Below are positions 1-52,206 of a stretch of 52,206 bases of DNA, piece by piece. Source of the DNA: Cyanobacteria bacterium FACHB-471 (GTDB taxonomy: Bacteria; Cyanobacteriota; Cyanobacteriia; Elainellales; Elainellaceae); NCBI GenBank assembly GCA_014695345.1, contig JACJOC010000096.1, positions 1 to 52,206 of the forward strand. Direction: 5' to 3'. The position numbers were made by a program, and so were the translations under genes. The first letter of the stretch is position 1; each line of letters begins with the position of its first letter. The notes beneath the pieces are model-generated. The model was not told the origin of the DNA, ran no database searches, and worked only from the letters and a program-made list of their open reading frames with translations.

Positions 1-81
1 GCTTCTCGTTGTCTTACCCTTTCAGCCATGCCACAAACCATTCGAGGACACACACTTTTTCATTGGTGGAAGGAGGAATAA
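1..81 (+). CDS. 3' end of an upstream gene (partial, unidentified)
   Basis: An open frame runs from the window edge to a TAA at 79-81 and ends ...TLFHWWKEE. Only 26 codons are visible, so no family can be named. It is on the same strand as rfaE2 and ends 44 bases before that start, so it may be the preceding gene of one transcript. It could also be a chance open frame. Confidence 0.3.
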   Translation, partial: ASRCLTLSAMPQTIRGHTLFHWWKEE

Positions 82-125
82 ATTAGTGTCACTCTACCAT
101 CCGGATTCCGTATGATTTACCTGCC

Positions 126-626
126 GTGAAAATTCCTGGTGTTTATTCTTTGCCTGAATTGGTACAGGCGATCGCCCTTCACCCCGACCATTGGCGGCCG
201 CTGGTGTTTACCAATGGCTGCTTTGACCTGATTCATCCGGGGCACGTGCGCTATTTGCGGGCAGCGAAAGAGTTGGGGCGATCGCTCGTCGTTGGCTTGA
301 ACAGCGATCAGTCAATCAGAGCAATTAAACCCCAGACTCCAGGGCGACCTGCCCGTCCAATTGTGCCAGAAATGCAGCGGGCAGAAGTGCTGGCTGCGCT
401 CAAACCCGTGGATGGCGTGGTAATCTTTGCTGAAACAACTGCCTGTCAATTGATTCAAACCCTTCAACCTGACATCTACGTCAAAGGTGGCGACTACAAT
501 TTAGAAACTTTGCCCGAAGTGCCTGACGTTTGGGACTATGGAGGAGACGTTAAACTGATCACGATCGAAATTTCAAGCTCCACGACTGCCATCATTCAAA
601 GCATTTTGCAATCTGTCTGGGAGTAG
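126..626 (+). CDS. rfaE2: D-glycero-beta-D-manno-heptose 1-phosphate adenylyltransferase
   Basis: This is a cytidylyltransferase-fold nucleotidyltransferase of 166 residues. It matches the C-terminal (RfaE2) domain of HldE, which joins AMP from ATP to heptose-1-phosphate to make ADP-heptose for lipopolysaccharide core. The N-terminal FTNGCFDLIHPGHVRYL block holds the HxGH nucleotide-binding motif (residues 37-40). GLNSDQSIRAIK and, near residue 119, KGGDY are further family signatures. No RfaE1 kinase domain is attached; the stand-alone form is usual in cyanobacteria. The start is GTG at 126. gun4 follows 33 bases later on the same strand, but the functions are unrelated and co-transcription is only inferred from spacing. 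Confidence 0.9.
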   Translation: MKIPGVYSLPELVQAIALHPDHWRPLVFTNGCFDLIHPGHVRYLRAAKELGRSLVVGLNSDQSIRAIKPQTPGRPARPIVPEMQRAEVLAALKPVDGVVIFAETTACQLIQTLQPDIYVKGGDYNLETLPEVPDVWDYGGDVKLITIEISSSTTAIIQSILQSVWE

Positions 627-659
627 AATAGTTCTGATGGATGAACCGCAGCCGCTAAC

Positions 660-1388
660 ATGAGTCGCTCAACTACCGATCCCACTTCCGCTCCACTACC
701 CGGTTCAGACCTTGTGACTGATCTGCGTCGTCTCAACACTGAGTCGGAGAAAACCCAATTGCAATTGGTTCAACAACTGGCTGATTCAGGCGATTCAGGC
801 TTAGAGACGTTGATGGAATTTTTGCTAGAGCGATCTCAGCAGCCCTCTGCGACGGTAGGCAAAGCCTATCGGCTGTTGCGAACTGCCGACACAGCAAAAG
901 CTAAGGAATTTTGTCAGACTCACTTTCCTCAAGGCGTTGTGCCTTTGCAGTCTGCCCAGGCAATCGACTATTCTCCCCTTCAGGATTTGCTCATTCGGCA
1001 AGATTTTCAGGCAGCCGATCGCCTCACGCTGGAGAAGCTCTGTGAATTGGCAGGCGAGACGGCAATTCAAAGGAAATGGATTTACTTTACCGAAGTCGAC
1101 GGTTTTCCCGTGGTTGACCTAAAAACGATCAACTTGCTCTGGCTAGTCTATTCAGAAGGCAAGTTTGGGTACTCGGTGCAGCGAGAGCTTTGGCTGGGCA
1201 CAGGCAAAAATTGGGAGAAGCTATGGCCGATGATTGGCTGGAAGTCAGGAAACAACTGGACACGCTATCCGCAGGAGTTTACCTGGGATTTGTCTGCTCC
1301 CAAAGGTCATCTACCACTGTCAAATCAACTGCGGGGAGTACGGGTGATCGCTGCGATGCTGATGCATCCAGCTTGGACAGAAAAGTAA
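660..1388 (+). CDS. gun4: GUN4 domain protein (porphyrin-binding regulator of Mg-chelatase)
   Basis: GUN4 binds protoporphyrin IX and Mg-protoporphyrin and stimulates Mg-chelatase (ChlH) at the chlorophyll branch point. The 242-residue protein has the usual two-part layout: an N-terminal helical repeat region (about residues 15-85) and a C-terminal GUN4 domain (about 98-235). The latter has the characteristic DYSPLQDLL, DRLTLEKLCELAG, PVVDLKTINLLW and GKFGYSVQRELW blocks, followed by W-rich segments near GWKSGNNW. Length and domain order fit cyanobacterial Gun4 (Ycf53). The TAA stop lies inside a perfect 12-bp hairpin (1384-1413) that probably ends the transcript. Confidence 0.92.
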   Translation: MSRSTTDPTSAPLPGSDLVTDLRRLNTESEKTQLQLVQQLADSGDSGLETLMEFLLERSQQPSATVGKAYRLLRTADTAKAKEFCQTHFPQGVVPLQSAQAIDYSPLQDLLIRQDFQAADRLTLEKLCELAGETAIQRKWIYFTEVDGFPVVDLKTINLLWLVYSEGKFGYSVQRELWLGTGKNWEKLWPMIGWKSGNNWTRYPQEFTWDLSAPKGHLPLSNQLRGVRVIAAMLMHPAWTEK

Positions 1389-1413
1389 GGGCGAATGGGC
1401 GTTCGCCCTTACT
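1384..1413. repeat. Palindromic hairpin at the gun4 stop codon
   Basis: Two 12-base arms (1384-1395 and 1402-1413) are exact reverse complements around a 6-base loop. The arm core is AAGGGCGAA/TTCGCCCTT and the gun4 TAA sits in the left arm. It resembles the GTAAGGGCGAA-type palindromes scattered in cyanobacterial genomes. No T-run follows, so it is either a repeat element reused as a transcript end or an mRNA-stabilising hairpin. Confidence 0.7.
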
Positions 1414-1634
1414 TGTGTAGTCTTTGAATCAAGCTGTTTGTGGCGATCGCTTTCTAACAGCAAGTGCTTTAATCCAAAGGCTTCTTCTGATCGTTTGACA
1501 CCTAAGTTCTGTAAATTTAACCTGCTTGAAGGTTTAATCCATTGAATTGATCTATCTAAGTAGACAGATTTTGCATCTTTTAATCGTGTCTAAGATGGGT
1601 TTACGTATCATTTAATCCCGTCTGGAGTTCGTTA

Positions 1635-3329
1635 ATGCAAGCGTATGATGTCGTGATCATCGGTGCCGGACACAATGGTTTGGTCTGCGCCTCATATTTG
1701 CTGAAGGCAGGATACAGCGTGTTGCTGTTAGAAAAGCGATCGGTGCCTGGTGGAGCGGCAACGACCGAGGAAATCATGCCTGAAGAAGCTCCTGGGTTTA
1801 AGTTCAATCTTTGTGCGATCGACCACGAGTTCATTCACTTGGGTCCAGTCATTGAGGAATTAGAGCTAGGCAAGTACGGGCTGGAATACTTGTTTTGCGA
1901 TCCAGTTGTGTTTTGCCCTCACCCAGACGGCAAATATTTTTTGGCGCACCGTTCGGTTGAGCAGACTTGCGCTGAAATCGCTCGATATAGCGATCGCGAT
2001 GCCCAAAAATACGCTGAATTCACTGCATTCTGGCAGCAACTCACCAACGCGATCACGCCGATTTTTAACGCTCCTCCCAAGTCCATTCCTGACATCGCAG
2101 GCAACTACAACATCAAAAGCTTGCAGGATCTCTTCTCAGTGGTGGGTGGGATCGACCAAAGCCTGGACATGCTGCACATGATGCTGACCAGTCCAGAAGA
2201 CCACTTAAACGAGTGGTTTGACTCGGAGTTTCTTAAAGCACCGCTGGCAAGACTCGCTTCAGAACTGGGTGCGCCACCTTCCCAAAAAACGATCGCCATC
2301 GGCGGCATGATGATGTCGATGCGCCACAACCCCGGCATGGCAAGACCCAAAGGCGGCACAGGCGCATTGACCCAAGCCTTGCTCAACCTGGTCAAGCACG
2401 AAGGTGGAGAGGTGCTAACCGATCAGCACGTTAGCCAGGTTCTAATTGACGATGGACGAGCCGTCGGGGTGCGAGTAGCAAACGGTACGGAGTATCGCGC
2501 CAAACATGCCGTAATCTCTAACATTGATGCAAAACGGCTGTTTTTGCAGTGCATGGATGCAGCCGATGTGGATTCAGCCGATCCAAAATTGCGCGATCGC
2601 CTGGAACGCCGCATCGTCAACAACAACGAAACGATTCTCAAAATTGACTGCGCCCTCTCAGAAGCTCCCCGCTTTGAGCACCACAACCACCAGGACAGCA
2701 ACCTGATTGGCTCCGTACTGATTGCTGACTCTGTACGTCATGTAGAAATTGCTCACAGCTACCCCACTGCTGGCGACATCCCTGACTCTGATCCGTCCAT
2801 GTATGCGGTTGTGCCCACTATGCTCGACCCCTCAATGGCACCAGACGGCAAACACACTTTATGGATTGAGTTCTTTGCACCCTACCAGATTGCTGGAGCT
2901 GAAGGAACCGGGTTAAACGGTACTGGCTGGACGGATGACTTGAAAAACAAAGTCGCCGATCGCGTCATCGACAAACTAGCAGACTACGCTCCAAACCTGA
3001 AAAACTCTATTATTGCCCGCCGAGTCGAAAGTCCAGCCGAGTTAGGTGAACGTCTGGGAGCCTACAAAGGCAACTATTATCACATCGACATGACGCTCGA
3101 TCAAATGATCTTTTTGCGTCCGCTACCCGAATTGGCAAACTACAAAACACCCATTCAGGGACTCTACCTCACGGGTGCAGGCACTCACCCAGGCGGCTCG
3201 ATTTCAGGAATGCCAGGACGTAACTGCGCTCGTGTTTTCCTCAGTTCCCAGCGACCGATCGCCCAGGCAGTTAACAAGGTTAAAGACTCTTTTGCGGCTG
3301 TCACTAAATCTGTGCTCGGAAATAACTAA
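1635..3329 (+). CDS. crtO: CrtO-type beta-carotene ketolase (FAD-dependent, phytoene desaturase superfamily)
   Basis: This is a 564-residue flavoprotein of the phytoene-desaturase/CrtO superfamily. CrtO adds 4-keto groups to beta-carotene to make echinenone or canthaxanthin. An N-terminal Rossmann FAD site VVIIGAGHNGLVCASYLL is followed by an acidic strand end LLLEKR and PGGAATTEE. The C-terminal FAD segment reads YLTGAGTHPGGSISGMPG, as in CrtO and carotenoid isomerases. Length fits CrtO (about 540-560) better than phytoene desaturase (about 470-500). The ATG at 1635 is preceded by CTGGAG as ribosome site. It is a single gene with about 220 bases of upstream region after the gun4 hairpin. A related amine-oxidase-fold carotenoid enzyme is possible; substrate is inferred from family. 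Confidence 0.78.
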   Translation: MQAYDVVIIGAGHNGLVCASYLLKAGYSVLLLEKRSVPGGAATTEEIMPEEAPGFKFNLCAIDHEFIHLGPVIEELELGKYGLEYLFCDPVVFCPHPDGKYFLAHRSVEQTCAEIARYSDRDAQKYAEFTAFWQQLTNAITPIFNAPPKSIPDIAGNYNIKSLQDLFSVVGGIDQSLDMLHMMLTSPEDHLNEWFDSEFLKAPLARLASELGAPPSQKTIAIGGMMMSMRHNPGMARPKGGTGALTQALLNLVKHEGGEVLTDQHVSQVLIDDGRAVGVRVANGTEYRAKHAVISNIDAKRLFLQCMDAADVDSADPKLRDRLERRIVNNNETILKIDCALSEAPRFEHHNHQDSNLIGSVLIADSVRHVEIAHSYPTAGDIPDSDPSMYAVVPTMLDPSMAPDGKHTLWIEFFAPYQIAGAEGTGLNGTGWTDDLKNKVADRVIDKLADYAPNLKNSIIARRVESPAELGERLGAYKGNYYHIDMTLDQMIFLRPLPELANYKTPIQGLYLTGAGTHPGGSISGMPGRNCARVFLSSQRPIAQAVNKVKDSFAAVTKSVLGNN

Positions 3330-3338
3330 CTTACCTCT

Positions 3339-3373
3339 TCACCAGTTTTCATAGGGTGTTTGAGAACTGGTGA
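3339..3373. terminator. Possible bidirectional terminator hairpin
   Basis: TCACCAGTT (3339-3347) and AACTGGTGA (3365-3373) form a 9-bp stem around a 17-base loop. It lies between crtO and the convergent PIN gene, where a shared terminator is expected. There is no strong T-run on either side. Confidence 0.4.
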
Positions 3374-3420
3374 GTGAGGGCGATCGCCTCATCCATGTTC
3401 TGGGAAACACTAGCCCCCTT

Positions 3421-3819
3421 CTACCGCCAAACTCGAACGCGCATCACGTCAAAGTGATAATCGTACGTCCAGACAGGCAAAGCCCTTTCGTCAGCCAAAA
3501 CGGCTGTCACGGCATCTGCTAATGTAATTCGTTGATCTGGAAATTGAGCAACTTTCTCTACTGCGGTTTGATAGTGCTTTAAGGAAGGACTGATCAAACA
3601 ATCGGCATCGTTGCATTCTCTAGCAAAGCGAAGTGCTTGATTAAATCCAAGTCGGTAGAGCAGCAAGCTATAAGTTTCCAAATAAACAGGAATTGGAACG
3701 ATTACAATTAGCTTGTCTGTCTCAATCCGCTTTAGTTCAATTTGTGCCTGATCATGATACTGATCGTCTGAATCAATGGTTGCGTATAGGGGACCTGTAT
3801 CGGCAATAATTCCCTTCAC
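3421..3819 (-). CDS. PIN-domain ribonuclease toxin (VapC-like)
   Basis: This 132-residue protein is a single PIN domain, the Mg-dependent endoribonuclease fold of VapC toxins. It opens with the IADTGPLYA block, whose Asp7 is the first metal-binding acid. The other expected acids are present: Glu48 in VYLETYS, Asp102 in TLADAVTAV and Asp120 in WTYDYHF. All four are intact, so it is probably active. The start overlaps the stop of the upstream small gene by 4 bases (ATGA), the classic coupled toxin-antitoxin arrangement. The RNA target is unknown. Confidence 0.82.
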   Translation of the reverse strand: MKGIIADTGPLYATIDSDDQYHDQAQIELKRIETDKLIVIVPIPVYLETYSLLLYRLGFNQALRFARECNDADCLISPSLKHYQTAVEKVAQFPDQRITLADAVTAVLADERALPVWTYDYHFDVMRVRVWR

Positions 3820-4085
3820 GTTGATTGCTTGGGTAACTTCTCCATCTGTACTTGCTCAGCCAAAACCTGATCGTGATTCGCTGATGTATCTCTAAAACCA
3901 CTTCCCTGAGAGGCAGGAGTGAGCCGTAAACTGCTTCTCTTTTGAGCTAAATACCCCTGTTGCAATAAAAATTCTTCTAGGGCGGTCTGTACAACTTCTG
4001 TAGGTGATGAGATGCCTTGATCAGTTGTGTAGGCTGTTAGAGCATCTGCCACTGATTCTGTTAGGTCAATGTTGAGGGATTGCAT
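3816..4085 (-). CDS. Antitoxin partner of the PIN toxin
   Basis: This 89-residue hydrophilic protein is encoded directly upstream of, and overlapping, the PIN toxin gene. Residues 1-45 (LNIDLTESVADALTAYT followed by SPTEVVQTALEEFLLQQGYL) look like a ribbon-helix-helix type DNA-binding/dimerisation region. The C-terminal 40 residues are polar and rich in Q and S, as expected for a flexible tail that wraps a toxin. Antitoxins of this type usually repress their own operon. Assignment rests on position and general composition more than on a diagnostic motif. Confidence 0.7.
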   Translation of the reverse strand: MQSLNIDLTESVADALTAYTTDQGISSPTEVVQTALEEFLLQQGYLAQKRSSLRLTPASQGSGFRDTSANHDQVLAEQVQMEKLPKQST

Positions 4086-4338
4086 AACCGCTTTGCATAG
4101 GAGAATGCTTCTAGCTTAACAGGCTGAACTCTTAGCGTAGAAACTCGATTAATGATCGCCAGCTATCTAGAATACTGTGAGGATAAAGGTATCAGTCTGC
4201 TTCAAGTAATATCTCGATTCTACTCAACACCCAACAGGAGCAAGATATCCAATACGATGAGACAGGCTTCAAGCTGCTATCCGTGTTTCTTTGAGTACGT
4301 TAAATATTGCCAGAAGGAACCGCAACCGGCAACTGAAA

Positions 4339-5136
4339 TCAAGCCCCTTCCAATTCGATAAAATCACCTTTTTTCAATACTCCTTCAATCAAAACCGCAC
4401 AGTAAATTCCAGCAAAGTTGCCATGTGCTTGGGCAACTTTCCGTGAAACTTCCGGGTTGTGTTTACCTGTATCTGGATCCAGCGAAATCATCTTACAACG
4501 CGGGTCGCGCTCAAGAACCATGACCGTCGCGGTTGAACCAATCCGTAGACGGCGACCGACAAAATCATCTTCAGCAAATCCGATTTCGTCTGACGCAAAA
4601 TCGAAGTAGACGTTTGCTCGAAAACGCCGCTTATCAATTGGGATTGAGCATTCTGATTCAATTTGTCGAACCGTGGATAAGCTGATTAACGAAATCGGGC
4701 GACAATCGGTTAAAGCCCGGTCTGAATGCACAAGTTTCAGTTGAGTCTTTTCGTCGAGTCCTTCACCCAGTAGTTGTATCAGTTCTGGGTCATCGACAGA
4801 AACAATTTTGCCTGCCGGGGTAACAATGTCCAAAAGCATGTCTTCTGGGCCACTGTTAGGAGGTGTCACCCCAGGTGTTATGCTCGCTGCTTCGGTTAAA
4901 TTTGGCGGTTTCCAGGCTCGTTCCGGGTAGCGATATTGCGGACGATACTGCAACATTTGTTGCTGCACATTCGCGTTCAAATAGGGAAATCCTTTGCGGG
5001 CAGTAGAACTTTTGAAGGCGTAGCAGCGATCGCCGTGGACACCAGAAAATCCCATAAAGATTTCGGGCATTTCCACGCCGCGCATACTTTTAACTGGGTA
5101 GCACCATAAGCTTTCGGCTGTTCCGATAGTTGTCAT
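4339..5136 (-). CDS. MOSC domain-containing protein
   Basis: This 265-residue protein has an N-terminal MOSC beta-barrel (WCYPVKSMRGVEM, then GDRCYAFKSS) and a C-terminal MOSC domain (about residues 115-262). MOSC proteins are related to molybdenum-cofactor sulfurase C-terminal domains and to mARC/YiiM-type molybdoenzymes. The conserved cysteine that carries sulfur or ligates molybdenum is present in RDPRCKMISLDPDTG, and RFRANVYFD is another family block. The gene stands alone, with no molybdopterin gene beside it, so the substrate cannot be deduced. It starts with MTTIGTAESLW at 5136 on the minus strand. Confidence 0.85.
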   Translation of the reverse strand: MTTIGTAESLWCYPVKSMRGVEMPEIFMGFSGVHGDRCYAFKSSTARKGFPYLNANVQQQMLQYRPQYRYPERAWKPPNLTEAASITPGVTPPNSGPEDMLLDIVTPAGKIVSVDDPELIQLLGEGLDEKTQLKLVHSDRALTDCRPISLISLSTVRQIESECSIPIDKRRFRANVYFDFASDEIGFAEDDFVGRRLRIGSTATVMVLERDPRCKMISLDPDTGKHNPEVSRKVAQAHGNFAGIYCAVLIEGVLKKGDFIELEGA

Positions 5137-5273
5137 ATCAAAATTGAAAATCTCATTTTAGCTACTCACCGCTCTGCAGAAACAGCTAACGTTCCGGTTG
5201 AGCGGCTATCAGTAACCTCGACCACAACATCGATCAACCTTAGAAGTCCGCTCCAACCGGGTTGTTATGCCGC

Positions 5274-5522
5274 CTATGCTGTGACCATTGCTGTTGTTGA
5301 ACTGGGAGCAATTGGCTCAAAATGTAACACCATAATTTGCTCTGGACGTAGCCCAAGAGACTCATACGTGCGTCCGTTACGATCACTGAACTCTACTTCA
5401 AATGCTGTCCCACTAGCCAAAATTTCAACGACTGTACCTACCTGCCCCCGCCACAAATTGTACTGAGGGAGATCGACTATTAGAGCGACCACATCAAGTA
5501 ACTTGACTGTATTAGTTGCCAT
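5274..5522 (-). CDS. DUF4926 domain protein
   Basis: This small, 82-residue all-beta protein matches the DUF4926 pattern: LLDVVALIVDLP, then GQVGTVVEIL, FEVEFSDRNGRTY and LRPEQIMVL. It looks like an SH3/KOW-like barrel, with 'GxxGTVVE' as turn signature. It follows the DUF6883 gene with 19 bases between stop and start, and its ribosome site is unusually strong. DUF4926 genes recur next to DUF6883 genes, so they probably work together. An antitoxin or immunity role is a guess from that pairing; no biochemical function is known to me. Confidence 0.8.
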   Translation of the reverse strand: MATNTVKLLDVVALIVDLPQYNLWRGQVGTVVEILASGTAFEVEFSDRNGRTYESLGLRPEQIMVLHFEPIAPSSTTAMVTA

Positions 5523-5527
5523 TTCAT

Positions 5528-5536
5528 ATCACCTCC
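5528..5536 (-). promoter_or_regulatory. Near-perfect Shine-Dalgarno site for the DUF4926 gene
   Basis: On the minus strand the bases are GGAGGTGAT, complementary over nine positions to the 16S rRNA tail, about 5 bases before the ATG of the DUF4926 gene. Most genes here have weaker sites. It suggests the small downstream protein is made in excess over the upstream DUF6883 protein. Confidence 0.75.
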
Positions 5537-5541
5537 AAGAG

Positions 5542-6222
5542 CTACAGAGGATAGCAGGTTGTTAATCTTGGAATACCAGAATCATTTTCGATAATCCAGC
5601 CACTCCGAACGATCGCACTTCTATTTTGCCATTCAAGCGTAAAATCTATAGTGTAACGTTGCCCATATGCGTCTTGCCTTCCTCGGCGAACCTCTTGTGC
5701 TTTAACAATTTTGAGAAGAATTTGGCGCAGGTCTTCAGCATCATCAGCAGTCATTCCTAAAATCGAGGAAAATAACCGAGCTTTGTGCTTACCATCATCA
5801 TGATTTGGGTTGAGGCAGTAGTCCCGAAGTTTGCGAATATCAACTACAGCGTTTTCGGCGTATGGTAGTAAATTTATTGTGTTAGCTTTTCTCGCTTCAA
5901 TCCCTTGCTGGACTTTTGATAAAGCGGCTAAAACATCAATGCTAGGATTGCGAACAACTTCCTCCTCGCCTTCAAGACAGTCATACACAACGTAAGTCCA
6001 TACACCAGGATTACCTGCTTCTGCACTCTCTCCCTCGTAAAAAGTGATTGTTCCGTCCTCTTCGCATTCATAGTAAGCCGAATAAATATCTTCCCAGTCT
6101 AAATCTGAACTTCTCCGCACATCTTGAATTACATCCAAAACGCCATCAATGTGATTGGGTTGAGTTTCGACTTGTACTAGACGTTCTTCACTCCATATGT
6201 AGTTGTGTATTTCAAGAGGCAT
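5542..6222 (-). CDS. DUF6883 domain protein
   Basis: This 226-residue protein has two parts. Residues 1-100 are acidic, with an FYEGESAEAG segment, and are unrecognised. The C-terminal part (about 112-226) fits DUF6883: LLPYAENAVVDIRKLRDYCL, HDDGKHKARLFSSILG, DDAEDLRQILL and RYTIDFTLEW. The HxxGKHKARxF block with conserved H, K and R looks like a possible active site, but no activity is established. It is the first gene of a two-gene unit with the DUF4926 gene. DUF6883 also occurs at the ends of larger exported or polymorphic proteins, which makes a toxin-like effector conceivable. That is inference. Confidence 0.75.
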   Translation of the reverse strand: MPLEIHNYIWSEERLVQVETQPNHIDGVLDVIQDVRRSSDLDWEDIYSAYYECEEDGTITFYEGESAEAGNPGVWTYVVYDCLEGEEEVVRNPSIDVLAALSKVQQGIEARKANTINLLPYAENAVVDIRKLRDYCLNPNHDDGKHKARLFSSILGMTADDAEDLRQILLKIVKAQEVRRGRQDAYGQRYTIDFTLEWQNRSAIVRSGWIIENDSGIPRLTTCYPL

Positions 6223-6733
6223 ATACTGCTTGACCTTAGTTCAGGTTCGTAAGCCGGAATCTACACCAACTTAATCCTGAAAGCAATAGAGTCGCTTAAA
6301 TGAATCGAATACGGATAAATGTACGAAAAACAGATGGACTTCAAGTATTTTCACCACCGAGGACTCAGCGGCATAACAATCTTATTAGACAAAAAGTTTC
6401 TGCCTATTCTCCCACTGTAGGGAAATAGGCAGAATGATTCAGCATAACAACGAAAATTCAGTGCTTAGCCCGAATCTCTCAACATAAGACGTTGCTGAAA
6501 CTAAATAGCCTGAATCCTTTTACCTATTCTGAAATACAGTGTGCCAAACAATAGCAATACGTGCCGACTGTATTGACAAAGACCGAAGCGATCGCCCCTC
6601 CCTCTCTTACTCTCCCCGTCTCCGATCGCGTGTCAAAATACTCATTACCTCACCGGAACTATTAAACCGGCAATCATTGATCTTGCATTTTCTAGGCTGT
6701 AATCGTTGAAAGCGCTAGATTCCCTTTTGGGAC
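6223..6733. other. Non-coding stretch with one strong hairpin
   Basis: About 510 bases lie between the DUF6883 start and the end of the 68-residue gene. No convincing ORF was found. The clear feature is a hairpin at 6398-6434: TTCTGCCTATT (6398-6408) pairs with AATAGGCAGAA (6424-6434), extended inwards by TCCC/GGGA. The part just before 6222 should hold the promoter of the DUF6883/DUF4926 unit, but no box is obvious. Confidence 0.6.
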
Positions 6734-6940
6734 TTACATTGCCGGGTTAACAGGAGCAGGTAACAACGGACTCCACATTCCCACTTCAGCAAAGCCGCGC
6801 CGATGCAGGTCGTGAATTGTTTCGATTACGCCATCACGAGAACCGATGACCAGAACTCGTAATCGATCGCGATCAGCATTTCGAAGAGCAGAAACTTTCT
6901 CAACAGTAGGTGTGTTGGAATCGAGAAAACATTGAGACAT
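6734..6940 (-). CDS. Small conserved-type cyanobacterial protein, function unknown
   Basis: The frame extends further upstream, but the likely start is the ATG at 6940 (MSQCFLDSN). It has AGGAG about 10 bases before it, while the longer version would translate through the leader hairpins. The resulting 68-residue protein is soluble, with a central strand RLRVLVIGSRDG followed by a helix IETIHDLHRRGFAEVG and a proline-rich end. The LRVLVIGSRDG core resembles a single nucleotide-binding beta-alpha unit. I recognise no named family. It sits alone behind an unusual structured leader (6959-7026). Confidence 0.6.
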   Translation of the reverse strand: MSQCFLDSNTPTVEKVSALRNADRDRLRVLVIGSRDGVIETIHDLHRRGFAEVGMWSPLLPAPVNPAM

Positions 6941-6958
6941 GAGTTGTGACTCCTGTTT

Positions 6959-7026
6959 AGGTTCTTGAGGAAACCCCAAAAACCTAGCCACCCCGCTTTT
7001 TTTGACACGACAAGTCGGGGTGGCTA
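6959..7026 (-). promoter_or_regulatory. Two-hairpin 5' leader of the 68-residue gene (possible attenuator)
   Basis: Read on the minus strand, an 11-bp perfect stem TAGCCACCCCG (7026-7016) / CGGGGTGGCTA (6995-6985) is followed at once by a T-rich GGTTTTTGGGG. A second 8-bp stem, AGGTTTTT (6985-6978) / AAGAACCT (6966-6959, one G-T pair), uses that T-run as its left arm. The ribosome site follows about 10 bases later. The first hairpin plus T-run is terminator-like and the second competes for the same bases, a layout typical of attenuation or of a ligand-sensing leader. Confidence 0.45.
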
Positions 7027-7107
7027 AGGGAGTGTTAAAATTCACCATTAGCCGCTAGACTGCCTATACCAGTTTGGGGGTTAGCTGCTCAGGGCTGGTG
7101 CTAACAG

Positions 7108-7161
7108 CCTTGGGTAGCACTAGAGCTTTGGGTAGCGCTAGATCTTTGGGTAGTGTGAGGC
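7108..7161. repeat. Three imperfect 18-bp tandem repeats
   Basis: The units begin at 7108, 7126 and 7144 and share (C/T)TTGGGTAG(C/T)(A/G)(C/G)TAGA-like sequence; the third is the most diverged. They lie upstream of the 68-residue gene and its leader, in a region without a believable gene. They could be a protein-binding array or a mutational slippage product. Confidence 0.55.
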
Positions 7162-7354
7162 TGCCTGTGTGCAAAAAGACAACCTTAGCGTGACAGCATA
7201 TCCGAGCGAACGGTATCTCGTCAAGCTGACAGGCTACGGATTCTTTTGAACTGAGAGAAGGGGCGATCGCTCTGACGCGTACTAAATGACCCTTCAGCAG
7301 TTGAATCACCTTGTAATATGGTTAAGCTAAAGCATTTAAGCTGGTACACGAGTA

Positions 7355-8566
7355 GTGCAAAACCATACACAAGTCATCGTCGGCGGGGCTGGGCCAGCTG
7401 GGGCAACCCTGGCACTACTCCTCGCCCAACAGGGCATCACCGTCAGACTCATCGAAGCCTCGCGTACCTTTCGCCGCACCTTTCGCGGTGAGGGACTGAT
7501 GCCCAGCGGATTAGACGCACTGGTGCAAATGGGCTTTTCATCGATCCTCAACCGCATTCCTCATCGCCCTCTGGATGCCTGGAAAGTTCTAATTAATGGT
7601 CGATTGCTGTTTCAGGTGAAGGAGCCAATCGAACCAGGAGGACAGCCCTGTACGCTGGTTTCACAACCCGCTCTGTTAGAGGCATTGGTAGAAGAGGCGA
7701 TCGCCCTTCCTAACTTTGAATTGCTCCAAGGAACTGTGGTTCAGGAACTGGTGTGGGAAGGTGAGAGGGTAAGCGGTGTAGAAGTGGGGGGCGATCGCAC
7801 TCTAACTGCCGATCTGGTGATTGGCACAGATGGGCGTAACTCACTTTTGCGCCAAAAAGCCAATTTATCATTAGAGCAGCAGAGCAAGAATTTTGATATT
7901 CTCTGGTTCAAACTGGCAGATAGCCCTCAGTTTGAATTAGAGAATGTTTTTTATTCCATCGTTCAAGGACCACACACCTTTGGACTGTTTCGCGGTTCTG
8001 AAGGCAATCTTCAGGTAGGATGGGCACTACGAGATAACACGACCGATTGGAAACAGGTTGATTGGGCTGAGCAGTTAGCATCGGCTTCACCACCCTGGTT
8101 AGCAGACCATTTCCGCACTCATGCTGACACACTAGAACATCCTGTGTTGCTATCAGTTGTGGTAGGACATTGCCCTCGCTGGTCAATTCCAGGACTGTTG
8201 CTGCTGGGTGACGCAGCACATCCAATGTCGCCCATTCGCGCTCAGGGAATTAACATGGCGTTGCGAGATGTTTTAGTTGCGGCAAATTCTTTGATTCCCC
8301 TGTTAAAGCAAGGAGCAGGACAGGAAGCAATCGATCAGGCGATCGCCCAAGTACAGGAGGAGCGATCGCCCGAAATTCTTCGGGTTCAGCAGCTTCAGGC
8401 AGAAGAAGCGGCTCAGGCAGACAAATTAGGCAACAGTGCCTTATTTCGGTGGGGAGTCAGCCAGTTCGCGCCGCTGCTGAGATATCCCGTGCGCTGGTCG
8501 TGGCTCAGACGACAGCGCCAGTTGCGGCAAGGAACCACACCCATTCGGTTACACAGCATAAAATGA
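7355..8566 (+). CDS. FAD-dependent monooxygenase (UbiH/PHBH-fold)
   Basis: This 403-residue flavoprotein belongs to the aromatic hydroxylase/geranylgeranyl-reductase superfamily. It shows VIVGGAGPAGATLALLLA (dinucleotide-binding GxGxxG near the N-terminus), a mid-protein ADLVIGTDGRNSLLRQ (the DG motif) and LLLLGDAAHPMSP followed by QGINMALRD (the GD motif contacting FAD ribityl). These are the three fingerprints of class A flavin monooxygenases using NAD(P)H and O2. The substrate cannot be told; cyanobacterial relatives include ubiquinone-like and halogenase-like enzymes. The start is GTG at 7355. No operon partner is evident; the next gene on this strand is a truncated Uma2. Confidence 0.82.
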   Translation: MQNHTQVIVGGAGPAGATLALLLAQQGITVRLIEASRTFRRTFRGEGLMPSGLDALVQMGFSSILNRIPHRPLDAWKVLINGRLLFQVKEPIEPGGQPCTLVSQPALLEALVEEAIALPNFELLQGTVVQELVWEGERVSGVEVGGDRTLTADLVIGTDGRNSLLRQKANLSLEQQSKNFDILWFKLADSPQFELENVFYSIVQGPHTFGLFRGSEGNLQVGWALRDNTTDWKQVDWAEQLASASPPWLADHFRTHADTLEHPVLLSVVVGHCPRWSIPGLLLLGDAAHPMSPIRAQGINMALRDVLVAANSLIPLLKQGAGQEAIDQAIAQVQEERSPEILRVQQLQAEEAAQADKLGNSALFRWGVSQFAPLLRYPVRWSWLRRQRQLRQGTTPIRLHSIK

Positions 8567-8604
8567 AAGCAGCTTAAAGGTGTTGCCTACTCTCCCACAA
8601 CATC

Positions 8605-8910
8605 ATGACCTACACAAAACCTCGATTTCTCAGTTTTGAAGAGTATCTGTCTTATGACGATGGGACAGAAAACCTGTATGAGTTATTTAATGGAGAGCTG
8701 ATTAAAGTGCCGCCGGAGCCAGGACTCAATGTAGAAATTGCCAACTTCCTACTTGTGTCCCTCTTATCAGTTGTTGAACATCATAGGCTGAGAGGACATG
8801 GTTTAGAAATTGAAGTGAGAGGAGAACCCAAGAATCGTTATCCTGACCTGACTATCATTCAGCAGGAACATGTGCAACTACTCAAGTCACGGAATACAAT
8901 AATGAAGTGA
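8605..8910 (+). pseudogene. Truncated Uma2-family (DUF820) nuclease-fold gene
   Basis: The 101 encoded residues match the N-terminal half of Uma2 proteins, which are usually about 190 residues and very abundant in cyanobacteria: FLSFEEYLSYDD, YELFNGELI, then RYPDLTIIQQEHVQLLKSRN. The PD of the PD-(D/E)xK nuclease core is present. The following EVVSP-type strand, the rest of the catalytic site and the C-terminal helices are missing, because a TGA follows directly at the junction with the convergent dehydrogenase gene, two bases away. A deletion that fused the two loci would explain this. The product is probably inactive. Confidence 0.72.
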
Positions 8911-8912
8911 AT

Positions 8913-9911
8913 TCAAGGTAGGACAACAATTTTTCCAAGTTGTTGACCAGATTCCATATATTGATGTGCTGCAACAATTTCATTCAGTCGAAATGTTTTA
9001 TCAATCCGAGGCGTGACTGCTCCACGCCTGACAGCATCACGTAACCACGCTTCTGCTCGACTCATACGTGCAGGATTGAGCATGATCTCGAATACGGAAT
9101 AGAAGCCAAGCATTTTGGAAAATAGTAGCATCAGCGGCAAATCGACTTTGCTGCCAGATACGCCCCCTGCATCTAGAAAGCCGTATTCGTAAATTCTTCC
9201 GCCTACCGCAGTTGCCTGAACAATCGCTGGCAAAAGCTTTCCTCCAATGGCATCGAAAGCAATATCAACACCGTTTCCCTTTGTCATCTCCTGTACTCGC
9301 GCAAGCAAATCCTCTTCTTCAGTTGCGATGACCTGATCAGCACCCGCCTTGAGAAGCGCTTGACGTTTGGCTGAGGTGCGAGTGGTGGCGATCGCTACAC
9401 CGCCTCGATCTTTCACCACTTGAATAGCAGCCAATCCAACAGAAGAACTAGCGGCAGTAATTAAAACTGACTGACCTGGCTGGATATCACTATATTCAAT
9501 GAATGGGCCGTAAACCGTGATGTAGGAAAGCCAGAGAGCCGCTTCATCAACATCAGTAGAGGAATCAACAGATCTGACAAGCGAGGTGACTGGCACATTT
9601 GTTCGCTCTGCATAAACACCACTTTTACTCATCGGCAACGTTGCAAGTACAGTTACGCGATCGCCAACTTGAAATGTATTGGTGTTGGGTCCAAGAGCTT
9701 CCACGATGCCGACCGCTTCTCCACCCAAGCGAGAAGGAAACTCCGGTGAAATGGCATAGTTATCTTCACGGAACATGATCTCGAAGCGATTCAAACCAAT
9801 CGCACTGATGGCAATGCGGGCTTCCCCTTCTCTCGGCGGCAGAATGTCTTCAGACTCTATCTTTAAGACATCTGCTGAACCAGGCTTATAGAACTTTACA
9901 ACCTTATTCAT
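8913..9911 (-). CDS. Zinc-free medium-chain dehydrogenase/reductase (quinone oxidoreductase-like)
   Basis: This 332-residue MDR-superfamily oxidoreductase has an N-terminal GroES-like domain (SAIGLNRFEIMFRE, LGGEAVGIVEALG, FQVGDRV) and a C-terminal NAD(P) Rossmann domain (SVLITAASSSVGLAAIQVV, the AxxSxVG form typical of quinone oxidoreductases). The zinc-binding Cys and His of alcohol dehydrogenases are absent. It probably reduces quinones or reactive enones with NADPH. It is downstream of a second MDR gene with a 13-base gap, and both face away from a LysR regulator that likely controls them. Confidence 0.85.
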   Translation of the reverse strand: MNKVVKFYKPGSADVLKIESEDILPPREGEARIAISAIGLNRFEIMFREDNYAISPEFPSRLGGEAVGIVEALGPNTNTFQVGDRVTVLATLPMSKSGVYAERTNVPVTSLVRSVDSSTDVDEAALWLSYITVYGPFIEYSDIQPGQSVLITAASSSVGLAAIQVVKDRGGVAIATTRTSAKRQALLKAGADQVIATEEEDLLARVQEMTKGNGVDIAFDAIGGKLLPAIVQATAVGGRIYEYGFLDAGGVSGSKVDLPLMLLFSKMLGFYSVFEIMLNPARMSRAEAWLRDAVRRGAVTPRIDKTFRLNEIVAAHQYMESGQQLGKIVVLP

Positions 9912-9924
9912 TAGTAGTTTCCTT

Positions 9925-10941
9925 TCAAAGAGTAATCACGATTTTGCCGAAGTGTAATCCTTGCTCCAGATACTCAAAGGCTTGCTGCGTTTGCTCTACC
10001 ATGAAGGTTTTGTCAACCACAGGATGAATGTGGTGAGTGGCGATCGCCTCATTCATTGTCTCAAAATCTGCTGTGCTGCCTACTTCCATCCCGCGAATCG
10101 TTACCTGCTGATGTAGCAGCGTGAGTGTGTTGAGGGTTGCTTCAAAGCCGTCTAGCAAACCTACGATGGAGATGTGTCCGCCCATGCGAAGGGCATTGAG
10201 CGATCGCTGTAGATTCCGTCCTCCCACTGTTTCCACCACCACATCTGCACCTTGACCCTCTGTAGCTTGGTGAACTACCGTTTCCCACTCAGGTGTAGTT
10301 TTGTAGTTGATTAAAACATCAGCGCCTAACTGCTGTGCCCGTTTCAGCTTCTCATCGCTCCTAGAAGTAATGATTACAGTTGCGCCTAGAGCTTTGGCGA
10401 ATTGCAAAGCAAAGATAGAGACGCCACCGGTGCCGTGTAGCAGAACTGTCTCTCCTGGCTGAAGCTTGCCATAGTGCAAGGCATTCCATGCAGTCAAACC
10501 AGCAATTGGTAAGGTCGAAGCTTCAGCCGCAGAAAGGTGAGTCGGATAATGAGTGAGTTGGTTTGCCTGAAACAGTTTGTATTCACTCAATTGTCCTGCA
10601 ACAATCCCTAATCCTGGCCGAGTTTCATAGGAGGTTGCACTGATAGTCAGTTTGCCGTTCAGCCAGTCAGGGATAAAAGTGGTGACAACGCGATCGCCAA
10701 CCTTAAACGCTGTTATTTCATTTCCCACTTGCTCAACCACACCCGCTCCATCACAGATCGGAACATAGGGAAGCGGCAAGTTAGGATTTAACTGCCCTCT
10801 CACGACTAACAGATCCACATAGTTGAGAGACACTGCTTCCAGTCTGACCAATACTTCTCTTGATCCGGGAATTGGGGTAGATTGTTCGGTGAGTTGCAGA
10901 CGATCGATACCAAAACTGTCTCGAAGTTGAATTACTTTCAT
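9925..10941 (-). CDS. Medium-chain alcohol dehydrogenase-family NAD(P) oxidoreductase
   Basis: This 338-residue MDR protein is paralogous to its downstream neighbour. The GroES-like half has SLNYVDLLVVRGQ, VPICDGAGVVEQVG and FKVGDRVV; the Rossmann half has TVLLHGTGGVSIFALQFAKA with a GxGGVxxF turn. The late segment VVETVGGRNLQRSLNALRMGG is typical of zinc-type or AdhC-like MDRs, but the catalytic Cys of the CxGxD motif reads CDGAG, so zinc binding is doubtful. It is the first gene of a two-gene unit divergent from lysR, with 100 bases between the starts, a standard LysR-target arrangement. Confidence 0.85.
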   Translation of the reverse strand: MKVIQLRDSFGIDRLQLTEQSTPIPGSREVLVRLEAVSLNYVDLLVVRGQLNPNLPLPYVPICDGAGVVEQVGNEITAFKVGDRVVTTFIPDWLNGKLTISATSYETRPGLGIVAGQLSEYKLFQANQLTHYPTHLSAAEASTLPIAGLTAWNALHYGKLQPGETVLLHGTGGVSIFALQFAKALGATVIITSRSDEKLKRAQQLGADVLINYKTTPEWETVVHQATEGQGADVVVETVGGRNLQRSLNALRMGGHISIVGLLDGFEATLNTLTLLHQQVTIRGMEVGSTADFETMNEAIATHHIHPVVDKTFMVEQTQQAFEYLEQGLHFGKIVITL

Positions 10942-11011
10942 GACTGTTCTTCAACGCTGTTATCCCCATCATGGGAGGATTTTCACAGCTTGTCCAAGAC
11001 CCGTTTTGAGC

Positions 11012-11036
11012 TATACTGATACCCAAACAGTATCAG
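11012..11036 (+). promoter_or_regulatory. LysR-type operator overlapping the lysR promoter
   Basis: CTGATAC (11016-11022) and GTATCAG (11030-11036) form an exact 7-bp inverted repeat with a 7-base spacer. This contains the ATAC-N7-GTAT (T-N11-A) box of LysR regulators. It ends six bases before the lysR ATG. A TATACT -10-like box at 11012-11017 with TTGTCC at 10990-10995 (16-base spacing) overlaps it, so binding would repress lysR itself and could activate the divergent dehydrogenase pair. Confidence 0.7.
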
Positions 11037-11041
11037 CAGTC

Positions 11042-11971
11042 ATGGAACTCCGACATCTCAAATATTTTGTAGCGATCGCAGAAGAGTTAAACTTTCGCCG
11101 TGCAGCCGAACGGTTGTTTATGGAGCAGCCACCGTTGAGTCGTCAAATTCGCCAGCTTGAAGATGAGTTGGGTGTGGAGTTGTTTTATCGCAATCGACAG
11201 GGTGTATCGCTGACTGCAGCGGGACGAGCCTTTTTAGACGAAGCCCGATTAGCATTAGCTCAGGCTGATCGCGCTGCACAAGCCGCCAGACAAGCAGGCG
11301 AGGCCCAGCAAACCAAACTGGTGATTGGCTTCTCCATCTGTGTATTTAATCGCTTGCTCTCTAATGTGATTCAGACGTTTCGTGAGATTGCTCCAACCAT
11401 ATCAATTTCCCTAACCGAAGCGAGTACTGCGGCACAGATACATGCGATCGCCACTAAAGATATTGATGTCGGCTTTGTGCATCTCCCGCTCGACCATCCC
11501 GAACTCTGTTTTGAAACCGTTTTAACCGAACAGTTAGTCGCTGTATTGCCACAGGGACATTCTCTCGCTGCATTACCCGCCATTCCGCTGCACCTGCTTG
11601 CAAATGAACCGTTTGTGCTGTGTCCAGAGCAGGTGAAACCCGATTTTTATTACCAGATCATGCGCCTATGTGAACAGGCAGGATTCCAGCCCAAGGTCGC
11701 GCAAGAAGCAACCCCACCGGAAGTAGTTGTGAGTTTTGTAGAAGCGGGTGCTGGCGTTTCCCTGGTCGCATCGGGTGCCCAAACGCGACACAGCGCTGGA
11801 GTAGTATATCGGGCGATCGCTGAATCAACTCCTCCAATTGAAGTTGCCGTAGCATGGCACAAACAAAACCAGTCACCCACTTTATCCCAGTTCTTAAAAG
11901 TTGTTCGTGACGCTCGATCCAAGCAAATTTCTCTACCAGGTCATGACGTTTTTGCTCAAATGCTTCTTTAA
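11042..11971 (+). CDS. LysR-family transcriptional regulator
   Basis: The open frame extends back to 10940, but the family start MELRHLKYFVAIAEELNF fixes translation at the ATG at 11042, giving 309 residues, the normal LTTR length. Residues 1-60 are the winged helix-turn-helix (RRAAERLFMEQPPLSRQIR, then LEDELGVELFYR). The rest is a periplasmic-binding-like effector domain (LVIGFSICVFNRLLSNVI onwards). It is divergent from two MDR dehydrogenase genes and carries its own palindromic box just upstream, so it most likely senses an inducer that those reductases remove. The effector is unknown. Confidence 0.92.
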   Translation: MELRHLKYFVAIAEELNFRRAAERLFMEQPPLSRQIRQLEDELGVELFYRNRQGVSLTAAGRAFLDEARLALAQADRAAQAARQAGEAQQTKLVIGFSICVFNRLLSNVIQTFREIAPTISISLTEASTAAQIHAIATKDIDVGFVHLPLDHPELCFETVLTEQLVAVLPQGHSLAALPAIPLHLLANEPFVLCPEQVKPDFYYQIMRLCEQAGFQPKVAQEATPPEVVVSFVEAGAGVSLVASGAQTRHSAGVVYRAIAESTPPIEVAVAWHKQNQSPTLSQFLKVVRDARSKQISLPGHDVFAQMLL

Positions 11972-12141
11972 GTAGAGGCAGTGTGCAAGTCCTGCGATCG
12001 CCTTCAGAATACTGGAGCTAAATTCAATCCTGGCGTGGTGCTTAGCCTTAGCAAATGGGTCAGTTGGATGGAATGAACCAGGCTAATTTCATCCAGGGAT
12101 TCACATATGGAGCCATCTGACGGTTGTGGTGTTGCTCCCTA

Positions 12142-12182
12142 CTTTTGTGCGTAACAAAAGCTTGTATCGTGCGATAGATACA
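12142..12182. promoter_or_regulatory. Two inverted repeats upstream of the XRE gene
   Basis: CTTTTGT (12142-12148) pairs with ACAAAAG (12154-12160) around 5 bases. Right after it TGTATC (12163-12168) pairs with GATACA (12177-12182) with 8 bases between. Both are 50-90 bases before the XRE-type regulator start, a sensible place for its operator. A TATA-rich GTTATATAGGACTTTATAG lies between them and the start. Confidence 0.4.
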
Positions 12183-12230
12183 CAGAACCTGAGAAAGAGA
12201 GTTATATAGGACTTTATAGTTGCGGTTCAT

Positions 12231-12500
12231 ATGCCTCTCAGCAACAACCAGTTGACGGTAAAACAACCAACGATTGGTAAATTAATCCGTGCCCTACGGC
12301 AGGAGATGAAACTCTCTCAACAGAAGTTTGCTGCCGAGTTTGGAGCCACTTTTCCAACCATTAATCGGTGGGAGAATGGAAAAGCGATGCCTTCTCCACT
12401 AGCAAGACAGCGAATTGATTCCCTGCTCGAACGGTTAGGAGCGCAGGGCGAAATCCTGCGGTCAGCGTACCCCTCAAGCGAGGAGGAGAGGGATGACTAA
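12231..12500 (+). CDS. Small XRE-type helix-turn-helix DNA-binding protein
   Basis: This 89-residue protein is almost only a Cro/CI-type HTH (residues 15-70): IGKLIRALRQEMKLSQQKFA, then the recognition helix region TFPTINRWENGKAMPSPLAR. The NRWENGKxxPS sequence is the standard XRE end. No effector or receiver domain is present. Its last eight bases overlap the start of the following hybrid kinase, whose strong ribosome site GGAGGAGAGGG lies inside this gene. The two are therefore translated together, and this protein is the obvious candidate output or partner of the kinase, though it has no receiver Asp to accept phosphate. Confidence 0.85.
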   Translation: MPLSNNQLTVKQPTIGKLIRALRQEMKLSQQKFAAEFGATFPTINRWENGKAMPSPLARQRIDSLLERLGAQGEILRSAYPSSEEERDD

Positions 12501-15198
12501 TGGCGTTTCTGAAGATGATATCCTGATCACTCATGAGTTATTTGAGCGATCGCCCAGGCAACCTGATCTAGCAGCTGAAAACCAGGTATTGCGAAGCCTG
12601 GGGCAACAGCTAATTAAACCGCCTCACATTATCCTCAAGCATTTTGCGGAGATTGCCAGAGAGCTATGTCAGGCAGGTGCAGCGGGGGTCAGTCTCGTTG
12701 AAGTAACTCCAGACGGGGAGGAAGTTTTTCGCTGGGTTGCCTTGTCAGGAACCTATGAACCGTTTCAGGGAAATACAACCCCTCGCAATTTCAGCCCTTG
12801 TGGGAGTTGCTTGGATCAAAGAAACGCCCAGCTTTATTCCCATCCTGAGCGCTACTTCACCTATTTACAATCCTTGACTCCGCCACCTGTGGAAATGCTG
12901 ATGGTGCCGTTGCTGTTGGCAGATCGGAATCTGGGCACCATCTGGGTTGTGACACACGAGCCGCAGCGACAGTTTGATCGTGAGGATGCGCGGGTGCTAG
13001 CAAGTTTGACAGAATTTTTAGCCGTAGCTTTGTCTAGTGCCCAAGCCCGTCAGATTGCTGAAGAAAGGCAAGAAGCTTTGCGTGAAAGTGAAGCTAGGTT
13101 TCAAACGCTCGTCACTAATATGCCAGGGATGGTGTATCGATATAACGGAAATACAGAGTCCTTCACTTATGTCAGTTCTTGTTGCCGTAAACTCCTTGAA
13201 TTAGAGCCAGAGGCAATCCTTGAGGATGCTAATGCACTGTGGACGTTAGTTCATCCTGATGATTCCCAATCTCTAAAAGATTCGATTGCTGCCGCCATTC
13301 GAGATTTTTTGCCCTGGCAGTGGGAAGGACGCATCATTACTCCGTCGGGCCAACTCAAATGGATTCAGGGCAGTTCCAGTTCTGAAGAAACAAGTGAAGG
13401 AGCCGTTTGGGATGGTTTGCTCTTTGACATTAGCGATCGCAAACAAACTGAAGAAGCACTTCGTGATCAAAAAGCTCGTTTACATTTAATCCTTGAGAGC
13501 GCTAAAGACTATGCCATCTTCACCCTAGATCTAAAAGGGCGAATTACTAGTTGGAACGCAGGAGCCAAACGACTGCTCGGATATGAAGAAGCTGAGATTG
13601 TCGGAGAAAGTGGAAGGATCATCTTTACACCTGAAGACAGTGCCTTAGGAGAACACGAAAGGGAACTACAAATTGCCTTCACCCAGGGGCGAAAAGAAAA
13701 CGAGCGTTGGCATGTGCGAAAGGATAGGAGCCGCTTTTGGGGCAGTGGTTTAGTCATGCCTCTACGCGATGAGGACAACTCGGTTCGGGGGTTTGTCAAA
13801 ATTATGCAGGATAAGACGATTCAACGACAGTCAGAAGAAGCTTTACGCCAAAGTGAGTCCCGTCTCCAGCTTGCCCTACTGGAGCGAGAGCAGTTACTCG
13901 CCCATGAGCAGGCAGCACGGGAGGAAGCAGAAGCCGCTAACCGGATTAAAGATGAATTCTTGGCAGTGCTGTCCCATGAGTTGCGATCGCCTCTCAATCC
14001 TATCCTGGGCTGGATCGGGTTACTTCGCAACGGTAGGTTAAACGCAGCAAAGACGGCCTATGCCCTAGAAACAATTGAGCGCAATGCCAGACTACAAACA
14101 CAGCTGATTGAAGATTTGCTAGACATTTCTCGAATTTTGCGCGGCAAACTCACCTTTAATCGGGTTCCTGTGAATTTAGCCGCAATCATTAGTGCTGCCC
14201 TGGAAACTGTGCGGCTTGCCGCAGAAGCGAAATCCATCGACTTGCAGTTCACAATTTTAGCTTTTGGCTCAGACAGCGGGCAGTTCTCAGCATCTACTAA
14301 GGCTGATCAGCCGTCCAATCAACCAAATCCTGGAACCCAAAATTCCATTTTTTTGGTTTTAGGTGACTCTGCTCGGCTGCAACAGGTCGTTTGGAATTTG
14401 CTCTCCAACGCCATCAAATTTACGCCCAACAGAGGTAAGGTTGAGGTACGTTTGACGCAGATTGAGTCGGACAGAAGTGAGTCGGAACGTAACATCAGCT
14501 CTCCCGCTGCTCCTACCTACGCTCAAATTCAGGTCAGCGATACAGGCAAAGGCATTCCTGCCGATTTTCTACCCCATGTATTTGAACATTTCCGTCAGGC
14601 AGACAGCACAACAACTCGGCAGTTTGGTGGGTTAGGGTTAGGCTTGGCGATCGCTCGTCAATTGGTCGAGCTACATGGCGGAACTATTCAAGTAGAAAGT
14701 CCTGGAGAAGACCAGGGGGCAACGTTTACGGTGAGGCTGCCACTGTTCAGAGATGAGCGAGAAGCAGCAAGCAATAAAATGACCAATCTTTTCCGCTCCC
14801 CTCCTCTTCCTTCCCTGCTTTCAGGCGTTCGGATACTGTTAGTTGATGATGAAGCTGATGCGAGAGATTTAATTAGCTTCATATTAAAGGGAAGTGGCGC
14901 AGAGGTATCTACTGTGGGCTCTGCGTCTGAAGCATTAGAAGTTTTCAGACAAACCAAAGTGGATGTATTGGTGAGTGATATTGGAATGCCGGACATGGAC
15001 GGTTATATGTTAATGCAGCAAATTCGAGCGATGCCAGAGGGAGAGCGAATTTCGGCGATCGCTGTGACAGCATACGCAGGCGAAGTAAATCAGCAACAAG
15101 TGCTTGCGGCTGGATTCCAGCAACATATTGCTAAACCGATAGAACCTGTCGAGCTAGTTCAGGCGATCGCCCGCTTAAAGAATGCTGTTGGTCGGTAA
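12493..15198 (+). CDS. GAF-PAS-PAS hybrid sensor histidine kinase/response regulator
   Basis: This is a 901-residue cytoplasmic kinase with no membrane segments. Domains in order: GAF (about 35-180), PAS (about 200-320), PAS with PAC (about 330-445), coiled linker, HisKA with phospho-acceptor His495 in VLSHELRSPLNPILGW, HATPase_c (VWNLLSNAIKFTP, then VSDTGKGIP and GLGLGLAIARQLVELHGG), and a C-terminal receiver (ILLVDDEADARDL, Asp829 in VSDIGMPDMDG, Lys in HIAKPIE). A hybrid kinase normally passes phosphate to an HPt protein. None is adjacent here, but the HPt-containing regulator at 30760 in this window could serve. It overlaps the XRE gene by 8 bases. Confidence 0.92.
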   Translation: MTNGVSEDDILITHELFERSPRQPDLAAENQVLRSLGQQLIKPPHIILKHFAEIARELCQAGAAGVSLVEVTPDGEEVFRWVALSGTYEPFQGNTTPRNFSPCGSCLDQRNAQLYSHPERYFTYLQSLTPPPVEMLMVPLLLADRNLGTIWVVTHEPQRQFDREDARVLASLTEFLAVALSSAQARQIAEERQEALRESEARFQTLVTNMPGMVYRYNGNTESFTYVSSCCRKLLELEPEAILEDANALWTLVHPDDSQSLKDSIAAAIRDFLPWQWEGRIITPSGQLKWIQGSSSSEETSEGAVWDGLLFDISDRKQTEEALRDQKARLHLILESAKDYAIFTLDLKGRITSWNAGAKRLLGYEEAEIVGESGRIIFTPEDSALGEHERELQIAFTQGRKENERWHVRKDRSRFWGSGLVMPLRDEDNSVRGFVKIMQDKTIQRQSEEALRQSESRLQLALLEREQLLAHEQAAREEAEAANRIKDEFLAVLSHELRSPLNPILGWIGLLRNGRLNAAKTAYALETIERNARLQTQLIEDLLDISRILRGKLTFNRVPVNLAAIISAALETVRLAAEAKSIDLQFTILAFGSDSGQFSASTKADQPSNQPNPGTQNSIFLVLGDSARLQQVVWNLLSNAIKFTPNRGKVEVRLTQIESDRSESERNISSPAAPTYAQIQVSDTGKGIPADFLPHVFEHFRQADSTTTRQFGGLGLGLAIARQLVELHGGTIQVESPGEDQGATFTVRLPLFRDEREAASNKMTNLFRSPPLPSLLSGVRILLVDDEADARDLISFILKGSGAEVSTVGSASEALEVFRQTKVDVLVSDIGMPDMDGYMLMQQIRAMPEGERISAIAVTAYAGEVNQQQVLAAGFQQHIAKPIEPVELVQAIARLKNAVGR

Positions 15199-15385
15199 TT
15201 ACCCCTTTCACCAGACCTCCTGGTAAATCACTTTTTGACGCAAAATAGTAATGTAGTTCCGTCTCACTACATTTACACGAGAGGTCTACCTAAGGATGAC
15301 TTGCAAATGGCTCAACTTCTCTCTTCCTACTGAGTATGAGAGAGAGGCAATTTTTATAGGCTGGGGTTGAGCTAAAATTAGAGGT

Positions 15386-15991
15386 GTGAAAGGAATGAGT
15401 TCTTGGCGCGATCGCCTCAACCGAGCCAGCGGCAAAACCCGTTTTGCAGTCTGTCGTATCCTGCTCCACTTGGCAGGCAAGGAAGTTGCACCCCTGCTAG
15501 GAGTGCTTAACCAGACAGGGCGGCAAGCGGTAGAGCATGAGGGAGATATGCATGTTTTAGGAGAAGGGTTGGCTGAAATTTGCCAAACGCTCCTACAGTA
15601 CGACCTCTACTGGCAGTCAGCTACCAACGAGGGAGATGTCTTTTGGGATGAAGGGGAGGCTGGTGACTACGTCGATGAGTTGTTTACAGACTCTGCTGGG
15701 CGTTATCAGAGCGGTTTAGACCTGGATGCTTCTCCGGAAGACGCTTTATCCTTACCCATCACTCATAACTTAGTTGTCATGCTGACAGTAGCGTATGAGG
15801 GAGAATCACCCGATTTAGAAACTGACCTGGCTGATCTAGCCGCTCTTAAAGCAGGTCTGAAAGCAATGATTAATCTTCACTATCAGGGCAGATTACGAGC
15901 GGTTCAGGTTCACTTCTCTCCTGCACAGTTGGGAGATGAACTGACTTCAGAACAACTATTGCTCAACTTTCCAGAACTTCTGCCTCTCTAG
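15386..15991 (+). CDS. DUF1517-family protein
   Basis: This soluble 201-residue protein carries the C-terminal block of cyanobacterial DUF1517 proteins: ITHNLVVMLTVAYEG, then LETDLADLAALKAGL and HFSPAQLGDELTSEQLL (about residues 125-197). The N-terminal 100 residues are helical. The encoded start is GTG (15386) or the ATG four codons on (15395); neither has a clean ribosome site. It is followed 25 bases later by a lipoprotein gene on the same strand, so the two may be one operon. The function of the family is unknown; the DUF match is from the conserved block. Confidence 0.78.
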   Translation: MKGMSSWRDRLNRASGKTRFAVCRILLHLAGKEVAPLLGVLNQTGRQAVEHEGDMHVLGEGLAEICQTLLQYDLYWQSATNEGDVFWDEGEAGDYVDELFTDSAGRYQSGLDLDASPEDALSLPITHNLVVMLTVAYEGESPDLETDLADLAALKAGLKAMINLHYQGRLRAVQVHFSPAQLGDELTSEQLLLNFPELLPL

Positions 15992-16016
15992 CTTCAACAA
16001 CTCTAAAAGAATAACT

Positions 16017-16901
16017 ATGAATAGTATTCAAACTTTAACCACTAAAATTCGCCAATTCCTGATCTTTTCAATGGTTCTAGCATTAGGAGTGACGACTGTT
16101 TCTTGTGGTGTTCCTTATGCTGGAGATCCCTATTCCGGTACTTCACCCTCGCCTCAAAGTCAACCTGCTAGCTCGCCAACCCCTCAAAGTCAGTTGTCGG
16201 ATGGACAATATCCTGTTCAGCAGGTGACATATGACGATGCTTCAGGGGAATACAGTGCGATGCTTCTCAATACGGCTCCTGGTGAGTCTTCGGTTTTTCG
16301 GACGAGCAACTTGGCGATGGCGCGGTTGACCGACGAGGAGATCAACAGTGGGAAACAAAGTTATTTGGCGGTTGAGCAAGGACAGCCAGCTCTGCATCTC
16401 ACAGAAGACTTTAGAATTGAGTATGTTCACAATGTGGCTGAGACGGTCACCGATCCTCAAACGGGTCAGCAGGAGACGGTGATTGTTCAAAGGGACACAA
16501 GCTTCTGGACACCGTTTGCTGGAGCATTGGCAGGGCAAGCTTTGGGCAGTCTACTGTTTACGCCCCATTATTACGTGCCACCCGTTTATAGTCCTGGAGT
16601 AGCTCTGGTTGGCTATGGCGGATATGGCAGAACTTATAATCAGGCAGTGCAGCGCTATCAGACTCGCTATCAGGCTCCTCCGGCTGAAGTTCGCAACCGT
16701 CAAGTGTTGAGAACCAGTGGACGACTGCGCTCGCCCACAGCCGGTCAAACCAGAACTCGCCGAACAACCAGTGGCGATCGCGGGACGGGTTCAGGTTATG
16801 GTTCCTCGACCTTGCGTCGCAACCGTTCTGCTCCCAGACCTACTTACCGTCAACCTAGCGGTTTTGGCGGCAGGTCAAGTAGACCTCGCAGACGACGTTA
16901 A
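16017..16901 (+). CDS. Putative exported lipoprotein with basic, low-complexity tail
   Basis: This 294-residue protein has an N-terminal hydrophobic stretch (FLIFSMVLALGVTTVSC), ending in a cysteine that could be lipidated. The -3 residue is Thr, so the lipobox is imperfect. Next comes a Ser/Pro/Gln linker, a central region with a hydrophobic glycine-rich patch (TPFAGALAGQALGSLLF), Tyr-rich sequence, and a strongly basic Arg/Ser/Thr/Gly tail ending RSSRPRRRR. The tail could bind acidic polymers such as peptidoglycan-linked sugars or nucleic acid. I recognise no named family. It probably shares a transcript with the DUF1517 gene. Confidence 0.65.
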   Translation: MNSIQTLTTKIRQFLIFSMVLALGVTTVSCGVPYAGDPYSGTSPSPQSQPASSPTPQSQLSDGQYPVQQVTYDDASGEYSAMLLNTAPGESSVFRTSNLAMARLTDEEINSGKQSYLAVEQGQPALHLTEDFRIEYVHNVAETVTDPQTGQQETVIVQRDTSFWTPFAGALAGQALGSLLFTPHYYVPPVYSPGVALVGYGGYGRTYNQAVQRYQTRYQAPPAEVRNRQVLRTSGRLRSPTAGQTRTRRTTSGDRGTGSGYGSSTLRRNRSAPRPTYRQPSGFGGRSSRPRRRR

Positions 16902-17020
16902 AAACCTACGGTTCCAGAATCTCGACCAGAATTCGCAAAATATCTTCTAAAACTCCCAGGATGGTTTGGGCGATCGCTACCATTAGTGTAGTCGTTTCTT
17001 ATACTCTTCTAAAAGTTAGG

Positions 17021-17071
17021 GCTACAGATGGAAGGGCACCCCGCGACGCGGGGTGCCCTTCCATCTGTAGC
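17021..17071. repeat. 51-bp near-perfect palindrome (hairpin repeat family, copy A)
   Basis: Two 25-base arms (17021-17045, 17047-17071) are exact reverse complements with a single base between them. Each arm has GCTACAGATGGAAGGGCAC. Flanks resemble those of copies at 23912-23962 and 26365-26415. It sits between the lipoprotein gene and the convergent dinB gene and may also act as terminator. Confidence 0.85.
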
Positions 17072-17114
17072 TTGTTCTTGTGGGAATGGTATTACAACAA
17101 TTTTTTCTGGGGAA

Positions 17115-18212
17115 TTACGAGTGAAAGAATGGAGGTAACTCTAGAAGAAGCTGGTCATAGCATAGAGGCACAGACGGCTCGGTGAGGTTGGACACGGTTA
17201 AACCCAACAATCTGACTTTTCGAGAGCGGTCAAGATGCTCTAGCAGTAAAGCAGTTGCCAGGTTGCAGACTACACTAACTTCTCGCAACAATACATTCAC
17301 CGTTTGAGCACGAGTAACCTGCTGATAATCGGCGTATTTGATTTTTAGGGTTAACGTGTATCCATATCGCTGATGTTTGTTCATCCGTTCGACGACTTCC
17401 TCAGCCAATTTCTTCAACATTGCCGTCATTGTCTCAAGCTCTTCTAGATCTTCCGCAAAGGATTCCTCTGCCCCGATTGATTTACGAATTCGATTAGGGT
17501 TGACGGGTCGCTCATCCTCAGCCCTGGCGACTCGGTAGTAATAGCGTCCTGCCTTACCAAACCGCTGCACCAAATCAGTTTCTGACCATTGCTTCAAATC
17601 CAGACCGGTGTGAATACCCAAAGATTGCATCTTTCGCGCAGTTGCAGTCCCCACTCCATAGAATTTTTCGATGGGCAAAGTCTCGACAAAAGAAGCAGCC
17701 TGTTCAGGTGAAATCAGATACAGTCCATCCGGTTTATCCAACCCTGAAGCAATCTTTGCAAGAAATTTGTTGATAGATACACCCGCTGAGGCGGTCAGGT
17801 GAGTCTCCTGCCAAATCGCTTGTTTAATCTCACGGGCGATTGCCATTGCAGAAGGAATATCCAACTTGTTTTGAGTCACATCCAGGTATGCCTCATCCAG
17901 TGATAATGGCTCCACCAGGTCAGTGTAACGATAAAAAATTTCTCGAATCTGCTGTGAGACAGCTCGATAAACCTCAAATCGAGGTGTGACAAACAGCAAA
18001 TGAGGACACCGCTGTTTAGCAATGCGAGAAGGCAGTGCCGAGTGAACACCATACTTGCGGGCTTCATAGCTAGCCGCAGCCACTGCTCCCCGTTGCTCTG
18101 GCTTGCCACCTACTGCGATCGGTTTATTGCGATAAGGAGGATGGTCACGCTGCTCGACGGAAGCAAAGAAGGCATCCATATCAATGTGGATGATTTTGCG
18201 AGGAGCAGACAT
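17115..18212 (-). CDS. dinB: DNA polymerase IV
   Basis: This 365-residue Y-family translesion polymerase extends past damaged bases, usually without proofreading. The N-terminal palm has IIHIDMDAFFASVEQ with the metal-binding Asp, and LSLDEAYLDVTQN contains the catalytic DE pair. The helix-hairpin-helix GVGTATARKMQSLGIHTG (about 180-200) and the C-terminal little finger (GYTLTLKIKYADYQQVTRA) complete the family layout. Length is normal. The terminal SWWPLR-type beta-clamp peptide is not obvious; the C-terminus is LLLELPPFFHS. A LexA-like sequence lies 33 bases upstream of its start, in keeping with SOS control. It is convergent with the preceding lipoprotein gene across a hairpin. Confidence 0.95.
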   Translation of the reverse strand: MSAPRKIIHIDMDAFFASVEQRDHPPYRNKPIAVGGKPEQRGAVAAASYEARKYGVHSALPSRIAKQRCPHLLFVTPRFEVYRAVSQQIREIFYRYTDLVEPLSLDEAYLDVTQNKLDIPSAMAIAREIKQAIWQETHLTASAGVSINKFLAKIASGLDKPDGLYLISPEQAASFVETLPIEKFYGVGTATARKMQSLGIHTGLDLKQWSETDLVQRFGKAGRYYYRVARAEDERPVNPNRIRKSIGAEESFAEDLEELETMTAMLKKLAEEVVERMNKHQRYGYTLTLKIKYADYQQVTRAQTVNVLLREVSVVCNLATALLLEHLDRSRKVRLLGLTVSNLTEPSVPLCYDQLLLELPPFFHS

Positions 18213-18244
18213 ACTCAGAGATTGTTCAGCGGCTCCAATATTTT

Positions 18245-18258
18245 AGTACAATTGTCCT
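18245..18258 (-). promoter_or_regulatory. LexA-like box upstream of dinB
   Basis: AGTACAATTGTCCT matches the cyanobacterial LexA consensus RGTACNNNDGTWCB with one mismatch. It lies 33 bases before the dinB ATG and immediately beyond the end of the DUF4126 gene. The location on a classic SOS gene makes it plausible, but the motif is short and not perfect. Confidence 0.45.
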
Positions 18259-18259
18259 C

Positions 18260-18868
18260 TTAGCTCTCACTAGGGTCAGTGATTTGGGGCGATCGCAGCG
18301 CAGCAAGAAACACCCAAAGTCGCTGAGTTCCAAAGATTAGAAGGATAAGCAACAAAGCTCCTGCAACCAGGGGCACAGTGACAGCCAGGACTGAAAGCGT
18401 AACGGCTAACACTAACTCAATTGTCGCCAAAATCGGATTGGTTAACCCGCCTGATGCAGCAGTTGAGGTAAGCCGAAACAGGTTCATCACTCCTTTTGTC
18501 AATCCGGCGGCTCCACCCCCCGCTATCAAAGCAAGGGTCCACTGGGCGACCGGGTTAATATCTGGAGTTAGGGAAGCTGCAACCACGGTCCCAGTGATTA
18601 CGGCTGCTGGGGTTGAGACAATATCAAGTAGATGATCAAGCCAGGGAACATAGTAACCCGTGATCTCTAGAACGCAGGCGATCGCAAACACAGCGAGTGC
18701 TTGGGGTGTTTCAAGCCGATCAAAGTCTGTTGGCAGATTTAGGTGAGCCACGACAGAAGCCCCACTCAGCACCAACAGCGGCACAAATACTCGAAAGCCC
18801 GCAGCCACACTCAGGCTAATCCCCAATAAAACTTCGATCAGCGTATCCAGGCTAAAGAAGTGACTCAT
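18260..18868 (-). CDS. DUF4126 family membrane protein
   Basis: This 202-residue hydrophobic protein has about four to five membrane helices. The family hallmark is the N-terminal LLGISLSVAAGFRVFVPLLV block, with LIAGGGAAGLTKGVMNLFR in the middle. DUF4126 proteins are widespread in cyanobacteria and plants; no transport substrate or activity is known to me. The gene ends 48 bases before the dinB start on the same strand. It could share a transcript, but the LexA-like box in the gap argues for a separate dinB promoter. Confidence 0.85.
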   Translation of the reverse strand: MSHFFSLDTLIEVLLGISLSVAAGFRVFVPLLVLSGASVVAHLNLPTDFDRLETPQALAVFAIACVLEITGYYVPWLDHLLDIVSTPAAVITGTVVAASLTPDINPVAQWTLALIAGGGAAGLTKGVMNLFRLTSTAASGGLTNPILATIELVLAVTLSVLAVTVPLVAGALLLILLIFGTQRLWVFLAALRSPQITDPSES

Positions 18869-18940
18869 GACTCTAACAGATATCTCTTCACCGACTTATT
18901 GTCCTAGTCTATCTAATGCCAATTCTTAGAATTAGGGCGA

Positions 18941-18983
18941 TAGGTGGAAAGACCTTCTCGGTCGGGGAAGATCTTTTCACCTA
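18941..18983. repeat. Hairpin repeat related to copy A (copy B)
   Basis: Arms 18941-18957 and 18967-18983 pair over 17 bases with two G-T pairs. The left flank reads TAATGCCAATTCTTAGAATTAGGG, which matches the reverse complement of the right flank of copy D (23963 on), so it belongs to the same element family although the core sequence differs. Confidence 0.6.
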
Positions 18984-19129
18984 CCGCGCGTTTCTATTGA
19001 AAAGGTGTGCAAACACAGGTATTTTTCAGCCTATCAGCCGACTTTTGTCTGTCCATATGAAGAGTTTGATTAAGACCCAGATTAGCTAATGTGCAGATAT
19101 AGATACCGAGGCTTTGCAGGATGACCAGT

Positions 19130-19756
19130 ATGGAAAATGCTAGAGAACCAGAACAAAATGCAGACTTCGAGGCAATTCGAGAAGAAGTTGAGCAAGAATT
19201 TGAAGCCGAGTTTCCTTTGAAGGATTCAATTAGCTCAGAGCCAGGAGCACTTCCCGATATTGAAAACGAAATTGGTTTAAAGCAGGTTGACCTTAATCAG
19301 GCTGTAATTGACACCGTTGCAACAGACGACACGGATGACAACCTGGATGATGATGATGATGGTGTTGTGGATGCTGATGACAATGAAGAAGCAATTAGCA
19401 ACCTTCCACAAGAATCTACTGAATCCTACGGTACTGGGCTTCAAGGACAACCGAGCGATCGCGCCGGTCGATACTCACGTCGTGGCAGCCACACATTAAA
19501 CGAACCCGACTACGTCCTAACGGGTGGAGATGTAGATGCCAACTATGAAGATGCAGAGGCAGTAGGTGAAGAGGGAGTCGGTGGAACTGTAGACACTCCT
19601 GATCAAGATGTGGTTGAAGAATTGGCCGCAGCGGTAGGGATTCAAACCGACGATCGCAGCTTTTTGAGAACAAATGACATGTTAGAAGAGCGCGACGATC
19701 GCCGCTGGGAGCTAGACCCAACATCCTCAGAAGACTATCAAGACCGTCGAGGTTAA
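19130..19756 (+). CDS. DUF6335 family acidic protein
   Basis: This very acidic soluble protein has 208 residues from this start. An alternative ATG at 19121 is 3 codons earlier, but AGGA at 19118-19121 is well spaced only for 19130. Residues 50-90 are an Asp run region (DDNLDDDDDGVVDADD). The C-terminal block RYSRRGSHTLNEPDYVLTGG, then DANYEDAEAVGEE, TPDQDVVEEL and the end DMLEERDDRRWELDP fit the cyanobacterial DUF6335 family. Function is unknown. It is a single gene, followed by a large hairpin. Confidence 0.8.
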   Translation: MENAREPEQNADFEAIREEVEQEFEAEFPLKDSISSEPGALPDIENEIGLKQVDLNQAVIDTVATDDTDDNLDDDDDGVVDADDNEEAISNLPQESTESYGTGLQGQPSDRAGRYSRRGSHTLNEPDYVLTGGDVDANYEDAEAVGEEGVGGTVDTPDQDVVEELAAAVGIQTDDRSFLRTNDMLEERDDRRWELDPTSSEDYQDRRG

Positions 19757-19784
19757 GGATATAGCTGCGTCTGTTTCTTAAGAC

Positions 19785-19840
19785 AGCACTTTAGTGTAAG
19801 AAAGCTCCCGTACGTGGGAGTTTTCTTACACTAAAGTGCT
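19785..19840. terminator. 25-bp stem hairpin after the DUF6335 gene
   Basis: Arms 19785-19809 and 19816-19840 are complementary except for one G-T position, around the loop GTACGT. It lies 29 bases after the TAA. The stem is longer than a normal Rho-independent terminator and lacks a T-run, so it may be an inserted palindromic repeat serving as a transcript end. Confidence 0.6.
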
Positions 19841-19992
19841 TTAACCAAGGCGCGTAGTACTATAACCCTCTTTTTATGATCGCCTCGTTTCCATACTTTG
19901 CTCTAGAAGTGAGCGATCGGAGGTAAAGCCTCAACATTGGCTTCCTGCTAGGAACTACAGCAATTTCCACTTGTATACTACAAATTCCTGTA

Positions 19993-20015
19993 GGGGCGGT
20001 TACGCGAACCGCCCC
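19993..20015. repeat. GGGGCGGTT hairpin repeat
   Basis: GGGGCGGTT (19993-20001) and AACCGCCCC (20007-20015) form a 9-bp stem with loop ACGCG, preceded by GTA. It is the TAGGGGCGG...CCGCCCCT type of short palindrome common in cyanobacterial intergenic DNA. Confidence 0.65.
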
Positions 20016-20120
20016 TGCGCTATGGTTTATCCACTTTAAGATAGCTGTAGGAACCAGGAAACAAGCCAGGAACGAGAGAACAAAGGAAATCGGGCATTGC
20101 TATCTGATGTATAAATTTCA

Positions 20121-20194
20121 TAGGGGCATGGCAATGCCATGCCCCTACACAGGGAATTGAGATCCGTGAATCATACCCGCATTCAGCAACGCCG
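20121..20194. repeat. GGGGCATGGC palindromic element (first copy)
   Basis: TAGGGGCATGGC and GCCATGCCCCTA pair around AAT (20121-20147). The 45 bases that follow, ending in TTCAGCAACGCCG, reappear in inverse orientation at 22271-22315 beside another GGGGCATGGC hairpin. A hairpin plus a conserved flank, repeated in both orientations, is what a small mobile non-autonomous element looks like. Confidence 0.75.
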
Positions 20195-20213
20195 AAAATT
20201 GAAGTCAGAATAC

Positions 20214-20254
20214 AAATAGAAGGGCACCCTATTTAGCAGGGTGCCCTTCTATTT
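20214..20254. repeat. GAAGGGCACC hairpin (copy C)
   Basis: AAATAGAAGGGCACCCT (20214-20230) pairs perfectly over 17 bases with 20238-20254, loop ATTTAGC. It shares the AAGGGCACC core with copies A, D and E. It is 37 bases before the end of the hemerythrin gene and may terminate it. Confidence 0.65.
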
Positions 20255-20290
20255 ATAGCCCGTTTTATTGCAATGGCAGAACTACAAAAG

Positions 20291-21331
20291 CTACACTGTC
20301 ATTTCCTGCTGAATCCTGCTTTTAGCAGCTTTGAACTCCGTCGCCATTTGTTCCTTTTGCTCAGTACTACAGTTCTTATCAATCGCTGCAAACAAAGTAC
20401 TTTCTTCCTGACGAATGTGATCACCCACAACATCCATCAAGTCCTTAATCCGAGAGCGAAATTCATCCGCATTTGAGTTGGGATCAAGCGATCGGATCTG
20501 ATCCAACATCCGCTTCATTTCAGCTTGCTCGTCATAAAGCTCTTGCGTATCACCATCCCCATAGAAGGGGCGTACTTTTGGATAAACCAACTCTTCCTCA
20601 GCTTGAGCATGGGTGAGCAAATCTTTGTAGAGCTGCCCAAAATACTCTTGCAGCTTTTGCGGATCTTTAGTCGCACCAATTTCGGTGAAAATTGTATTCA
20701 CCTTATTGTGATCTAGCCGGATCAAGGTCTGGATGTTCATATCCTGCTTGTCCGTGTTTTGGGTGACAACGCTGCCAGCCACACCCGAAAGGGCAGCGAT
20801 CGCATCCTGCACCCGTGCCCATAGCCCCTGATCAGCATCCTGCCCAGTCATTTCCCGGACACCGACCTGCTCTAACATTCCTTTAAGCTGTTCCTGATGG
20901 GCGCGTCCCTCAAAGTTGACGGTGTTCAGGGGAGCGATCGCCACTTCGATATCTGCCCCTACTTTTTGGGCTGCTTTGTGAATAGTTATCCCACTCATAG
21001 CTTGACCATGCTTCATCAACTCATGGTGTATGAGTTTTTGGTAGAACGTAAACTCATCACCCGACATCATCTGCTCAAACTGCTGAGTAAATGTCTTAGT
21101 TGCAGCACTGGGTTCAACTTGAATGCCATATTGAACAATTACAGTTTCAATAATGCCCAGATTTTTCTGGTCATCCTGGAGCATATTTTGGAGACGCTCA
21201 CGCACATCGTTGTAAGGGCAAGCCTTAATCAGTTTTTGATCGTTAGAGATAATTAAATTCTGAAAGGACTGTAAGTCTGCCAGCCTTTCACCAATCATAC
21301 GTCGCTTTTCGTCGTTCAACGATACAGCCAT
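20291..21331 (-). CDS. Hemerythrin-like domain protein
   Basis: Start chosen at the ATG at 21331 (MAVSLNDEKRR), preceded by GCAGGAGTT at good spacing. The earlier ATG (21349) has the ribosome site inside it. The 346-residue protein has an N-terminal helical, DUF892/ferritin-like half (about 1-150) and a C-terminal HHE half (about 205-345). The latter has IRLDHNKVN, then LLTHAQAEEELVYPK and VGDHIRQEESTLF, supplying the His and Glu ligands of a di-iron site. Such proteins bind O2, NO or store iron. No partner gene is adjacent. Confidence 0.85.
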   Translation of the reverse strand: MAVSLNDEKRRMIGERLADLQSFQNLIISNDQKLIKACPYNDVRERLQNMLQDDQKNLGIIETVIVQYGIQVEPSAATKTFTQQFEQMMSGDEFTFYQKLIHHELMKHGQAMSGITIHKAAQKVGADIEVAIAPLNTVNFEGRAHQEQLKGMLEQVGVREMTGQDADQGLWARVQDAIAALSGVAGSVVTQNTDKQDMNIQTLIRLDHNKVNTIFTEIGATKDPQKLQEYFGQLYKDLLTHAQAEEELVYPKVRPFYGDGDTQELYDEQAEMKRMLDQIRSLDPNSNADEFRSRIKDLMDVVGDHIRQEESTLFAAIDKNCSTEQKEQMATEFKAAKSRIQQEMTV

Positions 21332-21627
21332 GCTAAATAACTCCTGCAAAAATAACTTGAAATACCATCGCTGGAATACGGCATCAAGCTTTGAATTGCT
21401 TAATGCCGCAGTACCCAGTACCTTAGATTCTGCAAATGCATAGATTTATATCCACCTAGCCAAAGTTAGATGTAGGTGTTCTAAACAGGTGACTTGTAGG
21501 TACAACATAACCCACCTCACTCTCCCGCTAAAGGGGGATAGCTCCGATCAACCGGTTTGCTAGCGTCTAGATAAGCCTGTACTCCACAGGATGAAGTAGT
21601 AAAGTTAACGAATTAGAGGTACGAGTC

Positions 21628-21819
21628 ATGACTCAAGATAAGAATAGAGAAGGTATCGATCTTGGAGGTGCCCCCTCGCCTCAAGAACAAGCTCCTGCGG
21701 CATATCAGGATGAGCAAGAAAGAGAGGAATACAGAAAAATAGGAGCTGAACAGGTAAAAGCTGAACAAAAGAAAAATGAGGTTGAAGGGTCTCCTAACCA
21801 GGGAACAGACTCTCGCTAG
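21628..21819 (+). CDS. Small hydrophilic protein, unknown function
   Basis: This 63-residue charged protein lacks hydrophobic segments and is rich in Glu, Gln and Lys (EQEREEYRKIGAEQVKAEQKK), so probably one helix or disordered. AGAGG about 9 bases before the ATG supports translation. It ends 31 bases before the membrane protein gene that follows on the same strand. No family recognised. Its composition resembles small stress-related hydrophilic proteins, but that is only a resemblance. Confidence 0.5.
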   Translation: MTQDKNREGIDLGGAPSPQEQAPAAYQDEQEREEYRKIGAEQVKAEQKKNEVEGSPNQGTDSR

Positions 21820-21850
21820 TTTTTGTGAAGTCGCTGACCTGATAAACGCA

Positions 21851-22237
21851 ATGACCCGATATAAGACTGTTTTTCGGATTTTTCTGGCGATCGCAATGGT
21901 TGTGATTGGCATAAAGCATTTCACTGACCCGGCTCCCTTCGTCAGCATTGTGCCATCCTCTCTTCCTCATCCGCTGGCACTGGTTTACGGCAGTGGCTTC
22001 TTTGAAATATTGGGCGGAGCTGGATTACTCATTCCTCAATTTAGTCGTGCAGCAGCCTGGATTCTCGTCATTTTATTTATTGCCGTTTTTCCAGCCAACC
22101 TGTATCAGGCCATGCATAACATTCCAGTACCCGCTCTACCCAATGATCCGCCCTTAATTTGGCTGCGACTTCCCTTCCAAATACTTTTAGTCGTTTGGGC
22201 AGGGTGGCTTACTCGTCAGGATAGTCCCGGGTTCTAG
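21851..22237 (+). CDS. DoxX-like small membrane protein
   Basis: The frame is open from 21776, but the natural start is the ATG at 21851 (MTRYKTVFRIFLAIAMVVIG), giving 128 residues. Four membrane helices are visible. The FFEILGGAGLLIPQF segment (helix 2) and AAWILVILFIAVFPANLYQA (helix 3) fit the DoxX/DoxD-like family. GIKHFTDPAPF is the usual loop after helix 1. Function is not established for these small forms. A repeat element follows directly (22271-22345). Confidence 0.78.
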   Translation: MTRYKTVFRIFLAIAMVVIGIKHFTDPAPFVSIVPSSLPHPLALVYGSGFFEILGGAGLLIPQFSRAAAWILVILFIAVFPANLYQAMHNIPVPALPNDPPLIWLRLPFQILLVVWAGWLTRQDSPGF

Positions 22238-22270
22238 TATCACCGTAGCAATTTCACGTTCAAAAACATA

Positions 22271-22345
22271 CGCCGTTGCTGAATGCGGGTATGACTCACG
22301 GATTTCAATCCCCTCTGTAGGGGCATGGCAATGCCATGCCCCTAC
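22271..22345. repeat. GGGGCATGGC palindromic element (second copy, inverted)
   Basis: The hairpin GTAGGGGCATGGC...GCCATGCCCCTAC (22317-22345) is preceded by CGCCGTTGCTGAATGCGGGT and following bases that match, in reverse complement, the flank of the 20121 copy. The other flank (GAATTCATAC) also resembles it. The two copies are 2 kb apart in opposite orientation. Confidence 0.78.
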
Positions 22346-22410
22346 GGAATTCATACTATGTGCTACTGAGGTGTCGAAGAGCGGCAAGCGATCGCAGTGA
22401 GCAACACTGA

Positions 22411-23241
22411 ATGAAGCAATTTAACCACTCTCCCCATCATTGGACTCGACGACGGCTACTCCGGTTGGGAGTAACAGGTGCTATACCCATCGCTGTTGCT
22501 CAAATATCAAGTTGCACAACACACAACCTGCCAAGCATGGGATCTTCAAAGCAAACCAATTTAACCACAGGGCGATTGCGTGCCCGCCCTACACAACCTA
22601 CAGAGACTGGTTCTGTGGGGCTTCATCCTCTAGGGCTAAGTGATAGCCGAGATGGTGTTGTTTATGTACCTGCTGGTTATCGTGGCGATCGCCCCGTTCC
22701 CCTAATCTTGATGCTACATGGGGCGGGAGGAGATGCCGAGGGAGCTATGAATATGCTCCAAGACTTGGCAGATTCATTCGAGACAATCTTGCTGGCTGTA
22801 GACTCACGTCGTCAGACGTGGGATGTCATCATGAGCCAATATGGGCCTGATGTTGCCTTCATCGACCAAGCACTAACGCAGACGTTTAGTCGTTATGCCA
22901 TAGATCCAAACCGCATTGCGATCGCAGGTTTCTCTGATGGGGCTTCCTATGCCCTCTCTATTGGACTCACCAATGGAGATTTGTTTAAGCACATCATTGC
23001 TTTTTCACCTGGATTCATGGCACCAGCAGATCAGGTTGGTTCACCCCGGCTGTTTGTTTCTCATGGTCAGCGGGACATGGTTTTGCCCATCGATCGGTGT
23101 AGCCGTCGAATTGTACCTCGGCTGCAACAAGCAGGTTATGACGTGCTGTATCAGGAGTTTGACGGCCCTCACACTGTTCCAGGTGAGATCAGACGTGCTG
23201 CTTTGGAATGGTTTATGAATGAGACTGCCGCTACTCCCTAA
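22411..23241 (+). CDS. Exported alpha/beta hydrolase (PHB depolymerase/esterase-like)
   Basis: This 276-residue protein has an N-terminal twin-arginine-like signal (RRRLLRLGVTGAIPIAVA) and a possible lipidation Cys (ISSC, residue about 35). The hydrolase domain shows the oxyanion block LILMLHGAGGDAEGA, the nucleophile elbow GFSDGAS (Ser), the acid region VSHGQRDMVLPID (Asp) and a His in FDGPHTVPGE. This is the catalytic triad of the phospholipase/carboxylesterase and LpqC/PHB-depolymerase-like group. Substrate is unknown; export suggests an extracytoplasmic ester. A phasin gene exists in the window but 19 kb away. Confidence 0.82.
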   Translation: MKQFNHSPHHWTRRRLLRLGVTGAIPIAVAQISSCTTHNLPSMGSSKQTNLTTGRLRARPTQPTETGSVGLHPLGLSDSRDGVVYVPAGYRGDRPVPLILMLHGAGGDAEGAMNMLQDLADSFETILLAVDSRRQTWDVIMSQYGPDVAFIDQALTQTFSRYAIDPNRIAIAGFSDGASYALSIGLTNGDLFKHIIAFSPGFMAPADQVGSPRLFVSHGQRDMVLPIDRCSRRIVPRLQQAGYDVLYQEFDGPHTVPGEIRRAALEWFMNETAATP

Positions 23242-23312
23242 GCCACTACAAGCTACGCTCAATCAGGTAACGAGTTCTAGGCAATGAGCTGCATCATTCG
23301 CTTAACTTGTAG

Positions 23313-23804
23313 TCAACGCAGCTCTTGAACCAACAAAACAATCCAGGTGCAAATAAAAAGTAGTGGCACCACGACCGCAGGCATCTGAGCCAAACGGCGA
23401 GTGGTTGTCGTACCTTGAATTGGGGGGAAATGTTCTGTAGTGTTGTCTGAGGGATAGGTTTGAAATGACTTCCGCAAGCTAGCCATGTAAACCAGAGAAG
23501 TCAAGATACCCACATAAATGAGCAGGCTGGTAATCAAAGAAATGCCAGGAATAATCCAGAGTAGAAGATCATGCAGATCAGCATAGCCATCATTCTCTGG
23601 CTTTGGAGGCGAACTGAGTAACGTCGCGAACCCACTAAAGAAAAAGGATTGTGAAATAATGAGCCAGTTCACCCGTTGATTCATTGAGTCATCTTCATCG
23701 CTGATCTGCTCATGAATCAGCTGATAAAAATCAGCCGTAGGTAAAGATTTAGGCGGGTTAATAACTTCAGGCGGCTTTTCTACACTCTCACAGTCAATTA
23801 CCAT
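23313..23804 (-). CDS. Hypothetical three-helix membrane protein
   Basis: 163 residues from the ATG at 23804 (a TTG at 23813 would add three). The N-terminal 45 residues are acidic and soluble. Then come three hydrophobic segments: WLIISQSFFFSGFATLL (about 47-65), a long one around LLLWIIPGISLITSLLIYVG (about 80-105) and VVVPLLFICTWIVLLV near the C-terminus. NQRVNWLIISQSFFF resembles small cyanobacterial membrane proteins of unknown role. The gene is alone on its strand; a hairpin repeat (copy D) lies upstream. Confidence 0.65.
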   Translation of the reverse strand: MVIDCESVEKPPEVINPPKSLPTADFYQLIHEQISDEDDSMNQRVNWLIISQSFFFSGFATLLSSPPKPENDGYADLHDLLLWIIPGISLITSLLIYVGILTSLVYMASLRKSFQTYPSDNTTEHFPPIQGTTTTRRLAQMPAVVVPLLFICTWIVLLVQELR

Positions 23805-23889
23805 TTTTAGCAAACCAAGATTTTGTAGAATACAATCGTCCTCCTGTAGAGTAGCCAGCGATTCTCTATTGCGGCTCTACCCCAGGAAT

Positions 23890-23987
23890 AATAACGTTTC
23901 CCTAAAAAGAAGCTACAGACGGAAGAGCACCCCGCTAAATAGAGTGCCCTTCCATCTGTAGCCCTAATTTTTGGAATTGGTATAACC
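23890..23987. repeat. Hairpin repeat element (copy D) with conserved arms
   Basis: The core GCTACAGACGGAAGAGCAC (23912-23930) pairs with 23944-23962 with few mismatches. The left arm contains TAACGTTTCCCTAAAAAGA and the right arm CCCTAATTTTTGGAATTGG followed by TATAAC. Both arms reappear, inverted, around copy E at 26331-26440, so the unit is longer than the hairpin and has about 98 bases. Its ends start with related TTATA sequences, as expected for a MITE. Confidence 0.7.
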
Positions 23988-24041
23988 TAAGATCGCTAGA
24001 GAAATGAATTTTAATTGAGCGACTTGTGAGAGGAGTATTGC

Positions 24042-24686
24042 ATGATCCAGGTTTTACAGAGTTGGTTGGAGATTGGCAATGCAACACTGTCATTGCAACA
24101 TCAAGAATTACCGACTCACATCACGGTTCAAAAAAATTGGGATCAGTTTTTGCTAGCTCAACAACTCCTGCACACGCCTAAACAGTCTGCAATTCTAGAT
24201 CTTGGCTGTGGCGACTGCTGCACCTTGAAGTTTCTAGCCGCATTAGGTTTCACCAACTTATTTGGGATTGACCTTCATCTTCCCCCGTCCTCCACGCTGC
24301 CTTACAAGCTGCATCAGGGAGATCTAATGAATACATCTTTCCCCGATGAATCTTTTGATTGGGCAGTTAGTATCTCTGTGATTGAACATGGAGTCGATCT
24401 AAAAGCCTTTTTCCATGAAGCTTACCGAATTCTCAAGCCAAACGGGATGCTTTTTGTCACGACTGATTACTGGGAAGACAAAGTGGAAGTAGATTCCTCT
24501 ATTCAACCGTTTGGGCTTTCCTGGCAGATTTTCTCCAAGCCTCAAGTTGAAGAAGCGATCGCCATCGCCCAGACTTGTGGTTTTGACCTCGAACAAGATA
24601 GCATCCCAGCTTGTACAGATAAAACTGTCACCTGGTACAAAAAAGACTACACCTTTCTTGCTTCGACCTTCAAAAAAACAACTTGA
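24042..24686 (+). CDS. Class I SAM-dependent methyltransferase
   Basis: This 214-residue protein has a Rossmann-like methyltransferase core. Motif I AILDLGCGDCCTLKFLAALG (about residues 50-69) binds the SAM methionine part; GIDLHLP is the acidic strand 2; SFDWAVSISVIEHG and EAYRILKPNGMLFVTTDYW are motifs III-IV of the UbiE/COQ5-like group. Substrate unknown. The GAGAGGAG before the ATG is a good ribosome site. No operon partner; the next gene on this strand starts about 240 bases later. Confidence 0.88.
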   Translation: MIQVLQSWLEIGNATLSLQHQELPTHITVQKNWDQFLLAQQLLHTPKQSAILDLGCGDCCTLKFLAALGFTNLFGIDLHLPPSSTLPYKLHQGDLMNTSFPDESFDWAVSISVIEHGVDLKAFFHEAYRILKPNGMLFVTTDYWEDKVEVDSSIQPFGLSWQIFSKPQVEEAIAIAQTCGFDLEQDSIPACTDKTVTWYKKDYTFLASTFKKTT

Positions 24687-24922
24687 AGTTGCTCCAAATG
24701 TAATTTTCATTACTTTGGAGAGTTGTCTCTAATTCAGGCAGGCTACCCCTTTGGAGCTAGCCGAGTTCGGTACTTAGGATGAAGTAGTTCAATCGAAATC
24801 ATTCTTGAATGAACTCTAGTCACGTTCTGATTTTTAACCTCGTGAACTAAGAAATCGGAACTTGCCCTCGTTTGCAAAAATCCATCACACCTCAATTGCA
24901 CCTGAAAGGAGCGCAACATAAC

Positions 24923-26281
24923 TTGGCTTACGACTATGACCTTTTTGTAATTGGAGCGGGTTCTGGGGGGCTGGCGGCGGCGCAGCGGGCAGTAACCTAT
25001 GGCGCGAGTGTTGCGATCGCAGAACAGTCCAAACCAGGGGGAGCCTGCGTTAACCACGGGTGTATTCCAGAGAAATTGCTGGACTATGCGGCTGGCTTTC
25101 GTAACCTGGAGCAAGTAGCGGTGAGCTATGGCTGGAAGGAGAGCAACCGTGAGTTTGACTGGTCACAGTTTGTCAGGGCTGAGGAACAGCATATTCAGCA
25201 CCTCAATGGGGTGCATCTTCGTCACCTGCAAGAGGGGAATGTCCAATTCATTCAAGAACAAGCTCACTTCCTCGATGCTCATACAGTAACTGTGGGCGAT
25301 CGCTCCATCACATCAGAAAAAATTCTCATTGCCGTTGGTGCAAAACCGAACAAACCATCAATTCCAGGAATCGAACATACGATTACCTGGCACCAACTTT
25401 ATCACTTGCCCCAACAACCTGAATCGCTTGCTGTAGTGGGTGGTGATCCGATCGGGGTAAAGATTACCGGAAGTCTAAACGCGCTAGGGACAAGCGTGAC
25501 TCAGATCATCCCTGAAGACCACATTCTTGCTGCTTTTGATGCAGAATTAGCCCAGGAAATTCAGGAACAGTTGAGCAAACAAGGAGTGCAAATTCTACCC
25601 AAAACCAACGTTGCCAAGATTAAGAAAACAGAGAAAGGTTTGTGTCTCACTCTGTCTAATCAATCGAACTCCAAACAGCCAAGTTCCCTAACCGTTGATG
25701 CGGTCCTAATGGATGTACCTCGCAAGCCTAATTTAGCAGGACTGAATCTAGAAAAAGCGGATATCCAGTTGACGGAAGCAGGGGCAATCAGCGTTGATGA
25801 ATCGAGTCGTACCACTCAGAGCAACATTTTTGCGATTGGGGATTGTACAGGACGTATTCCCCTTACTCCCAGTGCGATCGCTCAGGGAAGAGCCTTTGCA
25901 GATGCCGAATTTGGTGGAAAATCTTCTAGCGTCAGGCTCGATTGGGTGCCTATTTCGCTCGCGTCTCAGCCGGAAGCTGCGACAGTTGGCTTATCTGAGT
26001 CGCAGGCACGTCAAAAGTTTGGTGATGCTGTTTTCTGCTATCAGACGCGGTTTCGTCCCCTGCTCTATTGCTTGGCGGCAGGGAATGAGCAGATGTTTGT
26101 GAAAGCAGTAGTGAATCGGCAGGATTCAGAACGAGTCTTGGGAATTCACATTATGGGCGATCGAGCAGTAGATATTGTGCAAAGTCTAGCCGTTTCGCTC
26201 AGGCTGGGTGTAACAAAGCATGACCTGGATAGTGCGATCGGAATTCATCCATCTAGTGCCGAGGAAATCTTCTCACTATAA
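24923..26281 (+). CDS. Divergent glutathione-reductase-like flavoprotein disulfide oxidoreductase
   Basis: The frame is open from a TTG at 24872, but the TTG at 24923 has AAAGGAG 11 bases before it and starts LAYDYDLFVIGAGSGGLAAA, so 452 residues are likely, the usual length for cyanobacterial glutathione reductase. FAD site GAGSGG, redox pair Cys42/Cys47 (CVNHGC) and C-terminal HPSSAEE (catalytic His-Glu) are intact. Odd points: the normal CIPKKL is CIPEKL, CVNRGC is CVNHGC, and the NAD(P)H-binding GGGYIAVEFAG is GGDPIGVKITG, so the third Gly and the gating Tyr are lost. It may use a different donor or substrate, or be a second copy relaxed in function. Confidence 0.75.
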   Translation: MAYDYDLFVIGAGSGGLAAAQRAVTYGASVAIAEQSKPGGACVNHGCIPEKLLDYAAGFRNLEQVAVSYGWKESNREFDWSQFVRAEEQHIQHLNGVHLRHLQEGNVQFIQEQAHFLDAHTVTVGDRSITSEKILIAVGAKPNKPSIPGIEHTITWHQLYHLPQQPESLAVVGGDPIGVKITGSLNALGTSVTQIIPEDHILAAFDAELAQEIQEQLSKQGVQILPKTNVAKIKKTEKGLCLTLSNQSNSKQPSSLTVDAVLMDVPRKPNLAGLNLEKADIQLTEAGAISVDESSRTTQSNIFAIGDCTGRIPLTPSAIAQGRAFADAEFGGKSSSVRLDWVPISLASQPEAATVGLSESQARQKFGDAVFCYQTRFRPLLYCLAAGNEQMFVKAVVNRQDSERVLGIHIMGDRAVDIVQSLAVSLRLGVTKHDLDSAIGIHPSSAEEIFSL

Positions 26282-26768
26282 GCTCAGCACATGGGGCGAT
26301 CGTAAAAACCGCTCTACACTACCTGTGCCGTTATACCACCTCTAAAACTTATCCAAAACTTAGGGCTACAGATGAAAGGGCACTCTACTTAGCGGCGTAC
26401 CCTTCCATCTGTAGCCTCTTTCTAGAGAAACGTTATAAATCTTATTAATCATCGATAACAATCTGGGAATACTAGCACTGTTGTCCAGTCTGCTCGCCCC
26501 TTGAGGATTAGAAATTGCAGCGCTTAAAGGAAGATAGTAGTTATTACGTTATCGATACATATCTTTGCGGTTGTTTTTCCTTTGCAAAGTATTTCAATCT
26601 AAATCATTTCCTTAACATTCAGACCTTCCTCACCAGATCCTCATATTTCATTCTTAGGGTGAAAACATCAGAAACTTCCCCAAGAAATTTTCTCAACAGA
26701 GTCACGAGGAGCGACTCAACATCATCGGAAATCAATGAATTTTTTTAACATAAAAAGGATGAGATTTT
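26282..26768. other. Non-coding stretch with hairpin repeat copy E
   Basis: About 490 bases with no convincing gene. It contains a hairpin of the same family as A and D at 26365-26415 and a small GAGTC...GACTC hairpin near 26700. A 77-codon open frame at 26515-26748 has no ribosome site and no family features. The last bases, TTAACATAAAAAGGATGAG, give the -10-like region and ribosome site of the zinc-ribbon gene. Confidence 0.6.
26331..26440. repeat. Hairpin repeat element (copy E), inverted relative to D
   Basis: GCTACAGATGAAAGGGCAC (26365-26383) pairs with 26397-26415. The left flank (GTTATACCA...AACTTAGG) matches the inverted right flank of D, with an insertion, and the right flank (CTCTTTCTAGAGAAACGTTATA) matches the inverted left flank of D. 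This mutual inversion defines the whole element. Confidence 0.7.
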
Positions 26769-26954
26769 ATGGCAAGTTGTCCCTGCTGCTCTGATCAGAT
26801 GCTGCGTCATATTCGTCATAACCAAACCTACTGGTTTTGTCGGAGCTGCTGGCAAGAAATGCCCTTGATGCAACCCAGCTTGAATTTAGTTTCAGCTTCA
26901 TTGGAGCGACGTTTTGTGCTGGCAAATGCAGAGCGATCGCTCGTTACCATTTGA
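26769..26954 (+). CDS. Zinc-ribbon mini-protein
   Basis: This 61-residue protein has two Cys pairs, CPCC (residues 4-7) and CRSC (about 29-32), spaced as in a zinc ribbon, with YWFCRSCWQEMP. AAGGA about 11 bases before the ATG supports translation. Short proteins of this kind (MASCPCC...WFCRSC) recur in cyanobacteria, often near two-component genes, as here. The rest is a hydrophobic to basic tail ending in RSLVTI. Function unknown; it may bind nucleic acid or act as an adaptor. Confidence 0.75.
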   Translation: MASCPCCSDQMLRHIRHNQTYWFCRSCWQEMPLMQPSLNLVSASLERRFVLANAERSLVTI

Positions 26955-27064
26955 GAAATTGCATTAAACTTGAGTTTTCTAGGTTTAGTGAATCAACGCA
27001 TAGATATCAGAAGTGCCACTGGTTCAAAAGAGTTTACCTGCATCAGTGAATACCCCTGCAGTTA

Positions 27065-27110
27065 GGAATTGTTGCCACGATCGCAGCTTTAAGATTGTGG
27101 CAACAATTCC
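27065..27110. repeat. 14-bp perfect inverted repeat before the kinase remnant
   Basis: GGAATTGTTGCCAC (27065-27078) pairs with GTGGCAACAATTCC (27097-27110), loop of 18 bases including CGATCGCAG. An outer CCTGCA/TGCAGG pairing flanks it. It may end transcription after the zinc-ribbon gene or mark the breakpoint that created the kinase remnant. Confidence 0.6.
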
Positions 27111-27173
27111 TTGTGCAGGATCAATTACACATTGCGATCGCACGATCGTCCTGGCCGTAGGCTGTAACGATAC

Positions 27174-27527
27174 ATGAGTAGACCTTTGCAAGCCGAAACA
27201 ATATTTCTTAAGATGCGGGAATATTTAGATTTAGAGTATCTTGACGCTGAGCGACCCTCCAATCCCAACCCGTTGCCTGCTGATTCATATAGGACTAATG
27301 CAGATGTACCAGCTCTCTTTGACTCAACTTTACTTGCCTACTTGGCAACAGATTAGCTGGCGGCACTGGAAAATGCAGCCGTGTATGGGGACGATGGGGC
27401 GATCGCAGACCAGCTATCCCAAATCTCACCAGAATTTGCCTCATTGCACGTCCAGTTAATGCAACTTGCCAATAAGTTTTAGTTTGAGCAGATTGTTTCA
27501 CCGATTCACAGCAATCCTTCCCCATAA
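27174..27527 (+). pseudogene. Remnant of the C-terminus of a hybrid sensor kinase, with two in-frame amber codons
   Basis: Reading from the ATG at 27174, the product (SRPLQAETIFLKMREYLDLEY...) matches the end of a receiver domain plus the C-terminal helical module of the phytochrome kinase that follows. The frame stops at TAG 27354-27356 and at TAG 27480-27482, then runs on to TAA 27525-27527. Between the stops is LAALENAAVYGDDGAIADQL. Aligned with the intact neighbour (EWINQVHEAA and NNFQLEAI), the first TAG stands at the Trp codon and the second at the Gln codon, so each is one transition away (TGG to TAG, CAG to TAG). All upstream kinase domains are gone. It is a decaying copy, most simply from an old tandem duplication. 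Confidence 0.8.
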
Positions 27528-27575
27528 CTTTCATCTCTGCATTTATCCCCTTTGAATCCAGTCGTGCTTGTTGAA

Positions 27576-30500
27576 ATGAACGCCTTAACTGCCTTTAAAC
27601 AATCTGCATTTACGCCTGCATTACTAACTACATTAGAAAATTGCAGCGAAGAATCGGTATATGCTCCTGGCTATATTCAGCCGTATGGCATTTTGTTGGT
27701 GCTGCAACCCGACCTCAAAATTTTGCAGATCAGTGAAAATGTGGAGCAGTTTTGGGGCATTTCCGCCGCAGCCCTGGTTGGGCAATCCCTACAGCGGCTC
27801 TTTTCTCGCACTCAAGTCAAACGAATTGCCCAATTCCTGCAACAAGACAATTTGGAACTGTGCAATCCATTTGAGTTAAAAGCACGGATCAAAGCCTTTT
27901 CCCCTGAGAGAGCAGAGCCGAAGGTGAAGACACAAACCTTCAGAAGCATTCTGCACCGAACTGAAAATTCTCTAATCCTAGAACTGGAGCCTCAGTTTCC
28001 TGCTGATAGCTCCGATTCCATTCAGTTTTATCATCGCCTTCAAGCTACAGTTTTGAGCCTCCGCAGTGCAGCGAGTCTCAGTAACTTAGCCCAAACCCTG
28101 GCTACACAAGTAAAAGAAATGACAGGGTTTGATCGTGTCATGATCTATCGATTTGAAGCAGATGATCATGGAGTTGTGATTGCAGAAGAAAAAGAGAATC
28201 ACTTAGAGAGCTTTTTAGGATTACACTTTCCAGCGATTGATGTTCCTGCCCCTGCCCGCAGGCTGTTTCTTCGCAACTGGGTGCGGCAAATTCCCGACGT
28301 TCATTATAGCCCTGTCGCTCTCATTGCGGCTGACGGTTGCTCAGTTGAAACACCAACAGACCTGCGTGACTGTGTGTTACGAGGCGTTTCTCCCTATCAC
28401 ATTGAATATTTGCAGAACATGGGGGTTGCTGGGACGTTCACAATTTCGCTGATCAACGATCAACGCCTGTGGGGACTAATTGCCTGTCACCATTACAGCC
28501 CTAAACAGATCGATTATCAAACGCGCAAGACCTGTGAATTTATCGGGCAGTTTGCTTCAATTGAACTCGTTCACCAGCAAGAGCGAGAATTGGAGGGTTA
28601 CCGTACTCAGGTCCAAACAATTCAAGACAAGCTTCAGCAGGCATTTTTGCGAGAGCCAAATTTCATTCAACAGGTACTCACTCGTAATGCTGCTGACTTG
28701 CTTAATCTGGTTCGCGCAGAAGGAGTGGCGATCGCCCTTGATCAAAAGATCTTACTGATCGGGCAAACTCCACCTTTGGAAGCAGTTCAAAATCTTCTCA
28801 CTTGGCTGCCCCAACTCAACCAGCCTGAAATTTACCTAACCAACTGTCTGGTGCGACCCTACCCGCCCGCCAGAGCATTCACACAGACCGCAAGTGGCAT
28901 TCTGGCGATCTCCATCGTGCTGCACCAAAAGTCTTACCACTTAGTCTGGTTCCGACCCGAGCAAATCCAAACGGTGAACTGGGCGGGCAACCCACAGGAT
29001 GCAGTGAAGATTGATGAGTCAGGTGAACCGCAACTGTGTCCCCGCCAATCTTTTGATCTGTGGAAGGAAACGGTGCAAGAAACATCGCTGCCCTGGCAAT
29101 CCGTCGAGATCGAAGCGGCAAGAATGATGCGGAGTACGCTGATGCTGGCTCTGTTGGAGTTCTCTCAGTCGGCATTAGAGCAAGCTGCTGAACGGGCAGC
29201 GATCGCCAACCGAGCCAAAAGCCACTTTCTTGCCAAAATGAGTCACGAACTGCGAACCCCCCTGAACGCGATTCTGGGGTTTGCCCAAATGATGAACCGT
29301 AGTACCAGTACGCCTCCAGAGTTTCAGGAGCATTTAGGTATCATTAACCGCAGTGGAGAACATCTGCTAACCCTGATTAATGACGTGCTAGAGATGTCTC
29401 GCATTGAGGCAGGGCAGCTGGTTCTAACCGAAAAGATTTTTAATCTGCACCAATTGCTGCGATCGCTCCACGAAATGTTTGCACTCAAAGCCAGTGAGAA
29501 AGGGCTAACTTTCTCACTAGAGAAAGATCAAAGTGTTCCTCACTATGTGTGCAGCGACGAAGCAAAAGTGCGGCAAATTTTGATTAATCTGATCAGCAAT
29601 GCGATCAAATTTACAACGCAAGGCAGCGTTACTATTCAGGTGCGAACCAAGCCAGCAGAGACGAGTAAACCAAGCTGCACCTGTTACCCCAACACTTCAT
29701 CACCTTGCCGTGCGCTGACTCTCGCCTTTGAAGTTGAAGACACGGGGTGCGGCATCCATAGCAGTGACTGGGAGTCGATTTTTGAAGCCTTTATGCAAAC
29801 CGAGCAGGGGCGTTATGCTCAGGGAACCGGGCTGGGCTTGTCAATCAGCCGCCAGTTTGCTCGCTTGCTAGGAGGCGACATTACGGTTCAAAGTACAGTC
29901 AACCAGGGGTCAACATTCACTTGTCACATTCTTTTACACTGTCCAGACATAGTCGATCTAGTTGAGTCAGAGACTGCCAATCTGGTGATAGGTCTGGAGC
30001 CAGGGCAGCCCACTTACCGGATTTTAGTTGCAGAGGATGTTCCTGAAAATTGGCAACTCTTAAAGGCTTTGCTAGAACCCGTTGGGTTTGAAGTCCGTAC
30101 GGCTGAGAATGGCGAAGAGGCGATCGCCCAGTGGCAATCCTGGCACCCTCACCTAATTCTGATGGACATTCAAATGCCAGGAATGGATGGGCATGAGGCA
30201 ACTCGGCAGATTCGCGCTCAGGAAACCTCTGAGCAGCGACAACCAATTCCCATCATTGCGCTTACGGCTTACGCTTTTGAAACCGATCGCACTGCCAGTC
30301 TCCAAGCAGGCTGCAATGAACATATTGCCAAACCATTTACGGAAACCACTGTTTTTGAGGCGATCGCTCGTCATCTAGGAGCTCACTACCGCTACAAAGA
30401 CGAACCGCAAACACCATCTCGTTTAATCCGAAAAACGCTTGCTCCACAAGACTTTGAGGCAATGCCAATCGAATGGATCAACCAGGTTCATGAAGCTGCA

Positions 30501-30635
30501 CTTGACTTAGATGATGAGAAATTACATCAGTTGATTGCCCGAATTCCAGCTCACGAACTGCTGCTGGTTGAGAGCATGACATCCCTGGTCAATAACTTTC
30601 AGTTAGAAGCGATCGCGTCTCTAACTCAGGGTTAA
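27576..30635 (+). CDS. Bacteriophytochrome-type hybrid sensor histidine kinase
   Basis: Start taken as the ATG at 27576 (a TTG at 27552 would add 8 residues); 1019 residues. Order: N-terminal PAS_2 with NCSEESVYAPGYIQPYG, where Cys23 is the biliverdin-attachment Cys of bacteriophytochromes; GAF (about 145-320) with FPAIDVPAPAR (the usual SDIP reads IDVP) and SPYHIEYLQNMGV, whose His is kept while the cyanobacterial bilin Cys is Ile; PHY domain (about 330-515) with PRQSFDLWKETV (PRxSF tongue motif) and WFRPEQI; HisKA (His557 in MSHELRTPLNAILG); HATPase; receiver (about Asp864 in LMDIQMPGMDG); C-terminal helical module. This is a red/far-red light-regulated kinase that probably feeds the adjacent HPt regulator. 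Confidence 0.9.
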   Translation: MNALTAFKQSAFTPALLTTLENCSEESVYAPGYIQPYGILLVLQPDLKILQISENVEQFWGISAAALVGQSLQRLFSRTQVKRIAQFLQQDNLELCNPFELKARIKAFSPERAEPKVKTQTFRSILHRTENSLILELEPQFPADSSDSIQFYHRLQATVLSLRSAASLSNLAQTLATQVKEMTGFDRVMIYRFEADDHGVVIAEEKENHLESFLGLHFPAIDVPAPARRLFLRNWVRQIPDVHYSPVALIAADGCSVETPTDLRDCVLRGVSPYHIEYLQNMGVAGTFTISLINDQRLWGLIACHHYSPKQIDYQTRKTCEFIGQFASIELVHQQERELEGYRTQVQTIQDKLQQAFLREPNFIQQVLTRNAADLLNLVRAEGVAIALDQKILLIGQTPPLEAVQNLLTWLPQLNQPEIYLTNCLVRPYPPARAFTQTASGILAISIVLHQKSYHLVWFRPEQIQTVNWAGNPQDAVKIDESGEPQLCPRQSFDLWKETVQETSLPWQSVEIEAARMMRSTLMLALLEFSQSALEQAAERAAIANRAKSHFLAKMSHELRTPLNAILGFAQMMNRSTSTPPEFQEHLGIINRSGEHLLTLINDVLEMSRIEAGQLVLTEKIFNLHQLLRSLHEMFALKASEKGLTFSLEKDQSVPHYVCSDEAKVRQILINLISNAIKFTTQGSVTIQVRTKPAETSKPSCTCYPNTSSPCRALTLAFEVEDTGCGIHSSDWESIFEAFMQTEQGRYAQGTGLGLSISRQFARLLGGDITVQSTVNQGSTFTCHILLHCPDIVDLVESETANLVIGLEPGQPTYRILVAEDVPENWQLLKALLEPVGFEVRTAENGEEAIAQWQSWHPHLILMDIQMPGMDGHEATRQIRAQETSEQRQPIPIIALTAYAFETDRTASLQAGCNEHIAKPFTETTVFEAIARHLGAHYRYKDEPQTPSRLIRKTLAPQDFEAMPIEWINQVHEAALDLDDEKLHQLIARIPAHELLLVESMTSLVNNFQLEAIASLTQG

Positions 30636-30759
30636 AGGGGGAAACAGGACTGCTCTACTGGCATTGCACCGAGTAACAACCCGTCAAAAACCGGATATCC
30701 AAAGGTACGAAACTGCTTGACCCAAATCTCCCTATTCTGCCTAAGGATCAGACTTTCCC

Positions 30760-32304
30760 ATGAGAGTGTTGCTGATTGAAGATGATCAAGCGATCGCTGA
30801 GTTACTCAGACAGTCCTTAACAGCCCAACACTACTTAGTTGAGGTCGCAGCAGATGGGCAGACAGGATGGGATTTAGCAGAAACTTTTGAGTATGATCTG
30901 ATTCTGCTGGATCTGATGTTGCCAAAGCTAGATGGAATCAGCTTTTGCCAACGATTGCGGCATGAAAGACGTTCTTCGCTAAAACCGTTTAATCTTAATA
31001 CTCCCATCCTTTTGATGACGGCTGAGGGTGCAAGCAGCAGTCGAGTTGCAGGGCTAGATGCAGGAGCCGACGACTATATTGTCAAACCCTTTAACCTGGA
31101 TGAACTCTTGGCGCGAGTTCGAGCCTTATTGCGCCGAGGCAATGTGGGGCGATCGCCCTGCTTAGAATGGGGACAGTTGCAGCTAGACCCCAGTGCTTGT
31201 CAGGCTAGCTACCAAGGTCAACCCTTTCATCTCAGTTCCAAGGAATATAGCCTGTTAGAGCTTTTCCTGCGGCATCCTCAGCGCATTTTTAGTCATGGAA
31301 CATTGATCGAGCATCTTTGGATGCTAGAGGATACGCCAACTGAAAATGCAGTTCGAGCGCAAATCAAAGGGTTACGCAAGCGGCTTAAGGAAATTGGCGT
31401 TGAAGATTGGCTGGAGACAGTTTATGGATTGGGCTATCGGTTAAAGGAAGCTCAGATTGCAAGAGAATCCGCAGCGGTAGGAGAGGCAGATATCCCCCAA
31501 CAGCCTACTTCGCTATCTCCTTACTCTTCTATCCCGACCAATCCCTTCTGGGAGCAGTATCGGGCGCAGTACAGCGATCGCCTCTCAGTGATTGAACGGG
31601 CAGTTTCCGCCTTACAAACTAACTTGCTCAGCGAGGAACTCCGACAGCAGGCGCAGCGAGAAGCCCACACGCTTAAAGGTTCCTTAGGGTTGTTTGATCT
31701 GGACGATGCTTCTGAAATGTCAGGACAGATTGAGCAACTGCTTAAAACAGCCCTATTGAATCAGCTAGAGCAAGCGGATTTGCTTGAACTAACGTCAAAG
31801 TTGCGCCAAGCAATACAGCCGTTTCCTCAAATGCAATCACCGTCAACAACTGAAAAAGGGTATCATTCCAGTTCTTCACCAGAGAAGCTTGCATTACCCC
31901 AGCGATCGCAATTACTGATTGTAGACGACGATACTCAGCTCTTAGCTTTCATGCAGTCTATGTTGCAGCCTTGGGGCTTTCAGGTGGCACTACTGAATGA
32001 CCCACAGCAGATTTGGAGCAGCTTAGAAGCAGTGAAACCCGACCTGCTCATGCTAGATATCGAAATGCTAGGGACAAATGGCATCGAGTTGTGTCAGAAG
32101 ATTCGCAACAATTCACGGTTCGGAGATTTACCTATTCTGATGATCTCTGCTAGTAATGATGACGAAACCATTCAACAAGTATTTATGGCAGGAGCAGACG
32201 ATTATGTTAGCAAACCCATCCGAGCAGCAGAATTGGTAGCCCGAGTGATCCGACGATTAGAACATGCGATGGTGTTGAAAAAATTACGGGGAATGGAGAA
32301 TTAA
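30760..32304 (+). CDS. REC-winged helix-HPt-REC response regulator
   Basis: A 514-residue composite regulator. Receiver 1 (Asp51 in LLDLMLPKLDG, Lys in IVKPFN) is followed by an OmpR-type winged helix (about 133-228: LSSKEYSLLELFLRHPQRIF, then VRAQIKGLRKRL and VYGLGYRL). An HPt domain has His303 in EAHTLKGSLGLF, and receiver 2 has Asp433 in LMLDIEMLGTNG and Lys in VSKPIR. The HPt could take phosphate from hybrid kinases such as the phytochrome upstream (124 bases away) and pass it to either receiver, so the protein combines relay and DNA-binding steps. DNA targets are unknown. Six bases separate it from the next kinase. Confidence 0.92.
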   Translation: MRVLLIEDDQAIAELLRQSLTAQHYLVEVAADGQTGWDLAETFEYDLILLDLMLPKLDGISFCQRLRHERRSSLKPFNLNTPILLMTAEGASSSRVAGLDAGADDYIVKPFNLDELLARVRALLRRGNVGRSPCLEWGQLQLDPSACQASYQGQPFHLSSKEYSLLELFLRHPQRIFSHGTLIEHLWMLEDTPTENAVRAQIKGLRKRLKEIGVEDWLETVYGLGYRLKEAQIARESAAVGEADIPQQPTSLSPYSSIPTNPFWEQYRAQYSDRLSVIERAVSALQTNLLSEELRQQAQREAHTLKGSLGLFDLDDASEMSGQIEQLLKTALLNQLEQADLLELTSKLRQAIQPFPQMQSPSTTEKGYHSSSSPEKLALPQRSQLLIVDDDTQLLAFMQSMLQPWGFQVALLNDPQQIWSSLEAVKPDLLMLDIEMLGTNGIELCQKIRNNSRFGDLPILMISASNDDETIQQVFMAGADDYVSKPIRAAELVARVIRRLEHAMVLKKLRGMEN

Positions 32305-32310
32305 GCAGCC

Positions 32311-35013
32311 ATGTTGAGCAAAATGCGTCACACCTCCCCCTATGCTGTCGCGGTGCTGTCAGTTGTTGTGGCGACTGTTCTAACCCAGCTACTCTACTCC
32401 CTGATTGCCCCGGTATCATTTAGCTTATTCTACGCAGCGATCGCCATCAGCACCTGGATCGGTGGCACCAAACCGGGATTACTCGCAACATTGCTCTCCC
32501 TGCTCTCAAGCGACTACTTCTTTCTCCCTTCAGCCTCTTCGCTCCCAATCACTGACCCAGCTAGACTGCTGCGATTAAGTTTGATTGCCATTGTTTCATT
32601 TCTGATTAATTACCTAATTTCAGAATTGAGGAATGCTCGGCATCAGATTCAGCAGATCAGCGATCGCCGCCTGCAAGAAAGGAAAGAGCAACTGCGACTT
32701 GCGATGCACGCTGCCCGCATGGGGATGTGGAACTGGAATTTAATCACCGGAGAGATTACCTGGAGCCCAGAACATGAGCAACTGTTGAATTTTGCTCCCA
32801 ATACATTTGATGGTCGGTTTGAAACATTTGAGGCTTGCGTACATCCACACGATCGAGAAAAGCTAAATCAAGCCGTTCAAACTGCCATTCAAGAGCACAG
32901 TATCTATAAACATGAGTATCGTATCTTTTGGAGAGATGGCAGCGTTCATTGGGTTGAAGGCAGAGGGCAAGCCTTTTATGACAAAACGGATAAGCCAGTT
33001 CGCATGAGCGGAACGTTAATGGATGTTGACGATCGCAAACGGTTAGAGCTTGCATTAAAGCAAAGCGAACAACAATTTCGGGCGATTTTTGAAGCCGAGC
33101 CGGAATGCGTCAAGGTAATTACGGCTGACGGAATTTTGCAAAACATGAATCCCGCCGGACTTGCAATGATTGAGGCTGATAGCTTAGAACAAGTGTTGGG
33201 TCAGTGCATCTGCCCCCTAATTGAACTCGCTCAGCAGCAAGCGTTTCTAGAATTCACGCAACAAGTCGCCCGGGGAAAGACTACGACCCTTGAGTTTGAA
33301 ATCACTGGATTAAAGGGAACTCGACGGTGGTTAGAGTCTCATGCAGTACCCCTACACACCTCTAATGAAACAAGCTCCCTGGTTTTAGCAGTGACCCGAG
33401 ATGTGACTGAGCGCAAACAGGCAGAAGCAGCCGTGAAACAGCTAAATGCAGAATTAGAACGACGGGTAGCTGAGCGAACCGCTGAACTTCAAAGAACGAG
33501 CAACCTTTTGAATAACTTTTTTAATGCAGCATCTTCAGCAGCGATTGGGCTATGCATTCACGATCAAGGTCTGCGCTTTATCCAAATCAACGAAGCCCTT
33601 GCAGCAATTGATGGACACTCGGTAGAGGCTCACCTTGGTAAGACAGCCACAGAATTACTACCAGAACTGGCTCCTGTTGTAACCCCTCTGCACCAGCAGG
33701 TTCTCACGACAGGACAGCCAATTCTCGACATGGAGATTGCCACAGCCGTGCCAAGCCAGCCCGAAGTAATCCGGCACTGGTTGGCATCCTACTTTCCGAT
33801 TTTGGATGACAACAGTCAGACTCAAACGGTCGGAGTAGGAGTAATTGTGACTGAAATTAGCGATCGCAAACGAGCCGAAGCCATTCTGGTAGAAGCCGAT
33901 CGACGCTGGCACTTTCTTTTAGACAATGTGCAGCTAATAGTTGTTGGCTTAGATCAGGATGGCAACGTCGAGTACATCAATCCCTTCTTTCTAAAGCTAA
34001 CCGGATATACAAAAGAGGAAGTGTTAGGGAAATACTGGTTTAACCACTTCCTTCCTTCGAGCCAAAAATCCACCGTCCAAATTTGTTTCCAGGAAGTGTT
34101 GGAACAAGGTTTTCATCCACACTACCAAAACTCAATCGTAACCAAGCTTGGAGAGGAACGCATGATTGCCTGGAACAATACACTACTGCAAAATGCAGAA
34201 GGGAAATCCATTGGCACGATTAGCATTGGTGAAGATATTACCGAACGCCACAACCTGGACCAGATGAAAGCTGAGTTTATCTCGATCGTCAGCCATGAGC
34301 TGCGAACTCCATTAACCTCGATCAGTGGCGCACTGGAATTACTATCCACAGGTTTAATTCAACCCGAATCAGAGCGAGGAAAGGAAACCCTTAGCATTGC
34401 CGCAGCCGAGACCGATCGCCTCACTCGCCTGGTAAACGATATTTTGGACTTGGAACGGTTAGAATCGGGCAAAATTCGCCTGGAGCAAAAATCGTGGAAT
34501 CTAGCAGAACTGATGAACCGAGCAGCTGACTTTATGCAGCTTGCAGCCACTCAAGCAGCGATTACCTTATCCGTTGAGCCTCTATCAGTCACTTTGCAGG
34601 TTGATGGCGATCGCATTCTCCAAGTCCTGACAAATCTATTGAGTAACGCGGTCAAGTTCTCGCCTGCCCACAGTACAATTTGGCTAACTGCCGAGATCTG
34701 CAAAGAGGCTCAAACCAGTCAGCAAGCAGAAACAAATCAGCAAGCAAAACAGCCACTACAAACTTTCCCACCCTATATCCTGATTACGGTTCGTGACCAG
34801 GGACGCGGCATTCCTACCAATAAACTAGAGAGCATCTTTGAGCGATTCCAGCAGGTCGATGCCTCAGACTCTCGCAAGAAAGGCGGAACCGGGTTAGGAC
34901 TAGCCATCTGCCGAAGTATTGTGCAGCAGCATGGGGGAGACATTTGGGCCACGAGTAGCTTAGATCAAGGAAGCAGCCTTCACTTTACGTTACCTTCTTC
35001 AGCAGAAAACTAG
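32311..35013 (+). CDS. Membrane multi-PAS sensor histidine kinase (DUF4118 N-terminus)
   Basis: 900 residues. The N-terminal 105 residues form a KdpD-like DUF4118 region with four membrane helices (AVAVLSVVVATVLTQLLYSL, FSLFYAAIAISTWIGG and two more). Next are four PAS/PAC modules (about 125-245, 245-370, 395-525, 525-645) with linking coiled coils such as LNAELERRVAERTAELQR. Then come HisKA (His662 in VSHELRTPLTSISG) and HATPase (VLTNLLSNAVKFSP, VRDQGRGIP, GTGLGLAICRSIVQQHGG). It has no receiver of its own, but a single-receiver gene follows 7 bases after its stop, which is very likely its phosphate acceptor. The stimulus is unknown. Confidence 0.92.
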   Translation: MLSKMRHTSPYAVAVLSVVVATVLTQLLYSLIAPVSFSLFYAAIAISTWIGGTKPGLLATLLSLLSSDYFFLPSASSLPITDPARLLRLSLIAIVSFLINYLISELRNARHQIQQISDRRLQERKEQLRLAMHAARMGMWNWNLITGEITWSPEHEQLLNFAPNTFDGRFETFEACVHPHDREKLNQAVQTAIQEHSIYKHEYRIFWRDGSVHWVEGRGQAFYDKTDKPVRMSGTLMDVDDRKRLELALKQSEQQFRAIFEAEPECVKVITADGILQNMNPAGLAMIEADSLEQVLGQCICPLIELAQQQAFLEFTQQVARGKTTTLEFEITGLKGTRRWLESHAVPLHTSNETSSLVLAVTRDVTERKQAEAAVKQLNAELERRVAERTAELQRTSNLLNNFFNAASSAAIGLCIHDQGLRFIQINEALAAIDGHSVEAHLGKTATELLPELAPVVTPLHQQVLTTGQPILDMEIATAVPSQPEVIRHWLASYFPILDDNSQTQTVGVGVIVTEISDRKRAEAILVEADRRWHFLLDNVQLIVVGLDQDGNVEYINPFFLKLTGYTKEEVLGKYWFNHFLPSSQKSTVQICFQEVLEQGFHPHYQNSIVTKLGEERMIAWNNTLLQNAEGKSIGTISIGEDITERHNLDQMKAEFISIVSHELRTPLTSISGALELLSTGLIQPESERGKETLSIAAAETDRLTRLVNDILDLERLESGKIRLEQKSWNLAELMNRAADFMQLAATQAAITLSVEPLSVTLQVDGDRILQVLTNLLSNAVKFSPAHSTIWLTAEICKEAQTSQQAETNQQAKQPLQTFPPYILITVRDQGRGIPTNKLESIFERFQQVDASDSRKKGGTGLGLAICRSIVQQHGGDIWATSSLDQGSSLHFTLPSSAEN

Positions 35014-35020
35014 AGAAGCC

Positions 35021-35398
35021 ATGCCAAAACGGATTCTGCTCATTGACGACGAAGACGGAGCACGGCGAATTATCCAATTCAGCTTAGAAGCGGCGGCTGG
35101 GTGGGAGGTGTTAACCGCAGCTTCTGGAGCTGAGGGATTGAACCTAGCTGAGGCAGAACCATTCGACGCAATTCTACTGGATGTGATGATGCCCGATCTA
35201 GATGGAGCCGCCACCTTTCAAAGATTGCAGGAGAATCCAGAAACGCGATCAATTCCAGTTATTATGCTGACCGCCAAGGCAAATCCCGCAGAACATCAAC
35301 CCCTGGTAGAACTGGGCATTGCAGGAATTATTACTAAACCATTCAAGATACCAGCCCTGATTGCCCAAATTCGAGCAATCCTGAATTGGCAAGAATAG
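35021..35398 (+). CDS. Single-domain response regulator
   Basis: This 125-residue stand-alone receiver (CheY-like) has the acidic pair DDED near the N-terminus (ILLIDDEDGARRI), phospho-acceptor Asp54 in ILLDVMMPDLDG, Thr in MLTAKAN and Lys in ITKPFK. It is the fourth gene of the unit and lies 7 bases after the multi-PAS kinase. With no output domain it works by protein interaction or as a phosphate sink/relay. It ends the compact part of the signalling island; a repeat element follows. Confidence 0.93.
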   Translation: MPKRILLIDDEDGARRIIQFSLEAAAGWEVLTAASGAEGLNLAEAEPFDAILLDVMMPDLDGAATFQRLQENPETRSIPVIMLTAKANPAEHQPLVELGIAGIITKPFKIPALIAQIRAILNWQE

Positions 35399-35454
35399 AT
35401 AAGGTTTGGGACACTGTCACAAAATTTTCACACTCTCGATTTAGCTTCAAATCA

Positions 35455-35569
35455 TCGGCATTGCACATTTAACGAATGATGTCGTAGGGGCACGGCAATG
35501 CCGTGCCCCTACAGCGGGCAATTCGGATATTAGGAATTTCCGCATCATTCTCAATTTGTGCAATACCAA
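35455..35569. repeat. GGGGCACGGC palindromic element with imperfect terminal inverted repeats
   Basis: The central hairpin GTAGGGGCACGGC...GCCGTGCCCCTAC is at 35484-35512. The outer ends, TCGGCATTGCACATTT (35455 on) and, inverted, TTGGTATTGCACAAAT (to 35569), are related over about 27 bases, each followed by AATGATG. A palindrome inside related end repeats is MITE-like, and the core is shared with the 20121, 22317 and 50752 copies. Confidence 0.7.
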
Positions 35570-35746
35570 ATTATCGATCTGATAATCCAATGTCATAGCA
35601 ATCCTGTGCCTCAATTTCTTGCTTCAAAGGCAGTTCCCATAAGCCCTAACCAATCCCAACAGGTTGTATTACCTGCCTGTACAGATTGCATGAGAGCTGT
35701 CTGTTTAGTTCACTCACCTTCTCGTTCTAGTGAAGGAATTCCAAAA

Positions 35747-36163
35747 ATGGCGAGACAGCCCCAAAACTACAGTGCGTTTCAAGGCGTTGCTGTTGAAGTA
35801 TTCAAAACTCAAAACCTAGCGGCAATCCGATCGCTGAAGAAGTTTCTGACTGCTCTACCCAGTCCCAGCTACATCCGAGATGCCTTGCTACAAGCGATCT
35901 ACGAATTAGCCGAACAAGATCCAGAAGCCTGTCGCTGGATCTTGCATCATCACCAACATCTAGAACCGGAACTCAATTTAATGGAAGTTGCGCGATTTAT
36001 CGTAACGGAAAGATTACAAAGCCAAGGATTGATATTTACTCAAGATTTTAACTTTACAGTGAATGGAACACTGGAAGCAGGGGAACCCATCAAGGCTGCA
36101 TTGCTAGAAGACGCTTCGATAGGCGATCGCCTGCTAATTGAGGAAGTTCTCTTTATTTGTTAA
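35747..36163 (+). CDS. Uncharacterised 138-residue protein in the signalling island
   Basis: The frame opens at 35558, but the ATG at 35747 (MARQPQNYSAF) has GAAGGA about 9 bases before it and gives a globular 138-residue protein. It is soluble and mostly helical in the first two thirds (VFKTQNLAAIRSLKKFLTAL, LLQAIYELAEQDPEACRW), then a helix plus likely beta end (FNFTVNGTLEAGEPIKAALL). I recognise no family. It sits between a response regulator and a GAF kinase in an otherwise pure signalling run, so a modulating or adaptor role is reasonable but unproven. Confidence 0.65.
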   Translation: MARQPQNYSAFQGVAVEVFKTQNLAAIRSLKKFLTALPSPSYIRDALLQAIYELAEQDPEACRWILHHHQHLEPELNLMEVARFIVTERLQSQGLIFTQDFNFTVNGTLEAGEPIKAALLEDASIGDRLLIEEVLFIC

Positions 36164-36298
36164 GTAGCTGTGTCTAGATGCTTTGAAGCATCAACACTAT
36201 TTACTGACGCTTTACTGATGATTGCTTGTGTCCACACTTCTTTCAAACTTCCAATCCTTTCATTAGTTCCAATCTCCTTCACATCTCCTCACCTGTTA

Positions 36299-37666
36299 AT
36301 GGATAGCAAGATGCTAACATCCCTGCCAGAATCACTTCCTGAAATTTGCTCACAGTTCTTGTCTAGTCTGAGCTCAACCGATGTTGATTTAAAGGCACAG
36401 ATGCAGGGTTGTGTTGTACAGCTTCAACAAGCATTAGAGATCGAACAAACACTATCTCGCATCAGCGAGACAGTACGAGCTTCGCTGGATGAAACCTTCA
36501 GCTTAAACGCTGTCGTGCAAGAGCTAGCTCTAGAATTAGAGGCAGACTGCTACATTGTCTTACGAACAGATACTGATCAACAAAGATTGATCTCTAGTTC
36601 CTCGTCCCAAGCCCCTACTTCTAGCTTTCAAACTAAAGTTCTCTCGTTAGATCACGATCCGGAAATTAATCATTGTCTTCGAGCAACAGATTATCTTCAG
36701 TTCTGTTTCAACACAAATTTGCCTGAAGAAAAGTTCACACTGTTTGCCTGCTCAATTAACCATAATGATGAAAACCTGGGAAACCTATGGGTGATTCAAG
36801 CAACATCTAAAACATTGACAGAACTTGAAATCCATTTGCTGCAAAAAGTTGCGAAGCAATGTGCGATCGCCATCCAGCAATCACGCCTTTACCAGGCAGC
36901 CCAAAGCCAAGTGGAAGAGCTAAAGCAACTCAATGAGGTAAAAGACAACTTTTTGAACCAGGCGATTCATGACTTGCGATCGCCTCTTGCCAATATGCAA
37001 TTAGCAATCCACATGTTGGAGCATCAACTAGCGGCAGGAAGATCTGATAGCGGTGATACTTCGCAACAAAATCCTGCTTACATCAAAACGCTGACTCATT
37101 TAAAGATTCTGCAAACCGAGTGCGAACGAGAACTTACCCTGGTCAACAACTTGCTAGAATTACAGCGATTAGAGTCTGGACTAGCGTCTGAAAAGCAATC
37201 CTTAGATCTGGTAGATGCAATTGATTTAAGGGATTGGCTGATAGATTTGATCCGCCCGTTTGAAGACCGCATTCAGCAACGGCAAATCACGCTAGAACTT
37301 CAAATCGCGCCTTGCCTTCCAACAATAGTATCTGACTCAGACACCCTGCACCGTGTGCTGTCCGAGCTTTTACACAACGCCTGCAAATACACACCACCTC
37401 ATGAAACTATCTCAATCCATGCTCGATCGAGTTCAGAATGTGTGCAAATTGAAATTAGCAACTCCGGAGTTGAAATTCCGGTCGAAGAACAGCTTCGGAT
37501 TTTTGATAAGTTTTATCGCATTCCCAGTAGCGATCGCTGGAAACAAGGCGGTACAGGACTGGGGTTAACCTTAGTCAAAGAAATGCTTGTTCATCTACGC
37601 GGCTCTATTTATATCGAAAGTGGGAGTGGACAAACCTGCTTTACGATACAACTACCGCTGAGATGA
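36299..37666 (+). CDS. GAF-domain sensor histidine kinase
   Basis: The frame opens at a GTG at 36170, but the first 43 residues look like non-coding translation. The ATG at 36299 (MDSKMLTSLPES) gives 455 residues. A GAF domain occupies about 45-205, then a coiled coil, HisKA with His224 in AIHDLRSPLANMQLAI, and HATPase (LSELLHNACKYTPP, EISNSGVEIPVEEQ, GGTGLGLTLVKEML). No membrane helix and no receiver. Its partner is not fused; the nearest receivers are at 35021 and 30760. The GAF lacks a visible bilin-attachment Cys motif, so its ligand is unknown. Confidence 0.88.
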   Translation: MDSKMLTSLPESLPEICSQFLSSLSSTDVDLKAQMQGCVVQLQQALEIEQTLSRISETVRASLDETFSLNAVVQELALELEADCYIVLRTDTDQQRLISSSSSQAPTSSFQTKVLSLDHDPEINHCLRATDYLQFCFNTNLPEEKFTLFACSINHNDENLGNLWVIQATSKTLTELEIHLLQKVAKQCAIAIQQSRLYQAAQSQVEELKQLNEVKDNFLNQAIHDLRSPLANMQLAIHMLEHQLAAGRSDSGDTSQQNPAYIKTLTHLKILQTECERELTLVNNLLELQRLESGLASEKQSLDLVDAIDLRDWLIDLIRPFEDRIQQRQITLELQIAPCLPTIVSDSDTLHRVLSELLHNACKYTPPHETISIHARSSSECVQIEISNSGVEIPVEEQLRIFDKFYRIPSSDRWKQGGTGLGLTLVKEMLVHLRGSIYIESGSGQTCFTIQLPLR

Positions 37667-37739
37667 TTGCTTCCATACCTCATCAGCCGTACGTAGCCTG
37701 TCCATAGCGCAACCCACAGAGTAATCAGGAATCAGAAAA

Positions 37740-40700
37740 ATGTGTGTTCCAGTAGTTGAGCATGAGCCCGCAAGGCTCAACGCCCTTTATCAATACCAAG
37801 TTCTTGACACTGAGCCTGAACCTGAATTTGATAATTTGACTCAACTAGCGGCCGACATTTGTAGTACTCCAATTGCTCTAATCAGTCTAATTGATCAAAA
37901 CCGTCAGTGGTTCAAGTCAAAAGTAGGGCTAGCCGTATCAGAAACCCATCGCGACATCGCTTTTTGTACCTACGCAATTCTGCAATCAGACCCATTCATT
38001 ATCAAGAATGCTGCTTTAGACCCAAGATTTGCTACAAACTCGTTAGTCACGGGTGCGCCTCATATTCGATTTTACGCGGGCTTTCCTCTGGTGACGCCAG
38101 CAGGCTATCGAATTGGAACGCTGTGTGTGATTGACCGGGTGTCCCGTCAACTCTTAGCAGGGCAAATCAAAGCCGTGCAAGCCCTCAGCCGTCACGTTAT
38201 GAGCCAACTAGAACTGCGGCGTAGTTATGCAGCAATCAAAGATGCAAGCGATCGGGATCTGAACAAGAGCAAAACATCTGAGAGGGCACTGCAAAGATCT
38301 CTGAAAGAGCTAGCAGACATTAAGTTTTCACTTGACCAATCTTCAATTGTTGCTATTACTGATGCTAAAGGAACGATTACCTACGTCAACGATAAGTTTT
38401 GTAAGATTTCTCAATATTCCAAAGCGGAACTGATCGGGCGAAATCACCGCGTTATCAACTCTAGCTACCATCCTAAAGCGTTCTTCCAGAAGATGTGGAG
38501 CACTATTGCTCAAGGACAAGTTTGGCGAGGTGAGATTAAAAATCGGGCGAAGGACGGTACATATTACTGGGTTGATACTACTATTGTTCCATTTCTGAAC
38601 GGCGAGGGTAAACCTTACCAGTACGTTGCAATTCGCAACGATATCACCGAGCGAAAGCAGCTAGAAGAGATGTTAAGACAGCAATCAGAGCGAGAAAGCT
38701 TAGTTGCAGAAATGGCTCAGCGGATTCATCACTCACTTCAGTTTGAAGAAATTCTCAATACCACAGTATCCGAGGTTCGGCATTTTCTTCAGTGCGATCG
38801 CGTGCTGATTTACCAGCTAAAACCTGACGGTAGTGGCTATGTGGTAGTAGAGTCGGTCGGTTCGAAGTGGCACCCCATTACGGGTACGCTGGTTTACGAT
38901 CGCCACTTTGCCGAAACATACATTCATCTTTATCAACAGGGACGAGTCCAGGCGGTTGCAGACATTCACACCGCAAACCTGACCCCCTGTCATCGGGAGT
39001 TGTTAGAAGGATTCCAGGTGCGGGCGAATCTGGCAGTACCGATTGTCAGTGAAGCAAGACTATGGGGATTGCTGGTGGCTCAGCAGTGCAGCGAATCTCG
39101 CCAGTGGCACCTGGATGAGATCGAGTTACTGAAACAATTGGCAACTCAGACGGCGATCGCCATTAACCAATCAGAACTTTACCAGCAAGCCCAGGATGAA
39201 ATTTCTCACCGCCAGCAAACAGAAATAGCGCTGCGACAGCAGGTTGAACGAGAACATCTCATCAGTGAGATTGCTCAACGGATTCGCCAGTCTTTGGATC
39301 TCGATCAGATTCTCAATACGACTGTCTCAGAGATTCAGCAGTTTCTACAAGCTGATCGGGTTTTGACCTATCGAGTTCATCCAAATGGCACCGGATATGT
39401 AACCAACGAAGCAGTTGCTCCTGGATGCACATCGCTGCTCGATCACCCCTTGCCCGAAAAGATTTTTCCCTTAAGCTGTCACCAGATATATCAGCAGGGG
39501 CGGATTCGCGCCATCACTGACATCGAACAGAATGAAATATCCTCTTGCCTAGTCGAAACCCTGCGAGAGTTAGGCGTGAAATCAAAGCTGGTTGTCCCCA
39601 TCCTACACAAAGAAGAACTGTGGGGGCTGATGATCGCTCACCAGTGCAAGCAGTCTCGTGAATGGCAACCCTGGGAAATTGAATTGCTCCAACAGCTCTC
39701 AACTCATGTAGCGATCGCCATTGCTCAGGCTAATCTACTGGGTCAAACTCGGCAACAAGTCGAATATGAAGCGACTCTTAACCGCATTAGTCGCCTGCTT
39801 CACTCCCCCTGTGAGATATCAGAAATTCGACAAACGGTGCTGGATGAAACCGTTCGCGCCTTTGGAGGAATTGGGGGTCGGCTTTACATTACCGCCGACT
39901 CAACGGGACAAGCGGCTCAACTTTACACTTCTGGAGATCAGCCCGCGCTAGTGCAGCTAGAAGAGAGCCATTTTTGGCAACAGGCAATGGGCATTGTCGC
40001 TGGCTCATTGACAGTATCCACAGACTGCTACGAAGCGATCGCCTACAAATTGTCACCTCAATCTCGCCTGGCGGTCACTGCACCTGTTCCTTGCCCGATT
40101 AGTCAGCACAGTCAGTACAACACAGTTTCCCCCAATCACTATCCTTGTAGCATTCACAGTCGTGACCACAATGCTCAATTTCAAGCTTTAGCCCCTGCAT
40201 TTGAAGCCACTTCGATTCGCGCCATTCTAATCGTGCCGCTTCAATATCAACAGCAATATCTTGGGTGTTTAAGCATCTTTCGTCAGGAGATTGGTCCAGA
40301 AATCCTATGGAAGCATTGGTTGGAGCAGAATGAACACGGCAGTCACATACAGGATGCATCCGCGGCGTGGCAGCAAACAATCCCTCAAAGTTGGACTCCA
40401 GAGGAAATTAAGCTGGCTCAAGCTTTGGGAACTCATCTATATATGGCAGTGATGCAAAGGCGGGTAGAAGATACGATACGACATCAAGCCTCCCATGACC
40501 GATTGACTGAGTTGCCTAACCGATTACTGTTTGACGAGCGTCTCACCTTGGCGCTAGAGCATGTTCATCAGTATGAAGAGATGCTAGCGGTTATGTTTCT
40601 AGATCTAGATCGGTTTAAGTCGATTAACGATACATTGGGACACGCCATTGGAGATCAACTATTACAACAGGTGGCACAACGAATCGCCAGATGCCTAAAG

Positions 40701-41885
40701 CAAAGTGACACCATCTCTCGTTGGGGCGGCGATGAATTTACCCTGATCTTGCCCCACCTTTATTCCGCAGAAGATATTACTAAAATTGCTCAAAGAATTC
40801 TCACTGTGCTGGAAGCTCCGTTCCAGTTTGGTCAGCAGGAGTTACACATCACAGCGAGCATCGGGATTGCCCTTGCGCCTTATGACGGTGAAGATGCTGA
40901 GACATTGCTCAAGAACGCAGATACTGCGATGTATCGAGCCAAACAACGAGGCAGAAACAGTTTTGAGCTTTATGCTGCTGATATGAACCTGCGGGCATTA
41001 GATCAGTTGGTATTGGTCAACGACCTTTACAGAGCGTTGGAGCGAGGTGAGTTCCTGTTGCACTATCAGCCCCAAGTCAATTTACAAACCGGACAAATTG
41101 TGGCGCTAGAGGCACTGATTCGCTGGCAGCATCCGCAACGTGGACTCGTTCCTCCCGATCAGTTTATTGCGATCGCCGAAGAAACCGGACAAATCAACGC
41201 CATTGGTGAGTGGGTGTTGCGAACTGCCTGTGCTCAAAATCGAGCGTGGCAACTAGCCGGATTTCCCCCTATTCGGATTGCCGTAAATCTCTCAGGTCGC
41301 CAGTTTCAACGAAATCTTACTCGATTAATCACTCAAGTTTTATCGGACACAGAACTTGATCCACATTATTTAGAAATAGAAATTACTGAAACGATCGCAA
41401 TGCATGATTTGCCATTGACCATCTCAGTCCTTAAAGAATTGCAGGAGATGGGCATCTATATCTCGATCGACGATTTTGGCACGGGCTATTCATCGCTCGC
41501 CACACTAAAGCAGTTTCCACTCCACACGCTTAAGATAGCTCGAGAATTTATCCAAGATTTTGCCACCAGTCCTAAAGATGCAGCGATGATTCAAGCGATC
41601 GTCACCTTAGGACATGGTTTGAATTTGGGAGTGGTTGCCGAAGGGGTAGAAACAGTGGAGCAGTGGAATTTCCTGCAATCGATCGATTGCGATGCTATGC
41701 AGGGCTACTTTTTTAGTCGTCCTTTAGCCCCTAAAGCAGTCACACAGAAAATTGTGCCATTAAAGTCGGTTGACCTGTCTCACGCCTCCTGGACGTGTTA
41801 TGCTAAAGCTGACCTGGACCCATGCGATCACAACGCCCAAACTTTGTCAGGACCGGAAGGTAGCAGCAATACGGGATGCTTGTGA
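37740..41885 (+). CDS. GAF-PAS-GAF-GAF-GAF-GGDEF-EAL protein (c-di-GMP turnover), possible bilin sensor
   Basis: 1381 residues, soluble. Order: GAF1 (20-165), PAS (200-310), GAF2 (325-480), GAF3 (500-665), GAF4 (680-905, with a long insert), GGDEF (925-1090) and EAL (1105-1360). GGDEF residues 996-1000 are intact (WGGDEF), so it can make c-di-GMP. EAL 1124-1126 is intact with DDFGTGYSS and AEGVET, but the usual LKID is LKIA (Ala1267), which may weaken the phosphodiesterase. GAF2 has LTPCHRELL (Cys417-His418) and GAF3 has SSCLVETL (Cys603), both where cyanobacteriochrome GAFs attach a bilin; the second Cys of the DxCF type is missing (YDRHF). Light-controlled c-di-GMP output is possible. Confidence 0.88.
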
Positions 41886-42045
41886 TAGGCGTGGTCTCCG
41901 GGTCACTTTTGTTGAGGGGTACTTGAAGAAGCCCTGGGTTTGAGAGACTTTTGTAAAGTCGGGTAGGCAGTTTGGCAGATTTACTCCTATTCTGGAAGCA
42001 TCTCTCTCGATCATTTCCTGTGATATTTAAGGAGTCGCTGTAGCG

Positions 42046-42414
42046 ATGGCTGGTTTTGGAGATTTAGTCCAAAAGGCATTTTACTTAGGGGTTGGGATCG
42101 CCTCCTATGCAGGCGAAAAGGCTGGCATGACGCTAACCGAGTTGCGATCGCAAGCCCAAAAAATTGCTGACGAAATGGTGGCACGCGGCGAAATGACCAC
42201 CGAGGAAGCAAAGCGGCTGGTCGATGAAATGGTGAATCGGGCACAACAGGCTCCAGCAAATCCCCCAACTGATGCTAGACCTGGCGAACCCCGCCGAATC
42301 GAAATTCTCTCTGAAGACGAAGCTCCATCCGAAGCGCCCCCCGAACCAGTTGATGATTTGCGCGATCAGGTCACAAAACTACAGGAAGAACTGCGACGGC
42401 TGAAGCGAGACTAA
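42046..42414 (+). CDS. Phasin-like protein
   Basis: This 122-residue protein has an N-terminal short hydrophobic helix (FGDLVQKAFYLGVGIASYAG), a helical part with LRSQAQKIADEMVARGEMTTEEAKRL cut by a proline linker (APANPPTDARPG), and a C-terminal coiled coil (LRDQVTKLQEELRRLKRD). The pattern fits cyanobacterial phasin-family proteins, which coat or regulate PHB granules. PHB synthase (phaE/phaC) is not in the window. Some relatives are simply coiled-coil proteins, so the granule role is inferred from family. Confidence 0.78.
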   Translation: MAGFGDLVQKAFYLGVGIASYAGEKAGMTLTELRSQAQKIADEMVARGEMTTEEAKRLVDEMVNRAQQAPANPPTDARPGEPRRIEILSEDEAPSEAPPEPVDDLRDQVTKLQEELRRLKRD

Positions 42415-42471
42415 GGGAAAAATAAAGGGCGAAGGATGAGCAGTGGTCGTAGTAGCGTGTCAAGCTTAGAA

Positions 42472-42559
42472 TGTTGGGTTACACTGCGCGCTTCACCCAA
42501 CCTACACAACCTGTAGATAGCAGAACTGTAGGTTGGGTAGAGCAGGGCGGAACCCAACA
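42472..42559. repeat. TGTTGGGTT palindromic repeat
   Basis: Outer arms TGTTGGGTT (42472-42480) and AACCCAACA (42551-42559), and inner arms ACCCAACCTACA (42495-42506) / TGTAGGTTGGGT (42527-42538), form a two-stage hairpin. It is the TTGGGTT...ACCCAACCTACA family frequent in cyanobacterial intergenic DNA. Most of the 284 bases between the phasin and the Cys-rich gene are this element. Confidence 0.75.
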
Positions 42560-42698
42560 AATCCTCAGGGATAAAGCTTTTACAGGGTGGGCTACTAGCG
42601 TTTCAAGATCAAGAATTTGGCTTCTGTAGGGTGAGCAATGTCCACCTCATCTACACATCAGGGCTAGAAGTTCAGTTGCAGCTTAGGTTTGGGAAATT

Positions 42699-43124
42699 AT
42701 GGAAGGTTGGTCGCACGATTGGGTGAAGATGTTTGAGACGGTCGCCGTCGGAGTAGAGCAGTTTTTCCTGGAAGCCACGAAAGAAATGACTGAAGCTCTA
42801 GATGCCTTCGCAGAATTTTCTGAAGATGTTGCGTCTGAACTCGAAAGTGCGATCGCTCCTGAACTTGCGAACCTCGATGCAGAGCTAGACCCGTGGATTG
42901 AGTCAATTTTGCAGGCTTTTACCGGGCTAGAGGCTACTTTGAGTGAAGCCGCAGAACCCGTCACTCACACGCTGGAGCCGATGCTGAATGAGCATCCTGC
43001 CTGTGTCGGTTGTCGCCACTATCACGGACAGATGTATGGTGGCAATGTCCTAGTTTGCGCGATGTACCCCTATGGCTCGGAGACGGAAACCTGCCCAGAT
43101 TGGGAGTCAAGCTGGAAGGATTAA
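42699..43124 (+). CDS. Acidic helical protein with C-terminal four-Cys cluster
   Basis: This 141-residue protein has residues 1-95 strongly acidic and helical (long runs such as ALDAFAEFSEDVASELESAI). The C-terminal 45 residues hold CVGCRHYHG, then VLVCAMYPYG and TETCPDWES, i.e. four Cys in a CxxC-x(n)-C-x(n)-C pattern that could bind zinc or a [4Fe-4S] cluster. Proteins of this kind are conserved in cyanobacteria without a known role. It converges with thiD and the two stops overlap by 4 bases. Confidence 0.72.
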   Translation: MEGWSHDWVKMFETVAVGVEQFFLEATKEMTEALDAFAEFSEDVASELESAIAPELANLDAELDPWIESILQAFTGLEATLSEAAEPVTHTLEPMLNEHPACVGCRHYHGQMYGGNVLVCAMYPYGSETETCPDWESSWKD

Positions 43125-43936
43125 CGAATTAGTGGGAAGAAATGCCCGACGGGTCCTTGTCCTTTGCCAATCCGCAAAGAATAGTTTAGGGCAGTCGTGA
43201 CGTAATCCTTTGCTAGTCGCACGGCTGAATGCAGGTCTTTACCAAGGGCAAGGTTAGCCGCGATCGCCGCTGACAAAGTACACCCCGTTCCGTGGGTATC
43301 AGTCGTGTTAACGGTTGAAGTTTGTAGGGTATCGAGGCGATCGCCATCAAACAGCACATCGACTCCGCGCAACTCGCCTTCCATACCGCCGCCTTTTACT
43401 AACACAGACTTTACCCCAAGCTGAAAAATCTTTTGGGCAGCAGCCTGCATGTCTTCTAACGTTTTGATCTCTAAACCGCTGAGAATCACTGCCTCATAGC
43501 GGTTTGGCGTGAGAATGGTCGCCAAAGGAAGCAGGTCGTTTTGGAGGGTGGCGATCGCCTCGTCGTCAATCAGTTGCGCCCCCGTGCGGGATACCATCAC
43601 CGGATCGACAACTAAATTGGGCAGGTGAATTTCTGCCGCCTGCTTGGATACCGCTGCAATAATTTCCTGATTCAGCAGCATTCCGGTTTTGACCGCCTGC
43701 ACGCCAATGTCTTCCACGACTGCTGCGACTTGAGATACCACCGACTCCGCAGGCAAAGCATCAACTCGGCTCACCCCTAACGTGTTTTGCGCCGTGATGC
43801 AGGTGAGCGCACTGGTGCCATGCACCCGATGAAAGGCAAAGGTACGGAGATCGGCTTGAATGCCTGCACCACCACCGCTATCTGATCCGGCGATGGTTAG
43901 AGCTACAGGAATGGGTGAGGGTAAGGAAACAGTCAT
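43121..43936 (-). CDS. thiD: Hydroxymethylpyrimidine/phosphomethylpyrimidine kinase
   Basis: This 271-residue ribokinase-fold kinase of thiamine synthesis phosphorylates HMP and then HMP-phosphate. The N-terminal AGSDSGGGAGIQADLRTF block is diagnostic, followed by HGTSALTCITAQNTLGV. The C-terminal DTHGTGCTLSAAIAANLA contains the anion hole and the catalytic Asp region, with VKGGGMEGE before it. Length is normal for stand-alone ThiD. No other thi gene or TPP riboswitch lies nearby; 5' of it is a composite hairpin repeat (43968-44072). Confidence 0.95.
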   Translation of the reverse strand: MTVSLPSPIPVALTIAGSDSGGGAGIQADLRTFAFHRVHGTSALTCITAQNTLGVSRVDALPAESVVSQVAAVVEDIGVQAVKTGMLLNQEIIAAVSKQAAEIHLPNLVVDPVMVSRTGAQLIDDEAIATLQNDLLPLATILTPNRYEAVILSGLEIKTLEDMQAAAQKIFQLGVKSVLVKGGGMEGELRGVDVLFDGDRLDTLQTSTVNTTDTHGTGCTLSAAIAANLALGKDLHSAVRLAKDYVTTALNYSLRIGKGQGPVGHFFPLIR

Positions 43937-43967
43937 ACAGGTCCAGGAAGAGAATATACTGGTTATA

Positions 43968-44072
43968 CTCGTTCCCAGTTTTTACCTGGGAATGCTTTTG
44001 AAGTGGCTCTGCCACTTATTTTTAGAGGCAGAGCCTCCGGTTCTGCATTCCAAGGCAGAGCCTTGGAACGAG
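43968..44072. repeat. Composite CTCGTTCCCA repeat with three inner hairpins
   Basis: Outer arms CTCGTTCCCA (43968-43977) and TTGGAACGAG (44063-44072) are complementary but for one base. Inside are a small hairpin near AGTGGCTCTGCCACT, then GAGGCAGAGCCTC (44024-44036) and AAGGCAGAGCCTT (44052-44064). It is a widespread cyanobacterial repeat and fills the gap between thiD and the cysR-like gene. Confidence 0.78.
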
Positions 44073-44094
44073 AAGCTGACGAGAAGCCAAGTTT

Positions 44095-44889
44095 TCAACG
44101 CAGGGGCCACCAGGACACTTTATCGCGGGTTGCCCCATAGACTTCCTTTAGCCCTTCGGGATCAAGCACTCGCACCGTATCGCTGGAAGGATCGGTGGAT
44201 TTTGCGGAATCTATCAGCTTCACCTGCCGCATTCCTTTTAGTACTTGCTCGACGGTGCGGTGATTGAGCTGGCTGGCGCGGGCAATGATGTCAATCGGCA
44301 AATCAAACACAAAGGTGCCGTCTGCCTGAGGCTGGTTTCCTAGCGATCGCTCTTGATAGATCAGCGCCCGCAGCAAAGCCGCCACTGCCTGAGGCGGATG
44401 GGTACTGCAATTGAGCAAATGGTACTCAAACTTGGCCCGTAGCTCAAATAGAAGGTGATAGCGATCGCGAAACACTTCACTCTCCTGATAGAGCGCCTGC
44501 ACCGACGCAAGCGGAATTTTGAACACATCGGTCGTTTTATACGCCTCAACCAGACTGGGAAACGCTTGGGAGATTTTGCCATAGGCAAATGCGAGATTTC
44601 GCATTCCAAAGCAGCTTCCCGGATAGCTCAGCGCAATCACCCGATCCAGCGGTGTACTGCGAATGATAATCGGACCACCCGCCAAAATTGCATACAAAAA
44701 CTCCAGTGACACCCCCGGTCGAAAAGCCGTGTACACCGGACGGCTTGAATATAGCTTTTCTCGAATGATTTGCTCAGGCGACACATAGTTCGCCAGCCAG
44801 TCCATATCCATTCCCCGAAACAGGCAATTGCCCTGAATCAGCAGTTGCAAAGAATCGGGTTCTAAAGACTGCTTGGCTTTCACTGCCAT
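44095..44889 (-). CDS. cysR: Crp/Fnr-family regulator, CysR-like
   Basis: 264 residues: an N-terminal cyclic-nucleotide-binding-like beta-roll (about 15-140; FLYAILAGGPIIIRS, LSYPGSCFGMRNLAF) and a C-terminal winged HTH (about 175-240; IDIIARASQLNHRTVEQVLKG). Divergent orientation to sbpA-cysT-cysW matches CysR, the sulfur-limitation regulator of cyanobacterial sulfate permease genes. The cNMP pocket (GEx(n)RxA) is not evident, as in CysR-type proteins that do not use cAMP. The name rests on family plus location. Its 3' end faces the composite repeat. Confidence 0.78.
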   Translation of the reverse strand: MAVKAKQSLEPDSLQLLIQGNCLFRGMDMDWLANYVSPEQIIREKLYSSRPVYTAFRPGVSLEFLYAILAGGPIIIRSTPLDRVIALSYPGSCFGMRNLAFAYGKISQAFPSLVEAYKTTDVFKIPLASVQALYQESEVFRDRYHLLFELRAKFEYHLLNCSTHPPQAVAALLRALIYQERSLGNQPQADGTFVFDLPIDIIARASQLNHRTVEQVLKGMRQVKLIDSAKSTDPSSDTVRVLDPEGLKEVYGATRDKVSWWPLR

Positions 44890-44946
44890 GCCATTGCTGC
44901 TCGATTAGGGAATACCCCATTCTGGCAAATATTCTGGCAAATTTAG

Positions 44947-45071
44947 TTTCATATCAAACGTGAAATTCAATTCGTTTATGATTCACTTGTATTTTATATA
45001 TGGTACAGTCTTATTCAAACTAAATCCGGTATTCCGATTTGTTAACCGGGGTTTAATAGGAGTATTCTCTC
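44947..45071 (+). promoter_or_regulatory. sbpA/cysR intergenic control region
   Basis: This 182-base divergent region holds three possible inverted sites: TTTCA (44947-44951)-N9-TGAAA (44961-44965); GTGAA (44960-44964)-N17-TTCAC; and AAATC (45022-45026)-N9-GATTT (45036-45040), close to the sbpA start and flanked by CCGG repeats. An AT-rich GTATTTTATATATGG (about 44988-45002) could be the -10 area. AGGAG about 9 bases before the sbpA ATG is a clear ribosome site. The sites are candidates for the Crp-type regulator encoded on the other side. Confidence 0.35.
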
Positions 45072-46220
45072 ATGTACCTGTGGCAGCGTTTCACTCGATT
45101 TTTTGGCTTACGAAGGTTGAAATCTCCTGCGGGCAGCTTGCCCCCGCTAACACTGGGGCGATCGCTGCGTCTGCTTAAGCGGCCAATCTCCCTGTTCTTA
45201 GTGGGAATAGGGCTGAGTTTGGCGATCGCTTCTTGCAGCCCCTCCAGCACAACCGAAAGCGAATCAACATCCGGTGGTGAAGCGGCAAGCGGACCCGTTG
45301 AGCTAACCCTGGTTTCCTACGCTGTCACCCAGGCGGCTTACGAGCAAATTATTCCTCTATTTAACGAGCAGTGGAAAGCCGAGCATGACGGACAGGAAGT
45401 TATCTTTGATCAGAGCTATGGCGGCTCCGGCTCTCAAACTCGCGCAGTCATCGATGGCTTAGAGGCAGATGTCGTAGCTCTTGCTCTCGCCCTTGATACC
45501 AAAAAAATCGAAGAAGCCGGACTGATTGAATCAGGCTGGGAAGAAGAAGCTCCTAACGGCTCAATCGTTCACTCCTCTGTCGCTGCACTGGTAACTCGTG
45601 AAGGCAACCCCAAAGCAGTTCAAGGTTGGCAGGACCTGACCAAAGAAGATGTAGCTGTCATTACCGCCAATCCTAAAACTTCAGGTGGCGCGCGGTGGAA
45701 TTTCCTGGCGATGTGGGGCGCAATCAACCAGACGGGCGGAGATGACGCAGCCGCTTTAGATTACGTCACTCAAGTTTATGGAAACGCTCCTGTTCTGCCC
45801 AAAGATGCGCGTGAAGCGACTGACGTATTCTTTAAGCAAGGTCAGGGAGATGTGCTGATCAACTATGAGAACGAAGTGCTGCTGGCAAAATTGAATGGGG
45901 AAGAATTGCCATACGTAATTCCTGATGTCAACATTTCAATCGATAACCCAGTTACAGTAGTTGACTCCAATGTAGACAAACACGGCACTCGTGAAGTCGC
46001 AGAGGCGTTTGTGGAATTCTTGTTTACTCCTGAAGCACAACGAGAATTTGCGAAGGTCGGCTTCCGCCCCGTTGAAGAAAGCGTCAAAGCGGAAGTTGCT
46101 AACGACTATCCCGAAATTAAAACCTTGTTTACCGTTGATGACTTCGGCGGTTGGGACGAAATTCAGGCAAAATTCTTTGATGACGGTGCCGTCTTTGACC
46201 AGATTCAAGCGGGTGCTTAG
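45072..46220 (+). CDS. sbpA: Sulfate-binding lipoprotein of the sulfate ABC transporter
   Basis: This 382-residue periplasmic sulfate/thiosulfate-binding protein has an unusually long basic N-region (about 38 residues) before a hydrophobic stretch and a lipobox AIASC (Cys55), then a Ser/Thr linker. The mature part has VSYAVTQAAYEQIIPLFNEQ, DQSYGGSGSQTRAV (the sulfate-binding turn), ADVVALALALDT and ITANPKTSGGARWNFLA, all typical of SbpA. It is the first gene of the sbpA-cysT-cysW unit and is followed by a 13-bp hairpin before cysT. Confidence 0.95.
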   Translation: MYLWQRFTRFFGLRRLKSPAGSLPPLTLGRSLRLLKRPISLFLVGIGLSLAIASCSPSSTTESESTSGGEAASGPVELTLVSYAVTQAAYEQIIPLFNEQWKAEHDGQEVIFDQSYGGSGSQTRAVIDGLEADVVALALALDTKKIEEAGLIESGWEEEAPNGSIVHSSVAALVTREGNPKAVQGWQDLTKEDVAVITANPKTSGGARWNFLAMWGAINQTGGDDAAALDYVTQVYGNAPVLPKDAREATDVFFKQGQGDVLINYENEVLLAKLNGEELPYVIPDVNISIDNPVTVVDSNVDKHGTREVAEAFVEFLFTPEAQREFAKVGFRPVEESVKAEVANDYPEIKTLFTVDDFGGWDEIQAKFFDDGAVFDQIQAGA

Positions 46221-46238
46221 TTTGTTTTGTCTTTAATC

Positions 46239-46280
46239 ATTGACGCGATGTCCAAATTGCAATCTGCACATCGCGTCAAT
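46239..46280 (+). terminator. Intercistronic hairpin between sbpA and cysT
   Basis: ATTGACGCGATGT (46239-46251) and ACATCGCGTCAAT (46268-46280) pair perfectly over 13 bases with a 16-base loop. No T-run follows. Hairpins in this position often protect the upstream mRNA or trim read-through, giving more binding protein than permease. Confidence 0.6.
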
Positions 46281-46316
46281 AGCTAATTCTGACCCATGTT
46301 ACTAGAGTCTTGACTA

Positions 46317-47171
46317 ATGACCCCTTCTTCAAACTCTCAGTCTGCATCTTTTCTCAGCAGACTGCGTCAAGTTCCCCGACTGCCATTTATCTGGCAGTTT
46401 ACCTGGGTGTATCTGACGATTATGCTGTTTGTGCCGGTGATCGCCCTTTTGCTGAAAGCCAGCACACTTAGTCCGGCTGAAATTTGGCGCATCGCGACTT
46501 CTCCGATCGCGCTTTCTGCTTATGATGTCACCTTTGTCACCGCATTGGTAACAGCCGCGATCAACGGTGTGATGGGCGTGATCATCGCCTGGGTCATGGT
46601 GCGCTATGAGTTTCCATTTAGACGCATTTTAGATGCCGCCATTGACCTACCCTTTGCCCTGCCTACTGCGGTTGCAGGTCTAACTCTGGCAACGATCTAC
46701 AGCGATAGCGGTTGGATTGGTTCGCTGCTAGCTCCCTTTGGCGTTAAAGTATCCTTCACCCGCCTTGGCGTTGCGGTCGCAATGCTATTTATCTCACTGC
46801 CGTTTGTGGTTCGCACCGTTCAGCCCGTCTTAAGAGAACTAGAACCCGAACTGGAGGAAGCCGCCTGGAGTTTGGGCGCATCCCAATTTCAAACATTTTG
46901 GCGAGTGCTATTGCCACCACTGCTGCCCTCGATTCTGACAGGAGTAGCGCTGGGCTTTTCTCGTGCTGTAGGGGAATATGGCTCAGTTGTGATTGTGGCA
47001 GCAAACGTTCCGTTTAAGGATTTGATCACTCCGGTGCTAATCTTTCAGCGTTTGGAGCAGTATGACTATGCTGGCGCAACAGTAATTGGTTCCGTCATGC
47101 TGGGTGCTTCACTGGTGATTTTGCTGGCAATTAATCTATTACAAGCGTGGGGACGGCGTTATGACATCTGA
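46317..47171 (+). CDS. cysT: Sulfate ABC transporter permease CysT
   Basis: This 284-residue inner-membrane permease has about six helices. The binding-protein-dependent transport signature is at about residues 180-200: EEAAWSLGASQFQTFWRVLLPP, i.e. the EAA-x3-G loop that docks the ATPase. FALPTAVAGLTLATIYSDSGW and RAVGEYGSVVIVAANVPFKD are characteristic of CysT/CysU. It partners CysW with an 11-base overlap. The matching ATPase CysA is not in this cluster, so it must be supplied from elsewhere on the chromosome. Confidence 0.95.
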   Translation: MTPSSNSQSASFLSRLRQVPRLPFIWQFTWVYLTIMLFVPVIALLLKASTLSPAEIWRIATSPIALSAYDVTFVTALVTAAINGVMGVIIAWVMVRYEFPFRRILDAAIDLPFALPTAVAGLTLATIYSDSGWIGSLLAPFGVKVSFTRLGVAVAMLFISLPFVVRTVQPVLRELEPELEEAAWSLGASQFQTFWRVLLPPLLPSILTGVALGFSRAVGEYGSVVIVAANVPFKDLITPVLIFQRLEQYDYAGATVIGSVMLGASLVILLAINLLQAWGRRYDI

Positions 47172-48042
47172 AGTTTTTAATCCATTCTCGCGTAAGCCAT
47201 CCCCTAAGACGGACAGTAAAGAATTAGCCAAACGAGGGGAATGGCCAAAGCTAGTTCTGATTGGAATTGTGGTCGTTTACCTGGCGCTGGTGTTGCTGGT
47301 TCCAGCAATCAATGTGTTTGTGCAAGCCTTTGATGGCGGCATGGAAGGATTTCTTGAAACAATCAGACAGCGAGAGTTTGTGAATGCGCTAAAGCTGACA
47401 CTGCTGATGGCAGCGATCGCCGTTCCGCTCAACACCGTTTTTGGTATTTGTGCAGCCCTGGCGCTAGCCCGCAAACGCTTTCCCGGACGCACCCTGCTGA
47501 TCAGTATTATTGACCTGCCCTTCTCCGTTTCCCCCATCGTCGCGGGTTTGATGATTGTGTTGCTGTACGGGCGAAATGGCTGGTTTGGTCCGTTGCTGGA
47601 ATCTGCCGGAATCAAAATTATCTTCGCCATTCCAGGAATGCTGCTGGCGACGATTTTTGTCACCCTTCCCTTTGTCGCCCGTGAAGTCTTACCTGTTTTA
47701 GAAGAAATGGGGCCAGAACTAGAAGAAGCAGCTAAAACGCTGGGAGCAAGCAGTTGGCAGGTATTTTGGCGGGTGACGCTGCCCTCGATTCGGTGGGGCT
47801 TGCTTTATGGCTTAATCTTGACCAACGCCAGAGCAATGGGAGAATTTGGGGCGATCGTTGTTGTCTCAGGTAGCATTCGCGGCAAAACCCAAACCCTGCC
47901 TCTGTTTGTTGAAGAAGCTTATAAGCAATACCAAACCCAGTCCGCCTATGCAGCGGCAGTGCTGCTGGCTTTGCTAGCCGTTGTAACGCTGGTGCTCAAA
48001 GAGATTCTGGAACGTAAAACAGCGATTAAAGATGCAGAGTAA
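47161..48042 (+). CDS. cysW: Sulfate ABC transporter permease CysW
   Basis: This 293-residue second permease subunit has a hydrophobic N-terminal helix (VLIGIVVVYLALVLLVPAIN), further helices, and the EAA loop EEAAKTLGASSWQVFWRVTLP (about residues 183-203). DLPFSVSPIVAGLMIVLLYG and NARAMGEFGAIVVVSGSIRG are CysW blocks. Its start lies inside the cysT 3' end (11-base overlap), which implies coupled, equal synthesis of the two subunits. Confidence 0.95.
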   Translation: MTSEVFNPFSRKPSPKTDSKELAKRGEWPKLVLIGIVVVYLALVLLVPAINVFVQAFDGGMEGFLETIRQREFVNALKLTLLMAAIAVPLNTVFGICAALALARKRFPGRTLLISIIDLPFSVSPIVAGLMIVLLYGRNGWFGPLLESAGIKIIFAIPGMLLATIFVTLPFVAREVLPVLEEMGPELEEAAKTLGASSWQVFWRVTLPSIRWGLLYGLILTNARAMGEFGAIVVVSGSIRGKTQTLPLFVEEAYKQYQTQSAYAAAVLLALLAVVTLVLKEILERKTAIKDAE

Positions 48043-48062
48043 AGCTTGAGACAGGAGGTTCT

Positions 48063-48353
48063 ATGACAACTGTATCGGATGTATCGGACGATCAAAGGCG
48101 AACGCAAACTCGGATCAGAGTGCGAATTCCTAAGCGCTACCAGCAGGAACCCGTGATTTCAAACCTAATTTCTAATTATGGGCTGACTGTCAACATTTCG
48201 GCAGCTTTGCTAAGCGCAAATGCCCGAGAGGATGGTTGGTTTGACCTCCAGCTTCAGGGAACAGTGCCGCAAATTCGTAGCGCCTTGCTCTATCTCAATG
48301 ACCTCGATCTGGAAGTTTGGAATGGCTCCGATGAGCAAGAGGATAGCTGGTAA
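48063..48353 (+). CDS. NIL-domain protein
   Basis: This 96-residue stand-alone NIL domain has RVRIPKRYQQEPVISNLISN, YGLTVNISAALL and GWFDLQLQGTVPQIRSALLY. NIL domains occur at the C-terminus of MetN-type ATPases and in Fe-S proteins and often sense sulfur amino acids. It begins 20 bases after cysW with ribosome site AGGAG (48055 region), so it is the last gene of the sulfate unit. It may signal internal sulfur status to the transporter; that is inference from family and position. Confidence 0.85.
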   Translation: MTTVSDVSDDQRRTQTRIRVRIPKRYQQEPVISNLISNYGLTVNISAALLSANAREDGWFDLQLQGTVPQIRSALLYLNDLDLEVWNGSDEQEDSW

Positions 48354-48430
48354 AGTCCTGGAATAGTCTCACATGTGAAGCTGTTGTAAGCTAGCTTTGA
48401 GATGACTTACGACTTATAGAACGCGATCGC

Positions 48431-49633
48431 ATGACCCTTGCTCCCCTCGGTTGGGCAGACCTCGAAGCCCTCACAGATTTTCAGATCGATACCGTTAATG
48501 GCCCCACCAATGCTCAAGCCCGGTTGCGTCTGTTTGGCCAAAGCGAATCAGATGTGCGGGTGACTTTGTATCGTGATAATCATGCCTGGTGCCCCTACTG
48601 TCAAAAAGTTTGGCTATGGCTTGAGGAAAAGCAAATCCCGTATCGCATTGAGAAAGTAACAATGTTTTGCTACGGGGAAAAGGAAAGCTGGTACAAACGC
48701 AAAGTGCCCTCCGGGATGCTACCCGCTCTCGAACTAGACGGACGGCTGATCACCGAAAGTGATGACATTTTGCTGGCTCTGGAACGGGCTTTTGGTCCTT
48801 TGGGTCAGGGCATGGAAGACTCCAGGGTACTTCCCCTACGGCAATTAGAACGGCTGCTGTTTCGTGCTTGGTGTAGCTGGCTTTGCTATCCTTCGTCACC
48901 TCCACAAGAGCAGCGTAGCCGTCAGCAATTTATCAGCGTGGTGGAAAAAGTTGAGTACGCCCTCGGCAGCACTCCCGGACCCTATTTTCTTGAAGAATTT
49001 GGGACTGCCGATGTGATCTTCACACCGTATGTTGAGCGCATGAATGCCAGTCTGTACTATTACAAAGGCTACTCCATGCGGGAGGAAAATCCTCGCTTTG
49101 CAGACTGGTTTGCCGCAATGGAAAGCCGACCCACCTATCGCGGCACCCAAAGTGACTTTCACACTCACGTCCACGACTTGCCACCCCAGATGGGCGGCTG
49201 TTGGGAAAATCGTGAACCTCAAACACGCGCCAATCAGCACCGAGTGGATCATGGACCCTGGTTAGGCTTACCGGATGTGACTTATCCAGAACCTCCAAAC
49301 TCTCGCCGAGAAGCCCTGTATTACGTAATCAAACATCGCACTAACATCGTTCGGGTAAACCCCGCCGATGATGAGTTGTTTGATCAGGCTCTCCGCTGTG
49401 CCTTGACTTCAATGATGACTGGCGAAGTGTGTATTCCACCCGATGGCTCAGATTTTGGACTGCGATATTTGCGCGATCGCATCAATGTCCCCCGCGATAT
49501 GTCCATCTATGCTGCCAAACGACTCAGGGAAGCACTAGAGAAAACGGCAGCTTTGGCAGGTGACAGGCAAGGACCGCCGATTCCCATGAAGCATCGGCGT
49601 GACCAAGACCCTGTTTATTTCGCCGGAAAGTGA
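48431..49633 (+). CDS. Glutathione S-transferase family protein with CPYC motif and long C-terminal extension
   Basis: 400 residues. A thioredoxin-like N-terminal domain (about 40-125) carries CPYC (Cys54, Cys57), a glutaredoxin-type dithiol site, and [13 protein letters not shown] with the conserved cis-Pro and [11 protein letters not shown] that binds the gamma-glutamyl group. A GST-C helical domain follows (about 145-235). The last 150 residues (from [15 protein letters not shown]) go well beyond ordinary GSTs of about 210 residues. Related long forms occur in cyanobacteria and plants. It probably catalyses a glutathione-dependent thiol transfer; target unknown. Its stop overlaps the convergent lipoprotein gene by 19 bases. 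Confidence 0.85.
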
Positions 49634-50328
49634 ATTTCAATGTCTCCCTGAAACTGGGACTGGTCAGCAAGGGTGACCGTAAAGGTGCGATCGCCCGTCC
49701 AGGTGAAGCTGTCTAACTCTGGCTGTGAGGGCATTTCGTCGGAAATGCTCGATTCTCCTGTTTGTAAGTCCATTATGATAAACCAGGCTGTTCCTTCCAG
49801 TTTTTCCAGGAAAACAGCATAGCGATCGTCAGCAGACCACTGCACCCAGTCGAGCCCACCATATTTGCCAATACTCACAGTTTGAACGGTTTGCTGAGCG
49901 CGATCGACTTTATAGATTGCCCAACATAGCCCTTCGTCTGTGACTTCTTCACAGGCTTTGAGAATGGTGTAACGACCGGATGGAGAGGTCGGTGAGACAA
50001 TTAACCGTTTTGCATAAGTTACGGCACCGTCGCTACTGGTGGATACCGGGATTTCAGACTGTAGGATTGTGCCCTGATAGGATAATGCTCCCGTTTGAGT
50101 AAAGGAAAGGTCACGAACAGTTTCTCCTGGGAGAAGGTCAAGCCAGTCTTCCTGATCCAGGGCATCTTCAGGCGTTGATGGCGTTGGAGAAACCGCTCTG
50201 GGTGTTGTAACCGGGGGAGATGACTCACGCATTTGAGCTTGAGGTGAAGTGCATCCGGCGATCGCAATCACCATTCCAATCCATACAATGTGGATTGGTT
50301 TTAGCCGTAGCGTGTTGAGTTGAAGCAT
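49615..50328 (-). CDS. Exported lipoprotein, beta-rich
   Basis: This 237-residue protein has a hydrophobic N-terminus and lipobox AIAGC (Cys about 26), then a Ser/Pro/Thr linker. The mature region is beta-rich with WD/TolB-like patches ([32 protein letters not shown]), suggesting one or two propeller-type blades. No named family is certain. It converges with the GST gene and overlaps its stop by 19 bases. The gene is followed on the same strand, upstream, by another exported protein gene 41 bases away; they may share a transcript. Confidence 0.65.
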
Positions 50329-50368
50329 GAGTCGTAAAAGTCCATTGTTCTCTTTTAGCTACAGCTAA

Positions 50369-50737
50369 CTACAACAGATCAATGCGACTCTCGTGAATCC
50401 AGCAGTTTAAATTTGTGACTTGAAACCAGGATTCACCAGTGCGATCGACAGTACGGTTATCGATTTCTACAAACGCGTTACCTGGAACGGTAGTTATGAT
50501 TGCTCCCCAAGCGCTGGCTCGACAGTTATTGTTTTCCTGCTCAGTTCCGGCAGTATGTCCCATCCGAGGGAAAACATCGGCATCATCCGGTAAGTTTTCA
50601 TCTTCGTGATAAATATTGTCTTGATCGGCTTCAGTCGGTTGGGTAGGCTGTGCGACAGCCTGTAACGATAGGAAAATAGAGAATGCAACGAGCAAAATTT
50701 GAGTAGCGATCGTTAGGGTTGTTTTTTGAGTGTTCAT
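50369..50737 (-). CDS. Exported small protein with SH3-like end
   Basis: 122 residues. A signal peptide (TLTIATQILLVAFSIFLSLQAVAQ) ends with an AVA-type signal-peptidase I site. An acidic linker (EDENLPDDADVF) is followed by a C-terminal 50-residue domain with TTVPGNAFVEIDNRTV and GESWFQVTNLNCWIHESRI. The W-F-Q-V...CWIHESRI pattern resembles bacterial SH3b domains, which bind cell-wall peptides. Two cysteines in this part could form a disulfide. A GGGGCACGGC hairpin sits right upstream of its start. Confidence 0.65.
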   Translation of the reverse strand: MNTQKTTLTIATQILLVAFSIFLSLQAVAQPTQPTEADQDNIYHEDENLPDDADVFPRMGHTAGTEQENNNCRASAWGAIITTVPGNAFVEIDNRTVDRTGESWFQVTNLNCWIHESRIDLL

Positions 50738-50751
50738 TGCAATCGTCCCTT

Positions 50752-50778
50752 TAGGGGCACGGCAATGCCTTGCCCCTA
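50752..50778. repeat. GGGGCACGGC palindrome (fourth copy)
   Basis: TAGGGGCACGGCAATGCCTTGCCCCTA-type hairpin, 14 bases upstream of the SH3-like gene on the minus strand. One arm position is mismatched (G to T) compared with the 35484 copy. It lies where the promoter or leader of that gene should be. Confidence 0.6.
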
Positions 50779-50855
50779 CAAAAGTTGTTTGTCAAATGGG
50801 CAACGTAGCTATAGAACGCAGCCATAGTGAGATCATAAAAGCGCAACCCTTGGTG

Positions 50856-52088
50856 TTACTGCCAAACCAATACTTGGGCTTCGTATTCACCCAAGTTAAT
50901 CGTTAGCTGGTTATTCTGCGACTCAACTTTGTAATTCTTTGTCCACTCATGCCAGGTTCCATTTTCAGGAAAGTGAGGAATTTGATAATCTGCTCGGAAC
51001 TGATCAGAAAAACTGGCGACAACTACCACTCGTGCGCCTTGGTCATTCCAACGACCGTAGGCAAAGACTTTATCCTCTGGGTTCTCGTGAAAGAAGTCAA
51101 TGTTAGCCGTTTGAAGTGCCAGGTTTTGTTTCCGTAGAGCGATTAATCCTTTGTAGTACTCAAACAAATCGCGATTGCGATCGCCCTGCAACAACAACCA
51201 GCCAAGCTGTTGATCTGGCTCATCTGCATTGATTGGCGTGCAGTCTCCAAACTCTTCGCCCATCCAAATTAAGGGCACGCCCACAGCGGTCATCAACAGT
51301 ACTGCACCTAGTTTTGCTCGACTGAAGGCAGCATCGTCAAGAATATCGCGATCGCCCAATTCGAGTAACAGTCGCTTCTGATCGTGATTACACAGGTAAC
51401 TAACCGCCTTTATCAATCCCTGCGGATAATCCTGTTGGATAGGGTCGATCGCCTGCTCAATCTGGTCAAGGTCAAAAGCCTCCCCACACAAGTGAGGCTT
51501 CAACGTCTGGTAAAAATTTTCGTGCCAACAGCCATCCATTGGACCGTTCGGACTGATTAACTCGGGTTTTTCTGGAATGTGTTCCCCAATGTTGTAAAAA
51601 GGCTTTTGTCCTGCGACTTGCTTCGCGCCTTCGGTCATCCAATGGAGAAAGTCAAAATTATCTAATTCTTTCAGGGCATCGTAGCGAATTCCATCAATGT
51701 GATACTCCTGAACCCAAAACCGCATCACATCGCCCATGAGTTCCCAGGCTGGACGAATACCGAGTGTTTCATCTTTATACTCGTAATTAAATTCAGGGCC
51801 CCAATAATCCTGAGGATCTGCATCTGGATGGTGGCGATCGTGGTAATACCAGTAATCGCGATCGATGTGTAACAGTGGACTTTCTTCTGAAGAGTGATTG
51901 TAAAGCTGATCCAAAATGACGCGAATACCTCTGGCATGACACTCATCGATCAAGTGCTTCAATTCTTGGGTCGATCCGTATTCTGGTTTTGGTGCAAAGA
52001 AATAGCTAGGAATATAGCCCCAGTTGTAGTCACCAGGAGTTTCGTTAACGGGCATAAGTTCGATCGCATTGATGCCCAACTCACACAA
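50856..52088 (-). CDS. GH13 alpha-amylase-family protein, N-terminus disrupted or incomplete
   Basis: 410 residues from a TTG at 52088. The (beta/alpha)8 barrel is recognisable: GINAIELMPVNE, GIRVILDQLYNHSS, HIDGIRYDALKEL (nucleophile Asp), YNIGEHIPE (acid/base Glu) and SYLCNHDQK (third Asp). The C-terminal beta domain has WHEWTKNYKVES. Full-length relatives (about 530 residues) begin with a CBM48-like domain that is absent here. In the same frame a TGA (52095-52097) stands where the family has a residue just before DYLCELGIN, and the frame is then open to the window edge. Either a nonsense mutation (TGG to TGA) or a truncated gene fits; the missing DNA decides. Confidence 0.78.
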   Translation of the reverse strand: MCELGINAIELMPVNETPGDYNWGYIPSYFFAPKPEYGSTQELKHLIDECHARGIRVILDQLYNHSSEESPLLHIDRDYWYYHDRHHPDADPQDYWGPEFNYEYKDETLGIRPAWELMGDVMRFWVQEYHIDGIRYDALKELDNFDFLHWMTEGAKQVAGQKPFYNIGEHIPEKPELISPNGPMDGCWHENFYQTLKPHLCGEAFDLDQIEQAIDPIQQDYPQGLIKAVSYLCNHDQKRLLLELGDRDILDDAAFSRAKLGAVLLMTAVGVPLIWMGEEFGDCTPINADEPDQQLGWLLLQGDRNRDLFEYYKGLIALRKQNLALQTANIDFFHENPEDKVFAYGRWNDQGARVVVVASFSDQFRADYQIPHFPENGTWHEWTKNYKVESQNNQLTINLGEYEAQVLVWQ

Positions 52089-52206
52089 GTAGTCTCAGTA
52101 GATCGCAAATTCATTAGGGAGTCGGTAAATAGATAGCTGTGATGGGTGGGAAATGTCGTTCAACAGCATGGCAGAGGAATTCCAACATGGTTTTGAGGCT
52201 AAACAA

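Follow-up and report, generated by a model that had tools for sequence, protein, structure and literature searches.

Remains of a hybrid histidine kinase gene directly upstream of a bacteriophytochrome-type kinase in Cyanobacteria bacterium FACHB-471

Results

Organization of the Locus

The window analyzed here is the whole of contig JACJOC010000096.1 (52,206 nucleotides), one of the 118 contigs of the 7.15-Mb genome of Cyanobacteria bacterium FACHB-471, which is 99.87% complete. An intact frame for a bacteriophytochrome-type hybrid kinase (table 1) showed 71–74% identity to its counterparts in four other genomes (G011, G008, G014, and G025) among the matches listed, and in either genome of the genus no match above 44% identity was among those listed. 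The preliminary description of the DNA directly upstream had reported a decayed kinase tail with two internal TAG codons, separated from this kinase by 49 bases. The frame and both codons are present in the sequence, the frame closes with TAA, and the ATG at 27576 does follow at the stated distance. The similarity to kinase tails was also above chance: this stretch scored 97 bits against three tails of the upstream kinases described below, compared with 22.3 bits for the best of 1,000 dinucleotide shuffles. No Pfam family was detected in the remnant at E 0.01, nor in the corresponding tail of G008. The reported limits are right for the frame but not for the whole remnant, which starts at about 26999.

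Further upstream, a 20-nt inverted repeat (90% complementary, 26364–26416) was observed right after an oxidoreductase gene ending at 26281. A plasmid search with positions 27000–30700 returned kinase matches, with a coverage of at most 8%. A consensus scan of the + strand from 26300 to 27700 found no sigma-70-like promoter.

Table 1. Features of the kinase locus, in window coordinates
Feature	Position	Strand	Basis
Small open frame of 61 codons, apparently a separate gene upstream of the remnant	26769..26954	+	Sequence reading alone
N-terminal remnant of the upstream hybrid kinase: first hydrophobic stretch, ahead of the CHASE domain	26999..27133	+	tblastn
TGA stop within the N-terminal remnant, at the Trp codon of relatives	27047..27049	+	Codon table versus intact copies
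Near-perfect 19-bp hairpin within the N-terminal remnant	27064..27111	+	Fold -35.2 kcal/mol, z -8.3
HIP1 octamer (GCGATCGC) at the deletion junction	27134..27141	+	Homology limits; shared receiver-domain octamer
End of the receiver domain (DR..LAVGCND)	27136..27171	+	tblastn frame +1, aligned codons
Frameshift by loss of one base in the Asp-Tyr codons preceding the KPF motif	27169..27173	+	Frame +1 to frame +3
Remnant of the kinase C-terminal tail (reported frame)	27174..27527	+	Sequence, tblastn, tail tree
TAG replacing the Trp of the tail	27354..27356	+	Sequence, tail alignment, profile alignment
TAG replacing the Gln of the tail	27480..27482	+	Sequence, tail alignment, profile alignment
Intact bacteriophytochrome-type hybrid kinase, downstream partner (PAS_2-GAF-PHY-HisKA-HATPase-receiver)	27576..30635	+	ORF, Pfam domains

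Both Ends of a Large Kinase Are Retained

The kinase encoded on contig C23 of G011 gave three tblastn matches in the window, in three different frames: residues 19–57 matched 27017–27133 (E 1.6e-5), residues 1569–1595 matched 27091–27171 (frame +1), and residues 1596–1706 matched 27171–27506. A second kinase of G011, on contig C13, matched 26999–27133 with its residues 41–85 at 53% identity (tblastn against the window, E 2e-9). The N-terminal match reached 43.1 bits with the highest-scoring of five intact N-terminal ends, and this score was attained by none of 1,000 shuffles and none of 468 window tiles (494 shuffles and 265 tiles gave any match). Both ends of the kinase are kept in order, the middle is absent, and the parts are mutually out of frame. 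At the TGA of the N-terminal part, the relatives encode Trp (both copies of G011, C42, and CCP2), Ser (G025), or Leu (UBA9251).

Homology on the left stops at 27133 and homology on the right starts at 27136. Of the 10 related genes that have this part of the receiver domain, 8 carry the junction octamer at the equivalent position, and CCP2 and UBA9251 differ from it there by one base. Since the N-terminal end is joined to the receiver end at this octamer, approximately 2.0–6.3 kb is missing, with estimates of about 2.0 kb modelled on C42 (L082), 4.6 kb on either G011 copy, and 6.3 kb on G025. HIP1 occurs in the window at 1.65 per kb; thus, about 1.3% of random positions fall inside one. The location of the junction within HIP1 suggests a deletion between two HIP1 sites, although this role is read from the junction sequence and the placement may be due to chance.

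The N-terminal remnant also contains a strong hairpin (table 1). In five intact genes, the corresponding stretches, taken in register, gave z values from -2.0 (C42) to 0.4. A dispersed repeat was rejected, as a search of the genome gave no second full copy of the hairpin, and its Rfam matches lay far under the gathering score. Because the alignment with the intact genes crosses it free of gaps, the hairpin arose from substitutions, not from an insertion; where its right arm differs from the relatives, the change is toward complementarity with the left arm. Copying of one arm of a hairpin from the other would fit these changes. We see only a slim chance that, after the death of the kinase, its remains were reused as a leader of the phytochrome kinase, with the hairpin acting in the 5' transcript.

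The Stop Codons Lie at Conserved Trp and Gln Columns

We aligned the remnant with the C-termini of ten syntenic upstream kinases. The column of the first TAG carries Trp in nine of these tails and Leu in one, and that of the second TAG carries Gln in seven, Glu in two, and Ala in one. In the alignment of the profile of these tails with that of the phytochrome-kinase tails (hhalign probability 99.1%), both TAGs again correspond to the Trp and Gln columns. The preliminary description had obtained this register by eye from the adjacent phytochrome kinase; it stands at the profile level but not pairwise, where BLASTP gave no alignment. Distant homology between the two families of tails explains why the register is right despite the BLASTP blank. 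It had also placed both stops one transition from the ancestral codon. This is the case for the first (TGG to TAG), and it would be so for the second (CAG to TAG) if the lost codon was CAG, as is likely.

The alternative of a short gene expressed by amber readthrough or recoding, with TAG read as an amino acid, had been raised as the less likely of two readings. The frame has an ATG start and keeps its register beyond both TAGs, its codon-position conservation resembles that of intact pairs, and dN/dS on its branch is 0.27–0.30. However, a frameshift and a TGA lie immediately upstream of the frame, and a stop is absent from both TAG columns in all ten other syntenic tails. TAG acts as an ordinary terminator in the window, closing 5 of the 32 ORFs of at least 200 aa. 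ARAGORN, applied around the genome's 46 Rfam tRNA matches, called 50 tRNAs and none with a CUA anticodon, an incomplete list in which one of the 46 matches is uncalled and some expected tRNAs are missing. Readthrough is therefore scarcely credible here. No short gene with the same TAG codons was observed in the relatives, and the short frames of G008 and G047 have sense codons at both places. A TAG flagged in a match in G053 was rejected as a shared internal stop, being the terminator of that gene itself.

Contig C104 of the same genome carries 11 tRNA genes arrayed on one strand (181901–183347; L199:1402-2848). For eight of the 11, a tRNA of the same anticodon was called at another place in the genome. 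One member is a tRNA-Asn whose anticodon was called as ATT, and the array also contains an Rfam tRNA match uncalled by ARAGORN.

The Remnant Groups with Upstream Kinases and Not with Its Neighbour

Among the matches listed, the remnant had a match in 50 of the 79 genomes searched, and the phytochrome kinase had one in all 60 genomes searched. In G013, G025, and G005, the best match of the remnant was the tail of a kinase ending right before the orthologous phytochrome kinase, and in G011 the tail of the kinase directly before the orthologous phytochrome kinase was the second-best match; these upstream kinases are 1365–2285 aa in length. The side-by-side placement was confirmed by reading the loci of relatives, together with named loci from one GTDB genome scan.

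In a tree of 25 tails, comprising the remnant, 10 upstream-kinase tails, and 14 phytochrome tails, the remnant and the 10 upstream-kinase tails fell on one side of a branch with support of 100/99. When three further kinase tails were added (G011 C13, G050, and G040), the resulting 14 rows were again split from the 14 phytochrome tails at 100/99, and the position of the remnant inside the kinase-tail side had weak support (80/66). Forcing the remnant among all phytochrome tails cost 10 log units, a mild rejection (p-AU 0.033), and forcing it to pair with the tail of its neighbour cost 75 log units (p-AU 2e-81). In the 25-tail set, the remnant showed 33–46% identity to upstream kinases and 16.5–24.5% to phytochrome tails.

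These results bear on the origin from a tandem duplication that the preliminary description had preferred, by which the remnant would be a decayed duplicate of the downstream phytochrome kinase. The remnant does lie directly upstream on the same strand, and the two tails share a C-terminal module in the profile alignment. Nevertheless, the remnant is only 17.6% identical to the tail of its neighbour, compared with 46–49% to the nearest upstream kinases, and it yielded no pairwise BLASTP alignment with that tail at E <= 100 and no tblastn match; thus, the intact neighbour is a distant cousin and not the source. The N-terminal remnant matches a CHASE/PAS kinase, the forced pairing was rejected as above, and the gene pair is common to other genera. 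We consider a tandem duplicate extremely improbable, and the remnant is better read as part of the upstream kinase.

The best single match of the remnant was the whole 1750-aa kinase on contig C13 of G011 (L217:2197-9574), whose tail also had the highest identity (about 48–49%, with 45% for the tail of the intact G011 pair on C23) and carries Trp at the first TAG column and Glu at the second. Behind this kinase lie a fragment of a phytochrome kinase, which runs for the first ~85 codons up to a stop, and a response-regulator gene; since the kinase precedes that fragment, G011 has the gene pair a second time at the C13 locus. Given this closer copy, one-to-one orthology of the remnant with the intact pairs is putative. 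The C13 locus is the mirror image of the window, with the kinase whole and the phytochrome gene broken. No close copy of the remnant was found in its own genome, where the next tail match had 30% identity (E 4.7e-5) and the top matches of the entire G011 kinase had 43–55% identity over shared domains.

The Upstream Kinase Is Whole, Broken, or Not Found in Different Genomes

We surveyed the 21 genomes, including the window, that have a relative of the phytochrome kinase at ~50% identity or more among the matches listed, and sought the upstream kinase on the same strand by tblastn (E 0.01). In the 20 other genomes, the kinase was whole in seven, broken in three, and not found in eight; one had a different kinase at the locus (G037; 39% and 32% identity), and one contig (L091) has just 379 bases upstream and was not judged. 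For the 19 genomes judged, window included, the upstream kinase was whole in seven, broken in four, and not found in eight. The seven genomes with the kinase in one open frame, which ends shortly before the orthologous phytochrome kinase, are G011 (C23), G025, G005, G013 (= L090), L082, L084, and L087. The eight without a match at this threshold are G014/L081, G042, G049/L092, L083, L085, L088, L089, and G006, in three of which less than 8 kb of upstream DNA was covered (G042, 6.7 kb; L083, 5.9 kb; G006, 4.2 kb). The neighbouring pair of kinases also occurs in other genera.

Besides the window, the broken copies belong to G008, G047, and Microcoleus vaginatus HSN003 (L086). In G008, the tail alone is left, open for 76 aa; in G047, the receiver and tail are left, with 223 codons open; and in M. 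vaginatus, the N-terminal part of the kinase is followed by a frame change and then by the kinase from past the phospho-acceptor domain onward. The M. vaginatus gene (L086:8142-9838) has lost the phospho-acceptor domain while its remaining frame is open. Beside the receiver-plus-tail fragment of G047, the phytochrome kinase itself is split across two overlapping frames (L076:3600-6642).

The open fragments of G008 and G047 at the same place could indicate that the tail module outlasted the rest of the kinase as a short functional protein, with the window copy as a dying version of it, and the G047 branch indeed had a dN/dS of 0.14, for which a value of 1 was rejected. However, the breakpoints of the fragments differ, the first start codon of the G047 fragment falls within the receiver domain, and the window copy has two stops inside the module. 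In addition, dN/dS on the G008 branch was 0.91, indistinguishable from 1 in what is a weak test. A stand-alone tail protein is therefore very unlikely.

Constraint on the Remnant and Age of the Loss

The remnant has changed at 7 of 17 columns that are invariant in the other tails, including the lysine of the KPF motif of the receiver. When each of the other tails was compared with the rest in the same way, no changes at 17 columns were observed in G025, G005, CCP2, and M. vaginatus, and the counts were 2/19 in G011 and UBA9251, 3/20 in C42, 1/10 in G008, 4/21 in G047, and 8/25 in the distant Pantanalinema.

Codon branch models were run on the remnant and the tails of 10 syntenic relatives, leaving aside the C13 copy. 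The dN/dS of the remnant branch was 0.27 over 90 codons and 0.30 over 113 codons. Both values are below 1 (2 x delta lnL 8.8 and 7.9) and indistinguishable from the background of 0.21–0.27. In the last 64 codons it was 0.52, a value for which neither 1 nor the background was rejected. The intact G011 copy itself gave 0.63–0.95, with 1 not rejected; thus, the test is weak and noisy. In a two-phase model, where selection gives way to neutral change with stops allowed, the best fit placed the last 15–20% of the branch under neutrality, with a 95% range of about 2% to 75–85%, and most of the remnant branch is older than the loss in this best-fitting model. The preliminary description had called the pseudogene recent. 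Both the dN/dS below 1 and the two-phase model fit, but do not prove, a gene that would have died recently after long use, and the bounds on the neutral share are loose.

Discussion

We propose, at a probability of about 0.95, that positions 26999–27527 are a pseudogene, derived from a large hybrid histidine kinase of the CHASE/PAS type whose gene formerly lay immediately before that of the bacteriophytochrome kinase. The corresponding position is occupied by a whole kinase in 7 of the 20 other genomes, the tail groups with the upstream kinases, and the lesions (TGA at 27047, TAG at 27354 and 27480, a frameshift at ~27169, and the multi-kilobase internal deletion) are absent from the whole copies. 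The designation as a pseudogene in the preliminary description thus held, with the changed invariant columns in further agreement, and its tandem-duplicate and readthrough explanations were abandoned. Judged from its sequence, the remnant can make no working kinase, and the frame of the downstream phytochrome kinase is intact. Because some relatives have the whole gene at the same spot, this is an ordinary dead gene and not a new kind of gene.

The deletion would have brought the receiver domain next to a site close to the beginning of the gene, and the octamer at the junction perhaps served as a short repeat for it. The stops at two Trp codons and one Gln codon and the one-base deletion would have arisen besides, before or after it, and recently relative to the split from the nearest sampled relatives.

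HIP1-associated rearrangements offer one parallel. In the excerpts available of PMC4390886 and PMC9239245, both cite site-specific recombination in connection with HIP1, and one cites illegitimate recombination; the former, in the part available, reports no evidence of a link to homologous recombination. The window remnant resembles such rearrangements in having the octamer at its breakpoint. Unlike them, it offers one junction only, and the breakpoints of G008 and M. vaginatus are without HIP1. HIP1 was rejected as a general mechanism at this locus, G047 having one near the junction but not at it.

A second parallel is Anabaena sp. 90, for which the available portion of PMC3542288 gives 227 pseudogenes, 69.6% of them by truncation, names three histidine kinases among the pseudogenes, and blames insertion sequences. 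The remnant is similar to the pseudogenes described there in that part of the gene was lost and nonsense and frameshift lesions are present, but it differs from the truncations of that account in that both gene ends remain. A limited literature search returned nothing on this gene pair or its remnant.

With these results, one candidate recoded gene can be struck from the list, and the locus is given a corrected history: its two kinases form an adjacent pair found in different genera and are not tandem duplicates. The upstream kinase is broken in 4 of 19 genomes, and the phytochrome gene is a fragment in the C13 copy of G011.
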